A DNA stretch of 36,056 nucleotides. Source: a virus. Made by a program: the position numbers and the translations under genes. The notes beneath the pieces were generated by a model, which made no database searches, was not told where the DNA came from, and saw nothing but the letters and a program-made list of their open reading frames with translations. The stretch's first letter is position 1. Each line of letters opens with the position of its first letter. The stretch is taken from positions 1-36,056 of the IMG/VR virus record IMGVR_UViG_3300046001_006943. One strand, given 5' to 3'. This document shows, one piece after another, positions 1 through 36,056 of this stretch.

Positions 1-127
1 AGCGGTTTTGCGAGATTTTCGGCTCTAGGTTTAATTCAATAATTTGTTTGTACTTGTTATTTTCTGTCATCAACCGAAACATCAGGATTTATCTTGCCGA
101 AAATCCTCGCAAAGCCACGATACGTTA
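1..127 (-). repeat. attC-like imperfect hairpin element A
   Basis: Read on the minus strand, a TAACG box (123-127) directly follows the stop codon of the 128-436 gene. It opens a stem whose 5' arm (96-118) pairs with a 3' arm at 2-23 across a loop of about 70 bases. The arms differ by one T.G wobble, one C.A mismatch and one extra unpaired G in the 5' arm. The loop shares blocks with element B (TAAATCCTGATG, and AATAACAA followed by ACAAACA). The 3' end is cut by the window edge, so the expected GTTAT-type box is not fully visible. No reading frame explains it. The form (terminal TAAC box, long imperfect stem, extra base on the 5' arm, position right after a gene) matches integron attC sites; the identification is inference. 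Confidence 0.6.
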
Positions 128-436
128 TCACTCAGCTTCGGTATGAACGGCAAAAGTGACTTCTTTACCGTGAATATATAAATTGCCTTTATTTTCGCAT
201 TTTCCTCTACCGCTTTTTGATTTATAATAATCGCAAATTGATTTCTTACATTCATTTTTTTCTATACAATCTACGTGATGCATACACCATACAAATTCAG
301 AAGTACCATTATCTGGTATTGCTTCAATAAGAGTTACTTTTTTTAATCCCTCATCTTGTGCATCTTCAATTCTCGTCTGTAAATCATAGCAAGTTGTATC
401 ATCAATACTTTTAAAATATAATTTTTCTGTTTTCAT
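128..436 (-). CDS. Small cysteine-rich protein, probable zinc-binding, unknown function
   Basis: The product is 102 residues. Its second half carries a cluster of Cys and His residues (WCMHH, then C57, C63, C68 and C80 roughly), ending in a LYIHGKEVTF stretch, which suggests a structural zinc site. I do not know a biochemical role. It is the second gene of a two-gene unit with the small membrane protein at 452-628. The unit is bounded by hairpin element C upstream and element A downstream, so it looks like one cassette. The stop codon abuts the TAACG box of element A. Small zinc-ribbon proteins of this general look are common in Bacteroidota phages, but that is family impression only. Confidence 0.7.
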   Translation of the reverse strand: MKTEKLYFKSIDDTTCYDLQTRIEDAQDEGLKKVTLIEAIPDNGTSEFVWCMHHVDCIEKNECKKSICDYYKSKSGRGKCENKGNLYIHGKEVTFAVHTEAE

Positions 437-451
437 TTTTAAATATTTAAT

Positions 452-628
452 TTATTTTGTTAAAAGCCGAAGTCCGAAAAGTAATAGTCCAACTAAAGCC
501 AAAATAATAACCAATGATAATATGAAATACCAACCAGCTTGATAAATATTATAAGCAAAACAGCATATAATCATTATTGCGAAAAGTAATACAATTAAGT
601 AACCGATAATTTTTTTAAATTTTTTCAT
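452..628 (-). CDS. Small two-span membrane protein
   Basis: A 58-residue frame starting MKKFKKIIGYLIVLLF. It has a basic N-terminus and two hydrophobic segments (about residues 7-28 and 33-53) separated by a short AYNIYQAGW linker. It starts about 30 bases after the GTTAT-type end of element C and ends 16 bases before the next gene, so it is the first gene of the cassette bounded by elements C and A. Function is unknown. Candidate roles for such phage proteins are superinfection exclusion or membrane modulation, which is inference only. Confidence 0.6.
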   Translation of the reverse strand: MKKFKKIIGYLIVLLFAIMIICCFAYNIYQAGWYFILSLVIILALVGLLLFGLRLLTK

Positions 629-647
629 TTGTGTTGTAGAATAAAAA

Positions 648-788
648 GCCGAAGTGATAACAGTGGCTATATTTCAGCGTTTTATCAGGCTTTGTGAATA
701 TTTGTTTTGTACTCTTAATTTTTAATCAACTCGGACAAATGGTTTTGTACCTTACCACGCCGAAATTATAGCCACGAACCGTTACGCG
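648..788 (-). repeat. attC-like imperfect hairpin element C
   Basis: On the minus strand, four bases after the small-terminase stop, a TAACG box (780-784) is followed by the arm GTGGCTATAATTTCGGCGT (757-775). It pairs with 663-680 across about 76 bases. The arms match except for one G.T wobble and one extra A in the 5' arm. The element closes with TGTTAT (657-662). No plausible gene lies inside. The sequence of the stem is quite different from elements A and B although pairing is kept, which points to selection on structure rather than simple sequence copying. Confidence 0.65.
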
Positions 789-1232
789 TCAATTCGCTTT
801 TGATTGCATTAATTCAGCAAATAGCGAAATTTGATTTGGATCACTTGTTTCCTTCAGGTCTTTTTCAGATTTTGGATCAAGGCCAAAAAGCTTGAAGCAT
901 TTCATCAAAGTATCTTCGGCGTTGTTTTTTAAAGTCAGTTCCACAGATATGTTTTGCGCACCGGTTTTATAGGTTTGAATATAACCTTCGCCGTAGCTTC
1001 TTTTATTTTTAATTTTAATTGATCTAATAGAAAATTCATATTGTGCAGCAGCTTCAGAATAGATTTCTAATCCTGGTAAATAAATTTCTTTCAAGCGGTC
1101 CAACTTTGCCAAAAGATTTCCCATTGACATATAATATTTTTTTGCTTCATCAGTTAAATAAACTGGTGGCTTTGGCGCTTTCAATAAAGTGTCTTTGCCT
1201 TTATTGATACTAACAACATTCATTTTTTCCAT
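789..1232 (-). CDS. terS: Terminase small subunit, P27 family
   Basis: The 147-residue product has the usual P27 layout: a basic start (NKGKDTLLKAPKPPVYLTDEAKKYY), a helical middle, and a C-terminal FGLDPKSEKDL stretch typical of P27-family small terminases (phage_terminase_4). It would bind the packaging site and recruit the large subunit. It lies downstream of an HNH endonuclease, a pairing known in HK97-like cos phages. The large terminase is not adjacent: it lies at the other end of the window, and across the joined ends the accessory cassette region separates the two. A second Met at codon 4 is an alternative start. Confidence 0.85.
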   Translation of the reverse strand: MEKMNVVSINKGKDTLLKAPKPPVYLTDEAKKYYMSMGNLLAKLDRLKEIYLPGLEIYSEAAAQYEFSIRSIKIKNKRSYGEGYIQTYKTGAQNISVELTLKNNAEDTLMKCFKLFGLDPKSEKDLKETSDPNQISLFAELMQSKAN

Positions 1233-1314
1233 AATCTTAATATTAAAAATTTAACCCCCCCACATTTTTCAAACCAAAAAGTAAAATTCCAACTAAACAG
1301 CGATGTCGGTCCAG
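1233..1314 (-). other. HNH-terS intergenic gap, candidate packaging (cos) region
   Basis: This is an 82-base gap between the HNH gene and the small terminase. It contains a run of seven C on the plus strand (1255-1261, GGGGGGG on the minus strand), which stands out in AT-rich DNA. In HK97-like cos phages with an HNH gene, the cohesive-end site often lies close to the HNH and terS genes. The site itself cannot be recognised from sequence alone, so this is a location guess. Confidence 0.3.
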
Positions 1315-1638
1315 TTAGATACCTGGTGATTTTACCCCATATCCCCTACTTTCGTTAGAAGATTTTTTATTATGACATTTTTCACATAAACTTTGTAAAT
1401 TGTTTACATCCAGTGGCGCGCCACCCTTGTTGATAGGCACGATGTGATCCACTACTTTGCCAGGTGTTACAATGTCATTCGCTTCACAGTGAACACACAA
1501 AGGATGATTGATTCTGAATACCTTGCGAAGCTTACGCCACGGCCACGAATTATAGAACGGTGTGTTGTCCTTCTCACGTTCGAATGCAGCACGTTGTGGC
1601 AGCCACGAACGAACTACTTTATCAGGTTTCTTTGCCAT
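1315..1638 (-). CDS. HNH endonuclease next to the terminase
   Basis: 107 residues with a clear HNH fold: a CVHC pair (C48, C51), the catalytic VVDHIVP (D64-H65), the central N (about 80) and a closing CEKCH (C85, C88, H89) that builds the zinc site. Family knowledge: HNH proteins encoded beside the small terminase in HK97-like phages assist specific cleavage at cos during packaging. It begins one base after the helicase stop and is followed by the small terminase, so it sits at the junction of the replication and packaging modules. Confidence 0.88.
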   Translation of the reverse strand: MAKKPDKVVRSWLPQRAAFEREKDNTPFYNSWPWRKLRKVFRINHPLCVHCEANDIVTPGKVVDHIVPINKGGAPLDVNNLQSLCEKCHNKKSSNESRGYGVKSPGI

Positions 1639-1639
1639 A

Positions 1640-3127
1640 TTAAAAAGCTATATCATTATCGTTATCAACTTCATCGAATGCTTCACCAGGATTAATCTTT
1701 GGCAGCACACGTTCAATCGTTTCAATGTCCTCATTCATATCAGCAGCATCATCAACATCAATGAACTTAGTCTTATCACCTACCCATTTCAACAGTGTTG
1801 TTCCGGTAGATCCACCGCGATACTTAGCAAATATGATTTCAGTATTAGCACCAGCGTATAACATATGTGCCACAGATGAATCGTAATCATCAGCATCCAT
1901 ATCAATCTTATAATATTCAGGTCTATAAATAAACTCTACTATATCAGCATCTTGTTCAATAGATCCACAATCTTTAATGTCCGATATAAACGGTCGTTTC
2001 GATGCACCACGCTTTTCACACTCACGATTAACCTGAGCCAATACTATCACCGGAATATCCAATTCCTTTGCTAACTTCTTTAATCGGCGTGATATAGATG
2101 ATAATTCGTTTTCACGGCTGCCTTTCATTGATCTATCACCCATCAATTGAATGTAATCAATCACTAACATTCCGATGTTATACTTACGTTTCCATAACTT
2201 CGATGTTATAATTACATCAGTTATATCAGTTTTGCCTGAATCATCGATGTATAAAGGATAATCTTTCATTCGGCTGGTGTGATGTTGTAATGTGGCAAAG
2301 TATTCAACCTTTTCGAATCCTGATTTAATCAATTGTTTTAAATGAAAGTTCGTATCAATTGCCACAGCGCGTGCCGTTAATTGGTGCATTGACATTTCCA
2401 TTGATATAAAACCTACACCAACACCTTTTCGAGCATTTACAACAGCGGTTTTCAACACCTTTGATGTCTTTCCCATTCCTGGTCGTGCTGCCACAATAAC
2501 CAAATCCTGATTGCGATAACCACCGGTGTATTTGTTGATGTTTTTAAAGCCAGTATCAACACCCACCAATTTCACTTCATCTTTATTAGCTGTCAACAAC
2601 TCAACAGATCGTTTCAATTCATCCAATGAATTACTGAATGTTACTGTGGCCCTTCCGGTAGTTGTATAATCTACAACCTTATCAAATTCCTTTTGCCAAC
2701 GCAACATCAATTCAAAAACATCGGTTGTTTCATCGTTTGCCAATGCTACTATTTTAGTTGAAAATGCGATGATTGCACGTGCAATAAACTTTTGAATCAA
2801 TATCCTGGAATGATATTCACTATGCGCAGCAGAAGAAACTTTTTGCGTTAATTGCATAAGATACATATCACCACCCATTTGATTGAATGTTCCCATCTTA
2901 CGTAATTCAGCTGAAACAGTTAATAAATCAACCGGATTGCCTAAATTATAAAGTGATTGAATCGCTTCGAAAATCAATTTATTTTCGTATTTATAAAACA
3001 CATCCGAATGATGAATCACAGATAATACTTCATCAACACCTTTCGTGTCGATCATCAACGCGCCAATAACTGCATCTTCTAATTGGACCGCTTGTGGTAC
3101 TGAAAATCCTTTTGTTATATTTTCCAT
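1640..3127 (-). CDS. dnaB: Replicative DNA helicase, DnaB type
   Basis: 495 residues, full DnaB length. The N-terminal helicase-loader interaction domain covers about residues 12-115 (LEDAVIGALMID). The RecA-like ATPase has Walker A ARPGMGKTS (214-222), Walker B LVIDYIQLM (321-329) and the AQVNRECEKR loop near 364-373. It unwinds the fork for phage DNA synthesis. It lies one base after a winged-helix protein that could act as origin-binding or loader protein, and before the HNH gene, in a tight operon. Full-length helicase without an obvious phage polymerase implies use of the host polymerase. Confidence 0.93.
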   Translation of the reverse strand: MENITKGFSVPQAVQLEDAVIGALMIDTKGVDEVLSVIHHSDVFYKYENKLIFEAIQSLYNLGNPVDLLTVSAELRKMGTFNQMGGDMYLMQLTQKVSSAAHSEYHSRILIQKFIARAIIAFSTKIVALANDETTDVFELMLRWQKEFDKVVDYTTTGRATVTFSNSLDELKRSVELLTANKDEVKLVGVDTGFKNINKYTGGYRNQDLVIVAARPGMGKTSKVLKTAVVNARKGVGVGFISMEMSMHQLTARAVAIDTNFHLKQLIKSGFEKVEYFATLQHHTSRMKDYPLYIDDSGKTDITDVIITSKLWKRKYNIGMLVIDYIQLMGDRSMKGSRENELSSISRRLKKLAKELDIPVIVLAQVNRECEKRGASKRPFISDIKDCGSIEQDADIVEFIYRPEYYKIDMDADDYDSSVAHMLYAGANTEIIFAKYRGGSTGTTLLKWVGDKTKFIDVDDAADMNEDIETIERVLPKINPGEAFDEVDNDNDIAF

Positions 3128-3128
3128 A

Positions 3129-3818
3129 TTAGAAACATTTTATTTTTTGTTTAGGCCCTGGATTTAATTCGATTACTTGTGGATCAAACTTTGATTGATT
3201 AGAAATCCACATAAAGGCATATCTTTTAAATCTTCCTGAAATAGCATTTTGTTCATAAGGGATTTTTTCTTGCTCACAAGTTGCATTGAACATATTTAAA
3301 AAATAGTCAAAATCATTAATTTGATTTTTAAATTTCATCATTAAATTTTCGAAGCTTTCTTGATAATTAATTTTAAAAAAATCAAAAGCGGTTTCTGCAA
3401 CTACTTCTTTTTTACTAATATCTTTATTGCTATAATCTTTATTACTATTATTTACCGATTTACCAATGATTGGGTTTTCCGATGTTGGATTTTCGAATGA
3501 TTGGATTTCCAATGATTGGAAATCGGCTATTGGTTCAAAATGTAAATGATATTCAACAGTGAATCCATTACCACTTTGATGCTTTTTTCGAAGTAAATAA
3601 CCAAAGATTTCTAACTCTTTTAATCCTTCAGAAATACTTGATTTCGCTTCCTTACATTGAAAAGAAATCTTCTCAACAGAAAACTTCCAGTTATCCGGTT
3701 TTGATTGCATAAAAGAAAACAATCCTTTTGCCTTCAATGAAATATCTTTATCATTTAACAATGAATTTGGAACTATCCCAAAAGGCACCGGACATTTCTT
3801 TAAATTAAGCATTTCCAT
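3129..3818 (-). CDS. Winged-helix replication initiator-like protein
   Basis: 229 residues. Residues 1-100 look like a winged-helix domain of phage replication proteins (PFGIVPNSLL, LKAKGLFSFMQSKPDNWKFSVEKIS, then SSISEGLKELEIFGYLLRKK). A variable Asn/Ser-rich linker (about 115-135, repeated NSNKDYSNKD) precedes a C-terminal helical part (FDFFKINYQESFENLM) that might be DnaD-like. The position immediately upstream of the DnaB-type helicase supports a role in origin recognition or helicase loading. Its start overlaps the stop of the gene before it (TAATG), indicating coupled translation. A replication origin could lie within this gene, as in many phages, but I see no clear iteron array. Confidence 0.7.
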   Translation of the reverse strand: MEMLNLKKCPVPFGIVPNSLLNDKDISLKAKGLFSFMQSKPDNWKFSVEKISFQCKEAKSSISEGLKELEIFGYLLRKKHQSGNGFTVEYHLHFEPIADFQSLEIQSFENPTSENPIIGKSVNNSNKDYSNKDISKKEVVAETAFDFFKINYQESFENLMMKFKNQINDFDYFLNMFNATCEQEKIPYEQNAISGRFKRYAFMWISNQSKFDPQVIELNPGPKQKIKCF

Positions 3819-4225
3819 TACTTATTTAAAGTTAAATATTTATAATTCGCCATTTGCACGTTGATAATTGCGTTCGAAGCCTTTACCATCATTTCCGCTT
3901 TTTTATACGTTTTATCGGTAGCCAAACCGTTTGAAATCTCATTAAAAACAGATTCCAAAGATTCAGTTAAACGAACCGAAAGCGCATTCGCCTGGATAAC
4001 TTCAGCATTCAACACATTTGATTGTGCTACAACAACACCAGCTTCAGGAGCAACAAAAGATACTTCATCATAAAAGTGTTTCAATTCGCTTTCAGTCCAC
4101 GAAAACGTTTTGTGGTTTGTTATAATCACCGCGATATTGTTGATTATCTTGGCTTTTTCAACTTGATGACGAGTGCCTTCATACGTGAAAGCTGCATCTT
4201 TAAAATCTTCAATTATTATTTTCAT
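3818..4225 (-). CDS. Unknown protein of the replication operon
   Basis: 135 residues, no family recognised. The first half looks like a small beta-rich domain (MKIIIEDFKDAAFTYEG, then KIINNIAVIITNHKTFSW). The second half is a long helix-prone stretch (about 85-130, SLESVFNEISNGLATDKTYKKAEMM). It is coupled at both ends: its start overlaps the preceding HNH-like gene by four bases, and its stop shares a base with the winged-helix gene start. Context suggests an accessory replication or recombination factor, but the sequence does not show which. Confidence 0.7.
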   Translation of the reverse strand: MKIIIEDFKDAAFTYEGTRHQVEKAKIINNIAVIITNHKTFSWTESELKHFYDEVSFVAPEAGVVVAQSNVLNAEVIQANALSVRLTESLESVFNEISNGLATDKTYKKAEMMVKASNAIINVQMANYKYLTLNK

Positions 4226-4938
4226 CGTTTCTGTATTTGAGTGTTAAGGGATAAATTAGTTCTTTTCAATTCTATAATTCCAGGCATTTCAGCAATGATT
4301 TTTTCAACCATTTGCGGATCCTTTATACCTAAAAACTTTTTGACAATTGCCGTATCACATCGGCCGTTTCTTATTACATTTTCACGTTTCGTAATCAAAT
4401 CTAAATCATTGATTGTGAAGTTTGTTTTAGTACCGGTTTTGATAATTACAATCATTCCTTCCGGTATTGGTCCGTTATGATCTTGCCATAAAACACGGTG
4501 TTTAAACTCATAATTGTTATTGTGTTGCAAATTATCCGAATGCCGAACCTTTACTTCAATATAACCATCCTTTGATATTCGTTCAGAGCCTATTGGTAAA
4601 GTATTATGTGAAATATTTCCTTTCTTAAAACATCCTTTTTTAGAGTTTTCAATATTTTCAGCTGACATCCATTCCGTTATCTTTTTGCCTTTATTATGTG
4701 GCACCATTCCCTTTCGAAATTCAGAGCCAATACTATTTCGTGATCCTTTCGAAATACGACCACCCCAACCTTTTGCGTGATATGCTTCACTTTTTTTCAA
4801 GTCATAAACAAACGCTGCTGAATTGATTGAAACCGTAGTTCGCCCAGGAAACATTGGAAGTAAATCAGCCGTGCGATTATCAGGATAATGCGTTTTTAAA
4901 TTTTCTAAATCTGTGGGAGTCCAAAATTTTCGTGCCAT
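4222..4938 (-). CDS. HNH-family protein with degenerate second histidine
   Basis: 238 residues. The N-terminus (1-60, FWTPTDLENLKTHYPD) resembles a small Myb/HTH-like DNA-binding domain. The C-terminal half has an HNH_3-like core: KHRVLWQDHNGPIPEG (H147), then IVIIKTGTKTN (N173) and LDLITKRENV. In canonical HNH_3 members the position after VV is a catalytic His; here the motif reads IIK, so cleavage may be lost or altered. Such proteins are often free-standing homing-type nucleases in phage operons. The next gene upstream is a shortened relative of its N-terminus. Confidence 0.75.
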   Translation of the reverse strand: MARKFWTPTDLENLKTHYPDNRTADLLPMFPGRTTVSINSAAFVYDLKKSEAYHAKGWGGRISKGSRNSIGSEFRKGMVPHNKGKKITEWMSAENIENSKKGCFKKGNISHNTLPIGSERISKDGYIEVKVRHSDNLQHNNNYEFKHRVLWQDHNGPIPEGMIVIIKTGTKTNFTINDLDLITKRENVIRNGRCDTAIVKKFLGIKDPQMVEKIIAEMPGIIELKRTNLSLNTQIQKR

Positions 4939-4940
4939 AA

Positions 4941-5141
4941 TTAATTTTCTTTTATTTTAAAAATCCTTCCGGATAATGATGATTTCATAAAACCGTTACT
5001 TTTGCGTATTTTCAAAGCATTTGCTTTTTTGTAAATACACTGAATATCACAATGAAAAATCGGGATCAATGTCTTGGTTTTACATTCAGGATATAGCCTG
5101 GTTAAAATACCGGCTTCTGTAGAAGTCCAAATTTTTGCCAT
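4941..5141 (-). CDS. Truncated paralogue of the HNH-family protein
   Basis: 66 residues. The first 60 align with the N-terminal DNA-binding part of the neighbouring HNH-family protein (MAKIWTSTEAGILTRLYPE versus MARKFWTPTDLENLKTHYPD; both also share the LIPIF/LLPMF block), and even the leader TTAATTATGGCA is shared. The nuclease domain is absent. It is therefore either a stand-alone DNA-binding remnant or the residue of a tandem duplication. The start overlaps the preceding gene's 3' end by 56 bases, which is unusual for this compact operon. Confidence 0.6.
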   Translation of the reverse strand: MAKIWTSTEAGILTRLYPECKTKTLIPIFHCDIQCIYKKANALKIRKSNGFMKSSLSGRIFKIKEN

Positions 5142-5427
5142 AATTAATTGATTTTAATATTCTGTTTATTTTTTCTTTGAAAGCCGGAACCATATTCATC
5201 ATGTTTTCAGTTTCAGCAACTACTGTTGGGATGTATAAATATGTCATTTGGTATTTATGGCCAATGATTCTTTTATCGAATTCCTGGTGCATTAAAATGT
5301 AAACCACCACTTTCTTTTGGAACGTATCTGTGACATTAACCAAATCACAAATGCGACATTCAAATTCCTTACAAACGGCCAATTCAATGGCTTGCATTTT
5401 TATTAGATCGAAAGTGGTTGTTTTCAT
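5086..5427 (-). CDS. DnaA C-terminal-like DNA-binding protein (tentative)
   Basis: 113 residues. The stretch AVCKEFECRICDLVNVTDTFQKKVVVYILM, followed by IIGHKYQMTYLYIPTVV, follows the order of DnaA domain IV (helix with fG..dL, then Rq.a.yl, then iG..fg.rdhsTV). The hallmark D-H-S/T is not conserved, so the match is weak. If right, it would be a DnaA-box binding protein near the replication genes. The final 18 codons overlap the start of the 4941-5141 gene in another frame, suggesting a lost stop codon or a recent insertion. Confidence 0.4.
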   Translation of the reverse strand: MKTTTFDLIKMQAIELAVCKEFECRICDLVNVTDTFQKKVVVYILMHQEFDKRIIGHKYQMTYLYIPTVVAETENMMNMVPAFKEKINRILKSINYGKNLDFYRSRYFNQAIS

Positions 5428-5437
5428 AGTTATTGAT

Positions 5438-5614
5438 TTATTGTTTAACTATCGTTAAACCTTTAAAAAACTGATTTCTAACAACACTCCAAAATCTCAT
5501 TCCTAAACTACCTTTAAGGCTTTCTTTACCAAATAAATATGGATTTTCTTTTGTTATCGGATTTGTTAAGACTCCGTTTTCGTACTTTTTAACATAAGGC
5601 TTAGTTTGATTCAT
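5438..5614 (-). CDS. Small protein, unknown
   Basis: 58 residues from the ATG at 5614 (MNQTKPYVKKYENGVLTNP). The frame can be extended upstream to 5671, but that extension overlaps the 5623-5736 gene and reads as low-quality sequence, so the inner start is preferred. It contains a GLTIVKQ end and no recognisable motif. It lies ten bases before the DnaA-like gene. Confidence 0.5.
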   Translation of the reverse strand: MNQTKPYVKKYENGVLTNPITKENPYLFGKESLKGSLGMRFWSVVRNQFFKGLTIVKQ

Positions 5615-5622
5615 TTTTGTTT

Positions 5623-5736
5623 TTATTTTAGGATTAATTTTAATACAAGGCAAGAAGCTAAAAAGCAACACAGTAAAATCAAACGTGCGGCTATTCTATA
5701 TGGTAAATCGGATTTTCTTTGTTCAATATTTCTCAT
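5623..5736 (-). CDS. Tiny single-span membrane protein
   Basis: A 37-residue frame (MRNIEQRKSDLPYRIAARL, then ILLCCFLASCLVLKLILK). A basic N-terminus precedes one hydrophobic segment rich in Cys and Leu. Its ATG overlaps the stop of the gene before it (ATGA at 5733-5736), a good sign of translational coupling and a real gene. Function is unknown. Confidence 0.5.
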   Translation of the reverse strand: MRNIEQRKSDLPYRIAARLILLCCFLASCLVLKLILK

Positions 5737-5870
5737 CTTTTACCGTAAATTTTAAAGAAGTTAATAGTAAGAGCATAACAAAACCAAAGCACAATTAAGA
5801 TAAAAGCCAGGATCACACCGATACACAATAGGGCAAAAAGTGCGTGAATAACATTTAATATATTTTCCAT
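5733..5870 (-). CDS. Tiny membrane protein
   Basis: 45 residues (MENILNVIHALFALLCIGV, then a long hydrophobic run to WFCYALTINFFKIYGKR). One or two membrane spans with a positively charged C-terminus. It is coupled by ATGA overlap to the next gene downstream. Part of a cluster of at least four membrane microproteins at 5623-6116. Confidence 0.5.
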   Translation of the reverse strand: MENILNVIHALFALLCIGVILAFILIVLWFCYALTINFFKIYGKR

Positions 5871-5879
5871 TTTTTAAGG

Positions 5880-5975
5880 TTATAAATACGCCACTGGCGT
5901 GTTAGTACGTACAAAAACAATCATTGAAACAATTGCAATCAAGAAGATAATCCAGTTTAAATTTTGCTTTTTCAT
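5880..5975 (-). CDS. Tiny single-span membrane protein
   Basis: 31 residues (MKKQNLNWIIFLIAIVSM, then IVFVRTNTPVAYL). Lys-rich start, one hydrophobic segment. Ends 9 bases before the 5733-5870 gene. It is very short, so evidence rests on operon position, composition and the absence of any other frame here. Confidence 0.4.
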   Translation of the reverse strand: MKKQNLNWIIFLIAIVSMIVFVRTNTPVAYL

Positions 5976-5981
5976 TAGGGT

Positions 5982-6116
5982 TTATTTTTTATTAATTAGT
6001 TTTTCAAAATCATAAGTACTTTTCCTGAAGGCGATGATTCCATAAATAAGAATCGAGAAAACCACAACATTAGCCGGTATCAATACCGCTAATAAAATCG
6101 CTTCAGTTATATGCAT
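5982..6116 (-). CDS. Tiny single-span membrane protein
   Basis: 44 residues (MHITEAILLAVLIPANVVVF, then SILIYGIIAFRKSTYDFEKL). One long hydrophobic segment and a charged cytoplasmic-type tail. Its start codon lies inside the last codons of the upstream 6107-6268 gene (10-base overlap), consistent with coupled translation. Confidence 0.5.
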   Translation of the reverse strand: MHITEAILLAVLIPANVVVFSILIYGIIAFRKSTYDFEKLINKK

Positions 6117-6268
6117 TTTTTACAAAGTTTACATTGTTCCACCATTCCAAAATAAGCTTCAGGATAACAAAGTTTATCACCTTCACACTTTACCACTTCA
6201 CCATCAATGACAAGAATTTCTTTTATTTCAGGTGTTGTTTCAATCAGTTCCTTTTCTTTATTCAACAT
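6107..6268 (-). CDS. Small cysteine-rich protein
   Basis: 53 residues, acidic first half (MLNKEKELIETTPEIKEI) and five cysteines (C28, C34, C46, C49, C52) in the second half, ending QCKLCKKCI. This suggests a small metal-binding knuckle. It overlaps the stop of the 6258-6569 gene by 11 bases and the start of the next gene by 10, so it belongs to the same early operon. No known family recognised. Confidence 0.5.
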   Translation of the reverse strand: MLNKEKELIETTPEIKEILVIDGEVVKCEGDKLCYPEAYFGMVEQCKLCKKCI

Positions 6269-6569
6269 AGCCAAGTCTTTTTATTGCGGCCGTTAAAATC
6301 ATAATTCGTTTGTATCCTTTACTTTCCTGATAATGTTCACCAGGTTTAATTTTACCATTCAAAATCCAATCATTAACCCCTTTTGAAGTCTTAACCGGAA
6401 GCAACCCCAGCCGAACGATTTCTGTCAATGTCAATGCGGTTTTTCGCATCATCTTACGGCGTTCAATTTCCTTTGAAGCTTCGAATTCTTTTACAGAAAC
6501 AATCATCAAACCTTTGGCAATTAATGTTTCCATAAATTCGTTTGCATCAATTAAAGTTCCTGGTTTCAT
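6258..6569 (-). CDS. Early-operon protein, possibly DNA-binding
   Basis: 103 residues. The middle (TALTLTEIVRLGLLPVKTSKGVNDWILNG) has the feel of a helix-turn-helix followed by a wing (KPGEHYQESKGYKRIMIL), similar to excisionase or MerR-like layouts; this is weak. It overlaps the upstream gene by four bases (ATGA). Near the integrase/repressor block, so an excisionase or early regulator role is possible. Confidence 0.55.
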   Translation of the reverse strand: MKPGTLIDANEFMETLIAKGLMIVSVKEFEASKEIERRKMMRKTALTLTEIVRLGLLPVKTSKGVNDWILNGKIKPGEHYQESKGYKRIMILTAAIKRLGYVE

Positions 6570-6883
6570 TTGGTAGTTTTTACAATGTTTGCAATACGTA
6601 ATTCAAGTTTTCGGCAAGCATTTTCACCGTTCAAAGCATATTCATAAATGCAGTTTTTACGGATCAATACTTTGCGGTTTCTTCTACTTTTACCGTTTGC
6701 ATCAAAACTGAATGTGATTTCAATTTCAGCTTCAACTACATCACCGGAAATCAAATCACCTTCCCAAACTTTCAAACCCTTCATTACTCTTTTTTTGCTC
6801 ACAATCGGGTTTTTGTGAACTGGTTTTTTGGATGTAAATAAATTTTTAAACCAAAAAGCGATATTTTTAAAGATTTGTATCAT
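6566..6883 (-). CDS. Early-operon protein, unknown
   Basis: 105 residues. A short amphipathic or membrane-associated N-terminus (MIQIFKNIAFWFKNLF) and a basic linker (TSKKPVHKNPIVSKKR) precede a beta-rich domain (GDLISGDVVEAEIEITFSFD, then RKVLIRKNCIYEYALN). No family recognised. Coupled by four-base overlaps to both neighbours. Confidence 0.6.
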   Translation of the reverse strand: MIQIFKNIAFWFKNLFTSKKPVHKNPIVSKKRVMKGLKVWEGDLISGDVVEAEIEITFSFDANGKSRRNRKVLIRKNCIYEYALNGENACRKLELRIANIVKTTK

Positions 6884-7092
6884 AAGGCACTTTCTATTTT
6901 ATTGATATTTGATTTCAGCGCGCTGCTGATTAATTTTAATTTTATTGTATTTTCTAAATACAAAACACCTTGTTCACTTTCCTTCCACTCCTCACAATGA
7001 TCGTTGTATTTTTCATCTCTAAAATCAATTCTTTGATATACATGATTTAGTTCATTTTGCAATTTTGATAAAGAAGCTGCTGGTGTGATCAT
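6880..7092 (-). CDS. Small coiled protein of the early operon
   Basis: 70 residues, largely helical with heptad-like leucines (LSKLQNELNHVYQRID, then LENTIKLKLISSALKSNINKIESAL). No motif recognised. Starts one base after the 7094-7357 stop and overlaps the next gene by four bases. Confidence 0.6.
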   Translation of the reverse strand: MITPAASLSKLQNELNHVYQRIDFRDEKYNDHCEEWKESEQGVLYLENTIKLKLISSALKSNINKIESAL

Positions 7093-7093
7093 A

Positions 7094-7357
7094 TTATTCG
7101 GCTTTTAGTTTTTCGAAAACATCAGTCAAAGAATCACTAATCGATTCATCGACAATTCTAAAGTGCCAAACATCCCAAAGGCGTGATTCTGATATTTCAG
7201 GATAATAATTCAAGACAATTGCACGTAAAGCATCGAAACTTTTGAAGCCTTTATCAAAGAACCCACGAAGCACATTTGAGGACTTTTGCGCAGTTTCAAT
7301 TCGGCGAAGTGTTTGTGTATCACGAAGTTTTAACGGTTGTTTAGTGGCTGGTATCAT
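7094..7357 (-). CDS. First early gene opposite the repressor, cro-position protein
   Basis: 87 residues (RRIETAQKSSNVLRGFFDKG, then ALRAIVLNYYPEISESRLWD). It is helical and basic in the first half. No HTH motif is certain. Its position, first gene leftward from the operator region and divergent from the repressor gene, is that of a Cro-like early regulator. Function by context only. Confidence 0.65.
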   Translation of the reverse strand: MIPATKQPLKLRDTQTLRRIETAQKSSNVLRGFFDKGFKSFDALRAIVLNYYPEISESRLWDVWHFRIVDESISDSLTDVFEKLKAE

Positions 7358-7402
7358 TTTTGTTATTATATTTGTATTATAATTATGTGGATTATTACAT
7401 TA

Positions 7403-7450
7403 CAAATTACGTAATAAGTTTTGTAACCACCTAATTAATTACGTAATAAT
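7403..7450. promoter_or_regulatory. Twin palindromic operators between divergent early and repressor genes
   Basis: Two identical perfect palindromes ATTACGTAAT lie at 7406-7415 and 7438-7447, centres 32 bases (about three helical turns) apart, both continuing into AA on the right. On the minus strand the first overlaps a TAATTTG that approaches the Bacteroidota -7 element TAnnTTTG for the leftward early operon; a TAAGTTTTG lies between the two for rightward transcription. A TATATTTG at 7367-7374 is a second plus-strand candidate. They are the probable binding sites of the 7490-7897 repressor. Confidence 0.6.
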
Positions 7451-7489
7451 TTATAAAATATTTTTAAAACCCCCTAAAACAGTAGTAAA

Positions 7490-7897
7490 ATGGAAGCATT
7501 AACAAAAAAACAAAAACAAGATTTAGTTATGCAATACTTTGAAAAAAGTAATTATACAGCATATACAATTTCTCAAAACACAAATCTTACTGAAGCTGGT
7601 GTGCGAAAAATCGTAAACGGAAGTGCGAAAAATCCACATGAAAACACGTTAAATGAATTAATACGCTTTTTTGAAAAGGAAAATAAAGCTAAAAGCATTT
7701 ATAAAGAAGAACCGCCAAATGTTCAAAAAGATAGTAATTACAATCTTAATGATTGCCTTTTTCAAAATCAAAAATTAACTACTATAATTGAAGCTTTAAT
7801 TCAGGAAAAAATCGAAATTAATTTGGAATTAAAACAAACATTAATTGAATTAGGCCATTGCGAAAAACTACTTGAAGAAAACAATATTGATTTTTAA
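7490..7897 (+). CDS. Phage repressor-like HTH protein
   Basis: 135 residues. An HTH covers about residues 8-50 (VMQYFEKSNYTAYTISQNTN, then LTEAGVRKIVNGSAKNP), as in Cro/C1-type regulators. The C-terminal part (about 85-133) is a helical, possibly dimerising segment (NQKLTTIIEALIQEKIEINL). No LexA-like protease domain, so induction would not be by self-cleavage. Divergent from the early operon and the first gene of a short rightward unit, it is the likely lysogeny repressor. Confidence 0.75.
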   Translation: MEALTKKQKQDLVMQYFEKSNYTAYTISQNTNLTEAGVRKIVNGSAKNPHENTLNELIRFFEKENKAKSIYKEEPPNVQKDSNYNLNDCLFQNQKLTTIIEALIQEKIEINLELKQTLIELGHCEKLLEENNIDF

Positions 7898-7915
7898 CTG
7901 TTATTTTAATAAAAA

Positions 7916-8476
7916 ATGAAGAAAATAATACTATTATTACTGATAAGTTTTTCAGGATTAGCACAAGAAACACAATTTCATTACACACAAGAAAAAGGAC
8001 TAACTGATTATATTATCATCTCTTGTGAAGGTAAGAGCAAAGAAGAACTTTACAATAAAACCATTAACTGGATTTCCGTTTATTATAATAATCCAAAAGA
8101 AGTAATAAAAGCAGAAATAAAAGACGATTATATTAGAATTGAAGGAATTCAAAAAAATGTACCATTAGGAACATTTATGGGAATGGAAACTGGTGATAAT
8201 CTTAAATATCAAATAGAAATTTCTGTAAAAGATAATAAATATAAATTAGACGTTATCAATATCGAAACATACATAATACCTTCACAATATATTGTAAATA
8301 GCGGATGGGTTCCTTTTGAATTTAATAACACAATAAATCAATATAAAAATGGAAAAATAAAAAATTCAGTAAAATATTTACCAAAAAGCCTTCCACAGGT
8401 TTTCAACGATATAAATACTGATCTATACAAGTATATTTTAAGTAATGAATCGACTACCAAGAAAAATGAATGGTAA
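7916..8476 (+). CDS. Secreted DUF4468-like protein, candidate lysogenic conversion gene
   Basis: 186 residues. A signal peptide (MKKIILLLLISFSGLAQ) is followed by a domain resembling DUF4468 with a TBP-like fold (GKSKEELYNKTINWISVYYN, then IRIEGIQKNV and a Y-rich region KYQIEISVKDNKYKL). That family is typical of Bacteroidota and is exported; its role is not known. It sits 18 bases after the repressor and would be expressed from the prophage, as a moron. It ends exactly against the integrase stop codon, with no terminator between the convergent genes. Confidence 0.75.
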   Translation: MKKIILLLLISFSGLAQETQFHYTQEKGLTDYIIISCEGKSKEELYNKTINWISVYYNNPKEVIKAEIKDDYIRIEGIQKNVPLGTFMGMETGDNLKYQIEISVKDNKYKLDVINIETYIIPSQYIVNSGWVPFEFNNTINQYKNGKIKNSVKYLPKSLPQVFNDINTDLYKYILSNESTTKKNEW

Positions 8477-9706
8477 TCACTTCACACAATAAAACATACT
8501 TATAATTTCAAATAAGGCATTATCCCGGATAACTTCGGGATATTTGTCTTTATAGTAATTATCAACATCATCACGTTCGTGGCCCATTAGTTCACGGATC
8601 ACATCAGGTTCGATCATTAAACCCTTCGCAATGTTTGCAAAGGTATGTCGCGCCACTTTTACACCCATGTAACCACCATCAGGAAGCACTTCAATTTCGT
8701 GTTTTTGCTGCACATAAATCAAACCGCGCTGGTAAGTACGCCTAAAGTTTTCGTATGATTCGCGATCCTTTTCCCACAGAAAAACCCATTCGCCAGGTGT
8801 TTCATATTTCTTCAATAAAATCAAAGCTTTGGGATGAATTTTCAAATCAATTCGGGTGCCAGTATTGGTTTTAGTCCGTTCAAAAATCACACGGCCACGG
8901 CGAATCTGTTTATTTCTTAAATAGTATAAATCAACCAAATCACAGCCACCAAAGTAGAATTGCAATAAAAATAAATCCACATACTTTTGCTTTGCGCTTT
9001 TCAGGTCCAAGTGTTCCAGCTGCCAAATCAAATCTTTATTCAGGTACTTCTTTTTATTATTAAAAGAACGTTGTTTCAATCCATCAAAAACACCAGCGAA
9101 CGGCATTTTATTTTCCAAGCGATGCACCGCGATTCCTTTATTATAAATAGAACGTAATGTTCGAAGGTATAGATGGACCGTGCTTTTAGAATTTCCAATT
9201 CCGGTTTGATAATTCCTGAAACGCGTCAAAACATCATAATCAAGATCAGCCAAAGCCACATTTTGACCAAAAATCCCAAATTGCGAAATTACATTTTCAT
9301 ACACACGGCTGTTTCCAATCTGTTTATTTTGCGCCTGAAGTTCATTTGCTTTGCCAAGTTGCGCGGCGATAACCTTCATATCAGCAATTAATTTTGCGGC
9401 GAAAGCCAAGAACATCACTTTATCATTATCATCAGCAAAAAGCACCAGGAAAGCTTTTTCAACATCCGTTTCACCACTTAAAACCAATTGGCGCGCACGC
9501 AATTTAAGATTCATAATCATTGGTGCCAAAAAATCAAAATCAGGATGTTTTTCAGAAATCATTTTTGCATCCTTCAGAAAATGGTTTTCTTTGCAAAAAC
9601 AAATGTGCTTTGATTTCCGTTTGTTTTGGTGACTAATTTCAATCACTAACGGAAACCCTTCGGCAGTTTCTTTTCGCGATGCAATATGCTTGATTTCAAT
9701 TTTCAT
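8477..9706 (-). CDS. int: Tyrosine integrase, Bacteroidota phage type
   Basis: 409 residues with an arm-binding N-terminus (1-60), a SAM-like core-binding domain (about 130-205, LADLDYDVLTRFRNYQTGIG) and a catalytic domain. Visible catalytic positions: K279 in FERTKT, K350 and R353 in KVARHTF (His of HxxR replaced by Lys), H376 in LMGH and Y385 in VDNYY. The first catalytic Arg is not present: the usual GmRxxEL reads GGCDLVDL. It lies 114 bases from the tRNA-Arg half-gene, with repeats on each side, so it is the integrase of this phage. Confidence 0.9.
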   Translation of the reverse strand: MKIEIKHIASRKETAEGFPLVIEISHQNKRKSKHICFCKENHFLKDAKMISEKHPDFDFLAPMIMNLKLRARQLVLSGETDVEKAFLVLFADDNDKVMFLAFAAKLIADMKVIAAQLGKANELQAQNKQIGNSRVYENVISQFGIFGQNVALADLDYDVLTRFRNYQTGIGNSKSTVHLYLRTLRSIYNKGIAVHRLENKMPFAGVFDGLKQRSFNNKKKYLNKDLIWQLEHLDLKSAKQKYVDLFLLQFYFGGCDLVDLYYLRNKQIRRGRVIFERTKTNTGTRIDLKIHPKALILLKKYETPGEWVFLWEKDRESYENFRRTYQRGLIYVQQKHEIEVLPDGGYMGVKVARHTFANIAKGLMIEPDVIRELMGHERDDVDNYYKDKYPEVIRDNALFEIISMFYCVK

Positions 9707-9708
9707 TG

Positions 9709-9729
9709 TTCGTGATTTGTTCGTGATTT
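9709..9729. repeat. Integrase arm-type direct repeat, int side
   Basis: Two copies of TTCGTGATTT spaced 11 bases apart (9709-9718 and 9720-9729) lie in the integrase leader. The 15-base GTGATTTGTTCGTGA (9712-9726) recurs exactly at 9928-9942 on the other side of the tRNA half. Same-orientation repeats flanking the crossover region are what integrase arm sites look like; binding itself is inference. Confidence 0.55.
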
Positions 9730-9786
9730 AGTGTTAAAATGTGGTAAAATGTTACACAAATATACAAACAAAAAACATACGAGCAT

Positions 9787-9814
9787 AAAAAAACCCACTG
9801 AAATCAGTGGGTTT
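9787..9814 (-). terminator. Intrinsic terminator downstream of the tRNA half
   Basis: Ten-base stem AAACCCACTG (9791-9800) with CAGTGGGTTT (9805-9814), loop of four, then on the minus strand a run of seven T (from the A-run at 9787-9793). It would end transcription coming from tRNA-Arg. The phage probably carries it so that the tRNA gene keeps a terminator after integration. Confidence 0.75.
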
Positions 9815-9819
9815 GTCCG

Positions 9820-9864
9820 TGAAGGCAGAAGGATTCGAACCTTCGACCGCCTGCTTAGAAGGCA
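9820..9864 (-). other. 3' half of tRNA-Arg(TCT): probable attP core
   Basis: On the minus strand the anticodon loop CTTCTAA, stem strand GCAGG, variable CGGTC, T-arm GAAGG-TTCGAAT-CCTTC and acceptor TGCCTTC plus discriminator A can be read in order. The 5' half is missing: only TGC of the 5' anticodon stem is kept. This is the typical attP: the phage supplies a replacement 3' half when it integrates into the host tRNA gene. In a prophage it would be an att junction instead. A plus-strand frame (9731-9913) over it is spurious. Confidence 0.85.
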
Positions 9865-9924
9865 CATAATAAAACTTTCTTACATCAATAAAATCAATAC
9901 TTCGCAAAAATAAAACTTTTTTTG

Positions 9925-9945
9925 TTTGTGATTTGTTCGTGAATA
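9925..9945. repeat. Integrase arm-type direct repeat, lysis side
   Basis: TTTGTGATTT (9925-9934) and TTCGTGAATA (9936-9945), spaced 11 bases apart, echo the pair at 9709-9729; the exact 15-base shared part is 9928-9942. It lies directly at the stop codon of the metallophosphoesterase gene. Confidence 0.5.
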
Positions 9946-11256
9946 TTACATTTTAAACTCATATGGATGATCACTTTTCTGTCCATTTTTATAGTAATTA
10001 AAAAACCTAAAACCACTCATTGTGTTTTTAAAATTAGTTTTTACCCAATTTGAAGGCCTTGAAAACGCACAAAAATTTTGATATTTAAAACGTGAAGCCG
10101 TTGAATTATCAAAAATATCCTGGTGCGAATCGCCTTTACCAAATTCAATTCGTACGCCTTTTTTATATCCAATAAATTCATCAATGTATTCATTGATTTT
10201 TACCACTTGTTTATCATCAAGAACCGGTTTAAAACCAAACTTTAAATTCTTACCATCCTTACCGTGTGTCAAAGGAAAGTAAATGTTTGGCTTTTCAAAG
10301 TAGTGATCAATAAATTTCCGTTGATTTGTCACCGTAATATTATCAGGATATTTATATTCAATATACGTTTTAAACGCTGAATTTACGATATATCCAAAAC
10401 TTCCAGCGTGATTGTCATCACAAATATTTACGCACTCAATCTTTGAATAGTAAGGAATCAAGCTTTCAATCAGTTTTATTTTGAAACGTAAACCAACATC
10501 AAATGCCGTTTGATTGTCCATATTTTGAGGCAAAGAATGACCACCGCGAACTGTTTCAGCATTGTAACCATCCATAAAATCACCTAATTCATGAATCAAT
10601 ATCCGGTTAGATTTTTGATGAAGTATTGTCCAGGAAACCATTTCATCCAAACGAATATTCAATTCCGTTTCATTCCATTCGCCAGGATAAAGCGTGAAGC
10701 CATCGGGATTTGTGTTCATCCCAACGTGAACATCAGTGTAAACTAAACGATCAAACAAAGTGATGTCGTTTTTGATTTTAACAACATTCACTTTTACCGG
10801 CTTAATCTTATCCTTAAAAATACTCAAAAAATCAATTTCAATCAATTCCTTATCAGGTTCACTTTCGAAAAAAGCAATATTATAATAAGGTGTACCAGTA
10901 TGCGAAACTAATTTAAACGATTTCACTTTATCAAAATCTAATTGATAAAATTTGCAATAGGTTTCAATATCCATAATCCCACCTGAAGGCGAAATTGCGG
11001 TGAATCCTTTATGTCCAAAGTATTGATTTGTTTCCGTTGCCGTTTCAGTTTTTTCAACAATCGCAACTTCAGGAACCACAATCACCAAACGCGCTTTGTT
11101 TCGTTTAATATAGCGTGAAAATTCTTCAGTTAAAGCATAATCAAAATCAATCTTATTTTTTTTAAAAATCACTTTTGCCGCCAAAGTATAATTTGTATCT
11201 GAATCTTTTAAATAAATTTCTTTAATTTCAGCATCATAAAGTTTCCATTTTGACAT
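9946..11256 (-). CDS. Metallophosphoesterase-like protein
   Basis: 436 residues. The calcineurin-like signatures appear in order: YTDVHVG (D175, H177), HELGDFMDGYN (G225-D226, D229), CDDNHAGS (N282, H283) and a later FPLTHGKDG. These ligate two metals in the family, acting on phosphoesters or DNA ends. The first 150 residues have no recognised fold. It sits between the nucleotide-metabolism gene and attP, a usual site for accessory genes. Substrate unknown: DNA repair nuclease, nucleotide phosphatase or anti-defence enzyme are possible. Confidence 0.72.
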   Translation of the reverse strand: MSKWKLYDAEIKEIYLKDSDTNYTLAAKVIFKKNKIDFDYALTEEFSRYIKRNKARLVIVVPEVAIVEKTETATETNQYFGHKGFTAISPSGGIMDIETYCKFYQLDFDKVKSFKLVSHTGTPYYNIAFFESEPDKELIEIDFLSIFKDKIKPVKVNVVKIKNDITLFDRLVYTDVHVGMNTNPDGFTLYPGEWNETELNIRLDEMVSWTILHQKSNRILIHELGDFMDGYNAETVRGGHSLPQNMDNQTAFDVGLRFKIKLIESLIPYYSKIECVNICDDNHAGSFGYIVNSAFKTYIEYKYPDNITVTNQRKFIDHYFEKPNIYFPLTHGKDGKNLKFGFKPVLDDKQVVKINEYIDEFIGYKKGVRIEFGKGDSHQDIFDNSTASRFKYQNFCAFSRPSNWVKTNFKNTMSGFRFFNYYKNGQKSDHPYEFKM

Positions 11257-11266
11257 AGTATGTTTT

Positions 11267-12070
11267 TTATTTCAATTCGGTTAATGATTTGATTCGTTTA
11301 TAACCAACATTATAGCGTTGATTATGTGGCGCATCGAAAAGGAAACAACAGATTCCAGCATTATTCAATTCTACAAAATTTTCAAAGCGATCATCTACAA
11401 AAATATCAATGCCGCTTTTCTTAGCTACGTCAATTTTGGATTCACCAAGTCCAACACAATATACTGGCATTGTAGGAAAGCCATTTTTATCAAGCCATTC
11501 TTCGGTCCATTCTCGTGGAATTGAACGTGATGTGATGTAACAATGTGGTTCAAAATGAATTTCAGAAGCTGGTGTTTTAACCGGTATCGAAAGCCAAAAA
11601 TCTTTGTCGTTTTTTAAACTTTCAAATTTTTTAGCTATATTCCTATCAAAATTCCAAGTTTCAGGAACTTCTTGTTGATGATGGTTTGTCCAATGCGAAA
11701 CCCAATCAGCCAAAACTTCATCAATATCAAGTCCAATTTTGGCACGATTTAAGTACTCGTGCGGCCTATCATCGCCTTGTGGATATGTTTTATAGTATTC
11801 AGTAAGAAAAGCAGCGTTACACATTATGTGCGCCGTGTGTAGCAATCCGGTTTCTTTATCGTAATCTTCACCACGTTCGAATGCTGCTGTGTGGCGTTTT
11901 AATGAAGCCGTAACTTTGGACCACTTCATTCCAAGTTCCCAATTGCGTTCAGCATATTTTTCAGATCCTAAAGTTAAAACCTTTGCGAATTGTTCTTGTG
12001 CAAAAGCCGGAACCAAATCATAACGTGTTTTGCCCTGGTTAAATCGCAAACCTTCTTTTTTGTTTTCCAT
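11267..12070 (-). CDS. Fusion: dATP/dGTP diphosphohydrolase domain plus HAD 5'-nucleotidase
   Basis: 267 residues in two parts. Residues 1-105 resemble the dATP/dGTP pyrophosphohydrolase family (GLRFNQGKTRYDLVPA, EKYAERNWELGMKWSK, LKRHTAAFERGEDYD, HTAHIMCNAAFL). Residues 108-267 form a HAD phosphatase of the 5'(3')-deoxyribonucleotidase type: KIGLDIDEVLADW (D115, D117), YITSRSIP, DIFVDDRFENF. Together they could turn dNTP into dNMP and then nucleoside. Similar pyrophosphohydrolases (MazZ) occur in 2-aminoadenine phages, but no PurZ-like gene is in the window. Between lysis genes and attP. Confidence 0.78.
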   Translation of the reverse strand: MENKKEGLRFNQGKTRYDLVPAFAQEQFAKVLTLGSEKYAERNWELGMKWSKVTASLKRHTAAFERGEDYDKETGLLHTAHIMCNAAFLTEYYKTYPQGDDRPHEYLNRAKIGLDIDEVLADWVSHWTNHHQQEVPETWNFDRNIAKKFESLKNDKDFWLSIPVKTPASEIHFEPHCYITSRSIPREWTEEWLDKNGFPTMPVYCVGLGESKIDVAKKSGIDIFVDDRFENFVELNNAGICCFLFDAPHNQRYNVGYKRIKSLTELK

Positions 12071-12574
12071 TTACTTCAAAAATTGAGTGACAACAGCCGT
12101 GTTTTTCTTCACATACAAATACAATAGAAACAAAGCAAAAAACACAATCAACACCACGCCACCCATAATATAAAAGATAAAAGTACTATCGAATTTTTCG
12201 GTTTTATCTTTTGTCTTATTTAACATTGAGTTTTGAAACTCTCGGTTTTCCTTCTTAATTTCTTCAATAGCCGAAGCAAAACAATCAATTGATGCTATAT
12301 TACCATCTTTTGCATAAACGGTCTTAATCGTGGTTCCTTGTCGGTTTGTGCGGTAAATTGTAGTGTCTTTATAAGTTACTTTTGGAATTTCATAATGTAC
12401 CGTATCACCTTTTCTAAAAGTTCGACTTTCAATATTTTCTTTAAAGCCAGTATTTTCTTTTTGCTTTGTGGCTGCTTTTTGAATATCACATGAATAACAT
12501 AAAAATAAAAGCGAAACCAATAATGCCAAAATCAATAATTTAAAAACTTCTTTTAAATCTATTTTCATAATCAT
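12071..12574 (-). CDS. Candidate one-piece (u-) spanin
   Basis: 167 residues. The N-terminus is a signal sequence ending in a Cys (LLFLCYSCD, C29) that may be lipidated, though the -3 residue is not a classic lipobox. A periplasmic region rich in beta-prone and charged residues follows (KGDTVHYEIPKVTYKDTTIY), then a helix (about 100-120), and a C-terminal membrane span (132-154) with a basic tail. This outer-membrane lipid plus inner-membrane anchor layout is that of unimolecular spanins such as T1 gp11. It lies directly after the endolysin, as expected for the last lysis step. Confidence 0.55.
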   Translation of the reverse strand: MIMKIDLKEVFKLLILALLVSLLFLCYSCDIQKAATKQKENTGFKENIESRTFRKGDTVHYEIPKVTYKDTTIYRTNRQGTTIKTVYAKDGNIASIDCFASAIEEIKKENREFQNSMLNKTKDKTEKFDSTFIFYIMGGVVLIVFFALFLLYLYVKKNTAVVTQFLK

Positions 12575-12578
12575 TTCT

Positions 12579-13034
12579 TTAAATTCTTATAAATCCCTTA
12601 CAGCTTTCAATCTTGCGCACACGGCGACAAACTTCATATCCTTCACGACTTCCTTCATCATTTGTGTTTCCTTCTATGGTGTGAATAGTATCACCCACAA
12701 CATATTCTACAATACCGGTGTGGCCCATTCCTTTTCCGTGATCCTGAATGAATATATCACCAGCAAGCGGAATTGATTTCTTTGTGTTTTTTGGATTGTT
12801 ATATTGCGCCAATACACCACCGGTTTTAATTAATGGTGAAGGCATTTTTAACTTTGCAGCAGCTTGTAACACATTCCAATATACAAAAGCCATGCACCAT
12901 GAATAACCCTTGCCTAATCCCACAGATTTCAAGTATTTTTCGACATCAACACCAGCGTTTGAACCACGTGGAATTTCTTCAACGCCTATTTGTGTAACGG
13001 CACTCAAAATCATTTGTTTTGATAGATCACTCAT
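12579..13034 (-). CDS. CHAP-domain endolysin
   Basis: 151 residues with CHAP signatures: the catalytic Cys in SWCMAFVYW (C47), the His in GMGHTGIVEY (H105) and the third polar position in IEGNTNDEG (E121/N123). It cleaves peptidoglycan amide bonds. The domain covers the whole protein with no signal peptide, so it needs holin for access. It lies between two membrane proteins and the spanin candidate. Confidence 0.82.
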   Translation of the reverse strand: MSDLSKQMILSAVTQIGVEEIPRGSNAGVDVEKYLKSVGLGKGYSWCMAFVYWNVLQAAAKLKMPSPLIKTGGVLAQYNNPKNTKKSIPLAGDIFIQDHGKGMGHTGIVEYVVGDTIHTIEGNTNDEGSREGYEVCRRVRKIESCKGFIRI

Positions 13035-13036
13035 AA

Positions 13037-13279
13037 TTATTTTATTATTATTTTATCATAAACCCACATCCCAAACGTGAATAAAAAACCACCAATCACA
13101 CCAAGCACAGCCACTTTTGTAGCAAACATTTTCTGTTTTAAAACTAAATCTTCCAATGTTTTTTTCATATCCGAAAACTCCTCAACAAGTCCCTTGCGGT
13201 TTGTTTTATCGTCATTTTCTAAAATGTATAAAACCCGATCTAATTTTTGGCTTAAAGTGCTGTGTTCTTGAATTCCCAT
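13037..13279 (-). CDS. Coiled-coil membrane protein, XhlA-like or holin component
   Basis: 80 residues. A helical, charged N-terminal two-thirds (LSQKLDRVLYILENDDK, then LEDLVLKQKMFATKV) ends in one membrane span (about 53-75) and a short basic tail. The layout recalls XhlA/hemolysin-like lysis proteins. It lies between the two-span holin candidate and the endolysin. Confidence 0.6.
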   Translation of the reverse strand: MGIQEHSTLSQKLDRVLYILENDDKTNRKGLVEEFSDMKKTLEDLVLKQKMFATKVAVLGVIGGFLFTFGMWVYDKIIIK

Positions 13280-13280
13280 T

Positions 13281-13490
13281 TTATACTTCTTTACTTTTTT
13301 TACTTATCAAATCCTGTAACCGTTCTATTAAAAAATCAGGTGCGAAAATCAATATTACTCCCGAAGCTAATAAGATTGACATTATCACATAATCAGGTGT
13401 GGCATTATAAAACACATATCCTAAACCACAAATAAATAACGCGATTCCTAAAATTGTTGATTTCCAACCTTTGTATATGTTTTTTATCAT
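13281..13490 (-). CDS. Two-span membrane protein, candidate holin
   Basis: 69 residues. Two hydrophobic segments (about 10-29 and 33-52), basic N-terminus (MIKNIYKGWKST) and a charged C-terminal tail (ERLQDLISKKSKEV). Size and topology fit class II holins, and the gene opens the lysis module. No sequence family recognised. Confidence 0.6.
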   Translation of the reverse strand: MIKNIYKGWKSTILGIALFICGLGYVFYNATPDYVIMSILLASGVILIFAPDFLIERLQDLISKKSKEV

Positions 13491-13499
13491 AATTTTGTT

Positions 13500-16400
13500 T
13501 TACCAAGTTGTTATTGCTGAACGTTTCCATGTATTTGTTGCTATACATACATACATATAATTTGCATCATATCGTATTTCTCCAAGTGTTCCGGTAGCAG
13601 CAGCGGAAGTAGGTGTTGTGTTTAAAGCTGATAATTTATATTGAGCAGTCCTTATCGCACCGCCTATTTGTAATGCTTCACCTGTATCTGTAAATGTTCC
13701 ACCCGGTTGAATACCAACATTTTTAGAAGATGAAAAAACTTTAATAACAGATGACCCTCTTACTCCTAATTCTAAATTACATTCCCCTGATGTTGGAGTA
13801 GTATTTAATTCATCAGTTGATGCGTATATTTTTAATGATTTCGCACTACTTACTTGCGAATAACTTTGTATTCTATTTTCGTTACCAACATCTCCAGGCT
13901 CTATATTTATATATTGTGCGATTTGACCTATTCTTACCGCTTGAATTATCCCTGATAATCTTAAACCAAGTTTTTTTATCCCCGTAAAAGATCCTGCGTT
14001 ATAAATTGGCGATACATCCATACCCACTAAAATATCATTATTAGCTGTTGCGTTTAATGTGGGAGATAAAAAAAAACCTCTTGCAATTGCAGCAATTGCT
14101 GAAACTATTGTGGAAAATATTTTATATCCTGTGATAGTTTCAGAATTAGATATATGTACTAAATTAGTAGACGGCTCAACTAATGGAACAAATGTTCCAG
14201 GAGTTCCTGACACGGTGCATAACCATCCAAAATTATTACTTTCAGAAGTAGATGAATTGTAAATAATCTCCGAAACGGTCCAACTGCCAGAAGTTGGTAT
14301 TATTGTAGATGATAATTTACCCTCAAAAGAGGCAATTGTATTTCCTTTCCATAATTGAACACCAGTTTTAATGACATTTTTAGGAATAGCATAAAAAGTT
14401 AGTGAGTTCTCCTCTATCCCTCTACTTAAAATATTATTAATAAAGACAAGTTTATTCCCAATTGAATTGCTATTTATAACGACACAAGATGTTGTGTTGT
14501 TTGATAAAATAGTATTGTCAGAAATTAATAATTCTGTACTATTTACCCATCCGTTAGTAATTGTGTTACAAGTAAATTCAATAGCTTTTATTGTGTTTTC
14601 TGTGGATATTAAATTAGAAAGTATTGAAACATTTATAAAATTTAAAATTCCTCCTGTTCCTTCTCTAAATACAATATTACCAAAAGTATTACCAATAAAT
14701 TTTATATTTTTTAAAATAGAAGTATTGGTTGTTTCTACTCGAAAAGTATCATCTAATATATTCCTATTAAAATCTACATCAGTATAATTAACGTTTGCTA
14801 ATAGTACATTCTTATCAGAAACCAATGCACCTCTTTTAAAAAAGTTATTGTATATATTTAATTTTTTTAAAGTGCAATTACTAAAAAAAATATTATATCC
14901 ACTACCAGAATTTAAGCTAGAATCTATATTGTTATTGTAAATATTTATATTTTCAAAAACTGATACTTTACTTCCTGCTGTATATGACTCAAATCTGATT
15001 ATTCTTTTTATATCTGCGCTAGAGTCAGAGATTGTTTTGTTTCCGCATATATCTACGTTTTTTAGTGGAGTAAGATTTGTTGAATTTGTTGAAATACTGA
15101 TTAAATTAGTATTTTTACATATATTATTTGAAATTGTTAAATTTTCAAATGACCTGATATACATTGCATCATCAAAAACAATAGTTCCGTTTACGATACT
15201 ATTATTATCGATAATAATATTCTTTAATGGTAAGGTAGTATTTGCTAATGAATTATATTTTCCAATTATAGAAGCTGTCCCAGCATCAAGAAGATTAAAA
15301 GTATTTTTATTAATTCTTAAACTTGTTATTGGTTTTTCTTCAATTCCAATTATAGCAACTGGATTATTCATTTGAATAACCTCATTATTTTCTATAAGTG
15401 CTTTTCCATTTCTTATAAAAAATGCTCGGCCTTGACAATTTATCTTATTATTATAAATTAAAACTACATCACTAACTCCGGCATGTGCATCAATAGAACC
15501 AGCATATTCATTTGTAACATTAACAACTCCTAATGTGCCAACTGTTCTACTATAATTTTCTGTGATAGTGTTACCGTAAATACTAGCTCCAGAAATAGCG
15601 TAATTTCTTGGTCCTGTTGTATATCCGTGTTTGCAATCAACTATTGTATTATTATAAGTCGCCGTATTATTAGCGTAATTTGCCACTCCGTAACCTAATC
15701 TACCCCCTCCACTTATTCCTTGAATATTAAAGAAATTACTAACTCTATTGTTATTAATTATAAAATTTTCCCCCTCTACGAAAATAGCAGTATGGGCGTA
15801 ATCATTACCATTAAAAGTGCAATTTAATATATTTACATTAGTTCCTTTTATGTTTAAAGCTGCAAAATAAGTTAATGAATTAGGAGTGTTTGTTAAATCA
15901 AAATTTAATCCACTTACTTCACATGAAGTAAATCCTTTATTTACAATTATTGAATTAATATTATAATTTTCATAAAACGGAGTAGACAATACAATATCCT
16001 GACCTGTAACTTTTGTGACTACTGAATACTGTCCATGCTTATAATTAAATGACTCAAGTCCTGTTGCAAAACCATAAGAAATATCATTACTTAAAAATTG
16101 AATTAAATCTCCAATTTTAGTTGTAATTCCAGAAGGTAGTGTTATGCTATTGCTATTTTTAACACTATTTAACCCTGTTAACGAACTAATAGAAGCAATT
16201 TGACTTCCAATATATAATGAAGATCCTCCTGAATTAATTAAACTTATACTTGGTTTTATTGTCGCATTATTACCCTCAATTACAACACCATAATAAATAT
16301 TAATACTTTGAGTAATATAATATATTTTATTTTTTTCAAAACTAACTCTATCACCCTCTTTTAATGATGAAGTCATTTTTATTAAAGCATTTGAATCATC

Positions 16401-16742
16401 AGTAATACCATCGCCTATTGCCCCAAACCATTTAACATTAATACTATCAAAATTTCTAATAAAATATTCACTGCCCAATTGAAAATAAATAATTCCATCA
16501 ATAGTTAGCGGTCCAGTTACTTTTGAAAGCGTTATTTCTTCCCCTGTGTATTGGTCTATAATACCATATAATATATCACCATTTCTTTTAGCCGAAGAAA
16601 GTGATTCGTTTGATTTGATATGTTTTCCATCTTTAGCACTTTCTAAATACTGAAAATTATTATTAATAATACTTCCAGCATCACGTGCTTTGGTTCCTGT
16701 TTTGTCGCCTGGCGTTGTTCCTAAATTTATACTTTGTAACAT
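13500..16742 (-). CDS. Beta-helix tail spike, pectate-lyase fold
   Basis: 1080 residues. The N-terminus (1-40, INLGTTPGDKTGTKARDAGS) looks like a virion-attachment segment. Around 103-120, VKWFGAIGDGITDDSNAL is the start of a pectate-lyase-type parallel beta-helix. Asn/Ile repeats (NIYNNN, ISNNI, NNKINC) continue to about residue 750 as helix rungs. The last 40 residues (LGEIRYDANYMYVCIATNTW) are a common end of Bacteroidota phage tail proteins. It likely binds or cuts a surface polysaccharide. The middle is visibly more AT-rich than neighbours. Confidence 0.8.
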   Translation of the reverse strand: MLQSINLGTTPGDKTGTKARDAGSIINNNFQYLESAKDGKHIKSNESLSSAKRNGDILYGIIDQYTGEEITLSKVTGPLTIDGIIYFQLGSEYFIRNFDSINVKWFGAIGDGITDDSNALIKMTSSLKEGDRVSFEKNKIYYITQSINIYYGVVIEGNNATIKPSISLINSGGSSLYIGSQIASISSLTGLNSVKNSNSITLPSGITTKIGDLIQFLSNDISYGFATGLESFNYKHGQYSVVTKVTGQDIVLSTPFYENYNINSIIVNKGFTSCEVSGLNFDLTNTPNSLTYFAALNIKGTNVNILNCTFNGNDYAHTAIFVEGENFIINNNRVSNFFNIQGISGGGRLGYGVANYANNTATYNNTIVDCKHGYTTGPRNYAISGASIYGNTITENYSRTVGTLGVVNVTNEYAGSIDAHAGVSDVVLIYNNKINCQGRAFFIRNGKALIENNEVIQMNNPVAIIGIEEKPITSLRINKNTFNLLDAGTASIIGKYNSLANTTLPLKNIIIDNNSIVNGTIVFDDAMYIRSFENLTISNNICKNTNLISISTNSTNLTPLKNVDICGNKTISDSSADIKRIIRFESYTAGSKVSVFENINIYNNNIDSSLNSGSGYNIFFSNCTLKKLNIYNNFFKRGALVSDKNVLLANVNYTDVDFNRNILDDTFRVETTNTSILKNIKFIGNTFGNIVFREGTGGILNFINVSILSNLISTENTIKAIEFTCNTITNGWVNSTELLISDNTILSNNTTSCVVINSNSIGNKLVFINNILSRGIEENSLTFYAIPKNVIKTGVQLWKGNTIASFEGKLSSTIIPTSGSWTVSEIIYNSSTSESNNFGWLCTVSGTPGTFVPLVEPSTNLVHISNSETITGYKIFSTIVSAIAAIARGFFLSPTLNATANNDILVGMDVSPIYNAGSFTGIKKLGLRLSGIIQAVRIGQIAQYINIEPGDVGNENRIQSYSQVSSAKSLKIYASTDELNTTPTSGECNLELGVRGSSVIKVFSSSKNVGIQPGGTFTDTGEALQIGGAIRTAQYKLSALNTTPTSAAATGTLGEIRYDANYMYVCIATNTWKRSAITTW

Positions 16743-16758
16743 AATTATTTTTTATTAT

Positions 16759-16908
16759 TTATTGTTCGTCAAATGTGGATTCCATTGAATCAAATGTGAT
16801 TTCTTCACTACTAAAATCAAAAGCAATTTTAGGCGGTGTAATTTCCTTTTCAGAAATTAAAGTATGTTTACTGTTTCCTATTTCAATTCGTTGAATATCT
16901 GTTTCCAT
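16759..16908 (-). CDS. Small acidic protein between tail genes
   Basis: 49 residues (METDIQRIEIGNSKHTLISE, ending SMESTFDEQ). Its start overlaps the stop of the baseplate-like gene by one base (TAATG). Acidic, no motif. It may be a chaperone or a small structural part of the tail tip; the role is not visible in the sequence. Confidence 0.5.
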   Translation of the reverse strand: METDIQRIEIGNSKHTLISEKEITPPKIAFDFSSEEITFDSMESTFDEQ

Positions 16909-19685
16909 TATGGTACGCTTACGGTTTGTGTTTTTGTAATAGGTAATCCAATAATATTTCCTACACCACTTACTATTGTATAATCTGAAATTTTTAATTC
17001 AGCCGAAGCTGTTCCTGTATCACCTGAACCTGAAGTGCCAGCCACAGCACTTGTGGTTAATTCAAAAAAGATGGCATCACCAGCGTAATAATTCAAAGTA
17101 ATCCCAATAACTTCACCAGGATAATAACCTTCACGCGTTTCAATAGAAGCACCATTTTTAAATATTTCACATTTTGAATACGCATCCACACCAAAAGTTC
17201 CTGAAATAGCAGTCAACAAATAAACTGTTCCAGCAAAAGTCACCACGAAACCCGGAAGCAATTCAGGCGAAAAATTTAATTTGTATTTTCTAACAATCGA
17301 AGGCCTATCACCAGCCGGTTCAATCGTTTCTTCAACTAAATCCAAAGTCACTGTATAATCTTTTATTCGGATCACATTCATTGTGTCCATTGCGGTTGCA
17401 CCGGCATTATCAGTGACCTGGATTTTATAGGTATAAAAATCATCAGTAAGATTCGAAAAGCTTGTAGATAAGTCAAACGGCGTGTCAATAATATCACCAA
17501 AAGCACCAGCTGTTTTTGTCCAAACTTTTGAAGCAATATATCCATCAGGATCATAAGCCGTTGCCACTATCGATGCTGTTGTAACACCATTAGCAATATA
17601 AATATCATCACCAGCTAAAACAATAGGTGGAACATTCTCATCACCTGGCGTTGTAGATCCTAAGTCTTTATAATACGAACGGCCCAGTGTTAATGTAGTT
17701 TTATTTTCGTCTAAATTCCAAGCGCAATTCAGTACAAAAAAATCTTTTTCGTACACATACTTAAATAAAATAATATCGTTAAATTTAATAGCATTCAGCG
17801 CAGTCACATCAAGTTTTTCTTGTGCCTGGTTAAACATACGGCGGTAAATGTTTGCAACTGTTTTTGGATACGTGGCATTTTCTATTTTATAAATAGCATC
17901 AGTCCATTGCAACCAGGTATCACGCGACGAAATCACATCCGAAACAGCATGTTTTTTCACAAAGAAACTTCCTGAAGTAATTGGCAAATCACTTTCAATA
18001 ACCATTTGTTCGCCATTATTATAATTGTAGAAAACATTTAAAATATTTACTAAAGCACCGCCTTTATAAGTTGAATACAGATTGTCTTTTATAAGGTTTG
18101 CACCTTCAAGTTGTACCACAGCAAGTTTTGGATAACCTGGCATAATATATAAAATAGGCACTTCTATTTCGTTGAATAACGTTGATGATTCTTTTAATTT
18201 AGCCAAACGAAAAGCATTGCTAAAACCGCTTTTATCATTTCCGTACGTTAAATCAACCGTTTTATCAATCGTGAAATCACCGGATATCAAATCAGTTTCG
18301 GTTTCTGTATCTTTGAATCCAATAATAGAAATTACAGCATCATTAATGATAATTCCTTCAACACGATTATTATTCACGATTCCTGGTGGTCTGTATATTT
18401 TTACATCCAATAAACCTTCATGAACGAATATGTGTTCAATTTCTAATTTCTTAACCGCACCCGAATCAAAAATCAACTTTTCATTATCCTTTACTATACC
18501 ACCAAAATTTGAAAATATTACTTCATTATTAAATACAATTTCATACTTAAAAGGATTTTTCCAATCATTCATATTTGCTGGATCAGCAGTTGATATTCCT
18601 GGTCTTTTAATTTTGAATTCAATAGCAATTTTTACTTTTTGGCCTTTATTTAGAAAAACCTTTTCCTTTAATGAAATCCATTGTGTGTCATTTTGTGGAA
18701 AATTAATATTACCACCACTGTAATATCCTTGTGCGCGAACGGTACAATAATAATCCGGTGCCAAACATTTAGAATATAAGCCACCATTCGCAATCCAATC
18801 ACTTGCGTATATTTCGCCAGTTACACCAGTAACAATTGCCCAACCATCGTTTGTTTCCTGTCCTAACGTATCAGGAAGGAATGGTTCCACTTTTTTATGA
18901 TTAATTGTGATTTCGTTATATGGCGGTATTATCGTAATTGTAGGCGTAGGCAATGCCGTGATATTCTTTAACAAACGATCATACACGAACGTACTTACAA
19001 AAACCCCTGAAGGATTGTATATTTTATACGTTACTTTTCGAACGTTCCTGGTGTTGATTCCTTCAATATTCCATCGATTGTCAGCTTGATAACACACACA
19101 AAGCGTGTCTTGAAGCAATGTTTCAAGAATAGCAAAAGCATCTAGTTTCTTTTTACCATCGATAAAAGAAGCTGTATTGATGTAAATAGTATTCCAATCT
19201 TTATTGGTGAAATTTTCAATTGCCGGATTAAAATATAAATTCAAATCAATGCCGGTTAATTTTAAAATTTGACAATAAATGTCAATTAAGGATTTTTCCT
19301 GATTGTAATAATTATCAGGAAGGTATTTCCCTTTTAAACGACCTAAACCATCACTTGCCGTGAAGGAAACAAAGAAGCATCCGTTTTTGTATGGTTCAGA
19401 ATATAGGTCCGGCAATACATAACCAGTCCAAACCACTGCATTATCAACACTATTTTTTAATACTACTTTATATTTGTTTTCGTCACCGGTAAAAAACCCA
19501 ATGAACGCAGCATCTTGTGCAGTTTTCGAAAGCATATCAAAATTAAATTCCGATGTGACAATTGCCATTTCATCCTTCTTATCGCCACCGTTCCACTTCA
19601 GGACAATTCCTGAAGCCGAAGCGTTTTCAACCACCACTTTTATCAATGGCGATGTAGTGTCGATTATATCAATGTAGTAACTCAT
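16908..19685 (-). CDS. Large tail-tip/baseplate protein with Ig-like domain
   Basis: 925 residues. The N-terminus (1-120: SYYIDIIDTTSPLIKVVVEN, KYKVVLKNSVDNAVVWTGYV) resembles the distal-tail or tail-hub family of Bacteroidota siphophages. Residues 686-770 form a PKD/Ig-like domain (PPIVLAGDDIYIANG, YDPDGYIASKVWTKT, YTYKIQVTDNAGAT). It follows the tape measure with start and stop sharing one base, the usual position of the hub. It would form the tail tip and carry the spike. No enzyme motif seen. Confidence 0.72.
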   Translation of the reverse strand: MSYYIDIIDTTSPLIKVVVENASASGIVLKWNGGDKKDEMAIVTSEFNFDMLSKTAQDAAFIGFFTGDENKYKVVLKNSVDNAVVWTGYVLPDLYSEPYKNGCFFVSFTASDGLGRLKGKYLPDNYYNQEKSLIDIYCQILKLTGIDLNLYFNPAIENFTNKDWNTIYINTASFIDGKKKLDAFAILETLLQDTLCVCYQADNRWNIEGINTRNVRKVTYKIYNPSGVFVSTFVYDRLLKNITALPTPTITIIPPYNEITINHKKVEPFLPDTLGQETNDGWAIVTGVTGEIYASDWIANGGLYSKCLAPDYYCTVRAQGYYSGGNINFPQNDTQWISLKEKVFLNKGQKVKIAIEFKIKRPGISTADPANMNDWKNPFKYEIVFNNEVIFSNFGGIVKDNEKLIFDSGAVKKLEIEHIFVHEGLLDVKIYRPPGIVNNNRVEGIIINDAVISIIGFKDTETETDLISGDFTIDKTVDLTYGNDKSGFSNAFRLAKLKESSTLFNEIEVPILYIMPGYPKLAVVQLEGANLIKDNLYSTYKGGALVNILNVFYNYNNGEQMVIESDLPITSGSFFVKKHAVSDVISSRDTWLQWTDAIYKIENATYPKTVANIYRRMFNQAQEKLDVTALNAIKFNDIILFKYVYEKDFFVLNCAWNLDENKTTLTLGRSYYKDLGSTTPGDENVPPIVLAGDDIYIANGVTTASIVATAYDPDGYIASKVWTKTAGAFGDIIDTPFDLSTSFSNLTDDFYTYKIQVTDNAGATAMDTMNVIRIKDYTVTLDLVEETIEPAGDRPSIVRKYKLNFSPELLPGFVVTFAGTVYLLTAISGTFGVDAYSKCEIFKNGASIETREGYYPGEVIGITLNYYAGDAIFFELTTSAVAGTSGSGDTGTASAELKISDYTIVSGVGNIIGLPITKTQTVSVP

Positions 19686-22165
19686 TATCCTATGCGGTTT
19701 TTACGAGCCGAAGCGCGTTCGATTACTACCAACAAATCTGATCCTTGTATTTTTGTTGATGAAACAAAACCACCATCACCACCTGAATTCATAGCACCCC
19801 ATATTTTTCTTTGTTGGTTTGAATTTGCTATCAATTCACCTGAATTTACACGTGCCAATATTTTATCACCATAGTATGATGAACCACCTGTAATTCCACC
19901 TTCTTGATATCGACCAGTCTGTTGCGGTCCTTTTGATAATTTACTTTGAACCACAGCCGATAAAGCTACTAAAGCAACACCCACAACAATGGCAGCATAA
20001 GGATTTGCTAATAATTTTTTAAATGCTATTCCGGCAAGTCCGGCAGTAATTAAACTTTCACCAAGGGATTTCATAAACCCAGCAATCACGCCGAGCATAT
20101 TTGTAAAAATATCACCCATTGATGATGTTCCTGAAACTAAACCACCAATCGCTTCACCTATTCCTGAAGCTGCATTTGTTGCTAATTGCGTAACAGCACT
20201 TGAAATTGATGATGATAAATCAATCATCGTTGCTTTCATTTGTTCAGATACAGCTTGCAAACCACCAGCTTTCGCTTGCATTTGAATAACTAAATTATCA
20301 AAACCACCAATAATTGAAACGACTTGTTCCGGTGGTAAAATAGCAGATAAACCAAGCGGATCAGATTGGCCAACAGCCAAAGCATCAATCTTAGTTTGTA
20401 TCGTTGCAATAGCATTTCCAAAAGCATAATAAGCAGCTTCAGTTGTTGCAGTTTCTTTTTGTATTTTTTGAAGATCACTAATTTGTTTTTCGTAAAAAGC
20501 AACCGTTCCAACTTTTAAATTTTCGTTTGCTGTTACAATCCCACCAATCGAATTAGTAATGGCGCCATTTATAATGATTTCGTTTTCTTTTAACTTGCCG
20601 GTTTTAGAATCGTACTCTTGTTTGGCGTTTAATAGCGTTGAATCTTGTTTTAAAGCTTCGGCGGTAAATTGCGCCATTTCACTTTTAACGTTTTTAAGCG
20701 ATAAAGCCGCAGCATCAATTTGTTGTTTTCTTGATGAAAAATAAGTGTCACCAGTTCCGGTTCCAGTACTTATTTGCGTGTCCTTTGCGTTCTTTTGCGT
20801 ATCGTTAAGAACCGCACGTGCTTTTACTAATTTATCCTGTAAATCAATTTCTTTTTGAATACGATCATTCGCATTTGTTTGCAATTGATTATCAATTGCA
20901 GCGGCACGCGATTTGTTAAAAATAGCATCACGCAAAGCATCATATGATTTCTTTGCTGTGCCGTTTTTTATAGCTTCATCATCAATATTTTTAAAGTAAG
21001 CTGGATATAAAGCTTGTAAATCATCAACCGCTTTTTTGCGCTCGTCAGTTGATAGTTTTACGTTTGTAGCTGATTTGTATAATTTATCTAAAGCCGTAAC
21101 TTCGCCAGTAGCAAGTTCATTTCCTTTTTTTACTGCATCGTTTAATTGAACGTGACTATCAGCCGCTTCTTTTGCAGCCGGTTTCAATATCAAAAACGCG
21201 CCATAAAGCAATGTTATTCCAGCAAGTATAGGAATTATACTTGCTGAAATCATTGCGAACCCAGCAGCCACAAAAGGCGCAGCAGCCGCAATAGCACCCA
21301 ATCCTAAAAGAAGTGGCCCAATAGCAGCAGCAATAGCCGCAACAATCACAATTGTTTTCTTTGTTCCTTCAGATAAACCACCAAAAGAAGTGATCATTCC
21401 GTTTAATCCTGAAATAACTTTTGTAAATAACGGTAAGATTATAGATCCAAATTGTTGTGCTAATTGTTTTAATGATTCTTGAAAAATACGCATTTGGTTT
21501 GCAGCACCACCTTGTGTCCTGGCAAAGTCACCTTGTGCATTTTTTGTAACTGATAAAATATAATTGTATCTTAATTGAACCTTTGAAGCCTGGTCCATAT
21601 CCTGAATCTTTGTTTTAATTCCTTGTGAATAGGCAAATTGCTGAAGGGTTACTTCAGTCATTACAATTCCAAGTTTCTTCAAAGATTCTGTTTCACCGGT
21701 GAAGATTCCAGTCAAACCAGTATTCGCAACATCAATTGATATGTTTTTAAACGAAGATAAATCACCCGCTAACCCTACTAATTCAGTGGCCATTTTTGCA
21801 GCTTGTGACGTACTTAAACCAAGTGACGTTCCCATATCACCATAAGTTGAAGCAAGATCAAGTGCGGTTCCTTCAGCGATACCAAAAGATTCAAGTGTAG
21901 TTTTTGCGAAGTCTTTTACTTCAGCGGATGACGATTTAAAAGAAACATCGACTTTATTTAAGGATTCATTATAATCTGAAGCGAATTTTATTGCAGCGGC
22001 ACCGGCAGCTAAAATAGGCAATGTCACATAAGTTGACATTGAACGACCTATTTCTTGAAATTTTTGGCCAGCTTTGTCAATTTGGCGCAAAGCCGTTTGC
22101 ATTTCAGTTGAAAAGCCTTTAAGATCAGCAGTAAATTTTATGTTAATACTTGCTAAAGAAGCCAT
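19685..22165 (-). CDS. Tail tape-measure protein
   Basis: About 826 residues from the ATG at 22165 (MASLASINIKFTADLKGF). The frame is open up to 22267, but that would cover the promoter candidate and read as basic, non-conserved sequence, so the inner start is preferred. Residues 1-260 are helical with the PhageMin_Tail-like block (FASDYNESLNKVDVSFKSSS). Hydrophobic spans lie at 271-328; a glycine/alanine-rich C-terminus includes RYQEGGITGGSSYYGDKILARV. It sets tail length. Follows the tail-assembly chaperones. Confidence 0.85.
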   Translation of the reverse strand: MASLASINIKFTADLKGFSTEMQTALRQIDKAGQKFQEIGRSMSTYVTLPILAAGAAAIKFASDYNESLNKVDVSFKSSSAEVKDFAKTTLESFGIAEGTALDLASTYGDMGTSLGLSTSQAAKMATELVGLAGDLSSFKNISIDVANTGLTGIFTGETESLKKLGIVMTEVTLQQFAYSQGIKTKIQDMDQASKVQLRYNYILSVTKNAQGDFARTQGGAANQMRIFQESLKQLAQQFGSIILPLFTKVISGLNGMITSFGGLSEGTKKTIVIVAAIAAAIGPLLLGLGAIAAAAPFVAAGFAMISASIIPILAGITLLYGAFLILKPAAKEAADSHVQLNDAVKKGNELATGEVTALDKLYKSATNVKLSTDERKKAVDDLQALYPAYFKNIDDEAIKNGTAKKSYDALRDAIFNKSRAAAIDNQLQTNANDRIQKEIDLQDKLVKARAVLNDTQKNAKDTQISTGTGTGDTYFSSRKQQIDAAALSLKNVKSEMAQFTAEALKQDSTLLNAKQEYDSKTGKLKENEIIINGAITNSIGGIVTANENLKVGTVAFYEKQISDLQKIQKETATTEAAYYAFGNAIATIQTKIDALAVGQSDPLGLSAILPPEQVVSIIGGFDNLVIQMQAKAGGLQAVSEQMKATMIDLSSSISSAVTQLATNAASGIGEAIGGLVSGTSSMGDIFTNMLGVIAGFMKSLGESLITAGLAGIAFKKLLANPYAAIVVGVALVALSAVVQSKLSKGPQQTGRYQEGGITGGSSYYGDKILARVNSGELIANSNQQRKIWGAMNSGGDGGFVSSTKIQGSDLLVVIERASARKNRIG

Positions 22166-22188
22166 TGAAACGCGTTTAAAGTTATGTA

Positions 22189-22223
22189 AAAATAGTTTCA
22201 CAATCCGTTTTGCGTGGTTATAA
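22189..22223 (-). promoter_or_regulatory. Late-promoter candidate before the tape measure
   Basis: On the minus strand TTATAACC (22216-22223), then CACGCAAAACG, then ACTATTTT (22189-22196), 24 bases before the tape-measure ATG. The same blocks with the same 19-base spacing lie before the portal gene (29315-29349). The 3' block resembles the Bacteroidota -7 element. It sits just past an intrinsic terminator, so the gene would need its own promoter. Confidence 0.6.
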
Positions 22224-22263
22224 CTTTTAACTATTTTTTTATGTTTTAGGCGTTGGGTTTTAA

Positions 22264-22296
22264 ACAAAAAAAATCCGATGTTTTACCACCGGATTT
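22264..22296 (-). terminator. Intrinsic terminator before the tape-measure promoter
   Basis: Seven-base stem AAATCCG (22271-22277) with CGGATTT (22290-22296), loop of twelve, followed on the minus strand by eight T. It ends transcription after the connector/tail-tube/chaperone genes. Confidence 0.72.
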
Positions 22297-22410
22297 TCTT
22301 CACTAACTTAACCTAATAATGTAACTAAATATAAAAGCACTCCCCAGAACTTCGTTTTCTTTTTGTAAATGTATTATGATAGTCCTTTAATTTTGGTTAT
22401 AATTTTTAAC

Positions 22411-22596
22411 TTATTTAAAACCGTTAAAAATCTCATTCATAAATTCCGGCATTTCATTTGTTTTTTCCTTTGGTTTATCCGGTGGCAAAAACTCTATTTT
22501 ATTGCGAATTTTATTCATTGCTTCGTGCGCACTTTCGGCTTCGATTGTGCTTTTAAAACAATGGTTTCCAAGTTTGTATTTGAAAGTATATTGCAT
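22411..22596 (-). CDS. Small protein after the tail chaperones
   Basis: 61 residues from the ATG at 22596 (MQYTFKYKLGNHCFKSTIEA). An upstream ATG at 22617 would overlap the chaperone gene by 16 bases and is less likely. Beta-strand start, then a helix (SAHEAMNKIRNKIEFLPP) and a Pro/Lys tail. Unknown function; lies between the chaperones and the terminator. Confidence 0.55.
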   Translation of the reverse strand: MQYTFKYKLGNHCFKSTIEAESAHEAMNKIRNKIEFLPPDKPKEKTNEMPEFMNEIFNGFK

Positions 22597-22601
22597 CGTA
22601 A

Positions 22602-23341
22602 TTATTTGAAATCCCACTTTTCGCTTTTGGTTGCTGTTTTTGAATCTACTTCATCGTAAAAAGCTTTTACTTTTTCGACTTCATCCAATAACGCCTGGTT
22701 ATCTTCATCTGTAAATTCGACCGCGTTTTCGATATCCCACGGAAATTTAATCACTTCGGATTCCTTTAGGTTTTTAGTATTTGGCATAAGAACGGCCCAC
22801 ATTATTTTTCGGGTTTGAATCCACCGATCCTTCATTTGAATCAATTCTTTGTCGTAATATCCTTTTTCAGTGTTGGACCATTGGCGCGGCGTTAAACTAT
22901 AAAAATAATCGACTGTTAATCCTATTTCACCAAGTGCTAATTCTTCAAGATTATCCCATGTGCGTTCCTTTATTTCTTCGCCGTTTTCTTCACGGCTGGT
23001 AACTTTCCCAAATCTTGCTTTGGTAAACTTTCAGAAAAACCAAGCATCACCACTTGCAATACTTCCATCATTGCCGGTGTATCGAGAAGAAACAATTCGT
23101 CGATTTCGTCACGTGTGATCGTTTCTATATTTTCATCATTCGCCTGGATTGATGCGAGGATTAAATCTGTGATAATATCTAATTGTTCATAGGATAAATC
23201 ATCAGTCATTGTTCCTAAACACGCGAAGTGTGCCATTGTCGAATTAAAAGAAGGTGCGTTCCAAGCGGTTCCTAAAATACGAAAAACCTTCAAGCCGAAT
23301 TTCAGCTTGAAAGTTTTATTGTTAATTTGAATTATTGACAT
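22602..23341 (-). CDS. Tail-assembly chaperone fusion (GT-like), by -1 frameshift
   Basis: The frame after the 22970-23341 gene stop continues without stops in the -1 frame from about 23003 to 22602. The joint product would be about 246 residues: 113 from the first frame, then VTSREENGEEIKERTWDNLE and GLTVDYFYSLTPRQWS, KGYYDKELIQMKDRWIQTRK. The slip site is GGGAAAG at 23003-23009, read G GGA AAG in the first frame, the heptamer lambda uses for gpG-T. Location before the tape measure is as in lambda. The second frame has no good start of its own. Confidence 0.8.
22970..23341 (-). CDS. Tail-assembly chaperone (gpG-like)
   Basis: 123 residues (IIQINNKTFKLKFGLKVFRI, YEQLDIITDLILASIQANDE, ELFLLDTPAMMEVLQVVM). 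The fold fits short tail-assembly chaperones, which keep the tape measure soluble before tail-tube growth. Start and the stop of the tail-tube gene share one base (TAATG). Its 3' end carries the GGGAAAG slip site. Confidence 0.75.
   Translation of the reverse strand: MSIIQINNKTFKLKFGLKVFRILGTAWNAPSFNSTMAHFACLGTMTDDLSYEQLDIITDLILASIQANDENIETITRDEIDELFLLDTPAMMEVLQVVMLGFSESLPKQDLGKLPAVKKTAKK
23003..23009 (-). promoter_or_regulatory. Programmed -1 frameshift heptamer GGGAAAG
   Basis: The heptamer lies 12 codons from the end of the gpG-like frame, in correct register (G GGA AAG to GGG AAA). The -1 frame beyond is open for about 130 codons and protein-like. No downstream pseudoknot was worked out. 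Confidence 0.75.
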
Positions 23342-23760
23342 TATGCATTAACTGTTTTAATTAGATCGCCATTCCCTTTGAATGAAAATGAACCGGTAAC
23401 ACTGTTTCCTGTTTCGGCAGTAATATCACTTGATTCAATGAATACACTTCCGGTTAATACAAAATCACCTGAAGCACCGGTTGTGAAAGTCACCACGATT
23501 TCAGTTCCGGCAAGTTGCAATGCTACTAAATCCATGAAGCCTTCTTGTGTTGTAGATCCTGAAGGTTTGTTTGCCACAAGCGCATCCGTGTTTAAACTCC
23601 ATTCATAGTTTGAAGGTGTTGAAACGGTTCCGTTTGTGTCTTTGGTTGCAATTGCTTCCAGTTTTGTACTTAGCGACAATTTACACGATGTCGCGTGATA
23701 AAGCGTTTTTCCACCGAATGAAAAACGAAGATTTTTTCCTTTGTAAATTGTTGATGCCAT
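23341..23760 (-). CDS. Major tail (tube) protein, copy 2
   Basis: 139 residues, the tail-tube beta-sandwich of TP901-1-like phages (ASTIYKGKNLRFSFGGKTLY, then GTEIVVTFTTG, and the end SSDITAETGNSVTGSFSFKG). About 85% identical to the neighbour at 23790-24203; differences cluster in a loop near residues 63-72 (PSGSTTQEGF versus GVLQNDF) and at the C-terminus. Both frames are intact. One may be the tube and the other a minor or elongated form. Confidence 0.8.
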   Translation of the reverse strand: MASTIYKGKNLRFSFGGKTLYHATSCKLSLSTKLEAIATKDTNGTVSTPSNYEWSLNTDALVANKPSGSTTQEGFMDLVALQLAGTEIVVTFTTGASGDFVLTGSVFIESSDITAETGNSVTGSFSFKGNGDLIKTVNA

Positions 23761-23789
23761 TTTTTTTAAGTTTTAATTTCTATACTTTA

Positions 23790-24203
23790 TTATACTTTTG
23801 TTGTTTTAACCAAGTCACCATTTCCTTTGAAACTAAATGAACCGGTAACACTGTTTCCAGTTTCGGCAGTAATATCACTTGATTCAACAAAAACGTTTCC
23901 TGTTAATACAAAATCACCAACAACACCAGTTGTGAAAGTCACTACGATTTCAGTTCCGGCAAGTTGCAATGCCAAAATATCTAAGAAATCATTTTGAAGC
24001 ACACCAGTTTTGTTTGCCACAAGTGCATCCGTGTTTATACTCCATTCGTAGTTCGAAGGTGTTGAAACTGTTCCGTTTGTGTCTTTGGTTGCAATTGCTT
24101 CCAATTTTGTACTTAGCGATAATTTACACGACGTTGCGTGGAATAATGTTTTTCCATTAAATGAAAAACGAAGGTTTTTACCTTTGTAGATTGTACTTGC
24201 CAT
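23790..24203 (-). CDS. Major tail (tube) protein, copy 1
   Basis: 137 residues, same family as the next gene, intact. It follows the tail terminator gene and precedes its own near-copy after 29 bases. The start (ASTIYKGKNLRFSFNGKTLF) and the end (NSVTGSFSFKGNGDLVKT) are nearly unchanged between copies. Typical position for a tail-tube gene in HK97-like order. Confidence 0.82.
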   Translation of the reverse strand: MASTIYKGKNLRFSFNGKTLFHATSCKLSLSTKLEAIATKDTNGTVSTPSNYEWSINTDALVANKTGVLQNDFLDILALQLAGTEIVVTFTTGVVGDFVLTGNVFVESSDITAETGNSVTGSFSFKGNGDLVKTTKV

Positions 24204-24216
24204 AATTTGTTTTTAT

Positions 24217-24564
24217 TTAATTTGTTGTAAAATTTATTATTCCCACAAAGCTTTGATTATCTTCAATGAAATCAACAGATGAACTTTGCCATTGGTAATT
24301 TTCTTTATCATCAATTACGGTTTTCATCGCATCCGTAAATTGCGTACATTTCTTATATTCTTTTGGTCCATACCAAAAATACAATTGGACTGTTCCAGCA
24401 TTTCCATCAAAGGAATTTGCACTTTGTTCTTCGATCTTATATGTAGCAAATGGAAAGCTTGTTTCCGGTAGTGCTACAATTGGCGAAAGCTTTGTTCCCA
24501 TCACGTTTGTGAAAACCGTTTGTGCGGTTAAAAAAGCATATAAACCTTCGGAAATTTCGAACAT
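24217..24564 (-). CDS. Tail completion/terminator protein (DUF3168-like)
   Basis: 115 residues. Start MFEISEGLYAFLTAQTVFTN and the pattern FPFATYKIEEQSA, then YFWYGPKEYKKCTQFTDAMK fit DUF3168, a family of tail terminators that close the tube at the neck. Lies between the HK97-gp10 homologue and the tail-tube genes. Confidence 0.72.
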   Translation of the reverse strand: MFEISEGLYAFLTAQTVFTNVMGTKLSPIVALPETSFPFATYKIEEQSANSFDGNAGTVQLYFWYGPKEYKKCTQFTDAMKTVIDDKENYQWQSSSVDFIEDNQSFVGIINFTTN

Positions 24565-24565
24565 A

Positions 24566-25108
24566 TTATTTTAATTTATTGATTCGGCGTTGCATAAAAT
24601 TTGCCATTCTTTTTTCAGCATCGGCAGTTGCACCGGAAGCCGTAGAAGAAAAGGCAGTTTGTAAATACGGATTTGATTTCGTTCTTGATTTCGCACCTGT
24701 TGCATTATATTTTACTTGACCGTTTCTTTTCCTTTTAAATCCAGTTTTATAAATATTATGACCAGCACTAACCATCGCGCCATACCATCCATCACCAAAA
24801 GCGTTTCTTCCTGATTTTTCGCCTTTTTTTCCCTTATGCACTTTTGGACCAACATAAACTGTTGGGTTATTTTTTGCATTTCCTTTTTTTCCTGTAATAA
24901 AACCAAGCGAAGCTTTTAAACTTCCTGAAGCTCTATTCAAAGAACCCCTTCCAATAGGTGCCAAAACCTTTGAAGCATCCAATGTAGGCCGTGCAATTTG
25001 TCGTAAAATCAAAAGCATTTCTTGCTTCTTATCTTTGTCTGAACTTAACAAAATTATCTTTCGTTTAAGTTCTTCAAATCCTTTTACTTCAATTCCAAGT
25101 CCAGCCAT
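24566..25108 (-). CDS. HK97 gp10-family neck/tail protein
   Basis: 180 residues. Start GLGIEVKGFEELKRKIILLS is the common HK97 gp10 opening; a long Lys/Gly-rich middle (TGKKGNAKNNPTVYVGPK) and a helical C-terminus (ADAEKRMANFMQRRINKLK) follow. It is involved in neck assembly. Stop overlaps the start region of the next gene by a base. Confidence 0.78.
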   Translation of the reverse strand: MAGLGIEVKGFEELKRKIILLSSDKDKKQEMLLILRQIARPTLDASKVLAPIGRGSLNRASGSLKASLGFITGKKGNAKNNPTVYVGPKVHKGKKGEKSGRNAFGDGWYGAMVSAGHNIYKTGFKRKRNGQVKYNATGAKSRTKSNPYLQTAFSSTASGATADAEKRMANFMQRRINKLK

Positions 25109-25440
25109 TATTCGTAATCTTTTACCAGGATAACTAAATACTTTTTTCGGCCTATTTCTTTGATGTGATACACATCGTATTTTTTTGAATCATCGATAAT
25201 TATCAACGCATTCGCTTTTTCTTTTACGGTTTGATTGTACCGGATAATGTAAGTACGGTTTATTAAATGCCGCACCTTACCTTCGATATCTTCGTTTCCT
25301 GAAACATCAGTCATTTGCGCATAAGGACTTGCAACAACAGCTTCTGTTGTTTCTTCTTCGCCAGTTGAATTCCGTGTTTTTACGTTTTCAACTATTGAAA
25401 TAAGTCTATCCATTTGGCCAATGAAAGGTGTCTTTTCCAT
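25108..25440 (-). CDS. Head closure/adaptor protein
   Basis: 110 residues. MDRLISIVENVKTRNSTGEE, then RTYIIRYNQTVKEKANALII and YHIKEIGRKKYLVILV match the small beta-barrel head-closure family (SPP1 gp16/HK97 gp7-like). Tightly packed between connector and gp10-like genes, sharing bases with both. Confidence 0.78.
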   Translation of the reverse strand: MEKTPFIGQMDRLISIVENVKTRNSTGEEETTEAVVASPYAQMTDVSGNEDIEGKVRHLINRTYIIRYNQTVKEKANALIIIDDSKKYDVYHIKEIGRKKYLVILVKDYE

Positions 25441-25994
25441 TAGTATTTTTTGTAAGGTCTTAATAAAGCCATTGCAGTTGTTGCAATTACTTCGGAACGA
25501 TCTTCACGGCGTTCGTACATATCAGCTACTTGCAATAATATTGCCTGAAGAATAGGTTTTGGCGTTTTGTTTACCGCGTTACCAACTACAATTGTAATTG
25601 TTACAGCATCAAAACGAACAGCCACTTCGGGCGCATCATTTACAAATCGAAGCGAAAAAACTTTGTCGTTAAGCTTTGTTAATTTGTAAAGTGTATCAGC
25701 CATTGTAGCTTCAGCAGATCCATCAGCAGCATAATATTTTACAGTTGTAATACTTTGCATTGGAAACGCTTCAAATTCAATAGGTGAATCAAAACCATCC
25801 ATTGTGATCACCATATCTTTTTGCTGGATATGGCCACCAATAAAGTTTTCTGAAGCAATTACAGCTGCATCAATATATGCCTGGATTAAATCATCTTCAT
25901 CAATGAATCCTGGTTCCAATCTTAATTGCTTTTTAGCTTTTGCCAAAGAAACGATTTCGATTATACCTTCCGTAAATTTTACATCTGTAACCAT
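25440..25994 (-). CDS. Head-tail connector (gp6-like)
   Basis: 184 residues. EIVSLAKAKKQLRLEPGFID, DDLIQAYIDAAVIASENFIG fit the HK97 gp6-type connector, which adds to the portal ring. A beta-rich middle and a helical end (KPILQAILLQVADMYERRED) follow. Start chosen at the ATG at 25994 by position after the small capsid-side gene. Confidence 0.8.
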   Translation of the reverse strand: MVTDVKFTEGIIEIVSLAKAKKQLRLEPGFIDEDDLIQAYIDAAVIASENFIGGHIQQKDMVITMDGFDSPIEFEAFPMQSITTVKYYAADGSAEATMADTLYKLTKLNDKVFSLRFVNDAPEVAVRFDAVTITIVVGNAVNKTPKPILQAILLQVADMYERREDRSEVIATTAMALLRPYKKY

Positions 25995-26002
25995 AGCCTT
26001 TT

Positions 26003-26179
26003 TTATTTTATAAACTCACCAAAACCACTTTCAACAATTTCGTTGGCTTGTGCTTCAGGAAGTTCAAGAATTGCACCTTCGTTTTCAGGCATTAGAAACA
26101 CCCCAGCCAAAGATTTTAAAACTTTTATTTTAATAAATCCCGGCGTTTCCACCGGGATTGTATTTTTCTTTAATGCCAT
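26003..26179 (-). CDS. Small head-module protein
   Basis: 58 residues (MALKKNTIPVETPGFIKIKV, then EGAILELPEAQANEIVESGF). A small beta domain followed by an acidic helix; such a protein between capsid and connector occurs in many HK97-like phages. Starts two bases after the capsid stop. Confidence 0.65.
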   Translation of the reverse strand: MALKKNTIPVETPGFIKIKVLKSLAGVFLMPENEGAILELPEAQANEIVESGFGEFIK

Positions 26180-26181
26180 TA

Positions 26182-27465
26182 TTATGCAGTTAAGAATTTA
26201 GAGATTGCGAACGCTTTCGGGTTTGCAATTTGCATGTCGGCGTGTGTATTTAAAGTCAAACGAACACTGTCAGATAAATCAGCACTGTAAGGATTCACTT
26301 TGATGTTGATTGCACCCCATTGTCCGATAGTCATTTGTGACCAATCACCATAAATTAATGGTTGATTTACACCAGCAGCAAGAGCAGGAACCAAAGAAGT
26401 AGAAACCGCATTGATACCATCTATTTTATTGTCAGCAAAAACGAATAATCCTGATCCAGCATCTTTTTTGATTTGTTTTAAGAACGCTTTCAATTTTGGA
26501 TTCAATAAGTAACCTAACGTTTTATCAGTAGCATCATTAGCTTCAATCAAAGCTTGTAATTCTAAACATAAAGCATAAGTTGCAGCAGCAGAAGCCACAG
26601 TTGAAGATTGAAGCACGCCAGCGTAAGAAAGCAAACCTGTTGGCGCAACACCACCAGCACCATTTATTGCAGCACCTTCAAGCAAGTTTTGGAAGCCATT
26701 TCTTAAACCTTTCATAATCATTGATTCCACATCAACAGATGATTGCATTAACAATCTATTTGAAATATCAACAGCACCACCAGCACGTTTAGGACTTAAA
26801 GATGGTCCGGCATATCCTTTTTTAGTTGGTGTAATTGCAGCACCTTCAGCAAGGAAATCCATTGCGAAGTCAGAAGCAACAATCAACGGTACATCACCAC
26901 CAGTTAAACCAGTAATAAAGTTAGCACCTAAAGCTTCCAAGAAAAGTGTTGGTCTGAAATTGTCAACGATTTGTGGCGCACCATTTTGAACCAAAGCACC
27001 ACCAAAAGCAGCAGCATCTTGTGAAACTGTTTGTTGTGTAGCACGTAAAAAAGAAAGTGGCAAAGCAAATGAAGCTTCTACACCGGTAACACCAGCAGCG
27101 CGATTTTCAGCAGTTCCCATTTCATGAACTTCTTTTTCGATACCATCAAGGATTTGTCCAGGTGCAGCCATACGAATGGCGCGCATAATAGAAAATCTTT
27201 TTTTGATTTCTTTTACTTCTCTTTCTTCAGAAGTTGAAGCAGCAGCACCAGCATTTGAAGCAGCAAATCTTAATTCGTTTGCTTCGAAAGTTTCGGCACG
27301 TTTTACACTTACATCCAATGCATCAAACTCTCTTTGCAAAGAATCTATAACAGCATTTTCATCCGCAGTGTTGTCACGGTTTTCGGTATTGGCAAGATTT
27401 ACCAACACTCTTTGAGCATCCAGTTTAGCGGCACGCTCAATTTTTAATTGATCGGATTTTTTCAT
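26182..27465 (-). CDS. Major capsid protein, HK97 fold
   Basis: 427 residues. The N-terminal 100 or so are a coiled, charged delta domain (KSDQLKIERAAKLDAQRVLV, DALDVSVKRAETFEANEL) that the protease would remove. The HK97 body follows with GAALVQNGAPQIVDNFRPTL, then GGVAPTGLLSYAG near 280 and DWSQMTIGQWGAINI near the end. Directly after the protease with a four-base overlap. Confidence 0.92.
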   Translation of the reverse strand: MKKSDQLKIERAAKLDAQRVLVNLANTENRDNTADENAVIDSLQREFDALDVSVKRAETFEANELRFAASNAGAAASTSEEREVKEIKKRFSIMRAIRMAAPGQILDGIEKEVHEMGTAENRAAGVTGVEASFALPLSFLRATQQTVSQDAAAFGGALVQNGAPQIVDNFRPTLFLEALGANFITGLTGGDVPLIVASDFAMDFLAEGAAITPTKKGYAGPSLSPKRAGGAVDISNRLLMQSSVDVESMIMKGLRNGFQNLLEGAAINGAGGVAPTGLLSYAGVLQSSTVASAAATYALCLELQALIEANDATDKTLGYLLNPKLKAFLKQIKKDAGSGLFVFADNKIDGINAVSTSLVPALAAGVNQPLIYGDWSQMTIGQWGAINIKVNPYSADLSDSVRLTLNTHADMQIANPKAFAISKFLTA

Positions 27466-28082
27466 TTTAATGAATTTGAATTAATAATTAATTGAGTGGC
27501 GCGCATTGAACGCGTTTTTGTTTCCGGTTTTTCTATTTCCGGTATTTCTTTTATGATTGAAGCACGAATGGCTTCCATTGATTCGGCATTTCTTTTTAAA
27601 GCATCAGGATTTGAACCCATTGAAACGATCGACCATTCGTATAATTCGGAATTGTCGAAATACAATACTTCAGGATCTTCGCCGGCAGCACGTTCGCCCC
27701 AATGTCCACTTGTAGGATTTGCACCCACAGAAGCCATTCGCAATGTTCCGTTTTTTACTTTTCGCCATACTTTTTCGGCCAAAGGATTATCTTCAGCACT
27801 TTCGAAAGTTACAGTGGCGATCAATTGATTGTTTTCGATTCTCACTTCAGAAGTTCCCAATATCATATCAGGATTATCAGAAGATGAACGGTGTTGAAAA
27901 CACACAATCGGATTAGCCATGTAGCGTTTTAAATCCCAACCATCAGCACGGAAAACAGTTCCATAAGAATCAATTGCTTCCGTTGAAATCACGAATTCAG
28001 CTTGTCTTTGTTCTTTGTTGGCATCAGATAAAGCACGAATTACGGCTTCACGGATAACTGGTTTATTTAGTACTATTTCCAT
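27462..28082 (-). CDS. Prohead maturation protease
   Basis: 206 residues, HK97-type (S78) protease. FVISTEAIDSYGTVFRADGW and NPIVCFQHRSSSDNPDMIL (catalytic His in FQHR), then GTLRMASVGANP (catalytic Ser region) are visible. It trims the capsid delta domain. Overlaps the portal gene by 20 bases and the capsid gene by four, so translation is coupled. Confidence 0.88.
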   Translation of the reverse strand: MEIVLNKPVIREAVIRALSDANKEQRQAEFVISTEAIDSYGTVFRADGWDLKRYMANPIVCFQHRSSSDNPDMILGTSEVRIENNQLIATVTFESAEDNPLAEKVWRKVKNGTLRMASVGANPTSGHWGERAAGEDPEVLYFDNSELYEWSIVSMGSNPDALKRNAESMEAIRASIIKEIPEIEKPETKTRSMRATQLIINSNSLK

Positions 28083-29295
28083 TTTGTTGGTCTTTTAAAA
28101 GTTGATTTGCCATTGATAACGCTTGCATATTTACCGGTTGAAGTATTTCAGAAAGTCCTTCAATTGGGTTCATATCTTCGAGCGCTCTCACTTCGTTCCT
28201 GGTGTAAATTCCTGAATATACCATTGCGGTGTAATATCCTTGTTTCATTGCCAAATCGCCACGCAATAAGGAATTGATATTGAATTTTGTATAGACAACA
28301 CCAGCTTCTTTTGTAGTGAAAAGTTTGTTGTTTAATTCTTGTTCGTTTGCAACTACTGAAGGCAAAACTGAATCCTGAACATGTTCAATTGATTGCTGAT
28401 AAATGTTTGAATAATTTGCATTGCCTAATTCTTTTAATTTATGCGGTGCAATATTCAACCAACGACAAACTTCCAGCACGCCGTTTTTATTTGTTTCAAG
28501 AAATTGTGCTTCGGCCGGCGTGATAGAAATTGATTTGTATTTCATTCCTTCATCAAGCATCGGAATTCGAAACTTTGATCCAGAAGCCATTTTTGAAGAA
28601 AAACCATCTTCAATAAGTTTTTTATTCGTAGCATTAACATTAATGTCACTTTCAATAACACCGTAACCAAGGCCACGATCCTTATATACTTCCTGTTGAA
28701 AGTTTTGACTGTCAATAGAAATTCCTAATTGTTGAGCCGCAAAAGTTATCACACCAACGCCTACAATACCATCAAAAGAAAATCCTTTGAAGTGAAGCAT
28801 ATCGGCTGAATCAATCATTCGGCCTTTGTATTTATAATATAATTTATCGTTCAGGATGTAAATTGAAACATCACTGGCGTACCGAAAAATTAAGCTTTGG
28901 ATTCTTCCTGAATTTTTATTTCGGATGATTTCCGCGAAAGCGTTTCCTTTTACCAATTTTGAATATTCGATAATTTTCCAAAAATCGAAAGAATTCATTA
29001 AGTCATTTGGTTTTTGTGAAATCAAGAAATTCACCGGATGATCTGTAAATTTTGTAATCTGATCACCATCTTTTTTAAGAACCGCTTTTGGCAGTTTTGC
29101 AATATCGTTTGAAAGCTGGTTTATGCCGTTGTAAAATGCCGAAAGCGAAAGCGCGGTGCGTTCGTTTGCTAAAGTAGCTTTGCCATCACCGCCAAAATAA
29201 AACGGAAAACCGCTTACATCAAAAGAAGATTGTAAGCCATCATTCGCCGTGGATCGTGTGGTAAACATTGAAGCAAAAGCAGAATTTAACGACAT
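28063..29295 (-). CDS. Portal protein, HK97 family
   Basis: 410 residues. LSAFYNGINQLSNDIAKLPK, HPVNFLISQKPNDLMNSFDF, VKGNAFAEIIRNKNSGRIQS and FQQEVYKDRGLGYGV are standard HK97 portal blocks; VCRWLNIAPHKLKELGNANY is the conserved wing/crown part. It forms the packaging ring. A strong terminator and a promoter candidate precede it. Confidence 0.92.
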   Translation of the reverse strand: MSLNSAFASMFTTRSTANDGLQSSFDVSGFPFYFGGDGKATLANERTALSLSAFYNGINQLSNDIAKLPKAVLKKDGDQITKFTDHPVNFLISQKPNDLMNSFDFWKIIEYSKLVKGNAFAEIIRNKNSGRIQSLIFRYASDVSIYILNDKLYYKYKGRMIDSADMLHFKGFSFDGIVGVGVITFAAQQLGISIDSQNFQQEVYKDRGLGYGVIESDINVNATNKKLIEDGFSSKMASGSKFRIPMLDEGMKYKSISITPAEAQFLETNKNGVLEVCRWLNIAPHKLKELGNANYSNIYQQSIEHVQDSVLPSVVANEQELNNKLFTTKEAGVVYTKFNINSLLRGDLAMKQGYYTAMVYSGIYTRNEVRALEDMNPIEGLSEILQPVNMQALSMANQLLKDQQNGNSTK

Positions 29296-29314
29296 AGGTT
29301 GTAATTATGTCGTA

Positions 29315-29349
29315 AAATTAGTTTTATCGTTTTGCGTGAGTGGTTATAA
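29315..29349 (-). promoter_or_regulatory. Late-promoter candidate before the portal gene
   Basis: On the minus strand TTATAACC (29342-29349), CGCAAAACG, then ACTAATTT (29315-29322), 20 bases before the portal ATG. The block spacing (19 bases) equals that before the tape measure at 22189-22223. Both follow a hairpin and T-run. The shared sequence between the blocks suggests a common activator. Confidence 0.62.
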
Positions 29350-29381
29350 GTTTTAACTTTTTAAAGGTTTGCGTTTTAAGC

Positions 29382-29408
29382 AAAAAAAATCCTGAATAGA
29401 TCAGGATT
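29382..29408 (-). terminator. Intrinsic terminator before the portal promoter
   Basis: Eight-base stem AATCCTGA (29388-29395) with TCAGGATT (29401-29408), loop of five, followed on the minus strand by a run of eight T. It follows the small gene at 29417-29566. Confidence 0.78.
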
Positions 29409-29416
29409 AATTTTTA

Positions 29417-29566
29417 TTAAGCTACGAAATACCATTCGTCTTTTTCTTTATGGAAAATGTATTTTACTTTTTCGACCAGGACTGTAATTGTTTCCGGTTG
29501 ATAGGTTTTTGGTTTTGGTAATTGTCGAATGGCTTTTGCGATGTTATCGGCTTTTAGTTTTGACAT
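29417..29566 (-). CDS. Small protein, unknown
   Basis: 49 residues (MSKLKADNIAKAIRQLPKPK, then VEKVKYIFHKEKDEWYFVA). Basic, a helix then two strands. It lies just before the terminator that precedes the portal promoter. Function unknown. Confidence 0.5.
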   Translation of the reverse strand: MSKLKADNIAKAIRQLPKPKTYQPETITVLVEKVKYIFHKEKDEWYFVA

Positions 29567-29582
29567 GGTTTTTGATTTTGGA

Positions 29583-29634
29583 CGCGGATTAAACAGATTC
29601 GCTTTGCGAAAACACGGATAAAATCGCGGATTAA
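29583..29634. repeat. REP-like palindromic element
   Basis: Direct repeats CGCGGATTAA (29583-29592 and 29625-29634) bracket the inverted repeat TTCGC-TTT-GCGAA (29598-29610). Sequences like this recur between genes in Flavobacterium chromosomes in my memory, so it may be a host-type extragenic repeat. The right copy overlaps the stop of the next gene. Confidence 0.4.
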
Positions 29635-29867
29635 TTTTGATTAATTATATAGTTTTCATCTGTACATTTACAGAAATATTGTAAATCTTTTAAACTTAAA
29701 TAATCAGAATGAAAGTTTTGATTAATATATTCTTCAATCCAATCATCTGAAACATTTGATTTAACTAAAATAAAGTTTAAATTTTTATTCCACTTTTCTG
29801 TTTCATACATCGTTTCGAAATGAACATCTTTTAATTTACAATCGTAAAAAATATTATATAAATCCAT
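29631..29867 (-). CDS. Small protein, unknown
   Basis: 78 residues (MDLYNIFYDCKLKDVHFETM, KWNKNLNFILVKSNVSDDWI). Acidic and aromatic-rich, a CKC pair near the end. No family recognised. Lies in the accessory block between large terminase and portal. Confidence 0.5.
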   Translation of the reverse strand: MDLYNIFYDCKLKDVHFETMYETEKWNKNLNFILVKSNVSDDWIEEYINQNFHSDYLSLKDLQYFCKCTDENYIINQN

Positions 29868-29885
29868 TTTTAGAATTTTTTAGTT

Positions 29886-30065
29886 TTAATTTAATTTTTG
29901 TACTTCAGATTTAATATAAAAAAAGCCAGTGGCAATTTCGACCAGGATCAACAAAACTATTAATCCATATCGCACCGGATTTGATGCGATAAAATTAATT
30001 TCGAATAATGCACTGGTGAGCAATGCCAACACGAATGTTGATAGTATTATCAGGATGATTTTCAT
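29886..30065 (-). CDS. Small two-span membrane protein
   Basis: 59 residues from the ATG at 30065 (MKIILIILSTFVLALLTSAL). The longer open frame overlaps the upstream gene and is less likely. Two spans (about 2-20 and 30-50) then a basic tail (KSEVQKLN). Role unknown. Confidence 0.5.
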   Translation of the reverse strand: MKIILIILSTFVLALLTSALFEINFIASNPVRYGLIVLLILVEIATGFFYIKSEVQKLN

Positions 30066-30066
30066 A

Positions 30067-30318
30067 TTATTTTTTTTTAGTATAGTGATAATTTGTTGCC
30101 ACTTTGAATGTGTTGTAATCTGAATAACGATATTCACCAAAGAGTTCAAAATACAAATCATTTACAGCATCAAAGGCAGCATGATTCGTTTTGTGGTTTT
30201 TGCATTCAGCGAAGTAGTAATCGAAGAAACCTTGCCGGCGTGCAAGTTGCTTCATAATTTTGTTTTCGGCGAGTAATTGTTCTAAATCAGTAACTTGGAT
30301 AATCGTTGATTGATTCAT
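30067..30318 (-). CDS. Small protein, unknown
   Basis: 83 residues (IIQVTDLEQLLAENKIMKQL, FFDYYFAECKNHKTNHAAFD, ending YHYTKKK). Helical with a basic tail. No family recognised. First gene after the 30399-30427 inverted repeat downstream of the large terminase. Confidence 0.5.
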   Translation of the reverse strand: MNQSTIIQVTDLEQLLAENKIMKQLARRQGFFDYYFAECKNHKTNHAAFDAVNDLYFELFGEYRYSDYNTFKVATNYHYTKKK

Positions 30319-30398
30319 TGGATATTGAATTTGTTTAAATTAGTTAAGTAAATATCGTGTTTTTTATTGGATTATAACCTGATAAATGTCAGAATTTT

Positions 30399-30427
30399 AA
30401 GGATATAACAATGTTTTTTATATCCTT
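30399..30427. repeat. Inverted repeat after large terminase
   Basis: Perfect nine-base arms AAGGATATA (30399-30407) and TATATCCTT (30419-30427) with an eleven-base loop. On the minus strand it is followed by AAAATTCTG, not a T-run, so it is a poor intrinsic terminator; it could stabilise the mRNA end or bind a regulator. A GGTTATAAT lies nearby at 30370s, resembling part of the late promoters but with different spacing. Confidence 0.4.
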
Positions 30428-30454
30428 ACGGTTTTCCACATTTATACAAAAAAA

Positions 30455-32203
30455 TTAAATATAAAAATCAGCTTCATCCATAGGCTTACTATATTTTGAT
30501 TGTTCTTCTTTTGGCGAAAGCGAACCGCCTAAAGCCATAATTGCGGCAATAATTCCATCAATACGTTTGCCGTTCGTACGTGATTTGTCTTTCGATATTC
30601 TTATATTTTCGTTATGATCTTCGATTGTCACACAACCTGAAAGCATCCATTCCATAACCGGATTTCCATCGTGTTTTAGTTTTCCATCGTAGCACAGTTT
30701 TTCGAAAACTTTTGTTGGGTGTGAATAAGTGGTTATCGTTTGCGAAAACTTAGAAACTGGGTAATCATCAGCAACTAAATTATTTGTAATTGAATTTGAA
30801 TTCCAACTATCGAATTCTATTCTATTAATATTTAGAATAGAATAATATTTTCGAATATAATCTTCAATAATACCATAATCAACAGAATTTCCTGGTGTTG
30901 AAATAATATGTCCAGCATTTTTCCAAAATCTATAAGGAACCTGATCTTCTTTGGACCGTTTTTCAATGGTTTCTTCAGGACAAAACAGAAACGGTTTGAT
31001 ATATCGAATTCCTTCATCATCCGGTTCGGATAAAATAACAAAAGCAGTGAAATCCGTTGTTGTTGATAAATCCACGGCAGCATAAGAACCAAACTGTAAG
31101 AATTTATTCAAATCAACTTCTTTTCGTGGTTTGCTTTTGTCTAAACCAAAATTGATGTCATTCGCTTTCCAAATGTCAGAAGGAATCCAAACATTGGCAC
31201 CATCTACCCACATATTCAAAGACTTTGTTTTGAAATTTGGTATTTTTGAAGGTTGATTTATGGCTTTGATGTATTCGCGGCGCATAAAATCAAGCAATGT
31301 GGTGTTGTATTCCATGTTTGGATTTGCTTTTATCCAGTTGTTTTCGTCTTGCCAATCGTCGTTTTCATCCATTTGGTGAATCATTATCAGCGTGTGACTG
31401 TCTTTATTCAGGCCGGAAAGGATGTCTTTATACGAATCTTCGGCAAGCTTGCACGCACTTTTCAGGTTAAAACCAGCCGTTGTGATGATGTAAACCAAAG
31501 GATTATCACGCGCACCCATTGCACTTTCAAGAACTTCACGAACGGAATCATCTTTGTGCGCGTGGTATTCGTCAATCAAAGCCACTGAAGGATTCAAACC
31601 ATCCAATGTCTTACTATCACCACCAAGGAAGCGAAACACGCCGGATGTATGCGAAAAACGAATTTCGCGTTGTGTATTACGGAAACCCAGTGTGCGCAAT
31701 AGCAAAGATTTATCGACAAAGGAAAAAGCTTGTTCCCAAAGCGTTTTGGCTTGCGCTTCCTTTGTGGCACCAACGTATATTTCAGGTCCTTCTTCACCAT
31801 CCAATGATTGACAATACAAACCCAATCCTGAAAGCTGTGTTGTTTTTCCGTTTTTACGCGCAACGGCTTCATAAATGAAATTGATTCGGCGCAATTTTGT
31901 TTCGGTATTTATCCAGGCGAAAATGTTATAGATTGTAAATTGCTGGTAAGGCGATAACACGAACGGAAGCTTCAGTTTTGCCAAAGGTCCTTTTGTATGC
32001 GTTAAAAACTTTGGAAAAAAAGCAATGGCGAACATTCCCTGGTGATGATCTAATTCGTACCCATCAGCTTCAGCGGTTTCAATCCAATCAAAGAAACGTT
32101 GTGCTGCAAGTTGAATCCATTTGCCTGTGACAATCTTGCCGGATAGTACATCATTTGCATATTGAAAAGGAACGGAATTGAGTTGATCTTGTGTTGGTTT
32201 CAT
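30455..32203 (-). CDS. terL: Terminase large subunit
   Basis: 582 residues, Terminase_1 family as in HK97. ATPase: Walker A ARKNGKT (116-122), Walker B VALIDEYHAHKD (about 207-218). A nuclease half with YAAVDLSTTTDFTAF (acidic metal site) follows, and SRTNGKRIDGIIAAIMALGG near the end carries the late Asp. It pumps DNA through the portal. A short gene block separates it from the portal. Its small subunit is elsewhere (789-1232). Divergent from the XRE regulator gene. Confidence 0.93.
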   Translation of the reverse strand: MKPTQDQLNSVPFQYANDVLSGKIVTGKWIQLAAQRFFDWIETAEADGYELDHHQGMFAIAFFPKFLTHTKGPLAKLKLPFVLSPYQQFTIYNIFAWINTETKLRRINFIYEAVARKNGKTTQLSGLGLYCQSLDGEEGPEIYVGATKEAQAKTLWEQAFSFVDKSLLLRTLGFRNTQREIRFSHTSGVFRFLGGDSKTLDGLNPSVALIDEYHAHKDDSVREVLESAMGARDNPLVYIITTAGFNLKSACKLAEDSYKDILSGLNKDSHTLIMIHQMDENDDWQDENNWIKANPNMEYNTTLLDFMRREYIKAINQPSKIPNFKTKSLNMWVDGANVWIPSDIWKANDINFGLDKSKPRKEVDLNKFLQFGSYAAVDLSTTTDFTAFVILSEPDDEGIRYIKPFLFCPEETIEKRSKEDQVPYRFWKNAGHIISTPGNSVDYGIIEDYIRKYYSILNINRIEFDSWNSNSITNNLVADDYPVSKFSQTITTYSHPTKVFEKLCYDGKLKHDGNPVMEWMLSGCVTIEDHNENIRISKDKSRTNGKRIDGIIAAIMALGGSLSPKEEQSKYSKPMDEADFYI

Positions 32204-32243
32204 TTATTGTGGGTGTGTAATATGATTCTTTTTTTGGCTTAAA

Positions 32244-32261
32244 ATATGATATAACTCATAT
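32244..32261. promoter_or_regulatory. Inverted repeat between XRE regulator and terL
   Basis: Perfect arms ATATGA and TCATAT with a six-base spacer, in the divergent promoter region between the large terminase and the XRE regulator. It is a candidate operator for that regulator. On the minus strand CATATTTTAAG just after it resembles a -7 element for terL. Confidence 0.45.
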
Positions 32262-32302
32262 ATGCGTTATTTTGTTTTGAAATACTATTGCAATTTTGTT
32301 GT

Positions 32303-32524
32303 GTGAACGACAAAAAAGAAAAGCGGTTTATAAAATTAGTGGGCGAAAAACTTCGAGCCAAACGATTGTCGAAAAACATTTCTCAAATGCTGCTTTCTTA
32401 CGATGCCAATATTCCTGTGAGTCAAATAGGGCGCATCGAACGCGGTGAAATAAATACTACCATCGGAACGCTGTATAAAATTTGTGCTGCATTAGAAATT
32501 AATTTTAAGGATTTGATTAAATAA
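32303..32524 (+). CDS. XRE-family transcription regulator
   Basis: 73 residues from the GTG at 32303 (protein NDKKEKRFIKLVGEKLRAKR). A TTG at 32288 could extend it by five poor residues and is less likely. A full HTH_3: KLRAKRLSKNISQMLLSYDA, PVSQIGRIERGEINTTIGTL. The only plus-strand gene in this half. It probably controls terL or the neighbouring recombinase genes, with a palindrome in front. Confidence 0.8.
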   Translation: MNDKKEKRFIKLVGEKLRAKRLSKNISQMLLSYDANIPVSQIGRIERGEINTTIGTLYKICAALEINFKDLIK

Positions 32525-32570
32525 TTTTTAAAGTTTATAATTTTATTTTTTGGTTTGTTTACGGGTTTCC

Positions 32571-32771
32571 TCATTTTGGTGATTTTGTTGATAAAAAGCT
32601 GTCGATGATTCTGTTTATAGAAAAATGTGTCACTTTGAATTCAGCAGCGATTTCCGGTATTGAATTGTTTTTCGAGAATCGCCAGCGGTGCAGGATTTCA
32701 GCTTTTGTTTCTTTGGAAAGTGGCGGTTGGACATATTTTTTGAACGGATTTTTTTTATAGTGTAATTGCAT
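32571..32771 (-). CDS. Small HTH protein coupled to the second recombinase
   Basis: 66 residues. SKETKAEILHRWRFSKNNSI and PEIAAEFKVTHFSINRIID form a helix-turn-helix of resolvase/transposase type. It overlaps the recombinase 3' end by 17 bases, so the two are co-translated. It may be a directionality or accessory factor for the recombinase; that is inference. Confidence 0.62.
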   Translation of the reverse strand: MQLHYKKNPFKKYVQPPLSKETKAEILHRWRFSKNNSIPEIAAEFKVTHFSINRIIDSFLSTKSPK

Positions 32772-33585
32772 TGAATGGTGAATTTATTTTACTGATTAAA
32801 TTGTGTGAAATATGCGTGTATAAAAGTGTGGTTTTGACGTTTGAATGTCCAGCGAGTTTTTGAATAAGGTTTATATCAATGCCGTTTTCGACCATATGTG
32901 TGAAGCAATTGTGGCGCATTAAATGCGTGTACACTCTTTTGTTGATTCCAGCCTTTTCAGCTAATTGTTTCATCACCTGACCAATTGATGTTGCTGAATA
33001 TTGTTCTGAAAATTGTCCTGAAAGGATGAAATTTCGGGTTTGATAGGTCCTGAAATAGCGTTCTAATAACGGAATCAAAGCTTCAGGAAGCATCACTTGT
33101 CGGTCTTTATTTCCTTTTCCGGCTATGATATTGATAATCATTCGGGATCTATCGATATTGGACCACTTCAGGTTTATCAATTCGGAAACGCGCATTCCGG
33201 TTGCATAAAGTAATGCCAGGATAACTTTGTGTTTTAAATTGTGGCACGCATCGAACATTTGTTGCACTTCTTGTTGTGAAAGGACAATTGGCAGTTTCTT
33301 TTCGCTTTTTGGATATGGTATTTTTGCAATCTTTAATGGCATTCCTATGGTAATTTTATAAAACGAATTCAACGCACACAAACGGTGTTTCCTGGTGTTG
33401 ATGGTTTGCGCTTCCAACAGCCAAAGTTTTATCTTTTCGTTGTCGATTGCCTTTGGTTCCAATTCATTTTTGAAGTGTTTCAAGAACGTTAAAACTTGTG
33501 ATGTGTAGTTTTTACGCGTTGCTTCAGAATTATAAACTAATTGAATATCAATCGAATATTTAGAGTGCCATTTTAGAATGTCCAT
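32755..33585 (-). CDS. Second tyrosine recombinase, XerC/IntI-like
   Basis: 276 residues, short. An N-terminal core-binding domain (about 20-80, SEATRKNYTSQVLTFLKHFK) precedes a catalytic domain with all six residues: R132 in YATGMRVSEL, K157 in AGKGNKDR, H221 and R224 in THLMRH, H247 in LAGHSN, Y256 in LLYTHIS. The blocks KKLPIVLSQQEVQQMF and DRQVMLPEALIPLLER are like integron integrases, but the extra IntI-specific insert between patches is not present. It lies next to the inverted-repeat-flanked gene at 33651-33914. Confidence 0.88.
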   Translation of the reverse strand: MDILKWHSKYSIDIQLVYNSEATRKNYTSQVLTFLKHFKNELEPKAIDNEKIKLWLLEAQTINTRKHRLCALNSFYKITIGMPLKIAKIPYPKSEKKLPIVLSQQEVQQMFDACHNLKHKVILALLYATGMRVSELINLKWSNIDRSRMIINIIAGKGNKDRQVMLPEALIPLLERYFRTYQTRNFILSGQFSEQYSATSIGQVMKQLAEKAGINKRVYTHLMRHNCFTHMVENGIDINLIQKLAGHSNVKTTLLYTHISHNLISKINSPFNAITL

Positions 33586-33636
33586 AGTGTGAGGTGTTGA
33601 GTTTGTTGGTGTGGGTTGTGAGTTTGTACATATGTA

Positions 33637-33651
33637 TGTTATGGTTAATGC
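33637..33651 (+). repeat. Inverted-repeat copy next to the recombinase start (attI-like)
   Basis: TGTTATGGTTAATGC on the plus strand, 51 bases upstream of the recombinase ATG, next to a perfect palindrome TACATATGTA (33627-33636). It matches 14 of 15 bases of TGTTATGGTTAGTGC on the opposite strand at 33936-33950. Both copies begin with GTTA, the core of integron recombination sites. Confidence 0.62.
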
Positions 33652-33914
33652 TACGATTCGTATAAAGATTGAAATTTTGTCAACTCATTTTCGTAATGTT
33701 CTAAAATAGATTTACAAGAATAAATTTTTGCGTTTAATTTCCCTTTTAAATAATTTACAGCATCTTCCTTATTTAAAAAACTTTTCACATAATTAGTGTC
33801 TAAAGAATTTCGTCTATTATTCATTGTCCAATATGAATTATCAGTAATTCTTGAACATTCAACTTCTATTATTTTAAGGCTTAAATTTGTGTAAACTTGA
33901 TAAATTTTTGTCAT
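33651..33914 (-). CDS. Cassette gene bracketed by inverted repeats, unknown
   Basis: 87 residues (MTKIYQVYTNLSLKIIEVEC, then VKSFLNKEDAVNYLKGKLNA and a final helix). No family recognised. Its start and stop lie just inside the 15-base inverted repeats at 33637-33651 and 33936-33950, next to the second recombinase. The composition is more AT-rich than the recombinase. Candidate roles include an antidefence or antitoxin-type protein, but nothing in the sequence shows this. Confidence 0.65.
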   Translation of the reverse strand: MTKIYQVYTNLSLKIIEVECSRITDNSYWTMNNRRNSLDTNYVKSFLNKEDAVNYLKGKLNAKIYSCKSILEHYENELTKFQSLYES

Positions 33915-33935
33915 TGTAATTTAGTTTTATGAACC

Positions 33936-34074
33936 GCACTAACCATAACACGTGTTTGGCAAGATTCAAGGATTAGTTATTAATTTAAAGTTCTGTTTGT
34001 GTTTGTTATTATCAGCCTTGACTCGAAGCATCAGGATTTACTTTCCTTGAACCTCGCCAAGCACGGGAACGTTA
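33936..34074 (-). repeat. attC-like imperfect hairpin element B
   Basis: On the minus strand a TAACG box (34070-34074, 23 bases after the methyltransferase stop) leads into the arm CGTGCTTGGCGAGGTTCAAGG (34045-34065 in plus numbering; written here with its final base). It pairs with 33951-33971 over 21 positions with two G.T wobbles and one C.A mismatch. The loop shares TAAATCCTGATG with element A. It ends in TGTTATGGTTAGTGC (33936-33950), one of the inverted repeats around the next gene. Confidence 0.65.
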
Positions 34075-34097
34075 GCGGATATAGTTCCGTTCATCAT

Positions 34098-34730
34098 TCA
34101 TAAGAACATTTGCAACTGTGCTACGTGATTATTTATGCGCTCCATAGCTTTGTCGTAATACTCTTTATCAAGTTCGCACGCTACAAGGTCATATCCGTAA
34201 TCGTGGCAGGCTATTGCAATGCTTCCGCTACCTAAGTGCGTATCTAGGATTTTATCGCCTTGTTTGGCGTATTTGTCAAGTAGCCATTTGTATAATTTAT
34301 AAGGTTTTTCTGTTGGGTGAAAAGTATTTTGTGAAATTAAAGATGCTCTATTTAATTCAAACTGCCTTGTAACTGTTTCAAATGAAGTCCAAGCCATTTC
34401 GCCATCACTCATTGTTAAATCTCTTTGTCCTTTATACCAAAAAATCCAAGCCTTAGTAGGTTTTAAATGTTCTGTAAAATAATTTCCACCCCACACAATT
34501 TGATTTTTAGATACTCTTTGTAACTCCATAAAGTATTCTTTTGAAGGTATTTTGTTATCCCAGTTCTTTTGTGTATGTTCTTTTCTATTATGTTTAGGAT
34601 TTTTATTAATACTTTTCTTTTGTCCGTCAATACCAATCCCATAAGGCGGGTCAACTATTGCAAGTTCGAAATATTTATCAGGATATCTAGCCATTAGTGC
34701 CATATTACATTCGTTTGTTATTGTTATCAT
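34098..34730 (-). CDS. DNA methyltransferase, N6-adenine/N4-cytosine type
   Basis: 210 residues. Motif IV DPPYGIGIDG (27-36) comes before HPTEKP (138-143) and motif I LDTHLGSGSIA (about 162-172), the beta-class order. DPPY favours adenine-N6. It is short, as phage orphan methylases often are, with no restriction gene alongside; it may protect DNA from host enzymes. Overlaps the upstream zinc-ribbon gene by four bases. Followed by element B, so part of a cassette. Confidence 0.85.
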   Translation of the reverse strand: MITITNECNMALMARYPDKYFELAIVDPPYGIGIDGQKKSINKNPKHNRKEHTQKNWDNKIPSKEYFMELQRVSKNQIVWGGNYFTEHLKPTKAWIFWYKGQRDLTMSDGEMAWTSFETVTRQFELNRASLISQNTFHPTEKPYKLYKWLLDKYAKQGDKILDTHLGSGSIAIACHDYGYDLVACELDKEYYDKAMERINNHVAQLQMFL

Positions 34731-34909
34731 AATTCAATTATTTCAAAACAATCATCACAAACAGTATGAGAATAACTACCATCACTATTACAATAATTTG
34801 TTTTATATTCGTGTTTACATTCATTAACTTTTTCGTTAGTAGAGCCACTACATCCGCTAACACTCGCTACAAGCAATGGCTCTTTTATTTTATTATCGTT
34901 TTCCATCAT
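34727..34909 (-). CDS. Small zinc-ribbon-like protein
   Basis: 60 residues. CKHEYKTNYCNSDGS and VCDDCFEIIEL give a CxH...C...CxxC pattern that suggests one zinc site. Coupled by ATGA overlap to the methyltransferase, so a partner or regulator of it is possible. Starts 34 bases after element D. Confidence 0.6.
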   Translation of the reverse strand: MMENDNKIKEPLLVASVSGCSGSTNEKVNECKHEYKTNYCNSDGSYSHTVCDDCFEIIEL

Positions 34910-34942
34910 ATTTATTTTTTAATTAGAAATTTAGTTTTTCAA

Positions 34943-34971
34943 TCCCGCCACTGCGTGTAGCTTGAACGTTA
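34943..34971 (-). repeat. Half-length TAACG element D
   Basis: On the minus strand TAACG (34967-34971), ten bases after the PAPS-reductase-like stop, is followed by TTCAAGCTACACGCAGTGGC and GGG. It shares the TAACGT start and the GGCGGGA end with element E. No 3' arm like those of A-C can be found, so it may be a truncated or different attC-like site. Confidence 0.45.
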
Positions 34972-34981
34972 CAGGAAATGA

Positions 34982-35857
34982 TTAGAAACTGCATACACAA
35001 TTAAAATCATCTTCCGTTTCTAATTCCATTTCAATAGTTCTTGGTAATTCTGATAATTTTACTAAATCAGCAATTGATTTATGACCACGAAATGAAACGC
35101 TATTATATTTTTGTTCTTCTTTTTCAAACCATTCAATAAATCTTGTACCGTGTAATATGTTTTCAATTAAATTATTGTCTGATTTTTTCCAGCATAATTC
35201 ACAGTTACCATATTTACCGTGCATTTCTAATTTAAACGGTTGTTTTTTCCAATATTTATTTAAGTCTAATTGCGATATTGGGGTATAAAAATCAGTCAAT
35301 AAAGGAAATATCTTCTGCTTTTGCTCTTTGATTTCAGCCAACGAGATTCGCTTTGGCATATCTTCTTTTCTAAATCCTATTGCGATTTTATATTTATTAA
35401 CTCCAAAAATATCATCACATAGTTTTTTAGCAGGAAGCGTTTTTAAATTTTCAGAACAATAAGGTGCATCTTGGTTTGGTAATCCCTCAAATATTCCTTT
35501 GTTTTTATGTTCAATCATTTTAGAAAATGGCTTTGCAGTCATATTCATATTTTCCCAATCAACAATTTTATATTTAACTCCAGTTCCTAAATCATTTGAA
35601 TAAACGCCTTCAATTTTTACTATTGGCATTTCCCAATACTTTTCTATATTTTTAAGAAAATCAATTGTTTCAGGTCTTTCCATTCCTGTATTACAAAAAA
35701 CAAAAACCTTTTCATAATTAGCATATTTTTCATTCGTTTGAATGTGTCTTGCCATCATTGCGGAACTTCTACCACCCGAAACAGTTACCATTAACGACCC
35801 ATCACTTCCTGTAACAGCGGTTTTGAGCAAGCGGGTATCAGTTTTTAATTCAGTCAT
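34982..35857 (-). CDS. PAPS reductase/adenine-nucleotide alpha-hydrolase-like protein
   Basis: 291 residues. The PP-loop VTVSGGRSSAMM (S27-S32) binds ATP in the family. Later cysteine blocks (APYCSENLKTLPAKKL, YGNCELCWKKSDN) recall phage PAPS reductase-family proteins and DndC-like enzymes. The family activates by adenylation; phage members are suspected in DNA or tRNA modification rather than sulfate assimilation. No dndA/B/D/E partners are seen. Followed by half-element D and preceded by half-element E. Confidence 0.75.
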   Translation of the reverse strand: MTELKTDTRLLKTAVTGSDGSLMVTVSGGRSSAMMARHIQTNEKYANYEKVFVFCNTGMERPETIDFLKNIEKYWEMPIVKIEGVYSNDLGTGVKYKIVDWENMNMTAKPFSKMIEHKNKGIFEGLPNQDAPYCSENLKTLPAKKLCDDIFGVNKYKIAIGFRKEDMPKRISLAEIKEQKQKIFPLLTDFYTPISQLDLNKYWKKQPFKLEMHGKYGNCELCWKKSDNNLIENILHGTRFIEWFEKEEQKYNSVSFRGHKSIADLVKLSELPRTIEMELETEDDFNCVCSF

Positions 35858-35905
35858 TTGGTGTGTTTTTATTATTAGTAATTAATTCAATTATTCGGTT
35901 TTATT

Positions 35906-35935
35906 TTCCCGCCTGCACAAAGCCGCAGGACGTTA
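35906..35935 (-). repeat. Half-length TAACG element E
   Basis: On the minus strand TAACG (35931-35935) is followed by the small hairpin CCTGC-GGCTTTGT-GCAGG (35912-35929), then GCGGGA. The 5' part lines up with the 5' arm of element A (TAACGT, then GGCTTTG), but the matching 3' arm and GTTAT end are missing. It lies nine bases after the partial gene at the right edge. Confidence 0.5.
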
Positions 35936-35944
35936 AGAGCAAGT

Positions 35945-36056
35945 TTAGAGCAACTGTACCCAACCGAGTTCTATCTGCTTTGAAACCTTATGATTATTCC
36001 AATCAATTGCATATCCTAAATCTCTTGCTAAATCTGTAAACGAGCTTGGAAGCATA
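35945..36056 (-). CDS. Partial gene at the right edge, unknown
   Basis: At least 36 residues from the first visible ATG at 36055 (LPSSFTDLARDLGYAIDWNN and KVSKQIELGWVQLL). The real start may lie beyond the edge. Too short to assign. If the ends join, it would follow element A, so it may be the next cassette gene. Confidence 0.5.
   Translation of the reverse strand, partial: MLPSSFTDLARDLGYAIDWNNHKVSKQIELGWVQLL

Follow-up and report, generated by a model that had tools for sequence, protein, structure and literature searches.

The viral record IMGVR_UViG_3300046001_006943 (IMG/VR), analysed here over its full 36,056 nucleotides (the window), raises the question whether a phage can carry a cassette array resembling an integron, the textbook gene-capture system defined by IntI, that is not based on this enzyme. 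In the initial annotation, the locus had been taken for an array of integron type, either diverged or independent, with a recombinase other than IntI. The reshuffled arrays of related phages, together with the absence of an Rfam match, bear this out. Very probably the locus is a phage-borne, integron-like cassette platform in which the moving unit consists of one hairpin site and the gene downstream of it, and viruses of Bacteroidota appear to run such a gene-swapping platform without the known integron enzyme.

Read along the minus strand, the array starts behind the terminase small subunit gene (789-1232) with hairpin C, two small genes, and hairpin A at the contig end. Past the contig start it continues with a short open frame, hairpin E, a PAPS-reductase-like gene, hairpin D, a 60-aa gene plus a DNA methylase gene, hairpin B, an 87-aa gene, and a 276-aa tyrosine recombinase, with the terminase large subunit further on (Table 1). 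The contig ends share no exact terminal repeat, and the unit that would span the junction has two ends mismatched by the end rule described below, so closure of the window into a circle is not to be assumed. The contig break falls exactly at the 3' end of hairpin A (window positions 1 and 36056), and the contig may lack sequence, perhaps entire cassettes, at this junction, which would be expected for an array that varies in the population.

Table 1. Parts of the cassette array in the window, in array order.
Feature	Position	Strand	Evidence
Left border, terminase small subunit gene ending ..TTGACGCG before TAACG	785..1232	-	homology with L003 and L027 ends exactly at TAAC(G)
Hairpin site C (TAACG...GTTA), first after terminase small subunit gene	658..784	-	duplex -32 kcal/mol; covariance model 77 bits, in the model's training set
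Gene unit GTTA...TAAC, 58-aa and 102-aa genes	124..661	-	flanked by sites C and A; ends GTTATCACT / reverse complement of GTTATCACT complementary
Hairpin site A, 3' end cut by contig end	1..127	-	covariance model 68.9 bits, 3' cut off, outside the training set; 72% identity with B
Hairpin site E, start codon of PAPS-reductase-like gene in loop	35812..35935	-	duplex -30.7; covariance model 102 bits
Gene unit, 848 nt, PAPS-reductase-like gene 34982-35857	34968..35815	-	92% identity with L008 over 848/848 nt; Pfam PF01507
Hairpin site D, start codon of 60-aa gene in loop	34858..34971	-	duplex -24.9; covariance model 75 bits
Gene unit, 60-aa gene and N6/N4 DNA methylase (34098-34730)	34071..34861	-	ends complementary 9/9; PF01555
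Hairpin site B	33946..34074	-	duplex -35; covariance model 92 bits
Last gene unit, 87-aa gene 33651-33914, stops at attI-like site	33638..33949	-	ends complementary 9/9
Putative attI-like site, TAAC followed by ATACATATGTACAAAC	33620..33641	-	relatives with TAAC followed by TACTATATGTATTT and variants at the same position
Short tyrosine recombinase, 276 aa, without IntI insert	32755..33585	-	PF00589, E 7e-40; TIGR02249 164 bits vs cut-off 265; own clade 100/99

The five gene ends for which a following TAACG box had been described all carry it on the minus strand (123-127, 780-784, 34070-34074, 34967-34971, and 35931-35935). As a word TAACG is not enriched in the window (54 matches vs 66.8 expected), and the weight of the boxes is in their position and pairing, not in their frequency. 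Three of them had been proposed to open long hairpins. A, B, and C do fold, but the number has to be raised to five: D and E are complete too, because their 3' arms and GTTA fall within the first codons of the next gene, whose start codon lies in the loop. The extents first given for B and C were somewhat too long and are listed in Table 1 from TAAC to GTTA, and A lacks the final GTTA at the contig end. All five hairpins (114-129 nt, A being cut) follow the plan TAACG...TGTTA, and their own arms beat every re-pairing among them (mean -31 vs -15 kcal/mol; permutation p 0.008, the minimum for n=5). A and B are similar in sequence over 112 nt, and the DNA fold z-scores are weak for some single sites.

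Hairpins of the same plan lie upstream of the recombinase in most IMG/VR relatives, mostly with lengths of 123-131 nt and in a minority of 70-95 nt. A custom covariance model (R1), a check that the initial annotation had proposed, was built from 49 sites and found out-of-sample matches in related phages, including about 18 sites in one locus (L277), every one of them on the array strand and upstream of the recombinase. The covariation score of the model alignment (0.61 vs 0.17) is partly circular because its sites had been picked by pairing, and an arm-swap test replaces it as evidence. In loci outside the model, segments found by the end rule alone pair better with their own arms than with swapped ones (-28.2 vs -13.1 kcal/mol, p<1e-4, n=12), and the same holds for a bacterial set (-28.8 vs -14.9 kcal/mol, p<1e-4, n=72). 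Judged by this comparison, the stem is kept by pairing rather than by sequence. A G.T pair occupies a fixed place in the inner stem of 44 of the 49 sites and makes the two strands of a site unequal. At position 11 of the unit ends, a G likewise faces a T, and both features are possibly strand-choice marks that resemble the extrahelical bases of attC. A blastn search with site B gave no match among named phages. The matches listed by a viral scan with TAACG..GTGGCGGG are mostly chance by estimate and were left out of the evidence.

The genes between the hairpins lie in units with characteristic ends. A unit typically opens with GTTA-n6-G-n3 and closes with the reverse complement, except that T instead of C stands opposite the G (...T-n6-TAAC); a one-base-shifted form (start TCG vs end CA) occurs in a minority of units. 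Complementarity between the two ends of the same unit reaches 6.1/8, compared with 2.7/8 for other end pairs (p<1e-4). Over 2 Mb of fetched loci the end rule finds 53 units on the array strand, one on the other strand, and three in block-shuffled sequence. Because the unit ends are mutually complementary, the hairpin stem would lengthen outwards in an excised circle, as with the R boxes of an integron cassette. The start codon lies within the upstream hairpin in 40 of 91 phage units. The cargo comprises many DNA methylases (C5, N6/N4, and Dam types), PAPS-reductase-like proteins, and many small proteins of no known function, a composition that suggests traffic in anti-restriction and host-interaction genes. 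One cassette inside the array of another phage (L019:3460-4440) carries a second tyrosine recombinase (326 aa, PF00589).

The interpretation as a mobile array had been made dependent on related phages not sharing the same genes in the same order between their hairpins. Near-identical relatives indeed differ in cassettes and order, with breakpoints exactly at the boxes, and the reshuffled loci L451 and L453 contradict a static arrangement. In these two, four blocks composed of a hairpin and its downstream gene (~99-100% identity) are ordered a,b,c,d and c,d,b,a, respectively, in a single orientation and with junctions at TAAC. The neighbour of block d is the attI-like site in L451 (GCATTACTGCTAAC joined to TATTATATG) and cassette b in L453 (GCATTACTGCTAAC joined to GTTCTGG). 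L450 shares 99.985% identity with L451, L454, and L456 over 6,856 nt from the TAAC of the attI-like site on, and the cassettes before this TAAC differ. L039 and L040 (99.8% identity over 3,997 nt) split just inside a TAACG-opened hairpin, of which TAACGTTTTG is shared, and the L039 cassette at this divergence point adjoins the attI-like site. The homology of the window scaffold with L003 or L027 ends at terS..TTGACGCGTAAC(G). On this comparative evidence, TAAC-bounded units change order and content between near-identical phages with breakpoints at TAAC. The block comparisons define the moving unit as a hairpin plus the downstream gene, exchanged at TAAC. Hence, the earlier statement that each accessory gene is closed by a TAACG element has to be abandoned, as the element leads the downstream gene instead. 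A hairpin travelling with its upstream gene, as in integrons, was considered for the phages and rejected on the basis of the blocks common to L451 and L453; it is also countered by L008 and L019, which have the left hairpins in common and not the right ones. Some units are common to different loci from end to end (848/848, 712/712, and 193/193 nt). Among them, the PAPS-reductase unit of the window and its L008 counterpart are flanked on both sides by unrelated hairpins, which implies that GTTA-side exchange or hairpin replacement also occurs and for which the simple model offers no explanation. Just before the array of L003 (834-894), an additional gene is flanked on both sides by the terminal part of the terminase small subunit gene, which suggests another route of gene gain at the border between terminase and array.

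No hairpin follows the unit that immediately precedes the recombinase. This unit closes with a TAAC to which TACTATATGTATTT or a near variant is attached, ~50-115 nt in front of the recombinase; the initial annotation had overlooked this site. Of 46 recombinase loci with sufficient flanking sequence, 35 show the motif (TAAC-nnn-YTATATG-type) upstream of the recombinase and 11 lack it, and recognisable units are absent in 13. Most matches of a scan with the attI pattern are due to chance, and a match was retained only if a unit or the recombinase adjoined it. Judged by comparison, the array ends at this conserved, putative attI-like site beside a dedicated tyrosine recombinase, and an attI adjacent to the integrase gene, as required of an integron, thus seems to have its counterpart here.

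Relatives of the recombinase were found on 22 IMG/VR contigs by sequence and on 52 by profile, relatives of the large terminase on many more, and dozens of phage contigs in IMG/VR show the same anatomy, with as many as ~18 hairpins. The predicted protein is a Xer-type enzyme whose best relatives in the PDB are XerA and a XerC-like protein. The extra insert of IntI has been described as essential to integron function (PMC8138268). Its absence from the phage enzyme, already noticed in the initial annotation, was verified against IntI4 of V. cholerae (2a3v), which has ~43 residues more between query positions 177 and 198. The enzyme scores below the cut-off of the IntI family (Table 1) and also below those of the XerC/XerD clade (170 bits of 329.6 for TIGR02225, 162 of 335 for TIGR02224). 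In a phylogenetic tree with some long branches and an arbitrary root, the phage enzymes form one clade (support 100/99, with two MAG contigs inside) apart from IntI (100/100) and XerC/D (100/100), and the bacterial array enzymes discussed below are placed outside all three. An AlphaFold model of the enzyme is mediocre (pLDDT 72, pTM 0.37). In L019, the N-terminal part of the array recombinase differs and the core is ~80% like the others.

Chromosomes of Flavobacteriaceae contain arrays that share the site model and the end rule with the phages. At E<=1e-4, 125 of 200 sampled genomes of this family have matches to the site model. Subsaximicrobium wynnwilliamsii has more than 50 model matches in arrays, gene units from ~330 nt to several kb, and borders of the form CAAC/GTTG or TAAC/GTTA that obey the same end rule. 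These large chromosomal arrays (genome G002; L365-L372, L378, L379) are distributed across numerous short contigs and include series of small cassettes that resemble each other; they have the look of a superintegron, with no IntI at the threshold used. An array of this class begins beside a 310-314-aa Xer-like, non-IntI recombinase in Muriicola (L229) and in genome G133 (L406), and this recombinase is a third enzyme besides the XerC- and XerD-like ones. The Muriicola enzyme scores 195 bits against IntI (cut-off 265), and no IntI was found in G133 at the threshold applied. Followed outward from the recombinase, the elements succeed each other as in an integron (recombinase, attI, gene-site, gene-site), yet the phage genes read towards the attI-like site, whereas the bacterial genes lie on the opposite strand and thus in integron order. 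Among 53 phage units with a clear gene, 49 have the site before the gene and one is on the other strand; of 105 clear units in the related bacterial arrays, 98 show the integron order and four the opposite one. The inverted gene order is what makes a start codon inside the upstream hairpin possible.

The topology alone would also be expected if a phage had captured an ordinary integron, with standard attC hairpins served by the IntI of the host and an unrelated recombinase in the neighbourhood. Integrons and CALINs do occur in phages (Qi et al., 2023, PMC9892861), where the sections of that paper drawn on here describe IntI or no integrase, not the present enzyme class. Moreover, 84 of 296 sampled genomes of the phylum encode IntI above the family cut-off. 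This is more than the cited integron papers suggest for Bacteroidetes; for Bacteroidetes proper, a single complete integron, that of Salinibacter ruber, is listed among complete genomes (IntegronFinder 2.0, PMC9024848). However, the strict attC consensus, from which the elements had been said to deviate, is matched by one (RYYYAAC) and two (GTTRRRY) of 53 sites. Six IntI loci of the same phylum (L417-L422) contain no R1 match, and the one among them with clear attC sites has sites of 60 nt with RYYYAAC/GTTRRRY. These six loci also speak against reading the bacterial arrays as ordinary IntI arrays. Dozens of phages have the array beside the non-IntI recombinase and the conserved attI-like site, and bacterial arrays of the same site class begin beside other non-IntI recombinases. 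A captured integron is therefore unlikely. The platform nevertheless shares much with integrons: single-gene cassettes pointing one way, imperfect hairpin sites with AAC/GTT ends whose structure is conserved over sequence, cassette-specific complementary ends, an attI-like site by a tyrosine recombinase, and cassettes that are gained, lost, and reordered via the sites, with change at the attI-proximal cassette. It differs in its recombinase, which lacks the IntI insert and belongs to a separate clade, in the core consensus, in the length of the phage sites with their fixed G.T position, and in the order of site and gene, the cassette being a gene followed by its site in the bacterial relatives only. 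Because the IntI feature, the consensus, and the gene-then-site order are all lacking, the phage array is not classed as an integron.

If the recombinase were a lysogeny integrase, the TAAC site would be attP and the genes ordinary morons beside it. This would fit a tyrosine recombinase that the phage itself encodes beside a conserved site, and also the temperate-type HTH gene nearby, but cassettes are shuffled with TAAC junctions at every site and not only near the recombinase. In addition, the window encodes a second tyrosine-recombinase-like protein of 409 aa far from the array (8477-9706, minus strand; PHROG phrog_1, integrase). This is the likelier lysogeny integrase, so the array recombinase probably does not have that role, and we regard the attP interpretation as very improbable. 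Scarcely credible is a third one, in which the hairpins act at the RNA level, as terminators or translation-control elements, and exchange occurs by homologous recombination in them: they are intergenic, fold well, and often contain the next start codon, but they match no known structured RNA (Rfam at a relaxed threshold gave weak chance matches only), complementarity is also seen between the two ends of a gene unit, outside the hairpin, stem sequences differ between sites, exchanged units keep unrelated hairpins on both sides, and the L451/L453 junctions lie at TAAC.

For the integron-like platform, a mechanism can be proposed in which the neighbouring recombinase, a candidate because of its position, would have a hairpin site in its folded, single-stranded form as substrate. 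It may excise circles of hairpin plus gene, in which an outer R-box-like stem, an asymmetric spacer of ~5 and 1 nt, an inner stem, and a loop would follow each other, and insert them at a TAAC, either that of the attI-like site or that of a further hairpin site. Since cassettes, recombinase, and terminase genes are co-directional, the phage operon can express the cassettes; it would transcribe the array, and in nearly half of the units the hairpin supplies the start codon. Phages would then own a complete cassette-shuffling platform including recombinase and attI-like site, and could rapidly exchange methylases and other host-interaction genes. On balance, we favour a wider view in which Bacteroidota harbour a second, non-IntI class of cassette platforms run by Xer-like recombinases without the IntI insert, with large chromosomal arrays and a phage-adapted form in which, owing to the inversion of the gene, the site comes first and often provides its start. 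If this is true, gene capture by folded sites arose, or persisted, outside the integron integrase family, and the combination of integron topology with a Xer-like enzyme that lacks the insert makes the origin of folded-site recombination directly testable. Flavobacteriaceae chromosomal sites of the same class would be missed by searches for IntI and perhaps also by those based on RYYYAAC/GTTRRRY.

A literature search found no paper on the present system; subscription literature and preprints were outside its scope, and this absence does not prove that the system is undescribed. The pdif modules of Acinetobacter plasmids resemble the phage array in that gene modules are swapped at Xer-type sites. 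Unlike the array, they use short double-stranded sites and the chromosomal XerC/D, and are not known to have a foldable hairpin or a recombinase of their own. Closer to the window is Polaribacter phage P12002L, also a flavobacterial phage with methylase cassettes and TAACG..TGTTA hairpins after genes. Its site is too different for model R1, which matched neither P12002L nor the Polaribacter phage Leef_1. Its array has been described as a CALIN with divergent attC directions and one site recombined by IntI1, the sections drawn on here reporting no recombinase (PMC9892861). In P12002L (L381, 29250-31330), the methylase genes are separated by TAACG..TGTTA hairpins in gene direction, that is, in the same inverted order as in the window, and this order may account for the reported divergence of attC directions.
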